A program made the position numbers and the translations under genes. Positions 1-64,000 of a stretch of DNA of 64,000 nucleotides are shown in pieces. The notes beneath the pieces were generated by a model. It searched no databases and had not been told where the DNA came from. It worked only from the letters and a program-made list of their open reading frames with translations. Source of the DNA: Gemmatimonadota bacterium (GTDB lineage Bacteria; Gemmatimonadota; Gemmatimonadetes; Gemmatimonadales; Gemmatimonadaceae); assembly GCA_026387915.1 (NCBI GenBank), contig JAPLKS010000009.1:62001-126000 (forward strand), read 5' to 3'. The first letter of the stretch is position 1. Each line of letters opens with the position of its first letter.

Positions 1-2
1 GC

Positions 3-248
3 GGCGACGTGGTGGATGAGGCGGCGCTAGCGGACGCGCTCCAGGCCGGGCGACTGGCGGCCGCTGGGCTTGATGTGTTTGAGCGGGAACCAACGGTGAG
101 TTCCGCCTTGCTCGGCCTGCCCAATGCCGTCCTCCTGCCGCACATCGGCAGCGCAACCGTCGAAGCCCGTACGGCGATGGGGCACCTCGCGGTGGATAAT
201 CTTGTGGCGTTCTTCGAGGGAAAAACCGTGCCAAACCCTGTGGCGTAG
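3..248 (+). CDS. D-2-hydroxyacid dehydrogenase, C-terminal part (5' end outside window)
   Basis: Only the last 81 codons are present; the frame is open from the first bases of the window. The fragment is the end of the NAD-binding domain of the D-isomer-specific 2-hydroxyacid dehydrogenase family: the GDVVDE strand, then [11 protein letters not shown], which carries the catalytic Glu, then LLPHIGSAT, which carries the catalytic His, and a closing [11 protein letters not shown] helix. The GSAT variant after the His resembles glyoxylate/hydroxypyruvate reductases more than 3-phosphoglycerate dehydrogenase. No ACT domain follows. The likely reaction is NAD(P)H reduction of a 2-oxoacid in the cytoplasm; the substrate cannot be fixed from this fragment. 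Confidence 0.85.
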
Positions 249-292
249 CGGTGGAGCGGTTTCACGGTGCGGCGAGAATATCGTCTGCTTCC

Positions 293-321
293 TTGAACCG
301 TCTTGAGCCACTTCCTAACTT
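293..321 (+). promoter_or_regulatory. Candidate promoter for icd
   Basis: TTGAAC at 293-298 and TAACTT at 316-321 are separated by 17 bp, in the 107-bp gap before icd. The -10 reads on as TAACTTTG. Predicted transcription start is near 328, giving a leader of about 28 nt. Called by eye only. Confidence 0.45.
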
Positions 322-355
322 TGATGTACTCACCCGATTCCGAGAGCAACACACC

Positions 356-1603
356 GTGACTCAATACAAGTACGCAACCGTGCCGCAGGGCGGCGAACGC
401 ATTCAGGCCTCCGGCGGTGTCTTTACTGTGCCGGACCAACCGATCATCCCGTTCATCGAAGGCGACGGCACCGGCCCAGATATCTGGAAGGCCTCTGTTC
501 GCGTGTTCGATGCTGCCGTGGCCATTGCCTACGGCGGCAAGCGCAAGATCCATTGGATGGAAGTGCTGGCTGGTGAAAAAGCGTTCAACGCCACCAAGGA
601 GTGGATGCCCGCCGAAACGCTCGAAGCCATTCGCGAGTTCAAGATCGCCATCAAAGGCCCGCTCACGACGCCGGTTGGCGGCGGCATTCGTTCGCTGAAC
701 GTGGCGCTGCGGCAGGAACTCGACCTCTACGCCTGCATTCGCCCCGTGCGCTACTTCCAGGGCGTCGGCGCGCCCATGAAACATCCGGAAAAACTCAATA
801 TCATCATCTTCCGTGAGAACGTCGAAGACGTCTACTCTGGGATTGAGTTCAAGGCCGGCACGCCCGAAGCCGAGAAGCTCCGGGCCTTCCTGAAGACCGA
901 GTTCAACAAGAACGTGCGTGAAGGCTCGGCCATCGGTATCAAACCGATGTCGCCGTTCGGCTCCAAGCGCCTCGTGAAGATGGCGCTCGAGTACGCACTG
1001 AAGCGCGGCTGCAAGTCTGTCACGCTGATGCACAAGGGCAACATTATGAAGTTCACCGAAGGTGGCTTCAAAGACTGGGGCTACGAAATCGCGCGCGAGC
1101 AGTTCGCGTCGACCGTTGTGGCCGAGGCCGATCTCGGCAAGGCTGGCAACGGCGCACGCGCCGACGCCGTGGTCCTCAAAGATCGTATTGCCGATTCGAT
1201 GTTCCAGCAGCTCTTGCTGCGCCCAGAAGATTACGAAGTGATTGCCACGCCAAACCTTAACGGCGATTACGTCTCCGACGCGGCCGCTGCACAGGTGGGT
1301 GGCCTCGGCATCGCTCCGGGCGGCAACGTCGGTGATGACGCCGCCGTGTTTGAAGCGACGCACGGCACCGCGCCGAAGTACGCTGGCCTCGACAAGATCA
1401 ACCCAGGCAGCGTGATCCTCTCCGGCGTGATGATGCTCGAGCACATGGGATGGCAGGAAGCCGCCGATCTCATCGTGCGTGGCATGGAGCACGCGATTGC
1501 CGCCAAGACGGTGACGTACGACTTGGCCCGTCAGATGCCAGGCTCCACCGAAGTGTCCACCTCGGCGTTCGGCGACGCCATCATTACCGGGATGAAGAAG
1601 TAA
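356..1603 (+). CDS. icd: NADP-dependent isocitrate dehydrogenase
   Basis: Oxidative decarboxylation of isocitrate to 2-oxoglutarate in the TCA cycle; cytoplasmic homodimer. The 415-residue product matches the E. coli-type family in length. The substrate loop [20 protein letters not shown] places Ser113 at the same number as the regulatory phospho-Ser of E. coli Icd. [10 protein letters not shown] follows, and HGTAPKYAG carries the Lys341-Tyr342 pair typical of NADP rather than NAD enzymes. The GTG at 356 is chosen because the protein then begins [10 protein letters not shown] like its relatives. The frame stays open to 251, but those 35 extra residues look non-conserved and cross the candidate promoter. 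pepA follows after 4 nt. Confidence 0.96.
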
Positions 1604-1607
1604 CTCT

Positions 1608-3083
1608 ATGACTCTCGTCTTGTCGTCCCACGCCGGTGATCCGGCGCAGCTCTCCACGCCACTGCTCGCGCTCGCGTTGTCCTCCGACGCAAAGTTTCCG
1701 AGAGCACTGGCCGCGCTGGATGTGGCCTCCGGTGGCGGCATTGGGCGCGCCATCAAACAGCGTGACTTCAAGGGAAACCGCGACGAGACGTTGTTGCTGT
1801 TCACCACGGGCCGCGGGCCGCAGCGTATTCTGCTGATCGGCATGGGCGCGTTGCCCGCGGCGGGTGCCGTCACGCGAGCGGCGTCTATTGCCGGTCGCAG
1901 GGCCAATGGGATGGGTGTAGGGAAGATGGCGTTCTGGGCCGACGGCCTCGACGCTCGCGGTATTGAAAATGCCGCCGTTGGCGTCAGTCTCGGTGCGTGG
2001 GAGTTTACGGAGCTCAAGAGTGCGCCAGCGAGTGGCGAAAAAACCACGCCACTCAGCGCTGCTGTTATTTGTGTGGGAAAGATTGCCGGTGCCGCCGCCG
2101 CACTCTTGAATGGCCGCGCGGTGGCCGAAGGACAGCGTATTGCGCGGCGCTTGGCGATGCTGCCAGGCAATATTTGCACGCCGAGTTACATCGCCGACGC
2201 CGCTCGCGACATTGCGAAGCGGCACAAGTTGAGTTGCAATGTGTACGGCCGCGCCGATCTCAAAAAGTTTGGCATGGGCTCGTTCCTTGCGGTTGCGCAG
2301 GGCACGCCGCAGGACCCCAAACTCATTGTGCTGGAGTACCGCGGTGGCGCAAAAGGCGCGGCGCCGGTGGCACTGGTAGGCAAGGGACTCTGCTTCGATT
2401 CGGGCGGCATCAGCATCAAGCCGGCCGACCGTATGGAGTGGATGAAGTTCGACATGAGCGGCGCCGCCGGCGTCCTCGGAGCGATGGAAGCCATCGCGCG
2501 CATGAAGCTCAAGATCAACGTGGTTGGTCTGGTGGGCAGCACCACGAACATGCCCAGTGGCACATCGATGAACCCGGGCGATGTTGTCACGGCGAGCAAT
2601 GGCAAAACTATTGAGATTATTAACACGGACGCCGAAGGGCGGCTCGTGCTCGCGGACGTGCTCGTGTACGCCGCACGCTTCAAGCCACAGGCGGTGATTG
2701 ATGCCGCCACGTTGACGGGCGCTGTTGTCGTGGCACTAGGAAACACGGCCGTCGGCGTACTCGGAAACGACCAAGCACTCGTGGACGAAGTGTTGTCGGC
2801 CGGACGCCTCGGCGGCGAACCGGGATGGCAACTCCCGCTCTGGCCGGAGTATAAGGAGCAGATCAAGTCCGATGTCGCTGACATGAAGAACATCGGATCG
2901 CGTGGTGCTGGTACCATTACGGCCGCGCATTTTCTCGCCGAGTTCACGCAAGGGTATCAGTGGGTGCATCTCGACATTGCCGGTACGGCGTACACAGAGG
3001 CGGACCTCGTCGCCATTCCGCGCGGCCCCACGGGAACGCCGGTGCGGACGTTCGTCGAGTTCGTCCGGGGGAGGGCTCGCTGA
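1608..3083 (+). CDS. pepA: Leucyl aminopeptidase (M17 family)
   Basis: Two-metal exopeptidase that removes N-terminal residues from peptides in the cytoplasm. The 491-residue product has the usual layout: a variable N-terminal domain to about residue 170, then the catalytic domain. Metal and catalytic residues are visible in LVGKGLCFDSGGISIKP, MKFDMSGAAG and the family signature NTDAEGRLVLAD (about residues 338-349). It starts with ATG 4 nt after icd, so the two are probably co-transcribed. Its stop codon overlaps a proposed CTG start of the next gene. PepA proteins in some bacteria also bind DNA; nothing here tests that. Confidence 0.96.
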   Translation: MTLVLSSHAGDPAQLSTPLLALALSSDAKFPRALAALDVASGGGIGRAIKQRDFKGNRDETLLLFTTGRGPQRILLIGMGALPAAGAVTRAASIAGRRANGMGVGKMAFWADGLDARGIENAAVGVSLGAWEFTELKSAPASGEKTTPLSAAVICVGKIAGAAAALLNGRAVAEGQRIARRLAMLPGNICTPSYIADAARDIAKRHKLSCNVYGRADLKKFGMGSFLAVAQGTPQDPKLIVLEYRGGAKGAAPVALVGKGLCFDSGGISIKPADRMEWMKFDMSGAAGVLGAMEAIARMKLKINVVGLVGSTTNMPSGTSMNPGDVVTASNGKTIEIINTDAEGRLVLADVLVYAARFKPQAVIDAATLTGAVVVALGNTAVGVLGNDQALVDEVLSAGRLGGEPGWQLPLWPEYKEQIKSDVADMKNIGSRGAGTITAAHFLAEFTQGYQWVHLDIAGTAYTEADLVAIPRGPTGTPVRTFVEFVRGRAR

Positions 3084-5050
3084 GCCCCTTCGCGCGAGCG
3101 CTGCTCGTTGGTGCGCTCGCGCCCCTGATGGCCCTTTTTCCCCAGACGGCGTTGGGGCAGAAGGGCGCGCCGCCGCGCACGCGTGCGGACTCCATCAAAG
3201 CCGCCGCCGAAAAGCCGCGCGCCATTCCGGACTCCGCGATTCCTGACTCTGCCATTGCGCTGAGCCCCGCCGACTCGGCCGCCGCTGACAGCCTGCTCAA
3301 TAAGATTCCGCCACGCGACACCATCAAAACGGCGATCGTCTCGAGCTACGCACCCAACAACACCGAGATCGGCGGCCGCGACTATCACTGGACGCGCGAG
3401 GAGCTGTTCGCCTCCGGCGCCGTGACCCTCGGCGACCTGCTCGCTCAGGTGCCAGGTGTCACGGGCTATCAAACTGGCTTCATGGCCGCCCCGCAGGTGG
3501 TCACCTGGTACGGCAATGCCGGCTCAGTGCGCGTGTTCGTGGACGGCGTCGCCTACGTATCGCTCAATCCACGCAATGGTGGCGTGCCCGATTTTGCGGT
3601 GATTCCACTCTGGACGCTCGAAGACATTCGGATTGAACGCTCGGCCGGCGAAGTGCGCGCCTATTTGCGTACTTGGCGCGTGGATCGTACCACGCCATCC
3701 ACGCGCGTGGATGTCATCACGGGCAGCGAAAACCTCAATCTGTACCGCGGGTTCTTTGGGAAGCGCTTCGACAACGGCGTGGCCGTACAGCTCGCCGGCC
3801 AGCAGTTCAATACTATTTCGCGCACCGGACTCGATGGCGACGCGCTCGGCGGTCTCGCACGCATCGGTTGGGCGCGCGGAGATTGGAGTGTGGATGGCAC
3901 GTACCAGACACAGGGGCTGAATCGCAACGTTGGGCAGCGTTACACGCGCCCGGCGTCGACCGTGCCGTTGCAACCCAAGGCGATGGCTGCCTATTCCGGC
4001 TCCGACGCGGTGGGCTATCTGCGCCTCGGCTGGCGCGATCCGGCGCGTGATGTGGCTTGGGTGCAACTGATTGCCGCGACGCTCGCGTCGGTAGAAGCGC
4101 ATGGCAAGAGCACGTCCACTATTTCGGTCACAGACACCGTCGACACGGCATCGTCGCGCTCACAGTACACGCTGGCGGCTGGCACCAACTGGCGCGGCAT
4201 CCGCCTCGTGGCCATCAATCGGTTTGAGCGGATGTACGGAGCGCCGATTGTCACCAAGACTGGCGTCGGCGACAGCGCCGTGACTAAGACGCGTCGCACC
4301 ATGAAGTCGTTCTTCGCACCCGGTTTGCGACTCGAATACGAGTACAAGTTCGCGACACTCGGGGCCGTGTTCGACCGATCGTCCGACTCCACCGATCACA
4401 AGGATCTATTTCTTAGAGCCGCGCCGTTCTCGTGGCTCCAGTTTGGTGGCGCCTGGAGTAATGTCGCGCCGACCGACAAGAACGACCCGCGAAAAAGCTA
4501 CGTCACCACGCGATACGAAGCCGCCCTCAAGTTCCGCGACCGCTGGATCACCGTTGGCACTATCCAGCGTGGTCTCATGACGCTGGCGGCCCCGATTGAG
4601 CTCGACTCAGCGCTCCACCCGATGCTAGACGACAAGGTTGCCGGGCTGACCGCGTCGGTCCACGGCCCCCTATTTGGCGGCTGGGGGATCGATTTTGACG
4701 CCATCAAGTGGAAGACCACCAGCGGCTGGCGTCCTCAAAACGAGGCGCGTACGACGATCAAGTTTGCCTCGGGCTTTCCCAAGCGCTTCACGCGGAACGA
4801 GTTCCATCTGCTCGTCTCGGCTACCCACGAGCTGCGGTCCGCCTCGTTCGTGCCATCCGGTAAGTTGTTGACAGGGCAGAGCTTAGCGTCGTACAGCATC
4901 TTCTCAACGCTGCTCGAAATCCGGATTGGCGACGCGACGATCTCGTGGCAGTACCGAAACGCGGTCGGAACCCCTTACGAGCAGTATCCGGGCTACACAA
5001 TGCCACGCCTCACGAACATCTACGGCGTGCGGTGGAACTTCTGGAACTGA
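3080..5050 (+). CDS. TonB-receptor-like outer-membrane beta-barrel with plug domain
   Basis: Predicted outer-membrane protein of about 656 residues. From the proposed start there is a clean signal peptide: RALLVGALAPLMALF, then a probable cleavage near TALGQ. An Ala/Asp/Ser/Pro-rich spacer follows. A plug-like domain spans roughly residues 90-190, with LGDLLAQVPGV, SVRVFVDGVAY and LEDIRIERSAG, a typical TonB-receptor plug progression. The rest alternates like beta-strands and ends in an aromatic residue pair plus Asn (NFWN). No clear TonB box. No ATG/GTG/TTG start gives a signal peptide. CTG at 3080 does, and it lies 6 nt after GGAGG (3069-3073). ATG 3128 would remove the signal peptide and GTG 2960 would lie 124 nt inside pepA. 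Ligand unknown. Confidence 0.72.
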   Translation: MSPFARALLVGALAPLMALFPQTALGQKGAPPRTRADSIKAAAEKPRAIPDSAIPDSAIALSPADSAAADSLLNKIPPRDTIKTAIVSSYAPNNTEIGGRDYHWTREELFASGAVTLGDLLAQVPGVTGYQTGFMAAPQVVTWYGNAGSVRVFVDGVAYVSLNPRNGGVPDFAVIPLWTLEDIRIERSAGEVRAYLRTWRVDRTTPSTRVDVITGSENLNLYRGFFGKRFDNGVAVQLAGQQFNTISRTGLDGDALGGLARIGWARGDWSVDGTYQTQGLNRNVGQRYTRPASTVPLQPKAMAAYSGSDAVGYLRLGWRDPARDVAWVQLIAATLASVEAHGKSTSTISVTDTVDTASSRSQYTLAAGTNWRGIRLVAINRFERMYGAPIVTKTGVGDSAVTKTRRTMKSFFAPGLRLEYEYKFATLGAVFDRSSDSTDHKDLFLRAAPFSWLQFGGAWSNVAPTDKNDPRKSYVTTRYEAALKFRDRWITVGTIQRGLMTLAAPIELDSALHPMLDDKVAGLTASVHGPLFGGWGIDFDAIKWKTTSGWRPQNEARTTIKFASGFPKRFTRNEFHLLVSATHELRSASFVPSGKLLTGQSLASYSIFSTLLEIRIGDATISWQYRNAVGTPYEQYPGYTMPRLTNIYGVRWNFWN

Positions 5051-5085
5051 GTGGGCGCTCATAGGGCGTACGAGGCCGTCCGGCG

Positions 5086-5114
5086 TTTACAAAGGCGTTG
5101 TCGGACAGTAACTT
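5086..5114 (+). promoter_or_regulatory. Weak candidate promoter for yicC-gmk-rpoZ-coaBC
   Basis: TTTACA at 5086-5091 and TAACTT at 5109-5114 are 17 bp apart in the 76-bp gap before yicC. The -10 matches E. coli poorly but equals the one before icd and mdh. The start site would fall only about 6 nt before the ATG. Confidence 0.33.
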
Positions 5115-5126
5115 AGTAGGCTCGCT

Positions 5127-5999
5127 ATGATTCGTTCGATGACCGGTTTCGGCGCTGCTGAAGGCCTCGTGGGCACCACCCGCGTGGCCGTTGAGTTGCG
5201 TTCGGTCAACCACCGTTTCTTCAATCCAAGCCTCAAGCTGTCTTCGGATCTCTCCAAGTGGGAGCCCGAAGTGCGTGAGGCACTCCGAAAGCGCATCAGT
5301 CGCGGGCATGTCACACTGACCGCCCGGACGGTTCGTGATGCGGTAGAAGTGGCGGCCATCAACGAGACGCGCTTTGCTGAGTACGCGGCTCGCTTGAAGG
5401 GTTTGCGTGACCGGCACGGCTTGGGCGGCGAAGTGGACGTTGCGACGGTGCTCCGTATGCCCGACGTGATCCACGGCGCCACCGAAGAGCAGGACGGTAC
5501 GGTTGAAGAGTTGTTGCTCATTGTGGAAGGTGCCATCGCGGCGCTGGGACGGATGCGCGAAGCCGAAGGTGCACGACTCGCCGAGGTGTTGCGTGAACGA
5601 ATTGCCGTCATTGAAGACGCGGTGGGACGCATTGCGGTGCGGGCACCGGAGCGGGTGGTAGCCCAGCGCGATCGCCTGCGGGAAAATGTGAAGGTGTTAG
5701 CCGAAGGGATTGCGGTCGATGAGCAGCGACTGGCGCAGGAGATTGCGATTCTGGCCGATCGCTTGGACGTTGGGGAAGAGTTGGACCGCTTTGCATCGCA
5801 CATTACCGCATTCCGTGACGCACTCGCCGTGAAGGACGGCGACGCCATCGGCAAGCGGCTCGGCTTCCTGTTGCAAGAGTTGCTACGCGAAGCCAATACG
5901 ACAGGCAGTAAGGCCAACGACGCGACCATTCAAAAGGACGTGTTGCTGGTGAAGGAAGAATTAGAACGGATTCGTGAACAGGTGGAGAACCTCGAATGA
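5127..5999 (+). CDS. yicC: YicC/YloC-family endoribonuclease-like protein
   Basis: The 290-residue product begins with the family hallmark MIRSMTGFG and has the N-terminal YicC domain (to about 155), then the DUF1732 C-terminal domain ending LLVKEELERIREQVENLE. Family members are cytoplasmic; E. coli YicC has been reported as an RNA endonuclease. The conserved C-terminal GSKANDATIQ stretch is present. The gene overlaps gmk by 4 nt (ATGA), the usual partner of yicC in many phyla. First gene of a long tandem run with guanylate kinase, RNA polymerase omega and CoaBC. Confidence 0.93.
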   Translation: MIRSMTGFGAAEGLVGTTRVAVELRSVNHRFFNPSLKLSSDLSKWEPEVREALRKRISRGHVTLTARTVRDAVEVAAINETRFAEYAARLKGLRDRHGLGGEVDVATVLRMPDVIHGATEEQDGTVEELLLIVEGAIAALGRMREAEGARLAEVLRERIAVIEDAVGRIAVRAPERVVAQRDRLRENVKVLAEGIAVDEQRLAQEIAILADRLDVGEELDRFASHITAFRDALAVKDGDAIGKRLGFLLQELLREANTTGSKANDATIQKDVLLVKEELERIREQVENLE

Positions 6000-6640
6000 A
6001 TCCATTCCCGGTGGTGCTGTCGGCGCCGAGTGGGGGTGGCAAGACCACCGTCACGCATCGCTTGATGGCGCAGCGAAAGAATTTGGGGTATTCGATTTCG
6101 TGCACCACGCGGACGCCGCGGGTGGGCGAGGTCAACGGAACGGATTACCACTTTCTCGCGGAGCCGGAGTTCTTGGCGCGGCGTGAACGGGGTGAGTTTG
6201 CAGAAACGGCTATCGTGCACGGCCGGTGGTACGGCACACTGAAGTCCGCCGTGCAAGTGGTGTTGGACAGCGGAAAGCACGTCATGATGGACATTGACGT
6301 GCAGGGAGCGGCGCAGTTCGCGGTGGCCTATCCTGGTGCGGTGCTTGTTTTTGTGCTGCCGCCGTCAGTCGATGTGCTGGTGGAGCGCCTGATGGCGAGG
6401 CAGACTGAAAGTCGTGCCGCGCTGCGCACGCGGTTGCAAAGTGCGCGGGCGGAGTTGAAGGAAGTCGATCGGTACCACTACGTCGTGGTCAATGATCAAC
6501 TGGACGCGGCGGTGGAGCGGGTGAGTGCCATCATCGACGCCGAGGAAGTGAAGCGCGAGCGGGTCCGTTCGCTCGACGCGCAGGTGGCTGGGCTGATTAC
6601 CCGGCTGGATACGGAGCTTGAGGGTTTTGCGCAGGACTGA
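5996..6640 (+). CDS. gmk: Guanylate kinase
   Basis: Phosphorylates GMP/dGMP to the diphosphate with ATP; cytoplasmic, purine salvage and (p)ppGpp precursor supply. 214 residues, normal length. P-loop SAPSGGGKTT with Lys16 near the N-terminus. GMP-binding SCTTRTPRVGEVNGTDYHF follows and the DIDVQGAAQ strand is present. ATG start overlaps the yicC stop (ATGA), implying translational coupling. rpoZ begins 27 nt downstream, the classic gmk-rpoZ pairing. Confidence 0.96.
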   Translation: MNPFPVVLSAPSGGGKTTVTHRLMAQRKNLGYSISCTTRTPRVGEVNGTDYHFLAEPEFLARRERGEFAETAIVHGRWYGTLKSAVQVVLDSGKHVMMDIDVQGAAQFAVAYPGAVLVFVLPPSVDVLVERLMARQTESRAALRTRLQSARAELKEVDRYHYVVVNDQLDAAVERVSAIIDAEEVKRERVRSLDAQVAGLITRLDTELEGFAQD

Positions 6641-6667
6641 TTACCCGTCGTCACCGAGGAAGCATCG

Positions 6668-6880
6668 ATGCGAGTGTTTACACCCCAGGAAGTGATCACC
6701 CACGCGGCCAACAAGTACCTCGCGGTACTGGTGGCCTCGAAGTACGCCCGCGTGCTCAACGATTTCCCGCGCGATCGCTCCAAGAGCGGTGAGAAGAAGC
6801 TCACGACGCGTTCGCTCGAAGAGCTGTCGACCGGTGACATCGAGTATCGTGTGGTTCCGCGGCGTCGCGCCGCGGAATAA
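6668..6880 (+). CDS. rpoZ: RNA polymerase omega subunit
   Basis: The 70-residue protein matches the RpoZ/Rpb6 family: an N-terminal helix TPQEVITHAANKYLAVLVAS and AxxVARxLN-like KYARVLND, then a Lys/Arg-rich linker and the TTRSLEELSTGDIEY segment seen in many RpoZ proteins. Omega helps assemble beta-prime and can form part of a ppGpp site. It sits between gmk and coaBC, its usual neighbours. A GAGGAAG Shine-Dalgarno (6656-6662) precedes the ATG. Confidence 0.9.
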   Translation: MRVFTPQEVITHAANKYLAVLVASKYARVLNDFPRDRSKSGEKKLTTRSLEELSTGDIEYRVVPRRRAAE

Positions 6881-6904
6881 CGCGACCTCCGCCGCGCGCG
6901 AGCC

Positions 6905-8113
6905 GTGCGCCCCGTACAGGGCCGGCGGATCCTCCTCGGGGTAACCGGAGGGATCGCAAGCTATAAAACGGCGTGGCTTGCGCGGCTGTTCGCGCAGGGC
7001 GGCGCGGAAGTTGACGTTGTGCTCACGCGTTCGGCGCGTGAGTTCATTGGCGCCGTCACGTTCGAGGCGCTCACCGGGCGGCCGGTGCACACCGAACTGG
7101 TGGCCGAAGGGCACGCCCTCGATCACATCACGCTGGCTCGCGGCGCCAATCTCATTGTGGTGGCGCCGGCGACGGCCGATTTCCTCTCGCGCGCGGCCTC
7201 TGGTCGCGCGGATGATCTGCTGAGCGCCTGTCTGCTCGCGGCCGACGCACCGGTGCTGCTCGTGCCCGCGATGAACGATCGCATGTGGGCGCACAAGCAG
7301 ACGAGCGCCAACGTCGAACATCTCCGTTCGCTCGGCTATCACGTGCTCGCGCCCGATTCTGGGCCGTTGGCGTCGCCGCAAGAAGGCGCGGGCCCTGGGC
7401 GCATGCCGGAACCCGCCACGATCTTTGCGCACGCCGCTCGCTTGCTTGAACCGCGCGATGTGCTCGCCGGCAAGCGTGTGGTGGTCACCGCAGGGCCAAC
7501 GCGCGAAGCGATTGACCCCGTGCGCTATCTCTCTAATCACAGCAGCGGTCGCATGGGTGTGGCGATTGCGGAGAGTGCCTGGCGCCGCGGTGCCGACGTA
7601 ACGTTGATCGCTGGCCCACTCGCCGTGCCGCTGCCAGATGGTGTGCACACCGTCTCCGTAGAAACCACGGAACAGATGGCGACTGCCGTTCGCCATGCAC
7701 TCGCATCAGCCGATGTGCTCGTGATGGCGGCAGCCCCAGCGGATTTCCGCCCATCGCGTGTGGCCGATGCCAAAATCAAAAAAGGCGCGCGTCCCGAAGC
7801 GATTGCGCTCGACAACACCACCGACATCCTCGCGTCGACCCGTGATGCGCGCCGCCCAGGCACGATCGTTGTTGGCTTCGCGCTCGAAACCGACGACGTG
7901 ATCGCGAACGCCGCCAAGAAGCTCGAGGTCAAGGATCTCGATTTTGTTGTCGTGAATGACGCACGCGAGGCCGGTGCAGGATTTGGTGTCGACACAAATC
8001 GCGTCACGATCCTCGCGCGCGGGGCGCAGCCCGACGCACTCCCGCTCCTCCAGAAGACCGAAGTGGCTGACGCCATTCTCGATCGCGTTGAGGGAGTGAT
8101 GCGTGGACGGTAG
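6905..8113 (+). CDS. coaBC: Bifunctional phosphopantothenoylcysteine decarboxylase / phosphopantothenate-cysteine ligase
   Basis: Two steps of coenzyme A synthesis in one polypeptide of 402 residues. The N-terminal CoaC flavoprotein half starts RRILLGVTGGIASYK, has the active-site His in HALDHITLARGAN and the PAMNDRMW substrate motif. The C-terminal CoaB half starts about residue 190 with VVTAGPTREAIDPVRYLSNH, followed by SSGRMG, the DAKIKK lysine region and KDLDFVVVND. GTG start 24 nt after rpoZ. It overlaps the next gene by 11 nt. Confidence 0.96.
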   Translation: MRPVQGRRILLGVTGGIASYKTAWLARLFAQGGAEVDVVLTRSAREFIGAVTFEALTGRPVHTELVAEGHALDHITLARGANLIVVAPATADFLSRAASGRADDLLSACLLAADAPVLLVPAMNDRMWAHKQTSANVEHLRSLGYHVLAPDSGPLASPQEGAGPGRMPEPATIFAHAARLLEPRDVLAGKRVVVTAGPTREAIDPVRYLSNHSSGRMGVAIAESAWRRGADVTLIAGPLAVPLPDGVHTVSVETTEQMATAVRHALASADVLVMAAAPADFRPSRVADAKIKKGARPEAIALDNTTDILASTRDARRPGTIVVGFALETDDVIANAAKKLEVKDLDFVVVNDAREAGAGFGVDTNRVTILARGAQPDALPLLQKTEVADAILDRVEGVMRGR

Positions 8114-9230
8114 GGAAATTCTCAAACGATATTTGGAACAGCGTCGCGAACTCGGTGAATCGGAGTTCGTGCTCGACAACATGTCGGTGGACGAGGCGCT
8201 CAAGGCGCTCGGGGCTTCAGCAGCACCGTCCAGTGCGCCAGCTGCGGGACGTCGTGATGCGGGTTCTTCGTGCACTGCGCAACCACCTGCGCCGGTTGAG
8301 GCGATCGTTCCGAACGCCGCACGTCAGGCCGCGGAGCAGGCCGCCAGCAGCGGCGATTGGCGCGAAGCACTGCGAGCCGTTGGTGCGCCGAAGCCGGAGA
8401 GCGCTCCAGCCAAGAAGGACGCCGTCGCCGCCAACGCCGCAGCCGCGCCGGCACCGTCGCCACCGTCGGCACCGTCGGCACCGTCGGTCGTGAGCGCGAG
8501 CAGTGATTCCGGTGCGACTTCCGGCGACGACCAGCCGCCGCGTGAAAAGATTCCGCGACTCGAAATGCCGAGCCCCGTTGCCGGTTCTGTCGGACACGGC
8601 ATGGGCGTTCCAGGCATCGTGATCGGGTCTCCAATGCGCGACTTGTTGCCGGGCCCACTCTCCCATCTGGAGACGCTCGACGCCATCGCGGCAGCGGCAG
8701 CGAGTTGCACCGCCTGCGGGCTCTATGCGGGCGCCAAGAACGCGGTGCCGGGCGAGGGAAGTCCCGCCGCACGATTTGTGTGCGTGGGGGAGGCTTCTGG
8801 CGCCACCGAGGACGAGTTGGGGCGCCCCTTTGTTGGTGCCAGCGGTCAACTGCTGACCAAAATTCTGGACGCCATCAAACTGGCCCGCGAGGACGTCTTC
8901 ATTTGCAACGTCCTCAAGCATCGGCCGCCAGGGAATCGGAATCCCAGTCAGGACGAGATCAAGGCCTGTAGCCCGTTCCTCCTCCGGCAGCTCGAAATAC
9001 TGCAACCCCGTGTGATTCTGGCACTTGGGACATTCGCGGCACAGACCTTACTGCAGACCTCGACCCCAATCGGTAAGTTAAGGGGTCAGGTGCACCATTA
9101 TTTCGGGGTGCCACTCATCGTTACTTACCATCCCGCGGCGCTTCTTCGGAACCCGTCGTGGAAGCGCCCCACTTGGGAAGATGTCCAGCTCGCACGCCGA
9201 ATTTTCGATAACGCCGCCCGCGACGCGTGA
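8103..9230 (+). CDS. Family 4 (FeS) uracil-DNA glycosylase with long N-terminal extension
   Basis: Removes uracil from DNA in base-excision repair. The catalytic domain occupies about residues 195-375: CTACGLY gives the first two cluster cysteines, then GEASGATEDELGRPFVG (uracil pocket, motif A), FICNVLKHRPPGNRNP, a later Cys in KACSPF, and TYHPAALLRNP (motif B). Four cysteines suit a 4Fe-4S cluster. Residues 1-185 begin with a helical EILKRYLEQRRELGES segment and then turn into an Ala/Pro/Ser-rich, probably disordered linker containing a 9-bp DNA repeat. GTG start overlaps coaBC by 11 nt; its end overlaps dnaB by 50 nt. Confidence 0.9.
   Translation: MDGREILKRYLEQRRELGESEFVLDNMSVDEALKALGASAAPSSAPAAGRRDAGSSCTAQPPAPVEAIVPNAARQAAEQAASSGDWREALRAVGAPKPESAPAKKDAVAANAAAAPAPSPPSAPSAPSVVSASSDSGATSGDDQPPREKIPRLEMPSPVAGSVGHGMGVPGIVIGSPMRDLLPGPLSHLETLDAIAAAAASCTACGLYAGAKNAVPGEGSPAARFVCVGEASGATEDELGRPFVGASGQLLTKILDAIKLAREDVFICNVLKHRPPGNRNPSQDEIKACSPFLLRQLEILQPRVILALGTFAAQTLLQTSTPIGKLRGQVHHYFGVPLIVTYHPAALLRNPSWKRPTWEDVQLARRIFDNAARDA
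8451..8486 (+). repeat. 9-bp in-frame minisatellite in the UDG gene
   Basis: Four consecutive 9-mers, three identical GCACCGTCG and one CCACCGTCG (second unit). They encode APS-PPS-APS-APS in the disordered linker. Copy-number change would keep the frame. Confidence 0.85.
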
Positions 9231-10608
9231 CGGTTCGTTCCGTGACCGGCGTCCTCCGTATTCTGAGGACGCCGAGATGGCCGTGCTCGGTGCCATGCTT
9301 CTGGACGCCGAGGCCATCACCCGTGCCGTTGAGATCATCGATGAATCGATGTTCTACAGCGAGCGCCACCGCCGCGTCTTTCGCGCGATGCTCGCGATTC
9401 ACCAAACCGGCGCGGTCCTCGATCCGCTGCTGCTCACGGAGCAACTCGACCGTGGTGGCGAACTCGCCGCGGCGGGCGGAAAGGAATACGTCAGCGAACT
9501 GCTGTACGTGGTCCCCACGGCGGCGAATGTCGAGTACCATCTCAAAATCGTTAAGGAAAAGGCGCTTCGCCGTCGCCTGATTGATGTGGCGCAGGGGCTC
9601 GTCGTAGAGGCGCATGAATCGGCGGCCGATGCCACCGAACTCATTGACCTCGCCGAGCATCGCATTTTTCAGGTCAGTCAGCAGCGCGGCTCCGATGGCT
9701 TTACGCGCATCAAGGATCTGCTCTGGCCGGCCATGGAGCGCATCGAGTCACTGCGTGAGGGTGGTCCGCTCACCGGCGTGCCGAGCGGCTTCCGCGATCT
9801 CGACCAGCTCACGCTGGGCTTCCAGCCGTCTGATTTGATCATCATCGCGGCGCGCCCGTCGATGGGGAAAACGGCGTTCGTGTTGAACATCGCGCAATAC
9901 GCCGCTGTTGAAAGCAATATTGCGACTGCAGTCTTTTCGCTGGAAATGAGTAAAGAGTCTCTCGTGCAACGTATGCTCGCCTCCGAGGGGTTCATCGACG
10001 CCCAGCGCCTGCGCTCGGGCAAGCTCACCAGCCAGGATCATTCCAACTTGGCCAAGGCCGCCGCATTGCTGTCGCAGGCGCCCATCTGGATTGACGACAC
10101 GCCGGGGCTCACGCTGCTCGAGATTCGGTCGCGTGCGCGGCGTCTCAAATCCACGGCCGACATCAAAATGGTCATCGTCGATTACTTGCAGCTGCTTTCA
10201 GGCCCGCCGGGCGTAGAGAGCCGTCAGCAAGAAATCTCACAGATTTCGCGCTCGCTCAAGATCCTGGCCAAGGAACTGAACATCCCCGTCATTGCGCTGT
10301 CGCAGCTCTCGCGTGGTCCGGAGCAGCGCACCGGCGACAGCAAGCGTCCGCAGCTCTCGGACTTGCGTGAGTCCGGCGCCATTGAGCAAGACGCCGATCT
10401 CGTGATGGCGATTTATCGGCAGGAGATGTACGACCGCCCGGTGGATGAATCGGGCAATGTCGTGAAGACGCCCGACGGCACACCGATCGAAGGGCTCGCC
10501 GAGATCATTCTACTCAAGCAGCGTAACGGTCCGACCGGCCATATTCGCCTTTCGTTCCGGAAACAGTTCACGCGCTTCGAGAACTTCACGGCCCGTCAAC
10601 AGGGCTGA
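9181..10608 (+). CDS. dnaB: Replicative DNA helicase DnaB
   Basis: Hexameric 5'-3' helicase of the replication fork. 475 residues. The N-terminal DnaB domain (about 25-130) begins PPYSEDAEMAVLGAMLLD. The RecA-like C-terminal domain has Walker A ARPSMGKTAF (Lys230), Walker B MVIVDYLQLL, the SRSLKxLAKEL helix, ALSQLSRGPEQR and the arginine-finger region KQRNGPTG. No intein interrupts it. The ATG at 9181 lies inside the UDG gene; the next in-frame start would delete conserved N-terminal residues, so the 50-nt overlap is accepted. radA follows after 2 nt. Confidence 0.96.
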   Translation: MSSSHAEFSITPPATRDGSFRDRRPPYSEDAEMAVLGAMLLDAEAITRAVEIIDESMFYSERHRRVFRAMLAIHQTGAVLDPLLLTEQLDRGGELAAAGGKEYVSELLYVVPTAANVEYHLKIVKEKALRRRLIDVAQGLVVEAHESAADATELIDLAEHRIFQVSQQRGSDGFTRIKDLLWPAMERIESLREGGPLTGVPSGFRDLDQLTLGFQPSDLIIIAARPSMGKTAFVLNIAQYAAVESNIATAVFSLEMSKESLVQRMLASEGFIDAQRLRSGKLTSQDHSNLAKAAALLSQAPIWIDDTPGLTLLEIRSRARRLKSTADIKMVIVDYLQLLSGPPGVESRQQEISQISRSLKILAKELNIPVIALSQLSRGPEQRTGDSKRPQLSDLRESGAIEQDADLVMAIYRQEMYDRPVDESGNVVKTPDGTPIEGLAEIILLKQRNGPTGHIRLSFRKQFTRFENFTARQQG

Positions 10609-10610
10609 GT

Positions 10611-12008
10611 ATGGCCGCGCGCGCGAAGACCGTGTACCGCTGCACCGAATGCGGTGCCGACTCGCCAAAATGGGCGGGGAAGTGCGATGCGTGCGGCGAG
10701 TGGAATACGCTGCACGAAGAGATCGTCGCGTCGCGTACCGTCGAAGGGGGCGCTGCGCGACGGAAGGCGGGGGTCACATCGCTCGGGAGTGGCGGCACGG
10801 TGGTGCCCACGCCGCGATTGGCTGACGTGGTGGGCGCCGAGAGTAATCGCCTCACGACGGGTCTCGCTGAGTTCGACTTTGTGCTCGGCGGCGGCATTGT
10901 GCCGGGGTCTATGGTGTTGGTCGGCGGCGAGCCCGGCATTGGCAAGAGCACCATTCTCCTGCAAGTCGCTGCGCAGCTTGAGACGCTCGGTGTGCGCACG
11001 CTCTATGTGAGCGGTGAAGAATCTCCATTGCAGGTCAAGCTGCGTGCGGACCGGTTGGGCACGGGGGCGCTCGACGTTTCGTTGCTCGGCGAAACGCTGC
11101 TCGAGACGATACTGGCCACTGCCGCCGAACGGACGCCCACGGTGATGGTGGTGGATTCCATTCAGACGGTGTTCACCGGCGATCTCGAAGGCGCGCCTGG
11201 AAATGTCGGGCAGGTGCGTGAGTGCGCCGCACGACTGATGCGCTTTGCCAAGGAGAGCGGCACCGCCGTGATTGTGGTGGGACACGTCACCAAGGGTGGT
11301 GGCATCGCTGGCCCGAAGACGCTCGAGCACATCGTGGACACGGTGTTGTATTTCGAGGGAGAAGGGTCGCTCGATCACCGTGTGCTGCGCGCCACCAAGA
11401 ACCGGTTCGGTTCGGTGGATGAGATTGGAGTCTTCCGCATGACCGAGCGGGGGTTGATCCCGGTCGATAATCCCTCGGCGCTTTTTCTCGGCGATCGCGA
11501 AGGGCACCACGCATCGGGCAGTGCCGTGACCGCCACGCTCGAAGGCAGCCGTCCGATGCTGCTCGAGGTTCAAGCGCTCGCGGCGAAGGCTGGCTTTGGC
11601 ACGCCACAGCGTGTGGCCACCGGCTTTGACGGCCGCCGACTCGCACTCTTGCTCGCCGTGCTCGACAAACGCGCCGGGTTATCGTTTGCGCAGCTTGACG
11701 TATTCCTGAACATCGTCGGCGGCGTACGCGTGCAGGAGCCAGCGGCTGACTTGGCCGTGGCCGCAGCACTCGCCTCGAGTGTCTACGACAAAGCGCTGCC
11801 CCAAGATGCCGTCTTTATTGGCGAGATTGGACTCGGCGGCGAGATTCGCGCCGTAGGTCAGGTGGAACGCCGTATTGCGGAAGCCGAGAAGATGGGAATG
11901 GCGGTCGCCTATGTTGGCGAGCGTTCCGTTCCGAAACGGGCGCCCCGCAACATTCGTGTGGTCGGCGTCAAGGATTTGACGGCGCTCTTCCGGCAACTGT
12001 TCACATGA
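10611..12008 (+). CDS. radA: DNA repair protein RadA (Sms)
   Basis: Helicase-like recombination protein that extends D-loops. 465 residues in three parts. First a zinc finger, CTECGADSPKWAGKCDACGE, with CX2C...CX2C. Then a RecA-like ATPase with Walker A GEPGIGKST (Lys112) and the RadA-specific KNRFG motif (TKNRFGSVDE). Last a Lon-protease-like C-terminal domain with FIGEIGLGGEIRAV. Starts 2 nt after dnaB and overlaps ispD by 4 nt (ATGA). Confidence 0.96.
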   Translation: MAARAKTVYRCTECGADSPKWAGKCDACGEWNTLHEEIVASRTVEGGAARRKAGVTSLGSGGTVVPTPRLADVVGAESNRLTTGLAEFDFVLGGGIVPGSMVLVGGEPGIGKSTILLQVAAQLETLGVRTLYVSGEESPLQVKLRADRLGTGALDVSLLGETLLETILATAAERTPTVMVVDSIQTVFTGDLEGAPGNVGQVRECAARLMRFAKESGTAVIVVGHVTKGGGIAGPKTLEHIVDTVLYFEGEGSLDHRVLRATKNRFGSVDEIGVFRMTERGLIPVDNPSALFLGDREGHHASGSAVTATLEGSRPMLLEVQALAAKAGFGTPQRVATGFDGRRLALLLAVLDKRAGLSFAQLDVFLNIVGGVRVQEPAADLAVAAALASSVYDKALPQDAVFIGEIGLGGEIRAVGQVERRIAEAEKMGMAVAYVGERSVPKRAPRNIRVVGVKDLTALFRQLFT

Positions 12009-12703
12009 CGCGCGACGTCGGTGTGGTGATCGTGGCGGCGGGCGCGAGCACGCGCACGCAAGTCGAGGCCGGCGGCGAACTCAAGCAGTTCCGCTGGGTG
12101 TCCGGCAAACCGATGTTGCTGCATTCGCTTCACGCGTTTCAGGCACGCGCCGATGTGGCGATGGTCGTTGTGGTGTTGCCGCAGCGATATCTCGGCGATC
12201 CCCCGCCTTGGCTCTTTCAGTGCGACACCGATCGTTTGCTCGTGGCGCCCGGCGGACGGCACCGCGGCGAGAGTGTGTACAACGGACTCGCCGATATTCC
12301 CTCGGAATGTTCGGTGGTGCTCATTCACGATGCTGCGCGCCCATTCCCCACGCCCGAGATGGTGGACCGTGTGGTGGCGGAGGTGCGTCTCGGGCATGGC
12401 GCGATCGCCGCGCTTCCTGTGGTAGACACGCTCAAGGAAGTGGATGGCAGTGGACGCATCGTTCGTACGGTCGAGCGCGAGGGACTCTGGCGCGCGCAAA
12501 CGCCGCAGGGGTTTCCGCGTGAGGCGATTATGCGTGCCCATCAAACGGCGCACGACGACGGCATTGCCGCCACGGATGATGCGGGGCTCTTTGAAAAGCT
12601 CGGACTCCCGGTGGTGGTGGTGCGCGGCAGTGAACGCGCTATGAAAGTCACCGACGCGTCCGATTTCCCGAGGGCGGAGGCGCTGCTTCCGCTCCCTGAT
12701 TGA
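12005..12703 (+). CDS. ispD: 2-C-methyl-D-erythritol 4-phosphate cytidylyltransferase
   Basis: Third step of the MEP isoprenoid pathway: transfers CMP to MEP. 232 residues, GT-A type nucleotidyltransferase fold. The glycine-rich loop VAAGASTRTQVEAGGELKQF keeps Arg17 and the Lys27-Gln pair, but Arg and Lys are 10 apart rather than the usual 7 and the Pro before Lys is Leu. HDAARPF, DTLKEVD and RAQTPQGF are all intact. Overlaps radA (ATGA) and tsaC (TTGA). The pathway partner ispF lies far away at 61701; elsewhere the two are often adjacent. Confidence 0.92.
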   Translation: MTRDVGVVIVAAGASTRTQVEAGGELKQFRWVSGKPMLLHSLHAFQARADVAMVVVVLPQRYLGDPPPWLFQCDTDRLLVAPGGRHRGESVYNGLADIPSECSVVLIHDAARPFPTPEMVDRVVAEVRLGHGAIAALPVVDTLKEVDGSGRIVRTVEREGLWRAQTPQGFPREAIMRAHQTAHDDGIAATDDAGLFEKLGLPVVVVRGSERAMKVTDASDFPRAEALLPLPD

Positions 12704-13371
12704 ACACCGAGCCGAAAGCGATTCCGTTTTGGTCCGAGCCAGAGATCGCGTCGTCGATCTCTGGGACGTTGTTGCATCTCGAGAAGCACGGCGTGTTGGC
12801 GTATCCAACGGAGACGGTGTATGGCTTTGGCGGGGCGATCGATTCCGCGTCGGTTTCGACACTCGTCGCGTTGAAGCGTCGCCCCGACAGCAAGCCGTTC
12901 CTCCTGCTGATCTCCGACAGCTCCATGATCGACCGGATGGGGCTTCAGCTCTCAAACGCCGCGTCGATGCTCGCCGCGCGCTTCTGGCCGGGACCCTTGA
13001 CGCTCGTGTTGGCCGGCGGCGAACGCCGCGTTCCCGCGCGACTGCGAGGCCCGGAGGGTGGAATCGCGGTGCGTTGGACACCGCACCCTGGACTCCAACG
13101 CCTCATTGCTTCGATGGGTGATCCGCTGACCAGCACCAGTGCCAACCTTCCCGGCACTCCGCCCGCGATGAACGCCGCCACGGTCATGCAGGAATGGTCT
13201 CAATCCATTTCGCGCGGCACGTTGCGGGTGTTGGACGGCGGCACGCTCACCGCGTCGGCACCCTCGACGGTGGTGGACTGCACCGGCCGTTCGCCGCGCG
13301 TGATTCGTCCTGGTGCGATTTCGGCGGAAGCGCTCCGCGCGGCGGTGCCAAGTTTGGTCGGTGACCGATGA
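12700..13371 (+). CDS. tsaC: L-threonylcarbamoyladenylate synthase (Sua5/YrdC family)
   Basis: Makes threonylcarbamoyl-AMP for the universal tRNA t6A37 modification. 223 residues, covering the YrdC fold only; no Sua5 C-terminal domain. Signature pieces: GVLAYPTETVYGFGG, LKRRPDSKPFLLL, ARFWPGPLTLVL, VRWTPHP and STSANLPGTPP. The start is TTG at 12700, overlapping the ispD stop. The next gene, an arginine-phosphatase-like enzyme, overlaps by 4 nt, recalling the B. subtilis ywlC-ywlE neighbourhood. Confidence 0.93.
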   Translation: MNTEPKAIPFWSEPEIASSISGTLLHLEKHGVLAYPTETVYGFGGAIDSASVSTLVALKRRPDSKPFLLLISDSSMIDRMGLQLSNAASMLAARFWPGPLTLVLAGGERRVPARLRGPEGGIAVRWTPHPGLQRLIASMGDPLTSTSANLPGTPPAMNAATVMQEWSQSISRGTLRVLDGGTLTASAPSTVVDCTGRSPRVIRPGAISAEALRAAVPSLVGDR

Positions 13372-13835
13372 CCGCGTTGCTCTTCGTGTGCACCGGCAAC
13401 ACCTGTCGAAGCGCGTTGGCCGAGGCCATCGCTTCGCACGCGGTTACCGCACGCGCCCTTCCGGGTGTCACCGTCTCCAGCGCCGGCACCAGTGCGTGGG
13501 AAGGCGCGCCCGCCTCCGACGGGGCCTTACTTGTCGGCATTGAGCGGAAGCTGGACCTCAGCGCGCACCGCGCTCGGCAGCTCAGCCCCGACATTGTTGC
13601 GAACGCATCCCTCATTTTGACGATGGGTCCCCATCATCTTGAGCGTGTGAGTGCGCTGGGGGGCAGCGGCAAATCGCATTTGCTCGTGGATTTTGCCGAA
13701 GGGACCAGCAACGGGCGCGGCATCATCGATCCGTTTGGTGGCGGTCTCGATATCTACCGAGCGACTGCCGACGAATTGCAGCGCCTGATTGGACTCGTGC
13801 TCGATCGCATCGGTGTGTTCCCGGAGGCGACGTGA
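13368..13835 (+). CDS. Low-molecular-weight phosphatase, protein-arginine-phosphatase (YwlE) type
   Basis: 155-residue LMW-PTP fold. The P-loop is FVCTGNTCRS: nucleophile Cys8, Thr12, Cys13, Arg14 (CX5R). In B. subtilis YwlE the equivalent Thr sets specificity for phospho-arginine, where tyrosine phosphatases usually have Ile. The acid loop is IIDPFGGGLDIYRATADEL (Asp121), again closer to YwlE than to classical LMW-PTPs, which have DP-Y/W. The family call is firm; arginine specificity is inferred from these residues and from the adjoining Sua5 gene. No McsB kinase is in the window. ATG overlaps the tsaC stop. Confidence 0.85.
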   Translation: MTALLFVCTGNTCRSALAEAIASHAVTARALPGVTVSSAGTSAWEGAPASDGALLVGIERKLDLSAHRARQLSPDIVANASLILTMGPHHLERVSALGGSGKSHLLVDFAEGTSNGRGIIDPFGGGLDIYRATADELQRLIGLVLDRIGVFPEAT

Positions 13836-14619
13836 ACGACCTTCCCGGTCGATTGACGTTGCTGGGACATCCGGTGGAGCATTCGTTGTCGCCGGTTTTT
13901 CAGAATGCCGCTTTGCGTCATGCCGGAATCCCCGTGGTGTATGAGGCGTTGGATGTCGCGCCCGCGGATTTGGCAACGGTCGCCGGGCTCATGCGCGACG
14001 TCAATGGCGCCGGCAACATTACGGTCCCGCACAAGGTGACTTTCGCGGCTCTGTGTAGCCGACGCTCTCCCGTCGCCGAACGGGTCGGCGCGGTGAATAC
14101 GTTTTGGACGGAAGACGGTGAACTCGTAGGCGACAACACGGACGTCGGCGGCTTTGACGCCGCGGCGCGCGCCGCGTTTGGCGCTCCGCGTCCCGGCCTT
14201 GTGGTGGCCTTGCTTGGTGCTGGCGGCGCAGCGGCCGCGGTTCTTGCCGCCGTTGAGCGATGGGGCGACGCCACCGTTCGCATCCACGCGAGACGCCACG
14301 ACCGAGCCGAGGCACTCGCCGCAGCGTTCCACCAATTTACGGTGTCCGTACCGACCATTGAACAGGCGGTTCGTGGCGCGCAGTTGGTGATCAATGCCAC
14401 CCCGGTGGGGTTACACGGCGACGCGCTGCCGTTGGATCCAGCCCTGCTCGATGCGCGCCCCGATGTCTTTGATCTTTGCTATCGCCGCCAAGAGACGCCG
14501 CTCGTGGTTGCCGCCCGCGCCCGAGGACTGCGCGCCGCCGATGGGCTTGGCATGGTGGTGGAGCAAGGCGCGCTCGCGTTTGAACGGTGGTTCGGTGTGC
14601 GACCCAACCGGGACGTGAT

Positions 14620-14641
<22 letters not shown>
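13832..14641 (+). CDS. aroE: Shikimate dehydrogenase
   Basis: NADPH reduction of 3-dehydroshikimate in chorismate synthesis. 269 residues. Substrate site: HSLSPVFQNAALRHAG and GNITVPHKVTF (catalytic Lys), then DNTDVGGF. The Rossmann loop reads ALLGAGGAAAAV and the C-terminal part has INATPVGLHGD and DLCYRRQETPL. GTG start preceded by GGAGG at 13823-13827; overlaps the previous stop (GTGA). Chorismate also feeds MqnA in this window. Confidence 0.94.
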
Positions 14642-16379
<1,738 letters not shown>

Positions 16380-16386
16380 GCCGGCC

Positions 16387-17586
16387 GTGAATAAGCGGAC
16401 GATTCTCGACCTGACGCCCGCGGAGGTGCGCGGGAAGCGCGCGCTCGTCCGCGTGGATTTCAATGTGCCGCTCGACGGCACCACGGTCACCGACGACACG
16501 CGTATTCGAGCGGCCGTCCCCACGATCGAGCGCCTGCGAAAAGCCGGCGCCCGAGTGGTGCTCTGCTCGCACCTCGGCCGCCCCAAGGGGAAGCCAGAGG
16601 CCAAGTACTCGCTCGCACCGGTGGCCGTGAAGCTCGCGGCGCTCCTCGGTGTGCCGGTGCAGTTTTGCGAGGAGACCGACACCGATGCGGCCGTCGCCGC
16701 GACCAAAGGGCTCGATAATGGGGACGTGCTTCTTATCGAGAATACACGTTTTCTCGCCGGTGAAGAAAAAAACGACGCGGCGCTCGCCAAGTCGCTCGCG
16801 CGCCTCGGAGACTTTTATGTGAATGACGCGTTCGGCGCCGCCCACCGCGCGCACGCGTCCACGGCCGGCGTGGCAACGTTTCTTCGCCCCGCCGTCGCCG
16901 GATTGCTGATGCAAAAAGAGCTCGACTATCTCGGCGGTGCGCTCGAAAAACCGAAGCGGCCCTTTATCGCGATTCTCGGGGGTTCGAAGATTTCTGGAAA
17001 GATCGACGTCATCGAAGCGTTGCTGCCGAAGGTTGACGGATTGCTCATTGGCGGCGCGATGGCGTGCACGTTTTACAAGGCGATGGAGTTCGAAACGGGC
17101 ACCTCGCTCGTGGAGGCCGATCGCGTAGAAATGGCGGCTGATCTCATCGAGCGCGCGGGATTCCGTCTCACCCTTCCGCATGACGCCGTCGTGGCGCCTG
17201 CGATTGAGAAGGGAGACCAAGCGCACACGGTCAGACGCGACGCCATTCCGGCGAATGAAGCGATGCTCGACATTGGCGCGGACAGCGCCTTGTCGTTTGG
17301 CCGCGCGATTTCCGCTGCGAAAACCATCATTTGGAATGGTCCGATGGGGGTGTTCGAAACACCGCCGTTCAATGTTGGCACACTGGCGATTGCGTCGGCG
17401 ATGGCATTGGCCACGGCGAAGGGTGCGACGACGATCGTGGGTGGCGGCGATTCCGCCGCTGCGATTGAGGCGGCTGGCCTCGCATCGCAAGTGAGCCACG
17501 TGTCCACCGGCGGTGGTGCCTCGCTGGAGTTTCTCGAAGGGAAGGTGCTCCCCGGGGTCGCGGCCCTCGACGACAAGGCCGTGTGA
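16387..17586 (+). CDS. pgk: Phosphoglycerate kinase
   Basis: Transfers phosphate from 1,3-bisphosphoglycerate to ADP. 399 residues, full length. Substrate-binding RVDFNVPLDG and CSHLGRPKG near the N-terminus; LPHDAVVAP in the middle. The nucleotide domain has GPMGVFE, then the GGGDSAAA loop and STGGGASLEFLEGKVLPG at the end. GTG start 7 nt after gap; its stop overlaps the tpiA ATG (TGATG). Confidence 0.97.
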   Translation: MNKRTILDLTPAEVRGKRALVRVDFNVPLDGTTVTDDTRIRAAVPTIERLRKAGARVVLCSHLGRPKGKPEAKYSLAPVAVKLAALLGVPVQFCEETDTDAAVAATKGLDNGDVLLIENTRFLAGEEKNDAALAKSLARLGDFYVNDAFGAAHRAHASTAGVATFLRPAVAGLLMQKELDYLGGALEKPKRPFIAILGGSKISGKIDVIEALLPKVDGLLIGGAMACTFYKAMEFETGTSLVEADRVEMAADLIERAGFRLTLPHDAVVAPAIEKGDQAHTVRRDAIPANEAMLDIGADSALSFGRAISAAKTIIWNGPMGVFETPPFNVGTLAIASAMALATAKGATTIVGGGDSAAAIEAAGLASQVSHVSTGGGASLEFLEGKVLPGVAALDDKAV

Positions 17587-18335
17587 TGAAGCATCCCATC
17601 TTTGCCGGAAACTGGAAGCTCAATCACGCGCCGGCCGACGCCGAACAGTTTATGAAGCTCTTTCTGGCGCAATATCCGCGTCGGCAAGACCGCACCGTGC
17701 TGTTCTTCCCGCCGGCGCTCACGCTGCCGACGGTCGCGGCGCTCGTGCACGACCGCAGCGACCTCGCGGTTGGCGTGCAGAACATTCACTGGGAAGATCA
17801 CGGCGCCTTCACCGGCGAAAACTCGGCGGCCATCGCGCGTGGGGCTGGCGCGCGCTATGCGCTCGTCGGCCACTCAGAGCGGCGCCACGTCTTTGGCGAG
17901 ACCGACGAGCAAACGGGGCTCAAGGTGGCGGCGGCGCTTCGCGCTGGGCTGACGTCCATCATTTGCGTCGGCGAAACACTAGAACAGCGTGAGAGTGGCG
18001 ACACGATCCAGGTGGTCGTGCGGCAGCTGCGCGCGGCGGTCAGCCGGATTCAGCCCAGCCAGATTGTGGGGTCGCTCTTGGCCTATGAGCCCGTGTGGGC
18101 CATTGGGACGGGGCGAACCGCCACCCCCGAGGACGCCGACGCCGTCCATACGGCGCTCCGAGCAGAGCTTGGCGCCTTGACCGGGGATCGAGGGCAGGCG
18201 GTCCCCATCCTCTACGGCGGGAGCGTAAACCGCACCAATGCGAGCCTGTTATTGGCGGTTCCAGACGTCGGGGGACTGCTCGTCGGAGGAGCCAGCCTGG
18301 ACGCTGAAGGCTGGGCGGCCCTCGCCCGCACTTGA
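17586..18335 (+). CDS. tpiA: Triosephosphate isomerase
   Basis: Interconverts DHAP and GAP. 249 residues, TIM barrel. Lys in AGNWKLN, catalytic His in VGHSERR, catalytic Glu in AYEPVWAIGTG with the flexible loop right after, and phosphate-binding YGGSVN and GGASLD. ATG 17586 is chosen over GTG 17583 one codon earlier. Last gene of the glycolytic trio; the candidate secG promoter begins inside its stop codon region. Confidence 0.96.
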   Translation: MKHPIFAGNWKLNHAPADAEQFMKLFLAQYPRRQDRTVLFFPPALTLPTVAALVHDRSDLAVGVQNIHWEDHGAFTGENSAAIARGAGARYALVGHSERRHVFGETDEQTGLKVAAALRAGLTSIICVGETLEQRESGDTIQVVVRQLRAAVSRIQPSQIVGSLLAYEPVWAIGTGRTATPEDADAVHTALRAELGALTGDRGQAVPILYGGSVNRTNASLLLAVPDVGGLLVGGASLDAEGWAALART

Positions 18336-18360
18336 TCGCGCACGATAAGTCTGCTATTTT
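18332..18360 (+). promoter_or_regulatory. Candidate promoter for secG-carA
   Basis: TTGATC at 18332-18337 and TATTTT at 18355-18360 with 17-bp spacing. Predicted start near 18367, about 32 nt before secG. It overlaps the tpiA stop codon. Confidence 0.5.
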
Positions 18361-18398
18361 ACAAGGCTTACCATCATTCGGCCCCATACGGATCTGCG

Positions 18399-18824
18399 AT
18401 GTTCACCAAGCTGCTAGTCGTCCTTCTTCTTATTGACGCCCTCGTCCTCGTGGCGGCCATCCTGCTGCAGAGCGGCAAGGGTGGCGGCATGGCGGCCAGT
18501 TTTGGCGGCGCGTCGTCCTCTTCCGACCAGTTCCTCGGCACCCGTCAGGCGGGCAACCTCCTGACCAAGGCGAGCTGGTGGTGCGGCGGCATCTTCATCG
18601 GCCTGTCGTTCATTCTGCAGATCAGCGCCTCGCGCGGCCGTGTGCCGACGTCGGTGCTCGATAAATCGTTTGCGACTCCGAAGGCCGCCCCAGCAGCGCC
18701 CAAGACGGCTCCGGCCGGTGGCGCGGTTCCGGCGCCGACTGTTCCGCTCCAGACGATCCCGAGCGCTGATGCAAAGCAGGATGCCAAGCCAGCGGCGCCC
18801 GCCGAGCCCGTCAAGAAGCCCTGA
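18399..18824 (+). CDS. secG: Preprotein translocase subunit SecG
   Basis: Small membrane subunit that aids the SecYEG channel. 141 residues. Two membrane helices: LLVVLLLIDALVLVAAILLQ and a second around WCGGIFIGLSFILQIS. Between them sits the hallmark SGKGGGMAASFGG with FLGTRQAGNLLTK. The last 60 residues are an Ala/Pro/Lys-rich tail that most SecG proteins lack or vary. carA starts 13 nt downstream. Confidence 0.94.
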   Translation: MFTKLLVVLLLIDALVLVAAILLQSGKGGGMAASFGGASSSSDQFLGTRQAGNLLTKASWWCGGIFIGLSFILQISASRGRVPTSVLDKSFATPKAAPAAPKTAPAGGAVPAPTVPLQTIPSADAKQDAKPAAPAEPVKKP

Positions 18825-18837
18825 TCTAACGCTATCC

Positions 18838-19953
18838 GTGAGCACGCTTCACGCGACTCAAGGGTTCCTCCTCCTCGAGGATGGAACCCTTTTTCGTGGA
18901 CACTTGAGTACCGCAGCTGGCGTGCCTGCCGCTGCGGAAATCGTGTTCACCACCAACATGAGCGGCTATCAGGAGGTCTTTACCGACCCCTCATTCCGCG
19001 GCCAGATCGTCGTGATGACCTCGCCGATGATCGGCAACTACGGCGTCAATGGCGAAGATCCCGAATCCAATCGCCCGCAGGTCAGCGGCGTGATCGTGCG
19101 CGAGCTGAGCGGAGGATTCTCCAACTGGCGCGCGGACGGTAGCCTTGCCGCGTATTTGCAGGACGCCAAGATCCCCATCCTGTTTGACGTGGATACGCGT
19201 CGGCTGACGCGGCATCTGCGCACCGTCGGCGTGTTGCGCGGCGTCATCGGGGCTGGAGCCGAGGCAACGGCAGAGGCCAAGGCCGTGCTCGACGCCTGTC
19301 CCTCAATGGATGGCCTCGATCTCGCGTCGATCGTCTCGACTCGCGAGCCGTATCAGTTTGGTAGTGCCACCGCGTCACGTCACATCGTGGCCTTTGACTA
19401 CGGCATCAAGCAGAACATCCTGCGACTGTTCGATGAACGGGGCTGCCGCGTGACGGTGGTGCCGTCCACGACGACCGCGGAACAGGCGTTGGCGATGAAC
19501 CCGGACGGGATCTTCCTCGCGAACGGTCCCGGTGATCCAGACGCGGTGGGGTACGCCCCCGACGCGATCCGCTCCCTCGCCGACGCCAAAATCCCGATTT
19601 TCGGTATCTGCCTCGGCCACCAACTTCTGGGCCTGACGTTCGGAGCAAAGACCTTCAAGCTCCCTTACGGTCACCGCGGCGGAAATCACCCGGTGAAGGA
19701 CCTCGCCACGGGCAAGGTGCTGATCACCTCGCAGAACCACGGCTTTGCGGTCGAGGGGTCAGAGCAGGGGATTCCAGGCGCCCCCGATTTGCAGGTGACA
19801 CATGTGAACCTCAACGACGGCTCCATTGAGGGGCTGCGTCACAAGTCGTTGCCAATCTTCGCGGTGCAGTTCCACCCAGAAGCTGCGCCCGGTCCGCACG
19901 ACGCGCGTCCCCTGTTTGACGATTTTATGGCGGCGGTACAGAAAGGCCGGTGA
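18838..19953 (+). CDS. carA: Carbamoyl-phosphate synthase small (glutaminase) subunit
   Basis: Hydrolyses glutamine and delivers ammonia to CarB for arginine and pyrimidine synthesis. 371 residues from GTG 18838. The N-terminal domain has LLLEDGTLFRG and EIVFTTNMSGYQEVFTDPS; class I amidotransferase follows with IFLANGPGDPD, catalytic Cys in FGICLGHQLLGL, and the His/Glu pair in AVQFHPEAAPGP. The frame is open much further upstream, through secG, but homology starts here. carB is not in the window. Confidence 0.95.
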   Translation: MSTLHATQGFLLLEDGTLFRGHLSTAAGVPAAAEIVFTTNMSGYQEVFTDPSFRGQIVVMTSPMIGNYGVNGEDPESNRPQVSGVIVRELSGGFSNWRADGSLAAYLQDAKIPILFDVDTRRLTRHLRTVGVLRGVIGAGAEATAEAKAVLDACPSMDGLDLASIVSTREPYQFGSATASRHIVAFDYGIKQNILRLFDERGCRVTVVPSTTTAEQALAMNPDGIFLANGPGDPDAVGYAPDAIRSLADAKIPIFGICLGHQLLGLTFGAKTFKLPYGHRGGNHPVKDLATGKVLITSQNHGFAVEGSEQGIPGAPDLQVTHVNLNDGSIEGLRHKSLPIFAVQFHPEAAPGPHDARPLFDDFMAAVQKGR

Positions 19954-19974
19954 CTAGGGCGGAAAGGGGTCAAT

Positions 19975-19993
19975 TTTAGCCAAAACGGCTAAA
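19975..19993 (+). promoter_or_regulatory. Palindrome next to the HU promoter
   Basis: Perfect 7-bp arms TTTAGCC and GGCTAAA around AAAAC. It ends 3 bp before the -35 box of the HU gene. It could be an operator for HU, or a weak end-of-carA hairpin (no T-tract follows). Confidence 0.4.
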
Positions 19994-19996
19994 CGC

Positions 19997-20026
19997 TTGA
20001 CACCAGAGGAGGTAACGTCCTAGAAT
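19997..20026 (+). promoter_or_regulatory. Strong candidate promoter for the HU-family gene
   Basis: TTGACA at 19997-20002, 18-bp spacer, TAGAAT at 20021-20026. Predicted start near 20033, leader about 43 nt. The best sigma-70-like match I see in the window. Confidence 0.65.
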
Positions 20027-20075
20027 AGATACACTTACGGCGATTTCGCCGCCCGCCACGCCCGCGAGGATCGTG

Positions 20076-20396
20076 ATGACGAAGGCTGACCTGGTTGAGC
20101 GCGTAACAGATTCTATCGCACAGACTTCCGGTCCTATGATCTCCAAAAAGGACTGTGCTCGTGTGGTTGACTCATTTCTCGACGCGATCAAGGATGCCCT
20201 GAAGGAGCAGAAGAACATTGAGGTGCGTGGTTTTGGCACCTTCAAGATCCGTCAGCGAAAGACGCGGATGGCTCGGAATCCTCGTACCGGCGCGCCGGTG
20301 GAAGTATCAGCGCGGCCCGTGCCGGTGTTCAAACCGTCAAAAGAACTCCGAGCGATGGTTGCCGACATCGATATCTCGGAACTCACCGACGACTAA
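20076..20396 (+). CDS. HU/IHF-family DNA-bending protein
   Basis: Nucleoid protein of about 106 residues. N-terminal helices MTKADLVERVTDSIAQ, central EVRGFGTFKIRQRKTRMARNPRTG (the HU beta-arm with the RNPRTG intercalation region), then a C-terminal helix region extended by an acidic tail DIDISELTDD. The tail and sequence fit an IHF-like subclass as well as HU. ATG 20076 is preferred over GTG 20073 because GAGGA at 20066-20070 is better spaced. Own promoter and a hairpin downstream make it a single-gene unit. Confidence 0.93.
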   Translation: MTKADLVERVTDSIAQTSGPMISKKDCARVVDSFLDAIKDALKEQKNIEVRGFGTFKIRQRKTRMARNPRTGAPVEVSARPVPVFKPSKELRAMVADIDISELTDD

Positions 20397-20412
20397 GCAG
20401 TTAGTATTGCTG

Positions 20413-20458
20413 GACGGGGCCCTGCGGGCAGTGACGCCCTCGGGGCCCGTCGCATTTT
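20413..20458 (+). terminator. Probable hairpin terminator after the HU gene
   Basis: Long GC-rich imperfect stem: GACGGG pairs with CCCGTC at the base and GCCC/GGGC extends it after one mismatch, then GCATTTT. The T-run is short, so termination may be partial. moaD starts only 25 nt after it, with no other promoter visible. Confidence 0.5.
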
Positions 20459-20483
20459 CACCTCCACGTGGACCGATCGCTCC

Positions 20484-20723
20484 GTGACCCGTGTGCTGCT
20501 GTTTGCCTCGTATGCTGACGCGCTCGGCGGGCCTTCCGTCGACGTGGAGCTTGCTGAGGGCGCCACGGTGGCGGAGGTCCTCGCCGCGGTGCGCGCACTC
20601 GCGCCGGAACGCGCACTTCCGCCGGCGCCCATGGTGGCCGTGAACCACGCATACGCCGCCCTCAACGATCGGGTATATGCCGGCGATGAGATTGCGATCA
20701 TTCCTCCGGTGGCTGGCGGATGA
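20484..20723 (+). CDS. moaD: Molybdopterin synthase small subunit
   Basis: Ubiquitin-like sulfur carrier that donates dithiolene sulfur to precursor Z (cPMP). 79 residues, beta-grasp fold, ending in the diagnostic VAGG: the C-terminal Gly-Gly becomes the thiocarboxylate. Mid-protein VAVNHAYAALNDRVYAGDEIAIIPP is typical. GTG start. Overlaps moaE by 4 nt (ATGA), so subunit synthesis is probably coupled. Confidence 0.92.
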   Translation: MTRVLLFASYADALGGPSVDVELAEGATVAEVLAAVRALAPERALPPAPMVAVNHAYAALNDRVYAGDEIAIIPPVAGG

Positions 20724-21220
20724 GCACGCGTGTCGCGATCGTCGACGCCGCGATTGATTCGGCGGCGCTGCTCGCCGAAGTGGCGGGTACCGGCGTGGGT
20801 GCGACGACCCTGTTCGTTGGCACCGTGCGTGATGTGAATGAGGGGCGCGTCGTGACCGGCATTGAGTATTCCGCCTATGCGCCAATGGCGCACGCGGAGT
20901 TGCAGCGCATTGTGAACGAAGCGATCGCGCGGTTTGAGTCTCCCGACGTTGTCGTGGTCCATCGCATTGGCGCGTTGGGGCTGGGCGAGGCGAGCGTCGC
21001 CGTTGTGACGGCGCACGCGCATCGAGGGAGCGCGCTGGATGCCATGCGCTACGTGGTGGAGCAACTCAAGGCGCGTGTGCCGATTTGGAAGCGAGAGCTG
21101 TATGCGGATGGCACGCGCGAGTGGGTGAATGCCGCGAGCGCGTTGGCCGCTGTTGTGCCGGCGCACGACAAGGCGCCGCAGCTATCTGCGCCGCTGAACA
21201 CGGACACCGCACATGCTTGA
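20720..21220 (+). CDS. moaE: Molybdopterin synthase catalytic subunit
   Basis: Catalyses conversion of cPMP to molybdopterin with MoaD thiocarboxylate. 166 residues. Family features: TLFVGTVRDVNEGRVVTGIEYSAY, HRIGALGLGEASVAVV, AHRGSALDAMRYVVEQLK and the active-site lysines in VPIWKRELYADG. The last 35 residues (ASALAAVVPAHDKAP...) run past the usual end and look disordered. Overlaps moaA by 8 nt. Confidence 0.94.
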   Translation: MSTRVAIVDAAIDSAALLAEVAGTGVGATTLFVGTVRDVNEGRVVTGIEYSAYAPMAHAELQRIVNEAIARFESPDVVVVHRIGALGLGEASVAVVTAHAHRGSALDAMRYVVEQLKARVPIWKRELYADGTREWVNAASALAAVVPAHDKAPQLSAPLNTDTAHA

Positions 21221-22184
21221 TCAATACGGGCGCAGCATCGAGTACCTCCGCATTTCCGTCACGGACCGGTGCAACTTCCGGTGCGTGTACTGCATGCCGG
21301 AGCACGGCTTGGCGTGGTTGCCCAAGGCAGACATTCTCAGCTACGAAGAAATCGCCGACGTGGCGCGGCAGTTGGCGCCGCTGGGGCTCAAACGCCTCCG
21401 AATCACTGGCGGCGAGCCAACCATCCGTCCGGAACTGACGCGACTCATTCAACAGTTGAACGCGATTCCTGGAATCGAGGACATCGCGCTCAGTACAAAC
21501 GGTGTGAAGCTCGTCGAGATGGCGCCGTCGTTGCGGGATGCGGGGCTCGATCGCGTAAACCTCTCCGCCGACAGTCTCCGCCCAGAGCGCATTGCGGCAA
21601 TTGCTCGACGCACGGTGCCGTTCAGTCCGGTTCGCTCCGCGATTGCCGCGCAAGAGGCCGGATTAGCGCCGGTGAAGATCAATGTCGTTGTGATGCGCGG
21701 CATCAACGACGACGAAATCGAAGACTTTGCGCGCCTCACGCTCGAGCATCCGTTTCACGTGCGCTTCATTGAGCTCATGCCGGTGGGCGAAATGGCGAAC
21801 CTCACCTGGGAGCATGTCATTCCGAGTGAGGAAGTGTTGCGGCGCGTTGGCGCGCTGGGCGCGTTGTCGGCTACGGACGGACCGGCGCGTGGGAATGGCC
21901 CGGCGACCTACTACCGGCTCGCGGGCGCTGCGGGGACGATTGGCGTAATCACTCCCATGAGCCACACCTATTGCGGTACCTGCAATCGCGTGCGCCTGAC
22001 GGCCGACGGAAGACTCCGGACCTGCCTGTTTGGTGACCACGAGGTGAACCTGCGCGAGCCGCTACGGGCGGGCACCGCGCTGGCCCCACTCTTTGCCCAG
22101 GCACTCGCGGAAAAGCCAAAAGAGCACCACCTGCTCCAAATGCAGGTCGGCGGCCTCAAGGCACTCTCTCAGACGGGCGGTTAG
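21213..22184 (+). CDS. moaA: GTP 3',8-cyclase (radical SAM)
   Basis: Converts GTP to 3',8-cH2GTP, the first step of molybdenum-cofactor synthesis. 323 residues. SAM-cluster motif DRCNFRCVYC (CX3CX2C) at about residues 20-30, then LRITGGEPT. The second 4Fe-4S cluster lies at the C-terminus in CGTCNRVRLTADGRLRTCLF. The protein ends QTGG, keeping the C-terminal Gly-Gly needed for activity. MoaC is not in the window. The gene converges on and shares 4 bp (TTAG) with the minus-strand CZB gene. Confidence 0.95.
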   Translation: MLDQYGRSIEYLRISVTDRCNFRCVYCMPEHGLAWLPKADILSYEEIADVARQLAPLGLKRLRITGGEPTIRPELTRLIQQLNAIPGIEDIALSTNGVKLVEMAPSLRDAGLDRVNLSADSLRPERIAAIARRTVPFSPVRSAIAAQEAGLAPVKINVVVMRGINDDEIEDFARLTLEHPFHVRFIELMPVGEMANLTWEHVIPSEEVLRRVGALGALSATDGPARGNGPATYYRLAGAAGTIGVITPMSHTYCGTCNRVRLTADGRLRTCLFGDHEVNLREPLRAGTALAPLFAQALAEKPKEHHLLQMQVGGLKALSQTGG

Positions 22185-22576
22185 GCCACGGCTGCTACCT
22201 GGCTCTCTTCGAGGGCTAGTTCGCGAAGCCACGCTTCGGCGTGCGTGGTGAAGGACCGGATCGCCGCAGTGAACTCTCCTCGGTGGCTCAAGGCGCGGAC
22301 GGCCTCCGTTGGCCGCCCCTCGATCACGTGCAGCAACGTTCGGGCGGCGACGTCATGGAACTTGGCGTGGAGCCTCGCCGCTTCGTGAAAGCGGGGGCTG
22401 TGCCGGAGCTCGTGGGAAATCTCTGAGGAACCAAGCCACTTGCCAAAAGCACAGGCATCGGGCCGGGGCACGGCTTGGATGAAGTCCTGGGGGGCGCCAT
22501 CAGCGAGCGCGGACATGATGGTCGCCTTCCACGCGGCGTGGTCATCAAGTGCTTCGGCTATCTGCTGATGGGGCAT
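22181..22576 (-). CDS. Stand-alone CZB (chemoreceptor zinc-binding) domain protein
   Basis: 131 residues from the ATG at 22576; a longer frame to 22618 adds 14 residues with no support. The N-terminal two-thirds match the CZB pattern: His13 in DDHAAW, Cys42 in CAFGKW, and His70/His74 in LHAKFH, the 3-His/1-Cys zinc set known from diguanylate cyclase DgcZ and chemoreceptors. Here no signalling domain is attached. The C-terminal part is helical and ends LRELALEESQVAAVA. A soluble zinc or hypochlorite sensor is possible by analogy; partner unknown. Only small complete minus-strand gene in the window; diverges from mdh. Confidence 0.8.
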   Translation of the reverse strand: MPHQQIAEALDDHAAWKATIMSALADGAPQDFIQAVPRPDACAFGKWLGSSEISHELRHSPRFHEAARLHAKFHDVAARTLLHVIEGRPTEAVRALSHRGEFTAAIRSFTTHAEAWLRELALEESQVAAVA

Positions 22577-22699
22577 AGGGACACTCTGGGTCGCGGTACT
22601 TGCTCTGCAGTACAGCATCGACCCGGCGCAAGGCTGACTTGAGCCCGCTACGTCGGGGAAACAGCACCACTTTCGTCAGGGACTTTCCCTCGTGGGTGA

Positions 22700-23697
<998 letters not shown>

Positions 23698-23698
<1 letters not shown>

Positions 23699-24357
23699 TG
23701 GGCGCCCTCACGAAGTTCTGGGAGAGTTCGGTCGGGAAAAAGATCGTCATGGGGGCGACGGGAGTGATTCTCGTCGGATTCGTGATCGGACACATGTCCG
23801 GCAATCTCCAGTTCTTCATGGGGGCCGACCGTTACAACGCCTACGCGAAGCTGCTCAAGCACGACATCATCGAAATCACGTGGATTGTGCGGATCACGCT
23901 CTTATTGAGCGTGATCCTGCACGTGATGGCGGCGTATCAACTCACGATGCGCAACCGCGCCGCGAGGCCGGATGACTATGCCATGCGCGAGTCGCAGAGT
24001 TCGACGTACGCCTCGATGACGATGCGGTGGGGCGGCATTTACCTCTTTGCGTTCCTCATCTATCACATTGGTCACTTTACCGTCGGCATTTTCCATCCCG
24101 CGTTCAGTGAAACGGGCGCGTGGGGGAATGTGGCGATCGGCTTCAAATCCATTCCCGTCGCTGGTTTCTATCTCGGTGCCATGGCCTTTTTGGCCATGCA
24201 TCTCTATCACGGCGTCTGGGCGTGCATGCGCACGCTCGGTCTGGCTCGTCCCTCTGAAAATCCGCTACACCGGCGCGCCGCGCTCGTGATTGCGATTGTC
24301 GTGGCGACCGGCTTCAGCCTCCTGCCGCTGAGCGTTGTGCTCGGCATTGTCCGCTGA
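23698..24357 (+). CDS. sdhC: Succinate dehydrogenase cytochrome b subunit (type B, di-haem)
   Basis: Single membrane anchor of succinate:quinone oxidoreductase. 219 residues with five predicted helices. Histidines sit on separate helices: His32 in VIGHMSGN, one in [16 protein letters not shown], and LHLYHGVW. That set suits two b-haems as in the B. subtilis and Wolinella enzymes, which couple to menaquinone. No sdhD follows, consistent with a fused anchor. Starts on the mdh stop; sdhA begins 8 nt later. Confidence 0.93.
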
Positions 24358-24365
24358 GCGCGAGG

Positions 24366-26281
<1,916 letters not shown>

Positions 26282-26285
<4 letters not shown>

Positions 26286-27067
26286 GCGGCGGTCTCAATC
26301 TTACGCTGAAGGTTTGGCGTCAGGCTGGCCCCAACGCGGCCGGCAAGATGGTGGAATACAAAGCCACCGACATTAGCCGCGACATGAGCTTCCTCGAGAT
26401 GCTCGACGTGGTGAACGAAGGGTTGATTCAGGGCGGGCAGGACCCCATCGCCTTCGATCACGATTGCCGAGAGGGGATTTGCGGCTCGTGCGGGTTGATG
26501 ATCAATGGCTCCGCGCACGGTCCAATGAAACTGACGACCGCGTGCCAGTTGCATATGCGCACGTTCAATGACGGCGACTCGATCACCATTGAGCCGTGGC
26601 GCGCCACGGCATTCCCGGTGATCAAGGATCTCGTGGTGGATCGCGGGGCGCTGGATCGCATCATTCAGGCCGGCGGATTTATTTCCGCCGCCACGGGCTC
26701 GGCGCAGGACGCCAACGGTCTTCCGATTTCCAAGCAGGACGCCGAAGAAGCCATGGACGCAGCGGCGTGCATTGGGTGCGGCGCCTGCGTGGCGGCATGC
26801 CCGAATGCGTCAGCCTCGCTCTTTACGTCGGCAAAGATCACTCATCTCGGACGCTTGCCTCAGGGGCAGCCGGAACGGTACCGGCGCGCATTGAGCATGG
26901 TGGCGCAGATGGATCTCGAGTCGTTTGGTGGATGCACGCTGTACGGGGAGTGCCAGGCGGCGTGCCCGAAGGGCATTTCGATTGATTCCATTGTGCAAAT
27001 GAACCGAGACTATATCTGGGCCTCGGCCACGAAGCGCGAGGAGAAGGCGGAGATGGGCGCGGGCTGA
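26282..27067 (+). CDS. sdhB: Succinate dehydrogenase / fumarate reductase iron-sulfur subunit
   Basis: Carries electrons from FAD to quinone through three clusters. 261 residues. 2Fe-2S ligands in CREGICGSC and, after a long HGPMKLTT loop, a further Cys. 4Fe-4S ligands in [13 protein letters not shown]. 3Fe-4S/4Fe-4S ligands in [14 protein letters not shown]. The long loop between the third and fourth 2Fe-2S cysteines is common in the Bacteroidota/actinobacterial enzyme group. GTG start overlapping sdhA. A strong hairpin follows 28 nt after the stop. Confidence 0.96.
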
Positions 27068-27095
27068 TCCAAGGCCGCGCTGGAGACCGTGACAA

Positions 27096-27128
27096 AAAAG
27101 AGGCGCCGATGATGTCGGCGCCTCTTTT
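27096..27128. terminator. Bidirectional rho-independent terminator between sdhB and dcd
   Basis: Perfect 14-bp stem AAAAGAGGCGCCGA / TCGGCGCCTCTTTT with a 5-nt loop. It has a T-run on the + strand and, by symmetry, on the - strand, so it can end both sdhCAB and dcd transcripts. Confidence 0.92.
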
Positions 27129-27155
27129 GCTTGCGGGTGTTCAGGCGCAGTGGAG

Positions 27156-27710
27156 CTAGATCTTTGGCAGCGTCACGCCCACCTGTCCCTGATACTTGCC
27201 CTTTTTGTCCTTGTAACTGACTTCGGGCTCTTCGTCGCCCTCAAAGAACAGCACCTGTGCAATCCCCTCGTTGGCGTAGATCTTGGCCGGCAGGGGCGTG
27301 GTATTTGAAATTTCGAGCGTTACGTATCCTTCCCATTCCGGCTCGAACGGCGTGACGTTGGTGATGATGCCGCAGCGCGCGTACGTGGATTTGCCCACGG
27401 TGATTGTCATCACCTTGCGCGGAATGCGGAAGTACTCCACGGAGCGCGCCAGCGCAAAGGAGTTCGGAGGGACGATGCAGACATCCCCTTCGAACTCGAC
27501 GAACGACTTGGGGTCGAAGTGCTTCGGGTCAATGATCGAACTGAGCACGTTGGTGAAGATCTTGAACTCGCGGGCCACGCGCATGTCGTAGCCATAGGCA
27601 CTCACACCGTAACTCACGACGCCGTCACGCTGCTGACTGCTCTCGAATGGTTCGATCATGCCATGTTCTTTGGCCATCATCGTAATCCAGCGATCGTTCT
27701 TGATCGACAT
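27156..27710 (-). CDS. dcd: dCTP deaminase
   Basis: Deaminates dCTP to dUTP for dTMP synthesis; trimeric. 184 residues, normal length. N-terminal MSIKNDRWI, then [32 protein letters not shown], the substrate loop [23 protein letters not shown] with the catalytic Glu in TLEISN, and a C-terminal lid [11 protein letters not shown]. The dUMP-forming bifunctional variant cannot be excluded by eye. The frame continues upstream to 28583 over the next gene, but homology begins at the ATG complementary to 27708-27710. The 204-bp gap to the divergent gene shows no clear promoter. Confidence 0.95.
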
Positions 27711-27914
27711 CGGGGCTCGTAGCGGCAAGGGAGGCCAGCGCGCGGCGCGGCGTGCGTGCCGCGCAGTCCGCCAGAAGATAACCTCCCGCCGGCAGGACGG
27801 CAGGGGCGCCGGTAGCGATACCCGAGCCCTAGCAGTCGCCTCACGGCGGTCGTACCTTCCGCGCATTGTTCGCCGGATTCCGTTCGTCGTCCCGGTCCTC
27901 TGAGGAAAACACTG

Positions 27915-30900
27915 ATGTTGAGTCGCTTCTCGCGCGCCACCGTTATGGCTCTCTTGATCTCGGGGAGCGTCTCGGCGCTCGCCGCTCAGGGCGGTGCCCC
28001 AGGCGCCGCCGGTGCGCCACCAGCCGCCGCGCTCCCGTTGAAGGCCACGCGCACCCATGAGTTCACGACCACGAAGGGTACCTGGCTTTCGCTCGACGTC
28101 GCGCCCGATGGCAAGACGATCGTGTTTGACATGCTGGGCCAGCTCTACACGCTCCCCATCGGCGGCGGCACAGCCACGGCGATTACCAGCGGCATGGCGT
28201 ATAACTCGCAGCCGCGCTTCGCGCCTGACGGCAAGAGCATCGCGTTTATCTCCGATCGGAGCGGCGGCGACAACGTCTGGACCATGACGCTCGACGGCAA
28301 GGATACCACGCAGATCTCGAAGGGCAACGACGCGCTCTTTGCCTCGCCGGAGTGGACGCCCGACGGCAAGTACATCATCGGGACCAAATGGGCGGGCTTT
28401 GGCGCAGGAAAACTTTGGGTGTACAACGTCGACGGCGGCACGGGCATGCCGCTCAATGCCGCCGCCCCCAAAGAAGAGAAAGCGCTCGGCGCAGCATTCG
28501 GGAAGGATCCGCGCTACCTCTGGTACGCCACCCGAATCGGGAACTGGCAGTACAACTCTATTGGACCGACGTTCCAGCTGCATGTCTACGACCGAGAGAA
28601 CGGCAAAAGTTCGCAGATGACGACCCGCTTTGGCTCTGGGTTCCGTCCGACGCTCTCGCCGGATGGCGTCTGGTTGGTGTACGCCTCGCGCTTTGAAACC
28701 AAGACGGGCCTGCGAATTCGGAACCTCTCGACGCAGGAAGAAGACTGGCTCGCGTTCCCTGTGCAGCGCGACGAAACCGAATCGGTCTCTCCGCTCGACG
28801 CCTACCCGGGCTTCTCCTTTACGCCGGATTCCAAGGCCATCGTCGTCTCATACGGCGGTGAGATTTGGCGCGTGCCGGTCGATCGCTCCGCCGCCACAAA
28901 GATTCCATTTGAAGCGCACGTGAAAATGGCGATGGGCCCGGAAGTGAAGTTCGCCTATCGCGTCGACACATCGCCGACCTTCAACGCGCGGCAGATTCGC
29001 GACATCGCGCCTTCGCCCGATGGCACCAAGCTCGCGTTTACGGCACTCGACCGTGTGTGGGTCATGGACCTGCCCAACGGCAAGCCGTCGCGCGTAACCA
29101 GCAGCGAGATTGGGGAATTTGGCTCGGCGTGGGCTCCGGATTCCAAGTCGCTCGCCTTTGTGACGTGGCAGGACGCTCAGGGTGGGCAGATCCTGCGGGC
29201 GACGTGGCAACCCAAGAAAGCGGCGCCGGTGATCTCCACGCTGACGCAACATGCTGGGCTCTACACCGACATCGCGTGGGCGCCGACGGGCGACCGCTTG
29301 GTCGCCGTGCGCGCTGCCGCTCGCGAATTGCAGGAAGCCAGCGGCATGTTCATGGGACCCGCGGCCGCAGATTTTGTCGCCATCCCCGCGACGGGTGGAC
29401 CGGCAACGCTCATCATGCCGACGGGCGGTCTGGGCACGCCGCACTTTACCGCGAACTCCGAACGCATCTTCGCGTATGGCCGCCGCGACGGTCTGGTCTC
29501 GTTCCGCTGGGACGGCACTGACCTGCGCTCGCACCTCAAAGTTACCGGCCCGCTGTCGCCAAGCGCCGCCGGCACCAACGCGCAGCGCACGCTCGACGCC
29601 GGGCTCGCGGCGCGCGAATCCAAGCACGATATGGGCGGACGGGCCGCTCGCCTCTACATCGGCGATGACCAGGCAGAGCCGAACCCGCTCGCGCCACCCG
29701 CCGCCGATCTTGTGCTCATGGCACCGCGAGGCGATCAAGCACTCGCGACGGTCGGAATGAACATCTATACCGTCACAGTCCCGCAGCTCGGCGCCACGGC
29801 TCCGACTGTGTCGGTCGCGATGCTGGCAGCCACGCCGGTGCCGGTGCGGAAGCTCAACGAGATCGGCGGCGAGTTCGCCATCTGGTCGAATGATGGCCGC
29901 AAGGTGATGTGGTCGTTGGCGAATGCGCTCTGGACCTTTGATCTCGATCGCGCCAAGGTCGTGGACGATTCACTCAAGGCCGACGCCCGCGCCAAGTCCG
30001 CCGTCAAGAAGGACAGCGCGGCCGCTCCGGCGCCGAAGGCTGACACCACCAAAAAAGAAGCACCAGGGTACAAGCCCGCAGAACAGCGCATTGTCGTGAC
30101 GGCAACGCGCGAAACGCCGCGCGGCAGCGTCCTTCTCCGTGGCGGACGGGCGATCACGATGAAGGGGAAGGAGATCATCGAGAACGCCGACGTGCTCGTG
30201 AAGGACAATCGGATTGTGGCGATTGGTGCGCGCGGCGCCGTGACAGTGCCGGCGGGAACGCACACCGTAGATGTCACCGGCAAAACCGTCATGCCCGGCT
30301 TTGTGGATCTTCACTACCACCCCCAGTGGCTGATTCCGTCGGTCCACTCATCGCAGGTGTGGCAGTACCAGGCCACGCTCGCGTATGGCACCACCACCAC
30401 ACGCGATCCGCAAACCGCCACCACCGATTTCCTCTCGTATGCAGATCGTGTGGAGAGTGGGGAAGTGGTCGGGCCGCGTATCTACACGACGGGACCCGGC
30501 GTGTTCGAAATGGAACAGATCCGCGATCTCGACCATGCACGCGCCATCCTCAAGCGGTACGCGCTCTACTACGACACCAAGACGCTGAAGATGTACATGA
30601 CCGGCAACCGCCAGCAGCGGCAGTGGGTCATTATGGCGGCCAAGGAACTCGGCATTATGCCGACGACCGAGGGCGGGCTCGACTTCAAGCTCGACCTCAC
30701 GCACGGACTCGATGGCTATCCGGGCATCGAGCACACGCTGCCGATCACGCCGAAGTTCGCCGACGTCTTTGAGTGGTACAAAGGCACCCAGGTTACCAAC
30801 TCGCCGACGCTGATCGTGGAATACGGCGGCCCCTTTGGTGAAGGGTGGTTTTACCAGTCGGAAGACCTGATTGGCGACGCCAAACTGCGCCATTTCACGC

Positions 30901-31403
30901 ACCCAACCGACTTCAACGAAAAAGTCCGCCGCCGCGGCATGGGGAACTCGCCTGGCCCGGCCGGCTTTGCGCTCAAGGAGGAATACGCGATGTGGCAGCA
31001 CGCGGAGGACGTCGCCAAGACCGTCGCCGCAGGTGGTCGCATCGGCGTGGGAAGCCACGGGCAGCTACAGGGCTTGGGGATGCACTGGGAGATCTGGCTC
31101 CTCCAGAGCGGCGGGCTCTCGCAGCACGACGCGCTCCGGGCAGCCACCATCGTCGGGGCAGAGGCGATTGGGCTCGATGCCGACGTGGGCTCCCTTGAGC
31201 CCGGGAAGATGGCCGACATCCTCGTGCTCGACCGTAACCCACTCACGGATATCCGGAACACCAACTCCGTGGCGATGGTGATGAAGAACGGGCGCCTTTT
31301 TGACGCCAGTACGCTCGACGAGCTCTATCCGAAGCAGCAGAAGATGCCGGTGCAGCCGTGGGTCACGGTCACCCCCAACCCGAAGGCTGGGATCAAGCCC
31401 TAA
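27915..31403 (+). CDS. Secreted TolB-type beta-propeller / amidohydrolase fusion
   Basis: 1162 residues. Signal peptide [20 protein letters not shown] with cleavage near ALAAQ, so periplasmic or extracellular. Residues about 50-690 contain repeated PD40/WD40-like blades ([44 protein letters not shown] and others). A Lys/Ala/Pro-rich linker (about 690-720) leads to an amidohydrolase domain. There [15 protein letters not shown] gives the HxH metal pair and [17 protein letters not shown] is the usual closing strand. The canonical late metal Asp is not evident; [15 protein letters not shown] stands there. Substrate unknown; peptide or cyclic amide hydrolysis is a guess. TGAGGA lies 8 nt before ATG; a strong terminator follows. 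Confidence 0.87.
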
Positions 31404-31425
31404 CCCCGCGCCAGCGGGAAGGCGG

Positions 31426-31462
31426 AAAGCGGCTCCCGAACCTCGGTTCGGGAGCCGCTTTT
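31426..31462 (+). terminator. Rho-independent terminator after the amidohydrolase gene
   Basis: Perfect 16-bp stem AAAGCGGCTCCCGAAC / GTTCGGGAGCCGCTTT with a CTCG loop, then TTGT. It insulates the nuo operon. Confidence 0.92.
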
Positions 31463-31466
31463 GTCG

Positions 31467-31496
31467 TTGACACACTTCGCGCACGCTCGGTAAGTT
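31467..31496 (+). promoter_or_regulatory. Candidate promoter of the nuo operon
   Basis: Perfect TTGACA at 31467-31472, 18-bp spacer, TAAGTT at 31491-31496 (reading on TA). Predicted start near 31503. It begins 5 bp after the preceding terminator. Confidence 0.55.
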
Positions 31497-31512
31497 TACG
31501 CGTTGTGAGACT

Positions 31513-31530
31513 TCGTGAACTTTTTCACGA
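31513..31530 (+). promoter_or_regulatory. Inverted repeat in the nuo leader
   Basis: Perfect 7-bp arms TCGTGAA and TTCACGA with a CTTT spacer, about 10 nt after the predicted start site and 18 nt before nuoA. It could be a repressor operator or a small RNA hairpin near the ribosome site. Confidence 0.4.
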
Positions 31531-31547
31531 GCGACTATAAAGGCAAT

Positions 31548-31955
31548 ATGGACCGCACCTACCTTCCGGTTCTACTTCTCGTCGGCTTCGTCATCACGAA
31601 TGCCGCCATCATCATCGGCCTTTCGGCGTGGACACTGCGTCCCCGACCGACGCCCGAGAAACAGATGCCGTACGAATCCGGCATCCCGCCGCTGGGCGAC
31701 GCCCGCGAGCGATTCTCGGTCAAATTCTACATGGTCGCGATGCTGTTCATCGTCTTCGACATCGAGACGGTGTTCATGATTCCGTGGGGCGCCTACTACC
31801 GACAGCTGTCGTGCAGCATTCCGCTGACGGCCGCCGGTATTTGCCCTCCCGCCCAAGTCTCATTCTTTGGACTCAACGAGATGCTCGTGTTCATGGTGAT
31901 TCTCGTCGTTGGGTTTGCCTACGTCTGGAAGAAGGGAGCACTCCAGTGGGATTGA
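31548..31955 (+). CDS. nuoA: NADH-quinone oxidoreductase subunit A
   Basis: Membrane subunit of complex I at the quinone-site junction. 135 residues from ATG 31548 with three helices. Hallmarks: [21 protein letters not shown] and the acidic [12 protein letters not shown] helix. GTG 31515 would add 11 residues but begins within the inverted repeat; AAAGG at 31539-31543 suits the ATG. First of 14 nuo genes; overlaps nuoB by 10 nt. Confidence 0.94.
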
Positions 31956-32584
31956 TTAGCCAGCCGGAACCCGGCCGCGCCCCCTCCACCGTCACGTTCG
32001 ATCCCACCTCGCAGGAAGGGTGGGTCACGACACGTCTCGACTTTCTCGTCAACTGGGGCCGCGCCAACTCCCTATGGCCCATGCCGTTCGGCACCGCCTG
32101 CTGCGCGATCGAATTCATGGCCACCGCGGCCAGTAAGTTCGACCTCGCACGCTTCGGGATGGAGCGAATGGGCTTTTCGCCGCGACAGGCTGACGTGCTG
32201 ATCTGCGCCGGCCGCGTGCCCTTCAAACTGGCCCCCGTGCTGCGCCGCATCTGGCAGCAGATGCCGCAGCCCAAGTGGGCCATCTCGATGGGCGCCTGCG
32301 CCAGCACAGGTGGCATGTTCGACACCTACGCCGTCGTGCAGGGCATCGACACGATCATCCCGATCGACGTCTACGTCCCTGGATGCCCGCCGCGCCCTGA
32401 GGCGCTGATCCACGGCATCATGATGTTGCAGAAGAAAATCATGCAGGAACAAATGTCGAGTAAGACGCTGCGCAACGAGATGCAGCCCGACCCGCGCAGC
32501 AAGCTCTATCTCCCGCCCGATCGCATCGACGAGCTCTCCGAGCCGTTCGGTAACTCGGTGCACCAGACCCGGTCGGCCCCATGA
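31946..32584 (+). CDS. nuoB: NADH-quinone oxidoreductase subunit B
   Basis: Holds terminal cluster N2, which reduces quinone. 212 residues from GTG 31946. Tandem cysteines in [10 protein letters not shown], a third in [14 protein letters not shown] and a fourth in [13 protein letters not shown]. The N-terminal 30 residues and C-terminal tail are longer than in E. coli. The GAAGGGA ribosome site at 31931-31937 supports the start. The C-terminus overlaps nuoC (ATGA). Confidence 0.95.
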
Positions 32585-33267
32585 GCACCGGATTCACGAT
32601 CTACCATCCCGAGGGCGATCAGCCCTCGACGCCCAAGAAGGTCCCGCATCATGGCGGGGCCGCCAACCCGTCGGCCGCCGCCATCGCGGCTCGTTTTCCG
32701 GGTGCGGTCGTTCGCTCCGCCGTCGTCTGGGGTGAGACCACCGTCTTTGTGGTGGCGGACCAGCTCCATGCCATTGTCCAGTGGTTGCACGAGGAGCCCA
32801 GCGAGTGCTACGACTACCTCTCTGACGTGACGGCCGTCGAATACCGCGATCTCGCGCAGCCCATGGAAGTCGTCTGGCATCTGCGCTCCGTCAAACATCG
32901 CCGCTTCCTCCGCCTCAAAGTGCAGCTCGCCAAAGGCGCGCCGCTTGCCGTGCCGAGTGTGTGGGACATCTACAAGGGCGCGGATTGGCTCGAGCGCGAG
33001 ACCTACGACATGTTCGGGATCACGTTCACGGGTCACCCGGACCTCCGTCGCATTCTGCTGTGGGAGTCCTTCCAAGAAGGACACCCGCTGCGCAAAGACT
33101 TTCCGCTTCGCGGACGCTTCTCGCGCTCGCAGCAACTCACCAACGCACTCTCGGCCGCTCCGGAAGCGCGCTATTCGATGGAAGAGCTCTCGATCGCCGA
33201 TGCGTTCGAAGATCTGCCGCTCGATATGCGCGCGCGCCTTGCCGGCGGCGATCGGACGGGGGAGTAA
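32581..33267 (+). CDS. nuoC: NADH-quinone oxidoreductase subunit C
   Basis: 30-kDa hydrophilic subunit beside NuoD. 228 residues. The conserved C-terminal block REVYDMFGI-type signature appears as [20 protein letters not shown], then [19 protein letters not shown]. NuoC and NuoD are separate genes here, unlike the E. coli fusion. Starts by overlapping nuoB and ends 3 nt before nuoD. Confidence 0.95.
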
Positions 33268-33270
33268 CCA

Positions 33271-34578
33271 ATGGCGACCAAGCGCACCATTGAAGTAGAA
33301 CTCTCCACGTCGGGGCTCGACCGTGAAGGCCGGCCGCAGCGCGTACCGATCGTGACCTCAGGCGGAGCGGCGGTGGCGCTCGAAGCGCCGCCAAGCCTCG
33401 AGCCGGATCTCGGCGGTCAGCACATGCTGATCAACATCGGACCGCAGCACCCCGCCACACACGGCGTGTTGCGACTGGTGCTCGAACTCGACGGCGAAAC
33501 CGTTGTGCGCTGCATTCCGCACGTCGGCTATCTCCACTGCGGCTTTGAGAAGATTGGCGAGTACCGTCAGTACAACCAGATCATCCCGTGGACCGATCGC
33601 GAAGATTATCTGAACTGCATTGGCAACAACATCGCCTTCTCACTCGGCGCCGAGCGCTTGTTCGGTATTGAGATTACGCCGCGGTGCACGGTGTTGCGTG
33701 TGATCGCGATGGAACTCTCGCGCATCGCATCGCACCTGGTGTGGATGGGAACGACCGGCATCGACATCGGCGCCTACACACCGTTCCTCTGGTCGTTTCA
33801 GGAACGCGAGAACATCTACAACCTGCTCGAAGGGTGGTTCGGCGCCCGTCTCACGACGTCGGGTTCGCGCGTCGGTGGCATGGCGGCGGACATCCCGGAC
33901 AAATGGCTCGAAGGGCTTAACGGGTTTATTCACTCGTTCCCCAAGACGCTCGACGAATGCGATCGGATGCTCACGAAGAATGCGATCTGGGTCGGTCGCA
34001 CGATTGGGCTTGGCGTCATGGGTCCCGAAGAAGCGCTCAACTATGGCCTCAGCGGTCCGATGGTGCGCGCGTCGGGCGTGGCGTACGACGTGCGCCGCGA
34101 CTTCCCGTATCTCGACTACGAGACCTACGACTTTGAAGTCCCCGTCGGTAATCAGGGCGACGTGTACGATCGGTACCTCGTGCGTATGGAAGAGATGCGG
34201 CAGTCTGTGCGCATTCTGGAGCAGGCGGTCAAGCGCCTCCCCGACGGTCCGGTGAACGTCGACGATCCGCGCGTGATTCTCCCGCCCAAGCACAAGGCGA
34301 CGAGCGAGATGGAATCGATGATCCATCACTTCAAGAACGTGATGGAAGGACCGCGGCCTCCGATCGGCGAGACGTACGTTGCCGTCGAGGCCCCGAAGGG
34401 TGAGAAGGGCTACTACTTCGTGTCGGATGGCACCTCCAAGCCGGCGCGCTGGCGTATTCGCCCGCCGAGTTTTGTGAACCTCTCCGCGATTCCGAAAATG
34501 GTGGAGGGGCATCTGCTCTCCGACGTGATCGCGATTAATGCTTCGATCGACATCGTGATGGGAGAAATCGACCGGTGA
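33271..34578 (+). CDS. nuoD: NADH-quinone oxidoreductase subunit D
   Basis: 49-kDa subunit lining the quinone cavity. 435 residues. The quinone-site loop is NIGPQHPATHGVLR with its conserved His, then GYLHCGFEKIGEYR, and the C-terminus RIRPPSFVNLSAIPKM...DVIAINASIDIVMGEIDR. The first 45 residues form a variable N-terminal extension. Overlaps nuoE by 4 nt (GTGA). Confidence 0.96.
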   Translation: MATKRTIEVELSTSGLDREGRPQRVPIVTSGGAAVALEAPPSLEPDLGGQHMLINIGPQHPATHGVLRLVLELDGETVVRCIPHVGYLHCGFEKIGEYRQYNQIIPWTDREDYLNCIGNNIAFSLGAERLFGIEITPRCTVLRVIAMELSRIASHLVWMGTTGIDIGAYTPFLWSFQERENIYNLLEGWFGARLTTSGSRVGGMAADIPDKWLEGLNGFIHSFPKTLDECDRMLTKNAIWVGRTIGLGVMGPEEALNYGLSGPMVRASGVAYDVRRDFPYLDYETYDFEVPVGNQGDVYDRYLVRMEEMRQSVRILEQAVKRLPDGPVNVDDPRVILPPKHKATSEMESMIHHFKNVMEGPRPPIGETYVAVEAPKGEKGYYFVSDGTSKPARWRIRPPSFVNLSAIPKMVEGHLLSDVIAINASIDIVMGEIDR

Positions 34579-35075
34579 GCGCGCATACGCACGCACCCTA
34601 CGAGCCGGTATTCGTCGGCGCCCGCAAAGAGGAGCTGACGCAGCTGCTCACGCGCTATCCGACGAAAATGGCAGCGCTGCTGCCCGCGCTCTGGATGGTG
34701 CAAGAAGACCGCGGCTGGATTAGCGAAGAGGCGATGACGGAAGTCGCCGCGCAGCTGGATCTCACGGCCGCCTACGTGAAGGGTGTGGTCTCCTTCTATA
34801 CGATGTATCACCAGCACCCGGTGGGGAAACACTTCATTCAAGTGTGCACCACCAGCCCGTGCCTCTGCGCGGGCGCCGACAAAGTGGTGGACGCATTCCT
34901 TGAGCACACCGGCTGCAAAGAACTCGGCGTCACCTCCGCCGACGGCAAGTACACGGTGATCGAGGTCGAGTGCTTGGGCGCGTGCGGCTTCGCCACGCCA
35001 GTACAGGTCAACTTGGATTACATCGAAAATGTCACGGCCGACAAAGTCCCCCAGATCCTCGCGGGGTTGAAGTAA
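34575..35075 (+). CDS. nuoE: NADH-quinone oxidoreductase subunit E
   Basis: 24-kDa subunit with the 2Fe-2S cluster N1a. 166 residues, thioredoxin-like fold. Cluster ligands: CTTSPC and, about 35 residues later, CLGAC. N-terminal helices include LPALWMVQEDRGWISEEAM. GTG start overlapping nuoD; its stop shares a base with the nuoF start (TAATG). Confidence 0.95.
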   Translation: MSAHTHAPYEPVFVGARKEELTQLLTRYPTKMAALLPALWMVQEDRGWISEEAMTEVAAQLDLTAAYVKGVVSFYTMYHQHPVGKHFIQVCTTSPCLCAGADKVVDAFLEHTGCKELGVTSADGKYTVIEVECLGACGFATPVQVNLDYIENVTADKVPQILAGLK

Positions 35076-36397
35076 TGGGATATCCGCACAAGTCGCATCC
35101 GAGAGAGACCGCGGTGCTGAGCAAGCACTTCGGTGATCCCGAAGCGCGCACCCTCGACGGGTGGAAGAAACGCGGTGGGTATCGCGCGCTTGAACAAGCG
35201 CTCGCGATGACGCCCACCGATATCGTGAACATCGTCAAGGAGTCCGGGCTACGTGGTCGTGGCGGCGCGGGCTTCCCGACGGGCCTCAAGTGGTCGTTCA
35301 TGAAACAGGGTGACGGCAAGCCGCACTACCTCTGCTGCAACGCCGACGAATCTGAGCCGGGCACGTTCAAGGATCGCGAAATCATGCGGTGGACGCCCCA
35401 CTCGCTCATCGAAGGGTGCGCCATTGGCGCTTACGCGATTGGCGCAGAGACGGCGTACATCTACGTGCGTGGCGAGTTCACGGAGCCCATTCGGCGCCTG
35501 AACGAAGCGCTCAAAGAATGCTACGCGGCCAATATCCTTGGCTCGAATGCTATGGGAACGGGCAAGACCATAAACATCTATGTCCATTCCGGCGCAGGCG
35601 CCTACATCTGCGGCGAAGAAACCGCGCTGATGAACTCGCTCGAAGGTCGCCGCGGCAACCCGCGCATCAAGCCGCCGTTCCCGGCCGTCGCCGGACTCTT
35701 CGGCATGCCGACGACGATCAATAACGTCGAGACGCTCGCGGCCGTTCCGCACATTCTCATCAACGGCGCCGAGTGGTATAAGGCGATGTCGCTGAGTAGC
35801 CCGAAGAGTATGGGCACTAAGTTGTTCTCGGTGTGCGGCAATGTTGCGCGCCCGGGCAACTACGAAATCGTGATGGGCTTTCCGTTCAAGGATTTCCTGT
35901 ACGACCTCTGCGGCGGACCGCTCGCGGGGCGAAAGTTCAAGGGTGTGATTCCTGGCGGTTGCTCGGTGCCGATCCAGACCATGGAAGAAGCCGAAGCGAC
36001 GATGATGGACTACGAAGGATTCGTGGCGCAGGGGACGATGCTTGGGTCCGGCGGCGTGATCATTTTTGACGACGCGCAGTCGATTCCGCGCATGACGGCG
36101 CGCCACGCGCGCTTTTATGCCCACGAAAGCTGCGCGCAGTGCACGCAGTGCCGCGAAGGCACCGCCTGGACCACCAAGATTCTCGACCGCATCGTGGCGG
36201 GGCAGGGCACGTTCGAAGATCTCGACACGCTGCTGGAAATGGCCGACAACATGACGGGTAAGACGATTTGCGTGCTGAGTGATTCATGCGCCACGGTCGT
36301 GGTGAGCGCGCTGCAGAAGTATCGCCATGAGTTTGAGGCCTTGATTACCGGCAAACGGTCGTCGACCGTTGCCGCTTCGTCGGGGGCTGCCGCGTAA
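35075..36397 (+). CDS. nuoF: NADH-quinone oxidoreductase subunit F
   Basis: 51-kDa subunit that binds NADH and FMN and holds cluster N3. 440 residues from ATG 35075. GLRGRGGAGFPTGLKW binds NADH/FMN, YICGEETALMNSLEG follows, and N3 ligands are ESCAQCTQCREGT plus the Cys in LSDSCATVV. The frame is open into nuoE but the start overlaps its stop as in the rest of the operon. Confidence 0.96.
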   Translation: MGYPHKSHPRETAVLSKHFGDPEARTLDGWKKRGGYRALEQALAMTPTDIVNIVKESGLRGRGGAGFPTGLKWSFMKQGDGKPHYLCCNADESEPGTFKDREIMRWTPHSLIEGCAIGAYAIGAETAYIYVRGEFTEPIRRLNEALKECYAANILGSNAMGTGKTINIYVHSGAGAYICGEETALMNSLEGRRGNPRIKPPFPAVAGLFGMPTTINNVETLAAVPHILINGAEWYKAMSLSSPKSMGTKLFSVCGNVARPGNYEIVMGFPFKDFLYDLCGGPLAGRKFKGVIPGGCSVPIQTMEEAEATMMDYEGFVAQGTMLGSGGVIIFDDAQSIPRMTARHARFYAHESCAQCTQCREGTAWTTKILDRIVAGQGTFEDLDTLLEMADNMTGKTICVLSDSCATVVVSALQKYRHEFEALITGKRSSTVAASSGAAA

Positions 36398-37947
36398 TGG
36401 CCGACAATACCGTCAACCTGACGATTGAGGGCCGCGCGGTTTCCGTGCCGGCCGGCACCTCTATCCTCGAGGCCGCCAAGACTGTCGGCGTCCTCATCCC
36501 GCATTACTGCTATCACTCCGGACTTCCCGTGGCCGGCGTGTGCCGCATGTGCCTCGTCGAAGTCGAGAAGAGCCCCAAGCTGGCGCCCGCCTGTGCGACA
36601 ACGGTGGGCGAGGGACAGGTGGTGCATGTGTACAGCGAGAAGGCGCTCGAGGCCCGCAAGGGCGTGCTCGAGTTCCTGCTCATCAACCATCCGCTCGATT
36701 GCCCGATCTGCGATCAGGCCGGCGAGTGCGAACTCCAGGATTACACGTTCCAGGAAGGACGCGCCGACTCGCGGTATCGCGAGCCCAAGCGCTTCAATCC
36801 GATGGAAGACTTTGGCGGCGATGTGCTGTATGTGCAGAACCGCTGCATCCTGTGCACGCGGTGCGTGCGTTTCATGGATGATGTGCACGAGGCGCCGGTG
36901 CTCAGCGTCACGGAGCGCGGCGATCGTGCGTTCATTGGAAAGGCGCCGGATGCCGATCTCACGCAGCCGTGGGCCGCGAACGTCGTGGATCTTTGCCCCG
37001 TGGGCGCGTTGGTGTCTAAGGATTTCTTGAACAAGGCGCGCGCGTGGGAACTGGATCGCACCGCGTCGGTCTGCACCGGCTGCTCGCAGGGGTGCAACAT
37101 CACGGTGGAAATGCGTGACAACGTGGTGATGCGGTTCAAGCCGCGCGCCAACGAGCACGTGAACCACTTCTACATGTGTGACGAAGGACGCGCCAACTAT
37201 CGCTGGCTGAACCGACCGGATCGCTTAGAAGTCCCGATGGCGGACGGACGCCCGGTGGATTGGGAGATCGCGCTCGCCGCGGCGGCCGCTCTTCTCAAGG
37301 GAAAGAAGGCGCACATCGTCGCAAACGCCTCGCTGTCCAACGAAGCGATGCATCTGATCAAACGCATTGCGGCCAAGACGGGCGGAGCGGTGAAGTACGC
37401 GGTGAAGACTGGAATCGAGGCCAACCTTCCGGGCGCCACCGATCTCGCGGTTCGCGCCGATCGCGCCGCGAATGCGACCGCCGCAGCACTGTTTGGCTTC
37501 GCACGGACAAGCGACGTGCTGAGTGGCCTCTCCGCGCAGGATGTGCTGATTATCGTGGACGATGCGCTCGACGGCCTTTCTGCCGACGCCGTGGCGAAGG
37601 CCGGAGCCGTGATTGTCATTGGAACCGCTATGCCGGCCGCCGTCGCGAAAGCCAACGTCGTGTTGCCGATTGCGAATGTGGTGGAAGAAGAAGGGACGCT
37701 GACCAACCTGCGTGGACGCGTGCAGCGCTTTCTGCAGGCCAAGCAGGCGCCTGGTCTGGCTCGGCCGAGTTGGTTTGTGCTGGCCGATGTACTCCAGTCG
37801 CTGGGCGATGCGGCTCCGTATCTCACCGCGAGTGCCGCGTTCGACGCGCTCGCCAAAGCTGAGCCGGCCTTTGCCGGCATGAACTACGACGCGCTCGCGC
37901 TCTCCGGACAAACCGTCCAGGGTGCGCTGGCAGGAGCGGGGGCATGA
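36397..37947 (+). CDS. nuoG: NADH-quinone oxidoreductase subunit G (short form)
   Basis: Electron-wire subunit, 516 residues, shorter than E. coli NuoG (about 900). N1b ligands: HYCYHSGLPVAGVCRMC plus a later Cys. N5: HPLDCPICDQAGEC with the His ligand. N4: CILCTRC plus a later Cys. A molybdopterin-oxidoreductase-like Fe4S4 segment then gives CX2CX3CX27C (CTGCSQGC...MC), the ligand pattern of the off-path cluster N7. The rest is a truncated molybdopterin-like domain ending about residue 510. Overlaps nuoH by 4 nt. Confidence 0.95.
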   Translation: MADNTVNLTIEGRAVSVPAGTSILEAAKTVGVLIPHYCYHSGLPVAGVCRMCLVEVEKSPKLAPACATTVGEGQVVHVYSEKALEARKGVLEFLLINHPLDCPICDQAGECELQDYTFQEGRADSRYREPKRFNPMEDFGGDVLYVQNRCILCTRCVRFMDDVHEAPVLSVTERGDRAFIGKAPDADLTQPWAANVVDLCPVGALVSKDFLNKARAWELDRTASVCTGCSQGCNITVEMRDNVVMRFKPRANEHVNHFYMCDEGRANYRWLNRPDRLEVPMADGRPVDWEIALAAAAALLKGKKAHIVANASLSNEAMHLIKRIAAKTGGAVKYAVKTGIEANLPGATDLAVRADRAANATAAALFGFARTSDVLSGLSAQDVLIIVDDALDGLSADAVAKAGAVIVIGTAMPAAVAKANVVLPIANVVEEEGTLTNLRGRVQRFLQAKQAPGLARPSWFVLADVLQSLGDAAPYLTASAAFDALAKAEPAFAGMNYDALALSGQTVQGALAGAGA

Positions 37948-39227
37948 TGGTGCATACCTTTCCGCTGCTCTTGCAGGTGGCGGATTCCCAGCTACCTCCG
38001 ACGACCGGCGTGTTTGTCATCGCGTCCATCATCAAGATGCTCGTGATGTTTGGCCTCGTGATGGGCACCGTGGCCTATACCACGTTTGCGGAACGACGGA
38101 TCGCCGCCTGGATTCAGGACCGGCATGGTCCGAATCGCGTCGGACCTTGGGGCCTCTTCCAGGTGCTGGCCGACGGCGTCAAGAACTTTATGAAGGAAGA
38201 GACCTACCCGGCCGATGCGAACAAAGTCTTGTTCGTCCTCGCCCCGGCGCTCGCCTTCATTCCCGCGATGCTCACCTGGGCGGTGATCCCCTTTGCGTCG
38301 CCGCTGCCGACGCCGTGGGGGCGCATCGACATGGTCGTCGCCGACCTACCAGTGGGGTTCCTCTTTACGCTCGCCATCAGCTCGCTTGGCGTGTACGGAC
38401 TGACGCTCGCCGGCTGGAGCTCCAACAACAAGTACGCGCTCCTCGGCGGTCTTCGCGCCAGCGCGCAGATGGTGTCGTATGAAATCGCGATGGGGATGAG
38501 CACGGTGTGCGTGCTGCTGTTGGCGGGCAATGTGCACCTGAGCGAAATCATCACCCAGCAAGTGACCATGGGATGGAACGTCCTCTTGCTGTCGGTCGCG
38601 TTCTTCCTGTTCATCATCGCGGCCTTTGCCGAAACGAACCGCGTGCCGTTCGATCTCCCCGAATCGGAGTCGGAGCTCGTGGCCGGCTATCACACCGAGT
38701 ACAGCGCGATGAAGTACTCGATGTTTCCTATCTCGGAATACGCGAACATGATCACGGCGGGCGCGATGCTCTCGACGCTGTTCCTCGGCGGCTGGGACAT
38801 CCCGTTCACGACGTGGGATAACCTGCCGCCGTTCACGGTGCTCAAGACGTTGCTGACGTTCGGATTCTTTGCGGCGAAGGTGGTGTTCTGGATCTTCTTC
38901 TTTATCTGGATCCGTTGGACGCTGCCGCGTTTCCGCTACGACCAGCTCATGTCGCTCGGATGGAAAATCATGCTGCCGATCGCGCTCGCCTACGTCGCGT
39001 TGATCGCGACAGTCGTGGTCGTGCTCGACAAGGCAGGCATTGCGCGCGGGCACCTGTTCGGCCTCATCCTCTTCGGCATCAACATCGTCTCGGTGGCGGT
39101 CCTCTTCTTCTGGCTCGATCGTGGCCGCATCGTCAGTCCGGCGTACAGCCGTCTGAACCGTGCCGGCGTCGATAAGCTGCGTGCCGTCGCCCCAAGTCGT
39201 TCGACTCTCAAGGGACCTGGAGCCTAA
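37944..39227 (+). CDS. nuoH: NADH-quinone oxidoreductase subunit H
   Basis: Membrane subunit that forms the floor of the quinone channel. 427 residues, eight or more helices. Conserved loops: AERRIAAWIQDRHGPNRVGP and the signature ETNRVPFDLPESESELVAGY followed by HTEYSAMKYSMF. The C-terminus is longer than in E. coli, with extra helices after residue 330. nuoI begins at the next base after the stop. Confidence 0.95.
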   Translation: MMVHTFPLLLQVADSQLPPTTGVFVIASIIKMLVMFGLVMGTVAYTTFAERRIAAWIQDRHGPNRVGPWGLFQVLADGVKNFMKEETYPADANKVLFVLAPALAFIPAMLTWAVIPFASPLPTPWGRIDMVVADLPVGFLFTLAISSLGVYGLTLAGWSSNNKYALLGGLRASAQMVSYEIAMGMSTVCVLLLAGNVHLSEIITQQVTMGWNVLLLSVAFFLFIIAAFAETNRVPFDLPESESELVAGYHTEYSAMKYSMFPISEYANMITAGAMLSTLFLGGWDIPFTTWDNLPPFTVLKTLLTFGFFAAKVVFWIFFFIWIRWTLPRFRYDQLMSLGWKIMLPIALAYVALIATVVVVLDKAGIARGHLFGLILFGINIVSVAVLFFWLDRGRIVSPAYSRLNRAGVDKLRAVAPSRSTLKGPGA

Positions 39228-39725
39228 ATGACCATCCGGGTGAAAATCGTAGACCGCCCCGTGGGGGAGGTGAGTTATGTGCGCGCCACCGTCAAAGGCT
39301 TGGCGCTCACATTGAAACACCTCGTCGATCCCCACAAGGTGACGGTGCAGTATCCCGACGAAAAGTGGGACATCTCGCCGCGCTGGCGTGGCACGCACCG
39401 CATGCTGACGACCGAAGACGGCAAGGCCAAGTGTGTGGCGTGCGGTCTCTGCCCGACGGTGTGCCCCGCGAACTGCATCAAGCTGGTGCCCGGCGAGGAC
39501 GAGGAAGGGAATCGCTATCCGCTCGTGTTCGAGATTGACGAGTTCCGTTGCATCTTCTGCGGCTACTGCCAGGAAGTGTGCCCGGAGGAAGCCATCCACG
39601 TGGGGCGTCACTACGAGAACGCCGAATACAGCCGCGATCGGTTTGTGTACGACTTGGCGCGTCTCACGTCGCAGACGCACGCCGTCAGCGAACTGTGGGA
39701 TCCCGCCGACCGGAAGGGGGAGTGA
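39228..39725 (+). CDS. nuoI: NADH-quinone oxidoreductase subunit I
   Basis: Ferredoxin-like subunit with clusters N6a and N6b. 165 residues. Two complete 4Fe-4S motifs: CVACGLCPTVCP and CIFCGYCQEVCP. N-terminal amphipathic helix TVKGLALTLKHLVDP docks to NuoH. The spacer between the motifs (KLVPGEDEEGNRYPLVFEID) is typical. Overlaps nuoJ at one base (TGATG). Confidence 0.95.
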   Translation: MTIRVKIVDRPVGEVSYVRATVKGLALTLKHLVDPHKVTVQYPDEKWDISPRWRGTHRMLTTEDGKAKCVACGLCPTVCPANCIKLVPGEDEEGNRYPLVFEIDEFRCIFCGYCQEVCPEEAIHVGRHYENAEYSRDRFVYDLARLTSQTHAVSELWDPADRKGE

Positions 39726-40267
39726 TGTCTAATCAATTTTACCCCCTCTTCTATTCGTTCCATTTCTATTTGTTCGGGCTGATTGCGCTCGCCAGCTCGC
39801 TGATGTTCGTCACGCGCAAAAGTCCGGTGTCGGCGGCGATGTGGCTGGTGGCCACGATGTTCGCTTTGGCCGCGCTCTACATCATGCTCGACGCGCAGTT
39901 CGTCGGCGTCATGCAAGTCCTGGTGTACGCCGGTGCGATCATGGTGGTGTTCTTGTTTGTCGTGATGTTGCTCAACCTCGGCTCACCCGCCGACCTCAAT
40001 GACATGCGCGGAAAGTGGGGGCGTCTGCTGGCCGGTTTCGTCGGGCTGGCGCTCGTCGCCGAGTTGATGGCGCTCACCAAGAGCCCACTCGATCTGCGCC
40101 TCGTGCTGCCCGCCGCGACGGACGTCCCGCCAACCGGAGGCGTGATCGCGTCGATCGCCGCTCCGATGTTCAAGGAATATCTCCTGGCCTTCGAACTCAC
40201 GAGCGTGCTGCTGTTGGCAGCCATCATGGGTGCGGTGGTCCTCGCCAAGAAGACAGATGCTCGCTGA
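39725..40267 (+). CDS. nuoJ: NADH-quinone oxidoreductase subunit J
   Basis: Membrane subunit with the pi-bulge helix that gates proton transfer. 180 residues, five helices. Conserved third helix: [20 protein letters not shown] with MLLNLG after it. ATG 39725 on the nuoI stop; the frame is open back to 39548 but that part overlaps nuoI. Overlaps nuoK by 11 nt. Confidence 0.94.
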
Positions 40268-40550
40268 GTCCCTTGCGCTCTCCGCAGCGCTCTTCGCGAT
40301 CGGCGTCGTCGGTGTCCTCACCCGACGGAACGCGATCATCGTGTTTATGTGCGTGGAGCTCATGCTCAACGCCGTGAACCTCTCGTTCGTGGCGCTCTCC
40401 AAGTTGTACGGCGCCACAGGACAGGTATTCGTGATTTTCGTGATGACGGTGGCCGCGGCCGAAGCGGCCGTCGGTCTGGCCATTATCATCGCGATTTTCC
40501 GCCATAAGCAGACCGTGAATCTGCAGAACATCAACCTGCTGCGCGGCTGA
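40257..40550 (+). CDS. nuoK: NADH-quinone oxidoreductase subunit K
   Basis: Small MrpC-like membrane subunit, 97 residues, three helices. The two key membrane acids are visible: Glu in [12 protein letters not shown] and Glu in [14 protein letters not shown] 40257 preferred to the GTG at 40230, which would add nine charged residues. Stop overlaps nuoL. Confidence 0.94.
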
Positions 40551-42715
40551 TGATGACCGCTCCTACTTCCGGCACGCACGCGCTGGCCTCTACGGTCGCG
40601 CAATTCGTGTGGCTACTTCCGCTCCTGCCGCTGATCGGCTTCCTGATCAATGGCACCTTGTCGCTGCTCGCCGTGGCCAAGCTCGGCCCCGATGATCCGT
40701 CGGCCGCAGGCCACGACGCGCATCACGACGACCACGGCCATGGTGACGACCACGGGCATCATGCCGCGCAGCATAAGTTTGCCGGCATCGTGAGCGTGGT
40801 CGGCCCGGGCGTGCTGCTCCTCGCCTTTGCACTCGCCGTCGCGATTTTCGCCGCGATGCGGGGCGTCGAGATGCACGAACCGTATCTGCTCACGCTCTTT
40901 CAGTGGATGCCGGTCGGCGATCTCCATATTGACGCCGCGCTGCAGCTGGATCCGCTTTCGATGGTGATGGTGCTCGTGATCACGGGCGTCGGTTCGCTGA
41001 TTCATATTTTCAGCGTCGGCTACATGCAGGACGATCCGGGCTACCCGCGCTACTTCGCGTACCTGAATCTGTTCGTCTTCTTCATGCTCCTGCTGGTGCT
41101 CGGCGGCAACTATCCGTTGCTGTTCGTCGGCTGGGAAGGCGTGGGCCTCTGCTCGTACTTGCTGATTGGGTTCTGGTTCAGTGAGAAGGCCAATGCCGAC
41201 GCGGGGAAGAAGGCGTTCATCGTCAATCGCATCGGCGACTTCGGGTTCCTCGTCGCGATGTTCCTGTTGTTTGCGAACGTGGGGTCGCTCGACTTCGCCG
41301 GCGTCGCCGAGAATGTCGGCAAGTTGCCGATTGGCGGCGCGGTCATCACGGCGATCTGCCTCTTCATGTTCTTAGGCTGCACCGGCAAGAGCGCGCAGAT
41401 CCCGCTCTACATCTGGTTGCCGGACGCGATGGCCGGCCCAACGCCCGTCTCCGCACTCATCCACGCGGCGACGATGGTCACCGCCGGTGTGTACCTGATT
41501 GCCCGGAGCTCGTTGCTCTTCTCGATGGCCCCTGCGGCCTCGTTGACTGTTGCCGTGGTGGGTGCGCTCACTGCGCTCTTTGCCGCGACGATCGGCCTCA
41601 AGCAGTGGGATATCAAGAAAGTATTGGCGTATTCCACGGTATCGCAGCTCGGCTACATGTTCATTGGCGTCGGTGTCGGTGCTTATACCGCCGGTGTGTT
41701 CCACCTTGTGACGCACGCGTTCTTCAAAGCCTTGCTGTTCCTCGGCTCTGGCTCGGTGATTTTCGCCATGCACCGCGCGTATCACGCCACGCACAACCAC
41801 GATGATGCGCAGGATATGCGCAACATGGGCGGCCTGCGGAAGTACATGCCGGTCACGTGGACGCTGATGTGGATTGCGACGTTGGCCATTGCGGGCATTC
41901 CGCCGTTCGCCGGATTCTTCTCTAAGGACGAAATCCTCGGAAACGTCTTTGCGCGTGCCCACGGCTCCGCGCTGAGCGAAATCACTTGGCTCGGTCTGCC
42001 CGGTGGCACGGTGCTGTTTGTGGTGTGGGGGCTTGGTCTCGCCTCCGCGTTGCTCACCGCCATCTATATGACTCGCATGATGCTCTACACCTTCCACGGC
42101 CCTAACCGGTCGGGGCAGGCGGAGCAGGGGCACCTCGCAGAAGCACCATGGATCATGACCGGTCCGCTCGTGGTGCTCGGTATTGCGAGCGCGGCTGGCG
42201 GTTGGTTGAACTTGCCGGAGCTGATCCCGATCGGTCCGATTGGTGCGCTCGAGAAGTGGCTGGAGCCCGTGGTGGGCGTCGCCACCAAGCGTATCGCTGG
42301 CGCCGAGGGACACGAGGCGGTGTCGACGGAGCAGATGCTGATTGGTATTGCGGTGGCCATCGCGGTGGTCGGTATCACGATCGCCGTGACGCGTCTCAAG
42401 CCGGCGGCGCTTGTCACCAAAAAGGAATCGCCCGCCTCCACGGGCTTTGAGCGCGTGCTCGAGCACAAGTACTTCGTAGATGAGGGGTACGACGCGGCCA
42501 TCATTCAGCCGACCGTGGCCACTTCACGTGTGGTGTTGTGGAAGGGCGTGGATGTTGGACTCATCGACGGACTGATGGTGAACGGCAGCGCTCTCGCGGC
42601 TCGCGCGCTTGGTTGGCTCGGATCGCAACTGCAGTCCGGTCAGATTGGCACCTATGCTTGGGTGCTGCTGATCGGCGTCATCGCGCTCTTGAGCGCCTTC
42701 ACCAAGTATCACTAA
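40550..42715 (+). CDS. nuoL: NADH-quinone oxidoreductase subunit L with His/Asp-rich loop
   Basis: Distal antiporter-like subunit with the long lateral helix. 721 residues; E. coli NuoL is about 613. Proton-channel features: GWEGVGLCSYLLIGFW (key Glu on the TM5-type helix), WLPDAMAGPTPVSALIHAAT and HLVTHAFFKALLFLG (key Lys). Between the first two helices, residues about 52-75 hold GHDAHHDDHGHGDDHGHH, a stretch with some ten His. A second variable segment lies near 585-640. Two in-frame ATGs at 40550 and 40553. nuoM follows after 15 nt. Confidence 0.95.
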   Translation: MMTAPTSGTHALASTVAQFVWLLPLLPLIGFLINGTLSLLAVAKLGPDDPSAAGHDAHHDDHGHGDDHGHHAAQHKFAGIVSVVGPGVLLLAFALAVAIFAAMRGVEMHEPYLLTLFQWMPVGDLHIDAALQLDPLSMVMVLVITGVGSLIHIFSVGYMQDDPGYPRYFAYLNLFVFFMLLLVLGGNYPLLFVGWEGVGLCSYLLIGFWFSEKANADAGKKAFIVNRIGDFGFLVAMFLLFANVGSLDFAGVAENVGKLPIGGAVITAICLFMFLGCTGKSAQIPLYIWLPDAMAGPTPVSALIHAATMVTAGVYLIARSSLLFSMAPAASLTVAVVGALTALFAATIGLKQWDIKKVLAYSTVSQLGYMFIGVGVGAYTAGVFHLVTHAFFKALLFLGSGSVIFAMHRAYHATHNHDDAQDMRNMGGLRKYMPVTWTLMWIATLAIAGIPPFAGFFSKDEILGNVFARAHGSALSEITWLGLPGGTVLFVVWGLGLASALLTAIYMTRMMLYTFHGPNRSGQAEQGHLAEAPWIMTGPLVVLGIASAAGGWLNLPELIPIGPIGALEKWLEPVVGVATKRIAGAEGHEAVSTEQMLIGIAVAIAVVGITIAVTRLKPAALVTKKESPASTGFERVLEHKYFVDEGYDAAIIQPTVATSRVVLWKGVDVGLIDGLMVNGSALAARALGWLGSQLQSGQIGTYAWVLLIGVIALLSAFTKYH

Positions 42716-42730
42716 GGCGCCGACCGGACC

Positions 42731-44317
42731 ATGACTTCACTTCTGAACTCTATCGGCTATAACGGCTGGATCCTTCCGGTCCTGCTCGCGTTACCGCTCC
42801 TGGGCGCCGCGCTGCTGCTGCTTCGCGGCGCGGTGCTCCGCCCAGCAGATGCAACGGCTGACTCCATCATGCGCGAGTCGCGCAGTTGGGCACTGGCCCT
42901 GTTCCTCGTCGAGGCCGTCCTCTCGCTTGGACTGTGGTGGTCGGTCAACAGCACCAGCCCACTCTGGCAAGCTGGATTCCTTGTCCCGTGGATTCCGAAC
43001 TGGGGCGTGGACCTGCGCCTCGGCATCGACGGCATCGCACAGATGCTCATTCTGCTCACCACACTCCTGATGCCGCTCGCGGTATTGGGAAGCTGGACGA
43101 GCATTCGCGAAAAAACCCCGAGCTATTACGCACTGTTGATGGTGCTCACCACGGGGATGCTCGGCGTCTTTATGGCGCTCGACCTCGTGCTCTTCTACAC
43201 GTTCTGGGAGCTGATGCTCGTGCCGATGTATTTGATCATCGGCATCTGGGGCGGCAATCGTCGCCTCTACGCGAGTCTCAAGTTCTTCGTCTACACGATG
43301 GTCGGATCGTTGCTGATGTTGGTGGGCATTCTGTACCTCGGGCTGCAAGCGCCCGATGCGCATGGGCTCCCCGTGTTCAGCTACGATTACATCTTGGCGA
43401 ACGTGCACTTGAGTTCGGTGCAACAGCTCTGGCTCTTTGCAGCGTTCGCGCTGGCCTTTGCGGTGAAGGTGCCGATGTGGCCCTTCCATACGTGGTTGCC
43501 GGACGCGCACGTCGAAGCTCCGACCGCTGGTTCGGTGATCCTGGCCGCGATCATGCTCAAGATGGGAACCTTTGGATTCATCCGGTACGCGCTGCCGTTG
43601 TTCCCGGTGGCCGCGATGCATCCGACCGTGCGATTCCTGTTCTTGTCGCTCGCCGTCATTGGCATTGTGTACGGCGCGCTCGTGGCGATGGTACAGCCCG
43701 ACTTCAAGAAGCTGGTGGCGTATTCGTCGGTCAGCCACCTTGGGTTCGTCATGCTCGGCATCTTCGCATTGACGCCGCAGTCGGTGCAGGGCGCGCTGAT
43801 GGTGAACTTGAGCCACGGCGTGAGCACGGGCGCGCTGTTCCTGCTCATCGGCATGATCTATGAGCGTCGTCATACGCGTCTCATTGAGGATTACGGCGGC
43901 ATCGCCGCGGTGACGCCGATCTTTGCTACCATCCTCACCATCGTGTGCTTGAGTTCGATCGGCGTTCCGGGCACCAACGGATTCATCGGCGAGTTCCTGG
44001 TACTCATTGGCACGTATCGCACGCAGCCCATTTTCTCGGTGATTGCCGCCTCCGCGGTCATCTTTGCTGCGGCGTATTTGCTGTGGGCCTTGCAGCGCAT
44101 CATCTACAACCCGCTCACGAAGCCCGAGAACAAGGGCTTGAGTGATCTCAACCGGCGCGAGATTGCCTTGCTCGTGCCGCTGTTGATCGCGATCCTTTGG
44201 CTGGGTGTGTATCCCAAGCCGGTCCTTGAGAAGACGCAGGCCGCCGCCGACCGCTTTGTGCACCAGGTCGAATCGGGCGGCAACGCGGATGCTGGTCCTA
44301 CGGAGCCCCGGCGATGA
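42731..44317 (+). CDS. nuoM: NADH-quinone oxidoreductase subunit M
   Basis: Antiporter-like proton-pumping subunit. 528 residues, about 14 helices. Key helix FYTFWELMLVPMYLIIGIWGG with its Glu, AFAVKVPMWPFHTWLPDAH (Lys) and the LVAYSSVSHLGFVMLG region. Overlaps nuoN by 4 nt (ATGA). Confidence 0.96.
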   Translation: MTSLLNSIGYNGWILPVLLALPLLGAALLLLRGAVLRPADATADSIMRESRSWALALFLVEAVLSLGLWWSVNSTSPLWQAGFLVPWIPNWGVDLRLGIDGIAQMLILLTTLLMPLAVLGSWTSIREKTPSYYALLMVLTTGMLGVFMALDLVLFYTFWELMLVPMYLIIGIWGGNRRLYASLKFFVYTMVGSLLMLVGILYLGLQAPDAHGLPVFSYDYILANVHLSSVQQLWLFAAFALAFAVKVPMWPFHTWLPDAHVEAPTAGSVILAAIMLKMGTFGFIRYALPLFPVAAMHPTVRFLFLSLAVIGIVYGALVAMVQPDFKKLVAYSSVSHLGFVMLGIFALTPQSVQGALMVNLSHGVSTGALFLLIGMIYERRHTRLIEDYGGIAAVTPIFATILTIVCLSSIGVPGTNGFIGEFLVLIGTYRTQPIFSVIAASAVIFAAAYLLWALQRIIYNPLTKPENKGLSDLNRREIALLVPLLIAILWLGVYPKPVLEKTQAAADRFVHQVESGGNADAGPTEPRR

Positions 44318-45834
44318 ACTACGATTTGCTCATTCCCGGTCAGCTCCTCGGAGCATTGACCCCGGATCTCATTTTGATGAGCGGCGCGATGCTGCTCATG
44401 CTCGCCGCGGCCTGGCGTCCGGAAAGTGAAGGCCACCAACGCACCGTCGGCTTTGGCGCGCTGATCGTCCTGGCCCTCACCTTCGTCTCGGTCCTCTGGT
44501 TTGGTGCCAAGGGCGGCACCGCTGGGCCTGGCGTTATTGCCATGGATCGGTTCCGTTGGGCGGCCGACATCATCTTCCTGCTCGCCGCGATGGGCACCAT
44601 CGCGCTGGGCATCGAACACAACGTCCGCGACGGCATCCGGTACGCGGAGTCGCACGTGCTCGTGCTGTTCGCGACCAGCGGCATGATGATCATGGCCGCG
44701 GCGCGGGATCTGATGATCCTGTTCATTGGCCTCGAACTCATGTCGATTGCCGTATACGTGCTCGTGGGAATCAACCGTCGCTCCGAGCGTTCGGCGGAAG
44801 CGGCGCTGAAGTATTTCCTCCTTGGCGCCTTTGCCACGGGATTCCTGCTGTACGGCATCGCGCTGGTGTACGGCGCCACCGGATCGACGAACATCACCGT
44901 CATCGGCGAGCGCATCTTCTCGTACCAGCTGCACCACAACGCCATGCTGATGGTCGGCATCGGTCTCTTGCTGGTTGGGTTCGGCTTCAAGGTGGCCGCG
45001 GTCCCGTTCCATATGTGGGCGCCCGACGTGTACGAAGGCGCGCCCACGCCGATCACCGCCTTCATGGCCTCAGCCGTCAAGGCCGCGGCGTTCGCCGCGT
45101 TCTTCCGCGTCTGGATCGATGCGTTCAACCTCGTGGATTTCGCGTGGTTCGCCCCGCTCTGGTGGGTCGCCGCGTTTACGATGATCGTCGGCAATGTCGT
45201 GGCGCTGTCGCAGCGCAACATCAAACGTATGCTCGCCTATTCGAGCATTGCGCACAGCGGCTACTTACTCTTGGCGGTGCTCGCGGGCTCGCGGTTGGGG
45301 GCGGCGGCGTTCCTGTTCTATCTGCTCGCGTACACCTTTGCCACCTTCGGCGCCTTCGCCATTGTTGGCACGGTGAGCCGCGCAGGCGAGCAGGGGTTGA
45401 ACATCGCCGACTACGACGGATTGTGGTTGGCGCGCCCGTGGCTCGCGACGGGCATGGCCGTGTGTATGCTCGCGCTGCTCGGCTTTCCGATCTTCGGCGG
45501 CGTCGGGTTCTTTGCCAAGTGGTATCTGCTACAGGCCGCGTTGACGACCCAGTACAACCTGATTCCGCTCGCCATTTTGCTGGTGCTCACCTCGGTCGTG
45601 TCGGCCGGCTACTATCTGGGCGTCATCCGCGCGATGTTCATGAAGCCACGGCAGGAGGATGCCGTTGAGGTTGCCGCAACAGGCAACATCACGCGCCTCG
45701 TCCTTGGCGTGACGATCGCGGCAATCCTCGGGCTCGGTATCTTCCCGTCACAGTTAGTACGACTGACGCGGTCCAGTGTGCCCACCTCGCCCGTTGCCGC
45801 GTCGGCAGCTCAGGGATCGGCCACCGCCCACTGA
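44314..45834 (+). CDS. nuoN: NADH-quinone oxidoreductase subunit N
   Basis: Third antiporter-like subunit, adjacent to NuoK. 506 residues, about 14 helices. LFIGLELMSIAVYVLVGINR has the key Glu, GFGFKVAAVPFHMWAPDVYEGAPTP the Lys, and MLAYSSIAHSGYLLLAVLAG follows. Last of the 14 nuo genes; a clear terminator stands 18 nt after its stop. Confidence 0.95.
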   Translation: MNYDLLIPGQLLGALTPDLILMSGAMLLMLAAAWRPESEGHQRTVGFGALIVLALTFVSVLWFGAKGGTAGPGVIAMDRFRWAADIIFLLAAMGTIALGIEHNVRDGIRYAESHVLVLFATSGMMIMAAARDLMILFIGLELMSIAVYVLVGINRRSERSAEAALKYFLLGAFATGFLLYGIALVYGATGSTNITVIGERIFSYQLHHNAMLMVGIGLLLVGFGFKVAAVPFHMWAPDVYEGAPTPITAFMASAVKAAAFAAFFRVWIDAFNLVDFAWFAPLWWVAAFTMIVGNVVALSQRNIKRMLAYSSIAHSGYLLLAVLAGSRLGAAAFLFYLLAYTFATFGAFAIVGTVSRAGEQGLNIADYDGLWLARPWLATGMAVCMLALLGFPIFGGVGFFAKWYLLQAALTTQYNLIPLAILLVLTSVVSAGYYLGVIRAMFMKPRQEDAVEVAATGNITRLVLGVTIAAILGLGIFPSQLVRLTRSSVPTSPVAASAAQGSATAH

Positions 45835-45852
45835 TCGCCACGTAGTTACAGT

Positions 45853-45889
45853 ACGGGGGCGGATCGCTGACGCGCTCCGCCCCCGTTTT
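45853..45889 (+). terminator. Rho-independent terminator of the nuo operon
   Basis: Stem ACGGGGGCGGA / TCCGCCCCCGT (11 bp) with a 12-nt loop, then TTTCC. The next gene starts 14 nt later, so its promoter must overlap this element, or read-through occurs. Confidence 0.8.
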
Positions 45890-45903
45890 CCTTCGAGAGA
45901 CCG

Positions 45904-47277
45904 ATGATCGCACCTGGAATTTTTCGTCAGTACGACATTCGCGGCGTGGTGGGGCAGGACCTCACGGTCGAAGCCGCGGAAGGCATCGGCCGAGGATTCG
46001 GGGCCCTGCTCGCTGAGCGTGGCGTCACGCCGTGCGTTGCGGTGGGGCGCGATAATCGGCCGAGCGGCACGGCGTTGCGCGACGCACTGGTGCGCGGACT
46101 GCGCGAGACTGGCGTCAGTGTCATCGACATCGGTATTGTGCCCACGCCGTTGCTCTACTGGGCACTGCATCACCTTCCCGTGTTCGGCGGCATCCAGATT
46201 ACCGGGTCGCACAATCCGCCCGAGTTCAACGGATTCAAGATCTGCGTGGGCACGGCGTCGCTTCACGGCGACGGCATCCAGCGACTGCGGCAGTTGATTG
46301 AGTCTGGCGTCTTTCCGGCCGGCGCTGGCACACTGCACGAGGAGGCCGTCATTGATCGGTATGTGGACGACGTGGTCGCACGTATCGGCCCGCTCTCGCG
46401 GCCGCTCAAGGCCGTCATCGACTGCGGCAACGGTGTAGGCGCCTTAGTGGCGCCGCAGCTCTTTCCGCGCCTCGGCATCACGCCGACGCTGTTGTTTGCC
46501 GACAGCGACGGCACCTTTCCCAATCACCACCCCGATCCCACCGTGGTGGAGAACCTGCAAGATCTCATCGCCGCCGTTCGACGAGAAAAGGCCGACATTG
46601 GCATTGGCTTTGACGGCGACGCAGATCGCATTGGCATCGTGGACGCGCACGGCACCATCATTTGGGGCGACTATCTCCTCATTCTCTATGCGCGTGATGT
46701 CCTCGCGCGCACCGGAGCGGGGCAGTCGATCATCTTTGATGTGAAGTGCTCACAAGCACTCCCTGCCGCCATTGCCGCCGCCGGTGGCACACCGGTGATG
46801 TGGAAGACGGGCCACTCCCTGATCAAAGAAAAGATGAAGGAGTTACACGCACCGCTCGCGGGCGAGATGAGTGGCCACATGTTCTTTACCGAAGGGTTCT
46901 ACGGCCACGACGACGCCATTTATGGCGCGGCGCGCGTGCTCCGCATTGTGGCGGACGCCAATCGCCCGGTGCACGAACTGCTCGCCGACATCCCGCAGTA
47001 TGTCTCCACGCCGGAAATTCGCGTGGATTGCCCGGACGAACGAAAGTTCGAGATTGTCGAGGCCGCGACCGCGTATTTCCGCGCTCGCCACGATGTGATC
47101 GATGTGGACGGCGTGCGTATTCTGTATGGCGACGGCTGGGGACTCATTCGCGCTTCCAACACGCAGCCGATTCTTGTGGTGCGCTTTGAGGCTTTGAGCC
47201 AGGCGCGCCTCGATGCCATTCGGGACGACGTGGCCGGCTGGCTCGCCTCGCAGGGCGTGGCGTTCCCCTCGTCGTGA
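45904..47277 (+). CDS. Phosphomannomutase / phosphoglucomutase
   Basis: Alpha-D-phosphohexomutase that supplies hexose-1-phosphates for surface sugars. 457 residues, four domains. Catalytic Ser102 in TGSHNPPEFNGFK, magnesium loop GFDGDADRIGI, sugar loop AGEMSGHMFF and phosphate-binding RASNTQPILVVR. Overall it is closest to AlgC/ManB-type PMM/PGM enzymes. The exact sugar preference cannot be read by eye. N-terminus APGIFRQYDIRG is standard. No promoter is visible beyond the terminator just upstream. Confidence 0.93.
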   Translation: MIAPGIFRQYDIRGVVGQDLTVEAAEGIGRGFGALLAERGVTPCVAVGRDNRPSGTALRDALVRGLRETGVSVIDIGIVPTPLLYWALHHLPVFGGIQITGSHNPPEFNGFKICVGTASLHGDGIQRLRQLIESGVFPAGAGTLHEEAVIDRYVDDVVARIGPLSRPLKAVIDCGNGVGALVAPQLFPRLGITPTLLFADSDGTFPNHHPDPTVVENLQDLIAAVRREKADIGIGFDGDADRIGIVDAHGTIIWGDYLLILYARDVLARTGAGQSIIFDVKCSQALPAAIAAAGGTPVMWKTGHSLIKEKMKELHAPLAGEMSGHMFFTEGFYGHDDAIYGAARVLRIVADANRPVHELLADIPQYVSTPEIRVDCPDERKFEIVEAATAYFRARHDVIDVDGVRILYGDGWGLIRASNTQPILVVRFEALSQARLDAIRDDVAGWLASQGVAFPSS

Positions 47278-47281
47278 CGTG

Positions 47282-49744
47282 ATGCCGCGACGGTCGCTTC
47301 TGCTGTTGGCCGCCTGCGGTGCGCTGCTGCTGGTGGTCGGCCGCATTACCGCGTCGCTCTACGGCGAGTGGACCTGGTTCGAGGTGATGGGTGCGCTCCC
47401 CGTCTATCGGATGCAGTTGACGTACGAGTGGGGAATGCGCGCGGCCTGCGCAATCGTCGCGTTTATCTTCACGGCGCTCCATCTCTATACGGTGCGCCGC
47501 TCTATCGTCTCGATGGTGTTGCCGCGCCGGCTTGGCGGACTGGACTTTGCCGAAGCAGTGCCGGGACGTTTCCTCACCATCGGTGTCGTCACGCTCGCCG
47601 CGATCGTCGCCGTATTGCTCGCGGGCGCACAGGATGCGTGGACGCTCGCCGCGCTCGCTCGCATCGGACTCCCCTTTGGGGAACTCGAACCGTTTCGCGA
47701 TCGCGACGTCAGTTTCTACGTGTATCACCTACCGTTCGAGCGATCGATGTACGAGTGGAGTATGGCCGTGGTGCTACTCGTCAGCACCCTGTGCGTCGTG
47801 CTCTATGCGGTCACACCGAGTTTGCGCTGGGAACGCGGGCTGCTGCATGTCTCCGTGTACGTGCGCCGGCATCTCTCGGTGCTCGCGGCAACGTTGTTGC
47901 TCCTGTTGGCGTGGAGCTACCGCCTCGACGCCATGGATCTCGTGACGGCGGGGAGCGGACCAGACGGCGCGTTTGTGGCCTTCGATCATCGTGGCGCCAC
48001 CTCGGCGCTCACGGGTCTTTCCCTCGGCGCACTCGTGGCATCCGCGGTGGTGCTGTGGGCAGGCTGGCACGGCTACCACCGGGTGTTGCTCACGCTACTC
48101 GGCGTGGTTCTCGTCGTTGGGCCTGTGGAGCGCACCTTTGCCCCCGCCGTCTTTGCGTGGGCCACGAGCGACGAGGTGCGTCGCTCTGCCGACCGCCCAT
48201 ACCTTCGCACACGCGATGCCTTCACCCGTCACGCGTTTGCCATCGAGCGAATTGGCAATGCCGATTCGCTGCAGGTTCCACCGTACGCCATTGCGGAATT
48301 GCCCGGCAAGCTCTCGCAGTGGGACCCGTCGGCGCTCGTGCACGACGCGGAGTTTGCGCGGCGCGGCGTCACGGCCGCCGGGATTGCCAGTGAAGCGACC
48401 GCCGCCGGCGTGCGGGCCCGCGTACTCGCGCGCACGGGCGATGCCGGGAGTGATTGGTGGGTGATCGGCCGTGATGCCGCGGGGGTGGATGCACGGGGAC
48501 GTACGCGCCCCGCTTGGGGTGAGGGGGACGCCGACGGCCGCCGACAACTGCGTGGTGTTCACGTTTGGGCGGGCGCGCCACCATATGCGATTGTCCTCGA
48601 CACGCCGTCGCACATCCTCGCGCCCGCATTCGTCACACGGACGCAACGCCTGCTGCACGCGCTGCATCTCCGTAAACCGATCATCGCCGTTGAGGCGCCT
48701 GCCTCGTCGCACACGCGCGTCCTGTTTCACCGGGACATCATCGACCGGCTCGAACGCCTCGCGCCGTTCTTTGAAGCGGGTCAAAGCATGCAGGCCGTGG
48801 TGGCGGGTGATTCGCTGCTCTGGTTGGTCGATCTCTACGTCGTGAGCGACAACTATCCGCTTGCAGAAGCGGTGCCATTCAATGGCGCTGCGCGACGCTA
48901 CGTGCGACACGCCGCCCTGGCTGTCGTGCAGGCGATGTCGGGAGAGGTGACGTTCTATGCTGATGCGCAGCTCGACCCGATCGCCAAGTCATGGATCGCG
49001 CGTTTTCCTCAGCTATTTCGGCCAATCGCGTCGCTCGATCCATCGGTGGCCGCTCGTCGGCAGGCGAATCTGGACCTTCTCACGTTGCAGTCCACGGTGC
49101 TCACGCGCACCGGATTCACCAACGACACCACACGATTGCGCGCGACCTCGCTCGGAGACGACGCCGATACTGAGCTCGTCGAGCACGGCCCCTCACCCCT
49201 CGTAGGCCCTAGCAGTGATCCCGTGCTCGCCCGGTCCGTCGCGTTGATTGGCGCCGACGACGCGGTCCACGGCACCCTCGTGGCAACCGGCGGTCCAGCG
49301 CCCCACACGCGCTGGTATGCGCGCGAGCGGTCGGGGCAGTGGACCGCACTGATGGGTGCGCTGCAGCACGCCGTAGATAGTGCCGGCCTCACCAAAGGAC
49401 TCGGCGCCCCCCGTCGAGGCCGCGTGACCGTCGTGCCGGTTCCGGCGGGGCTGGCGTATGCCCAGTCGTTCTACGACTGGCCCGCGGATGAGCCCCCGCG
49501 CCTCGTCGCGGTCGCGACCGCCATTGTCCCCTCTGGCGGTGGGGCGGCGGTCATTCGGACCGGCCACTCCCTCGCTGAGGCGCTGGGTCACGCCGTGGCA
49601 GGCTCTGAGACCGTGCCCGCCGCGCTCCGCGACCGAGCGGCCGCGCTGTACGCCGCCATGGAGCGGGCGATCCGTAGCGGTGACTGGCATGCGTTTGGCG
49701 ACGCCTTTGGGGCGCTTGGAAAACTGCTCCGTGCCGCTCCCTAA
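47282..49744 (+). CDS. UPF0182 (COG1615) membrane protein
   Basis: 820 residues, function unknown for the family. The N-terminal third has about seven membrane helices (LLLLAACGALLLVVG, ACAIVAFIFTALHLY, TIGVVTLAAIVAVLLAG and more). Family-like segments are RDVSFYVYHLPFERSMYEW and, at the start of the large soluble domain, ERTFAPAVFAWATSDEVRRS and RPYLRTRDAFTRHAF. The C-terminal 500 residues probably face the outside. ATG 47282 is 4 nt after the phosphomutase stop (GTG 47279 also possible). The lineage-specific acidic C-terminal tail found in some relatives is absent. Confidence 0.82.
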   Translation: MPRRSLLLLAACGALLLVVGRITASLYGEWTWFEVMGALPVYRMQLTYEWGMRAACAIVAFIFTALHLYTVRRSIVSMVLPRRLGGLDFAEAVPGRFLTIGVVTLAAIVAVLLAGAQDAWTLAALARIGLPFGELEPFRDRDVSFYVYHLPFERSMYEWSMAVVLLVSTLCVVLYAVTPSLRWERGLLHVSVYVRRHLSVLAATLLLLLAWSYRLDAMDLVTAGSGPDGAFVAFDHRGATSALTGLSLGALVASAVVLWAGWHGYHRVLLTLLGVVLVVGPVERTFAPAVFAWATSDEVRRSADRPYLRTRDAFTRHAFAIERIGNADSLQVPPYAIAELPGKLSQWDPSALVHDAEFARRGVTAAGIASEATAAGVRARVLARTGDAGSDWWVIGRDAAGVDARGRTRPAWGEGDADGRRQLRGVHVWAGAPPYAIVLDTPSHILAPAFVTRTQRLLHALHLRKPIIAVEAPASSHTRVLFHRDIIDRLERLAPFFEAGQSMQAVVAGDSLLWLVDLYVVSDNYPLAEAVPFNGAARRYVRHAALAVVQAMSGEVTFYADAQLDPIAKSWIARFPQLFRPIASLDPSVAARRQANLDLLTLQSTVLTRTGFTNDTTRLRATSLGDDADTELVEHGPSPLVGPSSDPVLARSVALIGADDAVHGTLVATGGPAPHTRWYARERSGQWTALMGALQHAVDSAGLTKGLGAPRRGRVTVVPVPAGLAYAQSFYDWPADEPPRLVAVATAIVPSGGGAAVIRTGHSLAEALGHAVAGSETVPAALRDRAAALYAAMERAIRSGDWHAFGDAFGALGKLLRAAP

Positions 49745-49806
49745 TCGCCGCGCTTTTCGGTATTTTCAAAGGCTGTCCTGCTCGTGACCTCTTCCCGGTT
49801 TTTCTG

Positions 49807-50952
49807 ATGAATATCCACGAATATCAGGCGAAGGAAATCCTGCGCGGTTTCGGCGTGCCGATTCCCGCCGGTGACATTGCCACGACCCCTGAGCAGGCGG
49901 AGCAACTCGCCATCAAGCTCGGGACGGCCGTGATGGTAAAGGCGCAGGTTCATGCGGGCGGTCGCGGTAAGGCCGGTGGCGTGAAGTTCTGCAAAACGCC
50001 CGCTGACGCCAAGGAAAAGGCCACGGCCATCCTCGGCATGCAGATCAAGGGACTCACGGTGGAGAAGGTGCTCGTCACCGTCGCCGCCGACATCGCGAGC
50101 GAGGCCTACGTTGGCATCATCGTAGACCGCTCGCGCAAAAAGCCGGTCTTCATGGTGAGCGCCGCCGGTGGCATCGACATTGAGCAGGTGGCCGCCGAGA
50201 CGCCGGAAAAGATTCTCTACTTGCCCGTCGACACCCGCTACGGTCTCCGCAGCTACGAAGCGATGCGCATGGGCTTCTTTCTGTACAGCGACATCAAGCT
50301 CGTGAAGCAAGCGGCGAAGATCATGCAGCAACTCTACGCCGCGTTCATGGCGAGTGGCTGCTCGCTCGCCGAAATCAACCCGCTCGTCGCTACGCCCGAT
50401 GGCACGCTGCTCGCCGTAGACGGCAAGATGGTGGTTGACGACAACGAACTCGACCGCCGCCCCGAGATCGTCGCCCTGCGCGACGAGAGCAGCGAAGCGC
50501 CGAGCGAAGTCGATGCGCGCAACTGCAACTTGACGTTCATCAAGCTCGACGGCGACGTCGGCTGCGTGGTGAACGGCGCCGGTCTCGCCATGGCAACGAT
50601 GGACCTCGTGAAGTACTACGGCGGCGAGCCGGCCAACTTCCTCGATATCGGCGGGTCGTCGAATCCGGAGAAGGTGGTCAACGCGCTCCGCATCATCACC
50701 GAGGATGCCAACGTGAAGTGCATCCTGTTCAACATCTTCGGCGGCATCACGCGCACCGACGACGTGGCCAACGGCATCGTCACCGCGACGAAGTCCAATC
50801 CGCTCAAGGTGCCGATCGTCATCCGCCTCACCGGCACCAACGAAGAGATCGCGATGAAGATTCTCACCGAGAACGGATTCACCGCCTCCAACGACATGGA
50901 CGAAGCAGTCAAGCAGGCCGTCAAGCTGGCGAAGGGAGGAAAGGCCGCGTGA
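49807..50952 (+). CDS. sucC: Succinyl-CoA synthetase beta subunit
   Basis: ATP-grasp subunit of the succinyl-CoA to succinate step, giving ATP or GTP. 381 residues. [18 protein letters not shown] start, [17 protein letters not shown] nucleotide loop, LAEINPLV, and the CoA/phosphate-side segment [13 protein letters not shown] and [15 protein letters not shown]. Promoter not obvious in the 62-bp upstream gap. Overlaps sucD by 4 nt (GTGA). Confidence 0.97.
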
Positions 50953-51821
50953 GCATCTTCATCAATAAGGACACCAAGCTGGTGGTGCAGGGCATCACCG
51001 GACGCGACGGCTCGTTCCACACCAAGCAGATGATTGAGTACGGCACGCAGGTCGTCGCCGGCGTCACCCCAGGTAAAGGCGGGCAGACGTTCGAAGGCAC
51101 CGTGCCCGTGTTCAACACCGTGTATGACGCCGTCGACAAGACCGGCGCAAACACCGCGGTCATCTATGTGCCGCCGATGGGCGCCGCTGACGCGATCATG
51201 GAAGCGGTGGACGCCGGCTGCGCGCTCGTGGTCTGCATTACCGAAGGCGTACCCGTGCTCGACATGACGCGCGTGTATCCGTTCGTGAAGGAACGTGGCG
51301 CGCGCCTGCTCGGACCGAACTGCCCAGGGCTCATCTCCCCAGGCGAATCGAAGGTCGGCATTATCCCCGGCCGTATTTGCGCGCCGGGTCCAGTGGGCGT
51401 TGTCAGCCGCTCGGGGACGCTCACGTATGAGATCGTCTATCAGCTCACCCGCGCTGGCATTGGTCAGACGACCTGCGTCGGCATCGGTGGCGATCCCATC
51501 AACGGCACCAACTTCATTGACTGTCTGGCCGCATTCGAAAAGGATCCAAACACCAAGGCCGTCGCCATGATGGGTGAAATCGGCGGAACGGATGAGCAGG
51601 AAGCTGCCGACTTTGTAAAGCACCACATGACCAAGCCGGTGGTGGGATTCATTGCAGGCCAGACGGCGCCCCCAGGACGTCGTATGGGACACGCCGGCGC
51701 GATCATCTCCGGTTCGGCTGGTACGGCCGCCGAGAAGATCGATGCCTTCAAGGCCGCGGGCATGGGCGTCGCCCAGCGTCCGATCGATTTCGTTGATCTC
51801 ATCAAGGCAGGACTCAAGTAG
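50949..51821 (+). CDS. sucD: Succinyl-CoA synthetase alpha subunit
   Basis: CoA-binding subunit with the phosphohistidine. 290 residues from GTG 50949. [16 protein letters not shown] (CoA loop), [17 protein letters not shown], and active-site His248 in [12 protein letters not shown]. The frame is open further into sucC but the GTGA overlap is the natural start. A tandem repeat occupies the gap to ndk. Confidence 0.97.
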
Positions 51822-51827
51822 TTCGTC

Positions 51828-51869
51828 GTTTACAGTTATCGGTCTACCGTTAACCGTCTACCGTTCACC
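51828..51869 (+). repeat. Three tandem 14-bp units in the sucD-ndk gap
   Basis: Units GTTTACAGTTATCG (51828), GTCTACCGTTAACC (51842) and GTCTACCGTTCACC (51856). The last two differ at one position; the first matches the second at 10 of 14. It is more AT-rich than its surroundings. A related pair lies at 60552. Confidence 0.75.
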
Positions 51870-51884
51870 CGCATTTCAGAGACC

Positions 51885-52307
51885 ATGGCTTCGAACAGAA
51901 CACTGACCATCATCAAGCCCGACGCCTTTGCGGCGAACAACGCAGGCAACATTCTCGCGCTGCTCGAAAAAAAGGGATTCAAGCTCATCGCCTCGCGCGT
52001 CATGAAGCTCTCGCAGGCGCAGGCCGGTGAGTTCTACGCCGTGCATAAGGGACGCCCGTTCTACGGCGAGCTCGTGGAGTTCATGACCAGCGGCTACTGC
52101 ATGCCGATGGTGCTGGAGAAGGCCGACGCCGTACTGGCCCTTCGTGACGCCATTGGCGCCACGGACCCAGCCGAGGCGGCCGAGGGGACGGTGCGCAAGC
52201 TCTACGCGGAATCCAAGGGCAAGAACGCCATTCACGCCTCGGATTCGGACGAGAATGCGGACCGCGAATCGCGCTTTTTCTTTGCCGAGACTGACCTGAT
52301 CCGTTAG
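51885..52307 (+). CDS. ndk: Nucleoside diphosphate kinase
   Basis: Equilibrates NTP pools through a phospho-His. 140 residues. TLTIIKPDAF start, GRPFYGELVEFM, and catalytic His117 in NAIHASDSDENADRE, a variant of the usual HGSD with Ala for Gly. Near the C-terminus ESRFFFAETDLIR. Probably co-transcribed with sucCD unless the repeat region carries a promoter. A GC-rich hairpin follows 86 nt downstream. Confidence 0.96.
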   Translation: MASNRTLTIIKPDAFAANNAGNILALLEKKGFKLIASRVMKLSQAQAGEFYAVHKGRPFYGELVEFMTSGYCMPMVLEKADAVLALRDAIGATDPAEAAEGTVRKLYAESKGKNAIHASDSDENADRESRFFFAETDLIR

Positions 52308-52393
52308 GGTCTGTGGCGGGGCTGGCGGGTGGCCCACGGGGCGGTATTCCGGGGGCCGACGAACGATAGAAGGACGGTAGAATGGCGGTTGAA

Positions 52394-52422
52394 GGGCGCC
52401 CCCCGGGCTCCGGGGGGCGCCC
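52394..52422. terminator. GC-only hairpin after ndk
   Basis: Perfect 12-bp stem GGGCGCCCCCCG / CGGGGGGCGCCC with a 5-nt loop, no T-run after it. It lies between ndk and the yceD promoter. Either a terminator of a weak type or an RNA-stabilising hairpin. Confidence 0.5.
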
Positions 52423-52462
52423 TCGTCGCTGAAAGGCGCGTAACTTACGCAACCACCGCAAG

Positions 52463-52491
52463 TTGACCCCGCCCGATTCCCGGGTTATATT
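52463..52491 (+). promoter_or_regulatory. Promoter of the yceD-rpmF-plsX-fab cluster
   Basis: TTGACC at 52463-52468, 17 bp, TATATT at 52486-52491 (reading on TC). Predicted start 52497-52499 is right at the ATG of yceD (52500), so the transcript would be leaderless or nearly so. Confidence 0.6.
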
Positions 52492-52499
52492 TCGATGTT

Positions 52500-52976
52500 A
52501 TGCTGTCGTTCCCAACCCAGTCTATTACGGCCGCCGCCGTTCAAGTCAACGGCGAACTCGACCGCGATGACGCCGTTTGGATCGAAGGCGACACGCGGCC
52601 GATTAAGTCGATTCGGTTAACCGGACGGGTGTCGGTTGCCGGGCTTGGTCGTTTTTACTTCAGCGGTCGGTTGGCTGGTCAGGCCGTCGCAGAATGCACG
52701 CGTTGTTTGCAGGACGTGGAAATGGAGGTGGGGGCAGAGTCCCATTTTATTTTTGCGGATTCGGAAACGGAGCAGGACGGTGATCCGGATGTGTACCCGT
52801 TGACCATTGGTCGGCAGGGCACCTCAGTGGATTTACGTCCCCCGCTTCGTGAACAATGGGTATTGGAAGTTCCCGCCTTCGTGCTTTGCTCCCCCGACTG
52901 CAAGGGGTTGTGCCCGACGTGCGGTGCCAAATTGAACCAGGGTGCCTGCAGCTGCGCCCCGCAAGCCACCGAGTAA
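52500..52976 (+). CDS. yceD: YceD / DUF177 family protein
   Basis: 158 residues. The family is linked to ribosome or rRNA metabolism and regularly precedes rpmF. Zinc-like cysteines: AECTRCLQDVEM in the middle and CSPDCKGLCPTCGAKLN near the end, the classic DUF177 C-terminal pattern. ATG 52500 is the only good start; ATG 52495 is in another frame. No Shine-Dalgarno precedes it, in keeping with the promoter position. rpmF follows after 3 nt. Confidence 0.92.
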   Translation: MLSFPTQSITAAAVQVNGELDRDDAVWIEGDTRPIKSIRLTGRVSVAGLGRFYFSGRLAGQAVAECTRCLQDVEMEVGAESHFIFADSETEQDGDPDVYPLTIGRQGTSVDLRPPLREQWVLEVPAFVLCSPDCKGLCPTCGAKLNQGACSCAPQATE

Positions 52977-52979
52977 CGC

Positions 52980-53162
52980 ATGGCCGTCCCGAAGAGAAGG
53001 ACATCGAAGCGAAAGAAGCGCGCCCGCAACACGCACAAAAAGGCGCCGGCGATTGCCATTCAGGCATGCCCGAAGTGTGGTTCCGCAAAGCGTCCGCACC
53101 GCGTGTGTGAGGAATGCGGGTACTACGCCGGCAAACAGCGGGTCGCAGCAAAGGAAGCCTGA
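52980..53162 (+). CDS. rpmF: 50S ribosomal protein L32
   Basis: 60-residue ribosomal protein. MAVPKRRTSKRKKRARNTHK start and a zinc ribbon CPKCGS...CEECGYY, so this is the zinc-binding (C+) form rather than the zinc-free paralogue some genomes carry. Sits in the conserved yceD-rpmF-plsX order. plsX begins 2 nt after the stop. Confidence 0.97.
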   Translation: MAVPKRRTSKRKKRARNTHKKAPAIAIQACPKCGSAKRPHRVCEECGYYAGKQRVAAKEA

Positions 53163-53164
53163 CC

Positions 53165-54190
53165 TTGGCTCGCATCGCCCTCGATGCGATGGGCGGTGAT
53201 CTCGCGCCGGCGGCTCCAATCGCCGGCGCGTTGCTCGCCCTCCAAGAGTTTGGCTCGACCCACACGATTCAGCTGATTGGCCGCGAACCGGTGATCCGCG
53301 AACAGCTCGAGCGCCTCTTGGCGACCGAGTATGCGGGGCTCCGTGACGCGTCGCGCGCGCTGGAAATCGTGCATGCCGACGACGTCATCGAGATGACGGA
53401 TAAACCGTCGGTCGCCATTCGCGGCAAGCCCAACAGCTCTATGGCGGTCGGCTTACGCCTCCAGCCGGAAGGAAAGTCGGACGCCTTTGTCTCCGCCGGG
53501 AACACCGGCGCGCAAATGGCAGCCTCGGCGTTCATTCTGAGAGTGCACGACGGCGTCAAACGTCCGGCAATCAGCACGTTGTTGCCCACCGCCCGGCAAT
53601 CCGTGGTGGTGCTCGACTCGGGCGCCAACGTCGATTGCTCGCCGGAAGAACTGGTCATCTTCGCGCGCCTTGGTGCGATCTATGCTGAAGATGTCCTGGG
53701 CCGGCCGAATCCGTCGGTGAGCCTTTTATCGATTGGCGAAGAGCCGGAGAAGGGCAATGCGGTCGTCAAAGAAACGCATCAGTTGCTCGCGGCATCCGGA
53801 CTGAACTTCCACGGCAATATCGAAGGACGCGACGTCCCCGCCGGCATCAGCGATCGCGGCGTCTTCGACGTCGTGGTCTGCGACGGCTTTGTAGGGAACG
53901 TCGTCCTCAAGCTGTACGAAGGGATGGCGCCGATGGTGGTCGGCTTGCTGGCCAAAGGCGGCGTCAGCAAGGAGCAGCTCTCGAGCGGACTGCAGCACCT
54001 CGACTACGCATCCGTCGGCGGCGCACCGCTCCTCGGCGTGAAAGGCGTCAGTATCATCTGCCACGGAAAATCGTCGGCGGTGGCCATCAAGAACGCGGTG
54101 CAGGTGGCCGCCCGGACCGTGGAGTCGCGCATGAGCGATCACATTGGTCAGCGGCTGTCACAGCATCAGGCCTCCGCAGCCCAGTCCTAG
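53165..54190 (+). CDS. plsX: Phosphate acyltransferase PlsX
   Basis: Makes acyl-phosphate from acyl-ACP for phospholipid synthesis; peripheral membrane enzyme. 341 residues from TTG 53165. ARIALDAMGGDLAP start, FVSAGNTGAQMAAS, DSGANVDCSPE and VCDGFVGNVVLKLYEG. TTG is chosen because the known N-terminus begins there; the longer frame lies in rpmF. fabH starts 22 nt downstream. Confidence 0.95.
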   Translation: MARIALDAMGGDLAPAAPIAGALLALQEFGSTHTIQLIGREPVIREQLERLLATEYAGLRDASRALEIVHADDVIEMTDKPSVAIRGKPNSSMAVGLRLQPEGKSDAFVSAGNTGAQMAASAFILRVHDGVKRPAISTLLPTARQSVVVLDSGANVDCSPEELVIFARLGAIYAEDVLGRPNPSVSLLSIGEEPEKGNAVVKETHQLLAASGLNFHGNIEGRDVPAGISDRGVFDVVVCDGFVGNVVLKLYEGMAPMVVGLLAKGGVSKEQLSSGLQHLDYASVGGAPLLGVKGVSIICHGKSSAVAIKNAVQVAARTVESRMSDHIGQRLSQHQASAAQS

Positions 54191-54212
54191 CCTCACAGGC
54201 GCGAGCCCAACG

Positions 54213-55202
54213 ATGAAACGTCCATTCGCGATGATCGCGGGAACCGGCTACGCCGTCCCCAAACGTCGGATGTCCAACGACGAGTTTCTTGCGCTCGGTC
54301 TTGAGACGAACGACGAGTGGATTCGCGACCGCACCGGCATTCGCTATCGGTATGTCGCCGGTCCCGATGAAACGCTGACCTCCATTTCTACGGCGGCCGC
54401 ACGGCTCGCGATGCAGGCCGCGGGTGTCACCGCCGCCGAGTTGGACGTGATCATTCTCGGCACGGCGTCAGCCGATCATTTGCTTCCGTCGACTGCCGTG
54501 GAGATTCAGGCGGCCCTTGGCGCCTCGCGTGCTGCCGCGTTTGACCTGAGCGCCGCCTGCAGCGGCTGGCTCTATGGCATGCAGGTCGCCGAAGGATTGA
54601 TGGCCACGGGCAACGCCGAAACAATCCTCGTGATTGGCGGTGAGCTGCTGACGCGCATCATCAACTGGAAAGACCGCAACACGGTCGTCTTGTTTGGCGA
54701 TGGTGCTGGCGCGACGGTGCTCAAGCGCTCCACGAAGGGGCGCGGCATTCTGTCTGCCTATATGCGCAGCGATGGCACGCTGGCCAACTTGCTGCATCGC
54801 CCCAAAGGTGGTGCTGCCGACCCGAGCACGCCCGAGATCATCGCCGAGGGAAGCGACAAGATTCACATGAGTGGCCGCGAGGTATTCAAGAATGCCGTGC
54901 GGTCGATGGCCGATGCCTGTGATCGCGCGCTCGACGGGGCCAAAATGTCGGCAGCCGACATTGACCTCTTGATTCCGCATCAGGCCAACGTGCGCATCAT
55001 CGAAGCCACGGCCAAGCATGCAGGCATTCCAATGGAAAAAGTGTTCGTCAACGTGGACCGTTTTGGCAACACGTCGGCTGCATCGATTCCCATTGCGCTC
55101 GACGAGGCCGTGAAGGCGGGGCGTGTGAAAGACGGATCGATCGTGATGTTTGTGGCGTTCGGCGCTGGGTTCACGTGGGGCTCGATGGTCGTGCGCTTCT
55201 AG
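54213..55202 (+). CDS. fabH: Beta-ketoacyl-ACP synthase III
   Basis: Initiates fatty-acid synthesis by condensing an acyl-CoA with malonyl-ACP. 329 residues. Catalytic triad: Cys116 in LSAACSGWLYGM, His in IPHQANVRIIE and Asn in DRFGNTSAAS. N-terminal TNDEWIRDRTGI is standard. ATG 54213 fits; a longer frame covers the plsX end. The starter-unit preference (acetyl or branched) cannot be told from sequence by eye. Confidence 0.96.
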   Translation: MKRPFAMIAGTGYAVPKRRMSNDEFLALGLETNDEWIRDRTGIRYRYVAGPDETLTSISTAAARLAMQAAGVTAAELDVIILGTASADHLLPSTAVEIQAALGASRAAAFDLSAACSGWLYGMQVAEGLMATGNAETILVIGGELLTRIINWKDRNTVVLFGDGAGATVLKRSTKGRGILSAYMRSDGTLANLLHRPKGGAADPSTPEIIAEGSDKIHMSGREVFKNAVRSMADACDRALDGAKMSAADIDLLIPHQANVRIIEATAKHAGIPMEKVFVNVDRFGNTSAASIPIALDEAVKAGRVKDGSIVMFVAFGAGFTWGSMVVRF

Positions 55203-55253
55203 CGCAGCGCGCCGCCGGCCTTCATTTCGCAACCGACGTTTAACCCGACTTCC

Positions 55254-56189
55254 GTGGATCTCCTCCTGCTATTTCCTGGCCAGGGCTCGCAAAAGCCCGG
55301 TATGGCCAAAGATCTGGTCGACGCATTTCCGGCGGCCCGTGATGTGTGGGCGCGCACCGATGCGGCGCTCGGCACCTCGCTCAGCACGCTCGCCTTTGAA
55401 GGGCCAGCCGAGGAACTCACCCTCACGCACAATGCGCAGCCCGCGCTCTTGGCTCACGGAGCGGCCGTATGGGCCGTGGTGCGCGAGCGAGTGGCGCCAG
55501 CCGTGCGTGCGGCGGCCGGACATTCGCTCGGCGAGTTCACGGCCTACCACGCCGTGGGCGCCTTGCCACTCGAAGATGCGGTGAAACTGGTGCGGCGTCG
55601 TGGCGAGTTGATGTTCGAGGCTGGCACAGCGCGCCCTGGCGCGATGGCGGCCATCCTGGGCGTGCTCGAACGTGCGATTGAGGACATCTGCCGTGAGGCG
55701 AGCGAAGCCGGTGAAGTCGTGCCGGCGAACTACAACGCCCTTGAGCAGATCGTGATTTCGGGGGAAGTCGCCGGTGTAGAGCGGGCGATGGAGTTGGCCA
55801 AGGCCGCGGGGGCCAAGCGGGCGCTTCGTCTTACCGTGAGCGGCGCCTTCCACTCGCCGTTGATGGCGCCGGCCGCGGTTGGGCTAGACGCCGCACTTAC
55901 CGGCGCCAGGTGGTCTGACCCCCATTACCCCGTGTATTCCAACGTCACCGCACAGCGCGTCGCCGACGAAACCACGGCGCGACGCCTGCTGACGGAACAA
56001 CTGACGAGCCCCGTGCGCTGGGTACAGGTGATTCAGGCCATGGCGGCCGAGCACCCCGGCGCGACGTTCGTGGAGATGGGGCCGGGGAACGTACTGACGG
56101 GACTACTCAAGCGACTCGCGCCCAATAATCCGGCGCTTACCTGCGGCACGGTGGCGGATGTTGAATCGCTACTGGCCACCTTCGGCTGA
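55254..56189 (+). CDS. fabD: Malonyl-CoA:ACP transacylase
   Basis: Loads malonyl onto ACP. 311 residues. LFPGQGSQKPGM start, catalytic Ser91 in AGHSLGEFTA, GAFHSPLM with the active-site His, and EMGPGNVLTGL near the end. GTG start 51 nt after fabH. fabG begins 25 nt after its stop, with GGAGAGGAGAGG just upstream. Confidence 0.95.
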   Translation: MDLLLLFPGQGSQKPGMAKDLVDAFPAARDVWARTDAALGTSLSTLAFEGPAEELTLTHNAQPALLAHGAAVWAVVRERVAPAVRAAAGHSLGEFTAYHAVGALPLEDAVKLVRRRGELMFEAGTARPGAMAAILGVLERAIEDICREASEAGEVVPANYNALEQIVISGEVAGVERAMELAKAAGAKRALRLTVSGAFHSPLMAPAAVGLDAALTGARWSDPHYPVYSNVTAQRVADETTARRLLTEQLTSPVRWVQVIQAMAAEHPGATFVEMGPGNVLTGLLKRLAPNNPALTCGTVADVESLLATFG

Positions 56190-56214
56190 CCGCGGCACAG
56201 GGAGAGGAGAGGCC

Positions 56215-56955
56215 ATGATCCAAATCGATTTGACCGGCAAGGTCGCGCTCGTCACAGGGAGCACACGGGGGATCGGCCATGCCATCGCGCTGACGTTGGC
56301 CGAATGTGGGGCCCGCGTGGCGATCGTCGGTCGTGACGCGGCCAAGGCCGAAGAAGTGGCGGCACAAATCGGCGGGGGGGCGCTGGGGTTTGGATGCGAC
56401 GTGAGCGTCCCGGCCGAGGTCACGGCACTGGTCGCCGCGGTCGAGGAGAAGTTCGGGTCACTCGACATTCTGGTCAACAACGCCGGCATCACCCGCGACA
56501 ACCTGATGCTCCGCATTAAAGACGATGACTGGGATGCCGTGATCAACGCCAACCTTCGTTCGGCCTTTGTGGCCACCCGTGCCGCGAGCCGCGGCATGAT
56601 GAAGCGGCGCTGGGGGCGCATCATCAACATCACGAGCGTCGTGGGCATTATGGGGAACAAGGGGCAGACCAACTACTCGGCGAGTAAGGCGGGGTTGATT
56701 GGCCTCACGAAGTCGGTGGCTCGGGAGCTGGCGTCGCGCAACATCCTGTGCAACGCCGTGGCCCCCGGGTTTATTGAGACCGACATGACGGCCGCTATGG
56801 CGCCCGAAGCCCGGTCGGCAATGAGCCAGGAGATCCCGTTGGAACGGCTCGGGACGCCGACTGACGTGGCCCGGGCCGTGGCCTTTTTGAGCAGTGATTC
56901 CGCCTCGTACATCACCGGTCAGGTGCTGGTGGTGGACGGGGGGCTGGCGATGTAA
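56215..56955 (+). CDS. fabG: 3-oxoacyl-ACP reductase
   Basis: NADPH-dependent ketoreduction in elongation. 246 residues, short-chain dehydrogenase. VTGSTRGIGHAIA cofactor loop, ILVNNAGITRDN, the Ser-Tyr-Lys set in ITSVVG and NYSASKAG, and a C-terminal ITGQVLVVDGG. ATG 56215 follows a strong purine-rich ribosome site (GGAGAGGAGAGG at 56200-56211). The next gene is acpP, 69 nt later. Confidence 0.96.
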   Translation: MIQIDLTGKVALVTGSTRGIGHAIALTLAECGARVAIVGRDAAKAEEVAAQIGGGALGFGCDVSVPAEVTALVAAVEEKFGSLDILVNNAGITRDNLMLRIKDDDWDAVINANLRSAFVATRAASRGMMKRRWGRIINITSVVGIMGNKGQTNYSASKAGLIGLTKSVARELASRNILCNAVAPGFIETDMTAAMAPEARSAMSQEIPLERLGTPTDVARAVAFLSSDSASYITGQVLVVDGGLAM

Positions 56956-57024
56956 CGGTTGCGGCGTCCGCCGACTATATTTCTGCAGGTTGTCCCACCC
57001 CAAATACGACCGAGGATTTCGGAC

Positions 57025-57264
57025 ATGGCTGATCATTCGGAGAAGGTCAAAAACATCATCGAGAAGGAGCTCGGCGTCGAGCGCGATAAGCTCACCCCGG
57101 AAGCGAGCTTCATCGAAGACCTTGGCGCCGACAGCCTCGACATCGTCGAGCTGGTCATGGAGTTCGAGAAGGAGTTCAACATCGACATTCCGGACGAAGA
57201 CGCCGAGAAGCTGCGCACCGTTGGTGACGCGATCGGCTATCTCAACGGGAAGATCGGCGGCTGA
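57025..57264 (+). CDS. acpP: Acyl carrier protein
   Basis: 79-residue acidic four-helix carrier. Phosphopantetheine attaches to Ser37 in [12 protein letters not shown]. Helix [21 protein letters not shown] is typical. A TATATTTC box at 56976-56983 hints at an extra promoter (no clear -35 seen), which would suit the high ACP demand. Its stop shares a base with the fabF start (TGATG). Confidence 0.97.
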
Positions 57265-58508
57265 TGTCGCGTCGCGTCGTCGTTACCGGACTCGGATGTC
57301 TCACGCCCATTGGCAACGATGTGGCGAGCACGTGGGCGTCCGTTTTGGCCGGCAAGTCCGGTGGCGGACCGATTACTCGGTTTGACGCGAGCGGATTCAA
57401 AGTGCGGTTCGCGTGCGAGGTGAAGAACTTCGACATCGCCGACTACATGGACCGCAAGGAAGCCAAGCGCACCGATCTCTACACGCAGTACGCCATGGCG
57501 TCCGCGGTGCAGGCGATGCGCGACGCAGGGTTCGGTGACGGCGAGGGCTTTACGCCCGAGCGCACCGGCGTGGTGATCGGGAGCGGGATTGGCGGGCTCA
57601 CGACGTTCGAAGCGCAGCACGACGTGTTTCGCGACGCTGGGCCGAATCGCATTTCGCCATTCTTCATCCCCATGTTCATCGGCGACATTGCGGCTGGCGT
57701 GGTATCGATGCGGTTCAAGGCGCGAGGGCCAAACTTCGCGATTCAGTCGGCCTGCGCGACCAGCGGTCATGCGATTGGTGAGTCGTACCGTATGATCCAG
57801 TACGGAGACGCCGACGTGATGATTGCCGGCGGCACCGAAGCCTCGGTCACCCCGATGGCGGTTGGTGGCTTTGCCAACATGCAGGCGTTGTCGGTGCGCA
57901 ATGAATCGCCGGAAACGGCGAGTCGGCCATTTGACGTGGCGCGCGACGGCTTTGTGATGGGCGAAGGATCGGGGGTCGTCATCCTCGAAGAGCTCCAGCA
58001 CGCGCTCAACCGCGGCGCCCGCATCTACGGCGAAATCGCGGGCTATGGCGCGACGGGCGACGCCTACCATCTCACCGGTCAGCCCGAGAATCACGAAGGG
58101 TTGCAGCGCGCGATGCGTCGGGCGCTCGAAGACGGAAAGCTGCAGCCGAGCGATGTGCAGTACATCAATGCGCACGGCACCAGCACACCGCTCAACGACC
58201 CCAACGAGATTCGCGCCATCAAGGCCGTGTTCGGTCCGAACGCCACGGCACTGAACGTGAGCTCCACCAAGAGCGCCACCGGCCATATGCTGGGCGCGGC
58301 CGGAGCCGTCGAGGCGATTCTCACAACGTTGGCCATCGTGAACGGTGTCGTACCGCCCACGATCAACCTGAGTTCGATCGACCCGGAGTGCGATCTCGAC
58401 TGCACGCCGAATGTGCCCGTGAAGCGCGACATCAGCGCCGCACTGAGCAACTCGTCGGGCTTTGGCGGTCATAACGTGAGCCTGGCCATCCGGCGCTACC
58501 GAGCGTAG
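57264..58508 (+). CDS. fabF: Beta-ketoacyl-ACP synthase II
   Basis: Elongating condensing enzyme. 414 residues. Catalytic Cys164 in QSACATSGHAIGES, first His in NAHGTSTPLND, second His in SATGHMLGAAG, and the closing NSSGFGGHN. Start [15 protein letters not shown] is normal. The gene ends the yceD-to-fabF lipid cluster; mqnE follows after 2 nt. Confidence 0.97.
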   Translation: MSRRVVVTGLGCLTPIGNDVASTWASVLAGKSGGGPITRFDASGFKVRFACEVKNFDIADYMDRKEAKRTDLYTQYAMASAVQAMRDAGFGDGEGFTPERTGVVIGSGIGGLTTFEAQHDVFRDAGPNRISPFFIPMFIGDIAAGVVSMRFKARGPNFAIQSACATSGHAIGESYRMIQYGDADVMIAGGTEASVTPMAVGGFANMQALSVRNESPETASRPFDVARDGFVMGEGSGVVILEELQHALNRGARIYGEIAGYGATGDAYHLTGQPENHEGLQRAMRRALEDGKLQPSDVQYINAHGTSTPLNDPNEIRAIKAVFGPNATALNVSSTKSATGHMLGAAGAVEAILTTLAIVNGVVPPTINLSSIDPECDLDCTPNVPVKRDISAALSNSSGFGGHNVSLAIRRYRA

Positions 58509-58510
58509 CC

Positions 58511-59695
58511 GTGGCATCGGCAGGAACCATCGCGGCGCTGGCGGAACTGGCCCTCTTCAAGGTCAGTGACCCAGCGCTGCGTCGCATCGGGAGCAAGCTC
58601 GTCGCGGGAACGCGCCTCGATCAGGCGGACGGGCACGCCATGTACAGCTCGCATGACCTCATTGGCCTTGGCGTCCTCGCCGACGCGGTGAATCGTGCGA
58701 AGCACGGCGACGTGGTGACCTTCGCGTCCAACCAGCACATCAATCCCACGAACATCTGCGTCCTGCGCACGACCTGCACCTTTTGCGGGTACGCGCGCTT
58801 GCCCAAAGAGGCCGGCGCATATCGCTATACGCTCGAGCAAGTGCTCGGTGAGGCGGCCAACGCGGCCGACGGTCTGACGCGCGAGTTTCACATCGTGGGC
58901 GGTCTCGATATGCAGGCGGGGCTCGAGTACTACACGACGATGTTCCGCGCACTCAAGGCGAACTTTCCGCATGTGCACATCAAGGCCCTCACGGCAGTCG
59001 AGATCGCGCATATCGCGCGCATTGAGAAAATGTCGTGGACCGATGTGCTCATCGCCCTACGCGAGGCCGGGCTCGACACGATGCCTGGCGGCGGCGCCGA
59101 AACGTTCAGCGCCGCAGTCCGTGATCGGATTGCCGGCAAGAAGCTCGCGGGTGCGGACTACATCGGCGTGCACCGCGCCGCGCATGCGCTCGGCATTCGC
59201 TCCAACTGCACGATGCTCTACGGGCACGTTGAGACCCTCGACGACCGCATGCAGCACCTGCAGATGCTGCGCGATCTGCAGGATGAAACCGGCGGCTTCT
59301 TAGCGTATATCCCGCTCGCCTATCATCCGGACGACAACGAACTCGGCCGCGAGCTCTCGCGGCAGGGTCACGCCACCAGCGGCGTGGACGATCTGAAGAT
59401 GCTCGCGGTTGGGCGGCTCTTTCTCGACAACTTCGCGCACGTGAAGAGCCATTGGATCATGGTGTCGCAGGCGGTGTCGCAGGTGGCGCTGCACTTTGGC
59501 GTAAATGATCTGGAAGGGACGGTGGTCCGCGAAAAGATCTACCACGCGGTGGGCGCTCACACGCCGCAGGCCATGACGCTCGACGCGATTCTCGGCCTCA
59601 TTCGCGGTGCCGGCAAGATCCCGGCGGAACGCGATTCGTTTTACAATATTCTCCGCACGTTCGACGCGGTCGCTCCCGATCCGGTTCCGGCGTAG
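58511..59695 (+). CDS. mqnE: Aminodeoxyfutalosine synthase (radical SAM) with altered cysteine spacing
   Basis: Adds the adenosyl radical to the MqnA product in the futalosine menaquinone route. 394 residues, TIM barrel. Family blocks: TREFHIVGGLDMQAGLEYY, HIKALTAVEIAHIARIE, GLDTMPGGGAE, GIRSNCTMLYGHVET and LAYIPLAYHPDDNELGRE. The SAM-cluster motif reads CVLRTTCTFC: CX5CX2C, two residues longer than the usual CX3CX2C that the neighbouring mqnC keeps. GTG start. Translation was rechecked and no frame problem is seen. mqnA follows 2 nt later. Confidence 0.9.
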   Translation: MASAGTIAALAELALFKVSDPALRRIGSKLVAGTRLDQADGHAMYSSHDLIGLGVLADAVNRAKHGDVVTFASNQHINPTNICVLRTTCTFCGYARLPKEAGAYRYTLEQVLGEAANAADGLTREFHIVGGLDMQAGLEYYTTMFRALKANFPHVHIKALTAVEIAHIARIEKMSWTDVLIALREAGLDTMPGGGAETFSAAVRDRIAGKKLAGADYIGVHRAAHALGIRSNCTMLYGHVETLDDRMQHLQMLRDLQDETGGFLAYIPLAYHPDDNELGRELSRQGHATSGVDDLKMLAVGRLFLDNFAHVKSHWIMVSQAVSQVALHFGVNDLEGTVVREKIYHAVGAHTPQAMTLDAILGLIRGAGKIPAERDSFYNILRTFDAVAPDPVPA

Positions 59696-59697
59696 CC

Positions 59698-60546
59698 ATG
59701 CGCGTCGGACGCATTCCGTATATCAACTGCTACCCCGTGTACGGGGGCGTTGATCGCGGGCTCGTGCCGCTCAACGGCACGCTGGTGGATGGCGTCCCGA
59801 GCGCACTGAATCAGATGATGGCACGCGGCGAGCTCGATGTGAGCGTGGTCTCGGCGGTCGAGTACGCGCGCGACTGGGAACGGTATTTGTTGTTGCCGGA
59901 TCTCGCGATTTCCTGCGACGGGGCGGTGCAAAGCGTAATGCTCTTTTCGCACGAGCCTGCGGAATCACTCGGCGGTAAGCGCGTGCTCGTGAGCCGGAGC
60001 TCCATGACCAGCGTGCATTTGCTCGAACTGTTGTTTGAGCATGTGTGGGGCACCACGCCAGAGTTCGTGCCCGGCGACGCAGAGGCCGCGGAACTCCGCG
60101 GGGCGATGGCTGGTGCGGAGGATGGCCGAGACGGGATCGCGGCTCGGTTGGTGATCGGCGATGCCGCGCTCATGCTCCAGTCGGGGGCTATGCCGTCACC
60201 GTACGCCCACGCGTATGACCTCGGCGAAGAATGGAAACGGTGGACCGGACTCCCCTTTGTATTTGCCGTGTGGGTAGCACAGCGCACCGCCGACACCGCC
60301 AAGGCGCTCGCGGTGCATGCCGCATTGATGCAGAGCCGTGACTGGGGGCTGAAACATCTCGACATTCTGGCGCGTCAGGCCTCTGAGCGCACGTCGGTGC
60401 CCTATGCCGCCTGTCTCGACTATTTCGCAGGTCTCGACTACGGTTTGAGCTACCCACACTTGGGCGGCCTGACCGAGTTTTATCGGCGGCTCACGGTCGC
60501 TGGGAAGGTTCCACCGGGACGACTCGCGTTTCTCGCGGTGGGGTAG
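59698..60546 (+). CDS. mqnA: Chorismate dehydratase
   Basis: First step of futalosine-route menaquinone synthesis: chorismate to 3-enolpyruvylbenzoate. 282 residues, periplasmic-binding-protein-like fold without a signal peptide. RVGRIPYINCYPVYGG start, LDVSVVSAVEYARDWERYL, VLVSRSSMTSVHLLELL and LVIGDAALML. Between two radical SAM genes of the same pathway. Chorismate comes from the AroE pathway. Confidence 0.93.
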   Translation: MRVGRIPYINCYPVYGGVDRGLVPLNGTLVDGVPSALNQMMARGELDVSVVSAVEYARDWERYLLLPDLAISCDGAVQSVMLFSHEPAESLGGKRVLVSRSSMTSVHLLELLFEHVWGTTPEFVPGDAEAAELRGAMAGAEDGRDGIAARLVIGDAALMLQSGAMPSPYAHAYDLGEEWKRWTGLPFVFAVWVAQRTADTAKALAVHAALMQSRDWGLKHLDILARQASERTSVPYAACLDYFAGLDYGLSYPHLGGLTEFYRRLTVAGKVPPGRLAFLAVG

Positions 60547-60551
60547 TGGTT

Positions 60552-60579
60552 GTTTATCGTTGATCGTTATTCGTGGTCA
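60552..60579 (+). repeat. Two degenerate 14-bp units in the mqnA-mqnC gap
   Basis: GTTTATCGTTGATC then GTTATTCGTGGTCA. The first matches the sucD-ndk unit GTCTACCGTTAACC at 10 of 14, all changes being transitions. A loosely inverted copy (AACGGATAACGG) follows at 60589-60600. Confidence 0.5.
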
Positions 60580-60646
60580 GTGCACCGAAAACGGATAACG
60601 GAATACCGTACACGTGTTTTGCCGTTGACCCAACTCTGAGCCCGCT

Positions 60647-61681
60647 ATGAAGGATTTGCTCGACTACTACACCAACGCGCCGCTCCTCGAACTCGCCCAC
60701 GACGCCGATCAAGTGCGTCGTCGCCTGCATCCCGAGGGGGTCGTCACGTATATCGTGGACCGCAATATCAACTACACGAATGTGTGCGTTGCGGACTGCG
60801 GATTTTGCGCGTTCTATCGCCGCCCCAAACACAATGAAGGCTGGACGCTCAGTTACGAACAGATCGGCGCCAAGATTGACGAAGTGAAGGCGCTCGGTGG
60901 CGTGCAGATTCTCATTCAGGGCGGCCACAATCCGTACATCCCGTTCGAGTGGTATCTCGAACTGCTCAAGTACATCAAACGGTATCACCCAATCCACATT
61001 CACGGCTTCAGCCCAAGTGAAGTGGATTTCTGGAGCACGCTGTACCGGATGGATGCGCGCGATGTGATTCGCGAGCTGGTCAAGGCTGGGCTCGATTCCA
61101 TTCCGGGTGGTGGCGGCGAAATCCTCGTGCAGCGCGTGCGCGATCAAGTGGCCAAGAAGAAGGCCGGCGCCGATCGTTGGCTGGACGTGATGGAGATCGC
61201 GCATCTCGAGGGGCTCAAGACGTCGTGCACGATGATGTACGGCATTGGCGAGACGCTCGCCGAGCGCGTGGAGCATCTTGAGCGACTCCGTGATTTGCAG
61301 GCGCGCACCCATGGCTTTACCGCATTCATTTGCTGGCCGCTGCAGCCGGAGAACACGCCAGAGCTCAGTCACATGGCCAAGACGGACGCGGTGGAATATT
61401 TGCGCACCACGGCCTTTGCGCGCGTGATGCTCGAGAACATTCCCAACATCCAGGCGAGCTGGGTGACGATGGGGCTCAAGATCGGACAGATGGCGTTGCA
61501 TTATGGGTGCAATGACTTTGGCTCCCTGATGCTCGAAGAAAATGTGGTGTCGGCGGCCAACACGACTTTCCGCACGAGCACCGAAGAAATGGAACAGCTG
61601 ATTCGTGAGGCAGGCTTCGCCCCGCATCGCCGTCGGCAAGATTATTCCCTGATCGTGGAGTCGGATCACGCCGCCGCGTGA
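60647..61681 (+). CDS. mqnC: Cyclic dehypoxanthinyl futalosine synthase (radical SAM)
   Basis: Cyclises dehypoxanthine futalosine in menaquinone synthesis. 344 residues. Canonical cluster motif INYTNVCVADCGFCAFYR (CX3CX2C), then QILIQGGHNPYIPFEWY, IHIHGFSPSEVDFWS, LDSIPGGGGEI and TMMYGIGET. ATG start; 100-nt gap after mqnA holds repeats. MqnB and MqnD are not in the window. Next gene 19 nt away. Confidence 0.94.
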   Translation: MKDLLDYYTNAPLLELAHDADQVRRRLHPEGVVTYIVDRNINYTNVCVADCGFCAFYRRPKHNEGWTLSYEQIGAKIDEVKALGGVQILIQGGHNPYIPFEWYLELLKYIKRYHPIHIHGFSPSEVDFWSTLYRMDARDVIRELVKAGLDSIPGGGGEILVQRVRDQVAKKKAGADRWLDVMEIAHLEGLKTSCTMMYGIGETLAERVEHLERLRDLQARTHGFTAFICWPLQPENTPELSHMAKTDAVEYLRTTAFARVMLENIPNIQASWVTMGLKIGQMALHYGCNDFGSLMLEENVVSAANTTFRTSTEEMEQLIREAGFAPHRRRQDYSLIVESDHAAA

Positions 61682-61700
61682 CCCGACTCTCGGAGCCCGC

Positions 61701-62183
61701 ATGAAAACGCGCGTTGGCATTGGCTATGATTCGCACCGGTTTGGTCCGGGCGACGGCATCGTACTCGGTGGGGTAAAAATCCCCGCTGCGGTGCGACTGA
61801 TCGGACATAGCGACGCCGACGCCGTGGCGCACGCGGTCACCGACGCCATCCTCGGCGGCGCAGGCGTGGGTGATATTGGAAAGTTTTTTCCCGATACCGA
61901 CGCCGCCAATAAGAACCGCAATTCAATTGAGATGCTGCGCCGTTCCGTTGGCCTCGTCTTTGAGACGGGGTTCCGCCCCGCACAGGTTGATATCACCGTG
62001 ATTTGCGAACGTCCGAAGATCGGCCCGCACCGCGATGCTATGCGTCAGGTCCTCGCGGACGCGCTGGGCATTGCGGTGAGTGAGGTGATGGTGAAGGGAA
62101 AGACCAACGAAGGGATGGGGTGGATCGGCCGTGAAGAGGGCGTCGCCGTGATTGCGGTCGCCCAGCTCGAGGAGATTCCATAA
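61701..62183 (+). CDS. ispF: 2-C-methyl-D-erythritol 2,4-cyclodiphosphate synthase
   Basis: Fifth MEP-pathway step. 160 residues, trimer. Metal ligands Asp10 and His12 in GYDSHRFG and a His in LIGHSDADAVAHA; GDIGKFFPDTD and TNEGMGWIGREEGVAV are the other hallmarks. It shares the pathway with ispD (12005). Its stop overlaps the dedA start (TAATG). Confidence 0.96.
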   Translation: MKTRVGIGYDSHRFGPGDGIVLGGVKIPAAVRLIGHSDADAVAHAVTDAILGGAGVGDIGKFFPDTDAANKNRNSIEMLRRSVGLVFETGFRPAQVDITVICERPKIGPHRDAMRQVLADALGIAVSEVMVKGKTNEGMGWIGREEGVAVIAVAQLEEIP

Positions 62184-62860
62184 TGGCCGACCTGCTCAAT
62201 ACGATGACCGCGTGGCTCAGCGGCGTGCCCCTCTGGCAGCTGTATGCGATGTTGGGAGCGGTCGCGTTCATCGAAGGGATCTTTCCGCCGGTGCCGGCCG
62301 ACTTGGTCGTGGCGCTCGGCAGTTTTCTTGCCGCCCGGAACGGCGCGGACTTCTACGCCACGGCGGGGGCGATCGTCATTGGCAGCGTCGCGGGGACGAT
62401 GGTCGTGTACGCCGTTGCGCGGAAGTTTGGCGCCAACTGGTTGCATGCCCGCCTCAAGAAGGCGGGCATCGACAACCTCGAGCAGCGCCTGGAGCTGATG
62501 TACTCGAAGTACGGAATGACCGCGTTGTTTGTGAGCCGCTTTCTTCCGGGGCTCCGCGCGATCACCCCACCGATGGCTGGCGCCACGCGCGTCCCACCGG
62601 TACGCACCGCCGCGGTATTTCTCCTCGCCTCCGGCATTTGGTACGGCGCGATTGCGTGGATTGCCTTCCGCGTGGGTGACGATTGGGTGGCCATGCAGCG
62701 CGCGCTCCGTCAGTTCTCCAGGCAGGTTGGGATTGTCGCCTTCGTCGCCGCTGGCTTGATGGCCGCGATCATCATCGTTGTTGTGCGTCGGCGAGCATCC
62801 GCTCGTATTCAGCAGGCGATCGACGACGCCACTAACGGGGCCGGCACGCCCGAGGATTGA
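62183..62860 (+). CDS. DedA-family membrane protein
   Basis: 225 residues, SNARE-associated/VTT domain. Family members move lipids such as undecaprenyl phosphate or phosphatidylethanolamine across the inner membrane. Motifs: EGIFPPVPADLVVALGSFLA, IGSVAGTMVVYAVARKFG and the signature SRFLPGLRAITPPMAGATR. Several helices, the last about residues 175-197, then a basic tail. Lipid substrate not assignable. Overlaps the recombinase gene by one base (TGATG). Confidence 0.9.
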   Translation: MADLLNTMTAWLSGVPLWQLYAMLGAVAFIEGIFPPVPADLVVALGSFLAARNGADFYATAGAIVIGSVAGTMVVYAVARKFGANWLHARLKKAGIDNLEQRLELMYSKYGMTALFVSRFLPGLRAITPPMAGATRVPPVRTAAVFLLASGIWYGAIAWIAFRVGDDWVAMQRALRQFSRQVGIVAFVAAGLMAAIIIVVVRRRASARIQQAIDDATNGAGTPED

Positions 62861-63768
62861 TGCCGTCAGACGGGACGGCACGCGCCTTTCAGCTCGAGCG
62901 CTTTGGGGAGTATCTGGCGCTGGAGGACGGTGCCTCGCCCCGTACGATCGAAGCATACGGCCGAGACCTCAACCGATTTGTCGAGTGGGCGTCGGTCCGC
63001 TCGTTGGCCAATCCTGAGGCGGTTGAGTCCGCGCATCTGCGCGACTTCATCTACCACTTGAAGGACATGGGGCTCGCCCCGTCGAGCATTCGGCGGTCGG
63101 TATCGGCGCTCCGCACCTGGTTCAAGTTCCTTCAAGCCGAAGGACAACTGGCGCGCGACCCCAGTGAGCGGCTGGAAACGCCCAAGAAATGGCGGACGCT
63201 CCCGGAAGTCCTGACGGTGGACGAGGTAATTCGCATCATCAATGCCGTGTCGCTCGACGACCCATTGGCCTTTCGTGACCGCGCGATGCTGGAACTCGCG
63301 TACGGAGCTGGCCTGCGTGTGAGCGAATGGATCGGGCTCGACGTCAAGGACGTCATGCTTGAAGACGCCTTGGTGCGCGTATTCGGCAAAGGCTCCAAGG
63401 AACGGCTCGTGCCCATTGGCCGGTCCGCCATCGGCGCGGTGGGGATGTACCTGCGCGAACTGCGTCCGACGCTGGAACGAGGCGCGGGCAAGGGGAAACT
63501 CTTTCTCAACGCCCGCGGGAACCCACTCTCTCGTATGGGGGCGTGGCAGATCCTCCGGAAGTATGTGGAGCGGGCGGGTATTGAAAAACACGTAAGTCCC
63601 CACACGCTTCGCCACTCCTTTGCGACGCACCTGCTGGAGGGCGGGGCCGATCTACGGGCCGTGCAGGAAATGCTTGGGCACGTGGATATCTCCACGACAC
63701 AGATCTACACGCACGTCGACCGCGAGTATCTGCGCTCGGTTCACAAGCAGTTTCACCCGCGCGGCTGA
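62860..63768 (+). CDS. Xer-type tyrosine recombinase
   Basis: 302 residues. Core-binding SAM-like N-terminal domain (ALEDGASPRTIEAYGRDLNRF), then the catalytic domain with the full set: Arg153 (GLRVSE), Lys177 (FGKGSKERLVP), His248 and Arg251 (HTLRHSF), His274 (LGHVDISTTQIY) and nucleophile Tyr283. Length and motifs fit XerC/XerD, which resolve chromosome dimers at dif. Which of the two, or a single Xer, cannot be said; XerD is slightly favoured by GHVDISTTQIYTHV. ATG 62860 preferred to TTG 62857. No integron or phage context. Confidence 0.92.
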   Translation: MPSDGTARAFQLERFGEYLALEDGASPRTIEAYGRDLNRFVEWASVRSLANPEAVESAHLRDFIYHLKDMGLAPSSIRRSVSALRTWFKFLQAEGQLARDPSERLETPKKWRTLPEVLTVDEVIRIINAVSLDDPLAFRDRAMLELAYGAGLRVSEWIGLDVKDVMLEDALVRVFGKGSKERLVPIGRSAIGAVGMYLRELRPTLERGAGKGKLFLNARGNPLSRMGAWQILRKYVERAGIEKHVSPHTLRHSFATHLLEGGADLRAVQEMLGHVDISTTQIYTHVDREYLRSVHKQFHPRG

Positions 63769-63998
63769 GTCAGCGGCTTCACCTCGGTCGCGCGCCCGAG
63801 CGCGGCCAGCGCCAGTATCACCCTCGGATACTGCTGCGCCAGCAGCACGAACATCCGCTCCTGCGGGGCCCCCTTGGCACGCATGATCAGCACCGCCCGG
63901 TTCCGGTCGCGCGCCGCCCATCGCGGCAGGTCGGAAAGCAGAGCCATGAGCGGGGCGAGGCGGGTGAACGACGCCCGTTCATCCGCCGGCCAGCGTCC
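63753..63998 (-). CDS. Unknown protein, C-terminal part (5' end outside window)
   Basis: Minus-strand frame open from the right edge to a TGA at 63753-63755, 81 codons. Third positions are strongly G/C and the composition is normal for protein (RWAARDRNRAVLIMRAKG, MFVLLAQQYPRVILALAALG). It converges on the Xer gene, overlapping its last 16 nt. The competing frame over 63652-63921 is low-complexity and looks like a shadow. No family recognised. Confidence 0.5.
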   Translation of the reverse strand, partial: GRWPADERASFTRLAPLMALLSDLPRWAARDRNRAVLIMRAKGAPQERMFVLLAQQYPRVILALAALGRATEVKPLTQPRG

Positions 63999-64000
63999 GG

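Follow-up and report, generated by a model that had tools for sequence, protein, structure and literature searches.

A YwlE-type phosphatase gene and a predicted CtsR-free phospho-arginine system in Gemmatimonadota

The phosphatase gene and its neighbours

The window, the whole 64,000-nucleotide stretch of a Gemmatimonadota contig that was analysed, carries an overlapping run of four forward-strand genes, ispD-sua5-ywlE-aroE. The run opens with ispD (12005..12703), assigned by a profile match. It continues with a Sua5/TsaC L-threonylcarbamoyladenylate synthase gene (12700..13371), the product of which scores 136.9 bits against TIGR00057, above the cut-off of 123.2. This gene overlaps by four bases the start of the third (13368..13835), which encodes a low-molecular-weight (LMW) phosphatase of the YwlE type. 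The 155-residue product is a predicted protein-arginine phosphatase, an assignment that draws on Pfam, PDB sequence matches, trees, profiles and a structure model. Its stop codon is overlapped by the GTG start of aroE (13832..14641), a shikimate dehydrogenase gene and a conserved neighbour in Gemmatimonadota.

The phosphatase reading frame is intact from ATG to stop. Frame and translation agree exactly with those in an earlier note on this DNA, which had described a YwlE-type phosphatase outside Firmicutes, and the host lineage, Gemmatimonadota, bears that description out. The P-loop CTGNTCRS (residues 8-15, 13389..13412 on the forward strand) holds the nucleophile Cys8 and the phosphate-binding Arg14 and is invariant in 21 aligned YwlE-like proteins. 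The acid loop DPFGGGLDIY (residues 121-130, 13728..13757, same strand) begins with the general acid Asp121 and ends with Tyr130; D121, P122, G124 and Y130 are invariant in 21 aligned proteins. Both the CX4CRS P-loop and the Asp general acid of the LMW phosphatase domain are therefore present (C8, R14, D121), and Pfam LMWPc (PF01451) matches with 91 bits against a cut-off of 23.2. A profile search of the genome found no other LMWPc protein. The position termed PX5, which corresponds to Thr11 in B. subtilis, is occupied by Thr12 (codon 13401..13403, forward strand), as is characteristic of YwlE-type enzymes.

The order of the Sua5 and phosphatase genes had been equated with the ywlC-ywlE neighbourhood. 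Among Gemmatimonadota, 19 of 20 loci with a Thr-type and 20 of 20 with an Ile-type phosphatase have a Sua5 gene upstream on the same strand, no more than 1.5 kb away, and counted over all loci the figure is 56 of 80; given this recurrence, chance is ruled out as the source of the pairing. To that extent the comparison stands, but the Firmicutes genes are mostly separated by a gap of about 400-1500 nt, and the likeness is one of order, not of spacing. In 13 loci of other phyla the pairing is mostly missing, being seen in L030 and L068 only.

A McsA-McsB-ClpC operon in the same genome

Phosphorylation of arginines in proteins is generally described as a stress system of Gram-positive bacteria. 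For the lineage studied here, the earlier note had suggested either a phospho-arginine system, with a McsB-like kinase and ClpC, or an orphan phosphatase retained without a kinase. Searching the genome for McsA, McsB and ClpC revealed all three, adjacent to one another, in a lolC-lolD-mcsA-mcsB-clpC operon, which lies on the window's own contig, 54 kb after the window ends (locus L007, contig positions 176500-184500). McsB has 361 residues and matches PF00217 with an E-value of 3.2e-61, which rules out an orphan phosphatase. Its best PDB matches are protein-arginine kinases (about 8e-82), with metabolic arginine kinases ranking far lower, and the catalytic residues R29, R31, E120, E121, H123, R125, C167, N170, R207 and E212 are all kept. 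McsA matches NF053706 (E 1.8e-35) and has eight cysteines in four CxxC pairs together with a C-terminal UVR motif. Scores against the NCBIfam models stay under the curated cut-offs for both proteins, at 372.3 of 385 and 359.2 of 500 bits for McsB and 122.3 of 210 bits for McsA. The ClpC N-domain keeps E32 and E109, the latter equivalent to E106 of B. subtilis; E32 and E106 are named as phospho-arginine-binding glutamates in the part of PMC12583610 consulted. CtsR, which had been proposed as part of the same genome check, is absent from this genome by profile search.

Very probably, this Gemmatimonadota bacterium has a complete system for protein arginine phosphorylation, in which the product of the window gene serves as the eraser. 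The sequence basis comprises the gene, its motifs and its placement on the YwlE side, along with predicted McsB and ClpC with intact key residues, and McsA, in the same genome; enzyme activity, target proteins, the handover to ClpP and the function in the cell are what we infer. In such a system, McsB, activated by McsA, would phosphorylate protein arginines, and ClpC, through an N-domain with two phospho-arginine-binding glutamates, would carry the tagged proteins to ClpP. The YwlE-type phosphatase would strip the tag via a Cys8 phospho-enzyme with Asp121 as general acid, and Thr12 would favour phospho-arginine over phospho-tyrosine. Since CtsR is missing, the system probably acts on damaged proteins and on regulators other than CtsR.

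Supporting a wider distribution, McsB was found in 241 and LMWPc in 248 of 249 sampled Gemmatimonadota genomes, each at least 80% complete. A profile search for CtsR gave 0 of 249, with a model that does detect CtsR upstream of mcsA in the Firmicutes locus L108. B. subtilis has both McsB and CtsR. The B. subtilis control genome gave no match to PF00217 or to CtsR, so its negatives are untrustworthy for both, and 22/22 Firmicutes and L108 served as controls instead. McsB also occurs in 46 of 49 genomes with a YwlE-like gene, including 22/22 from Firmicutes. Eight genomes of the phylum lack a McsB match, and four of these have Thr-type phosphatase genes.

The operon and its key residues are likewise preserved. 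The clpC gene lies directly downstream of mcsB in 19/19 Ile-type loci, 15/15 loci with kinship code f1, 5/5 Thr-type loci with code f2, 19/19 other Thr-type loci, 22/22 Firmicutes and 5/7 loci of other phyla; for mcsA directly upstream, the corresponding counts are 18/19, 15/15, 5/5, 19/19, 22/22 and 6/7. Both ClpC glutamates are present in 19/19 Ile-type, 5/5 other-phyla and 23/23 Firmicutes sequences, as well as in 20/20 of a Thr group that was labelled while still containing L097, an Ile genome. The McsB catalytic positions are kept in 16 f1 Thr, 5 f2 Thr, 19 f2/f3 Ile (f7/g66 Ile genomes were left out of this comparison), 18 other-order Thr, 7 other-phyla and 22 Firmicutes sequences, the exceptions being Q121 in a single f2 Thr row and a gap at R29/R31 in a single Ile row.

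The genes that precede mcsA in the present genome, lolC-lolD, belong to lipoprotein release. A lolD-like gene is also found upstream of mcsA in 18/19 Ile, 15/15 f1 Thr, 5/5 f2 Thr and 19/19 other Gemmatimonadota operons, in 2/7 other-phyla loci (L133, L137) and in 0/22 Firmicutes.

Ile-type orthologs and the selectivity position

The earlier note had taken the P-loop Thr as the residue that selects phospho-arginine. According to the relevant portion of PMC8001253, Thr at PX5 goes with phospho-arginine and Ile with phospho-tyrosine, and PtpB with the T11I exchange shows an increase of about 6-fold in PNPP hydrolysis. A 2013 result on YwlE, cited in the same portion, describes T11I as lowering phospho-arginine and raising phospho-tyrosine activity.

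A codon pattern for CTGNTCR matched 185 of the 249 genomes, and a reversed control matched one, which excludes chance motif matches. The wider pattern C-[T/S]-G-N-[T/I/M]-C-R matched 230 genomes, the additional 45 consisting of 40 with CTGNICR and five with CSGNTCR, where a TCN codon specifies Ser. DNA or protein sequence confirmed each of the 40 Ile cases (25, 14 and G232). Of the 19 genomes that the wider pattern did not match, seven were read: G136, G010 and G062 (L151-L153), G012, G147 and G203 have CSGNTCR, and G043 has Val.

Several features of the Ile-type genes mirror those of the window gene. Sua5 is directly upstream in 20/20 and AroE downstream in 19/20 tested loci, and both occur within a short stretch around the gene in 14/14 further loci, where presence and not adjacency was scored. 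The YwlE acid loop is kept beside the P-loop CTGNICRS. The YwlE-diagnostic residues T9, S50, G124 and Y130, all found in the window protein, are retained in 25/25 Ile rows; these residues, G124 and Y130 among them, separate YwlE-type enzymes from classic protein-tyrosine phosphatases (PTPs). All 25 are also nearer to a YwlE profile than to a classic-PTP profile, by a median of 47 bits, when the PX5 column is masked; the YwlE profile was built from Firmicutes and other-phyla YwlE, with Gemmatimonadota excluded. The Ile-types are orthologs of the Thr-type phosphatase and not another paralog.

The exchange is not accompanied by a detectable loss of the kinase. McsB is present in 38/40 Ile genomes (missing in G198 and G219) versus 181/185 CTGNTCR genomes (Fisher p 0.29), and a link between Ile and McsB loss is unsupported. 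Ile stands at PX5 in 40 of 249 genomes and McsB occurs in 38 of these, which shows that McsB can co-exist with a phosphatase lacking Thr there. The idea that an additional phosphatase of the Thr type stands in for the Ile type can be discarded, as no Ile genome has a CTGNTCR match. Among 43 further LMWPc matches in 44 genomes (the 40 Ile genomes and four others), 36 were read and none had a C-x-G-N-T-C-R P-loop; their P-loops are of the CHGN, CNGN or CYGN kind, in part accompanied by GDLDP, or ArsC-like.

Trees that contain 25 of the 40 Ile sequences indicate that the exchange occurred repeatedly. A careful 59-row tree built without the PX5 column requires five Thr/non-Thr changes, and its starred branches force at least three when Thr rows are counted (four for Ile rows). 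A single change was found in 0% of 200 bootstrap trees. One sister pair in the tree (95/93), G087 with Thr and G105 with Ile, falls within a single genus. In approximately unbiased (AU) tests, a single clade of Ile-types and classic PTPs gave p 0.154 with 125 rows and p 0.034 with 48 rows.

On balance, it is likely that the Gemmatimonadota eraser has repeatedly changed between Thr and Ile or Val at PX5, at one conserved locus and mostly beside intact McsB and ClpC. In Ile lineages, phospho-arginine would then either mark proteins for degradation irreversibly, with the phosphatase now serving other substrates, or be removed by an Ile-type arginine phosphatase, in which case the Thr rule is wrong. 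The earlier claim thus stands as far as the presence of Thr12 in the window protein goes, while the Ile-type orthologs of its relatives call Thr alone into question as a marker.

A related, more tentative possibility is that the phosphatases of this phylum have dual or relaxed specificity and act on phospho-arginine whatever residue occupies PX5, with T9, S50, G124, Y130 and the DPFGG loop setting selectivity and the Thr/Ile exchange tuning a side activity. The retention of all four residues in the Ile rows, their affinity to the YwlE profile and the similar McsB frequencies in Ile and Thr genomes are consistent with this, but the published effect of T11I on YwlE argues against it. This possibility accommodates the window protein as an arginine phosphatase, though not Thr12 as its selector. 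If the repeated Thr/Ile change is real, either outcome in Ile lineages would alter what can be concluded from the sequence of a family member. The natural Thr/Ile variants, one pair of which lies inside a single genus, offer a test of what makes an arginine phosphatase and of whether McsB needs an eraser.

One of the two Ile genomes without a McsB match, G198, is a single-contig relative of 5.5 Mb with its Ile-type phosphatase at the usual locus (L247). Loss of the whole phospho-arginine system is possible there.

Comparison with tyrosine phosphatases and arsenate reductases

An ordinary LMW protein-tyrosine phosphatase, acting on phospho-tyrosine (for instance with a BY-kinase) and resembling YwlE through ancestry only, is an unlikely identity for the window protein. 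The superfamily and fold are common to both, and the structural ranking separates them by small steps. The predicted model (pLDDT 95.4) matches YwlE best (4kk4/4kk3, Z 26.5, rmsd 1.3/1.0 over 149/148 residues), followed by MptpA (Z 24.8), YfkJ (24.2), Wzb (23.4), human LMPTP (about 22.7) and ArsC (about 19). The best PDB sequence matches are YwlE entries, 4pic (E 5.5e-22) and 1zgg (9.7e-19), with Wzb (2fek) lower at 2.7e-12, and the window protein scores 159.3 bits against the PX5-masked YwlE profile versus 92.0 for classic PTPs, a lead of 67 bits. Classic LMW-PTPs have Ile at PX5 in 23/23 rows, where the window protein has Thr. Together with the four diagnostic residues and the presence of McsB in the genome, this speaks against a tyrosine phosphatase, as does the lack of polysaccharide genes among the identified neighbours ispD, sua5 and aroE.

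Phylogeny is less decisive. From 208 extracted sequences, 125 entered the main tree, 59 of these the careful tree and 48 a later AU test. In the 125-row tree, from which the PX5 column was omitted, a branch with SH-aLRT 85 sets apart the 23 classic PTPs (Wzb, YfkJ-like and others), and the window protein lies within a 16-member Gemmatimonadota Thr-type set with 97% SH-aLRT. A grouping with tyrosine phosphatases, which the earlier note had named as the outcome that would tell against an arginine phosphatase, is hence not what the tree gives, as the protein nests among YwlE-type rows; however, placing it beside classic PTPs is not rejected by the AU test (p 0.255; 48 rows, 150-odd columns), so the tree alone does not decide the matter. 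The nearest named relatives are from Gemmatimonadota, several of them Gemmatimonadaceae, at 67-46% identity (L008-L020), and farther ones come from Firmicutes, Krumholzibacteriota, Zixibacteria, Kiritimatiellota, Verrucomicrobia and Planctomycetes. The scan for relatives used peptide patterns including FVCTGNTC and is biased to Thr-types, and residue counts from it were not used.

An arsenate reductase of the ArsC branch can be dismissed: apart from the common fold, it has weak NCBIfam matches of 34.2 and 32.8 bits in its favour, far under the cut-offs of 174.3 and 215, and CTGNTCRS with DPFGG differs from the CVENSCRSQ/CTGNSARSQ form of ArsC-like relatives.

The phospho-arginine receptor site of McsB

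The available text of PMC8370763 assigns the phospho-arginine receptor site of B. subtilis McsB to R337, D338, R341 and S285. The McsB encoded beside the present clpC has T, S, R and S at these positions, keeping R341 and S285 and having lost R337 and D338. Both are missing from 41/41 Gemmatimonadales McsB sequences (the present one, 16 f1, 5 f2 Thr and 19 Ile), the order name being drawn from genome kinship codes and named relatives. D338 is kept in 17/18 sequences of other Gemmatimonadota orders, 5/7 of other phyla and 22/22 Firmicutes, and R341 is universal. As Thr and Ile Gemmatimonadales alike lack R337/D338, the loss follows phylogeny, and its candidacy as a partner of the Thr-to-Ile change is refuted.

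The order-wide loss, with Ser285 mostly replaced by Phe in McsB of the phylum, suggests a McsB without feedback from its own product. Allosteric self-activation of McsB by phospho-arginine is probably weakened or different in this order. The sequences without R337/D338 come from loci L007, L100, L289-L307 and L309-L328.

Relation to known phospho-arginine systems

With YwlE of Bacillus and PtpB of Staphylococcus, the window protein has in common the fold, the CTGNTCRS and DPFGG motifs, the Sua5 neighbourhood and co-occurrence with McsB. It differs from solved YwlE in sequence (31-39% identity over aligned residues), in having aroE downstream, where B. subtilis ywlE has rpiB/glyA as neighbours, and in a genome that lacks CtsR. 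Classic LMW-PTPs (Wzb, YfkJ, PtpA, human LMPTP) have the same fold and chemistry, but carry Ile at PX5, another acid loop and Phe in place of Tyr130. Similarly, the Gemmatimonadota operon resembles the CtsR-McsA-McsB-ClpC operon of Firmicutes in its mcsA-mcsB-clpC order and its catalytic and phospho-arginine-binding residues, and departs from it in lacking CtsR, in having lolC-lolD upstream of mcsA and in the loss of R337/D338 from Gemmatimonadales McsB.

McsAB outside Firmicutes has been published before, as consulted parts of PMC10128030 and PMC5177608 report it for Chlamydia, likewise from a Gram-negative phylum. There, mcsAB is separate from clpC and has been suggested to be horizontally acquired (PMC10128030, in the part consulted), whereas the Gemmatimonadota genes stand together with clpC, and McsB is nearly universal in the phylum. 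Phospho-arginine without a known McsB is described for Mycolicibacterium in a portion of PMC9604228. A search of open-licence PMC articles for McsB or arginine phosphatase in Gemmatimonadota/Gemmatimonadetes found nothing relevant.

The near-universal CtsR-free McsAB-ClpC-YwlE set would extend the phospho-arginine system to a whole further phylum. Beyond the gene itself, the analysis adds this phylum-wide system, the receptor pair missing from Gemmatimonadales McsB and, most importantly, the recurrent exchange between Thr and Ile at the selectivity position.

As a separate observation on the window, AT skew is strongly negative (about -0.2) at positions 40001-48000 and weaker elsewhere.
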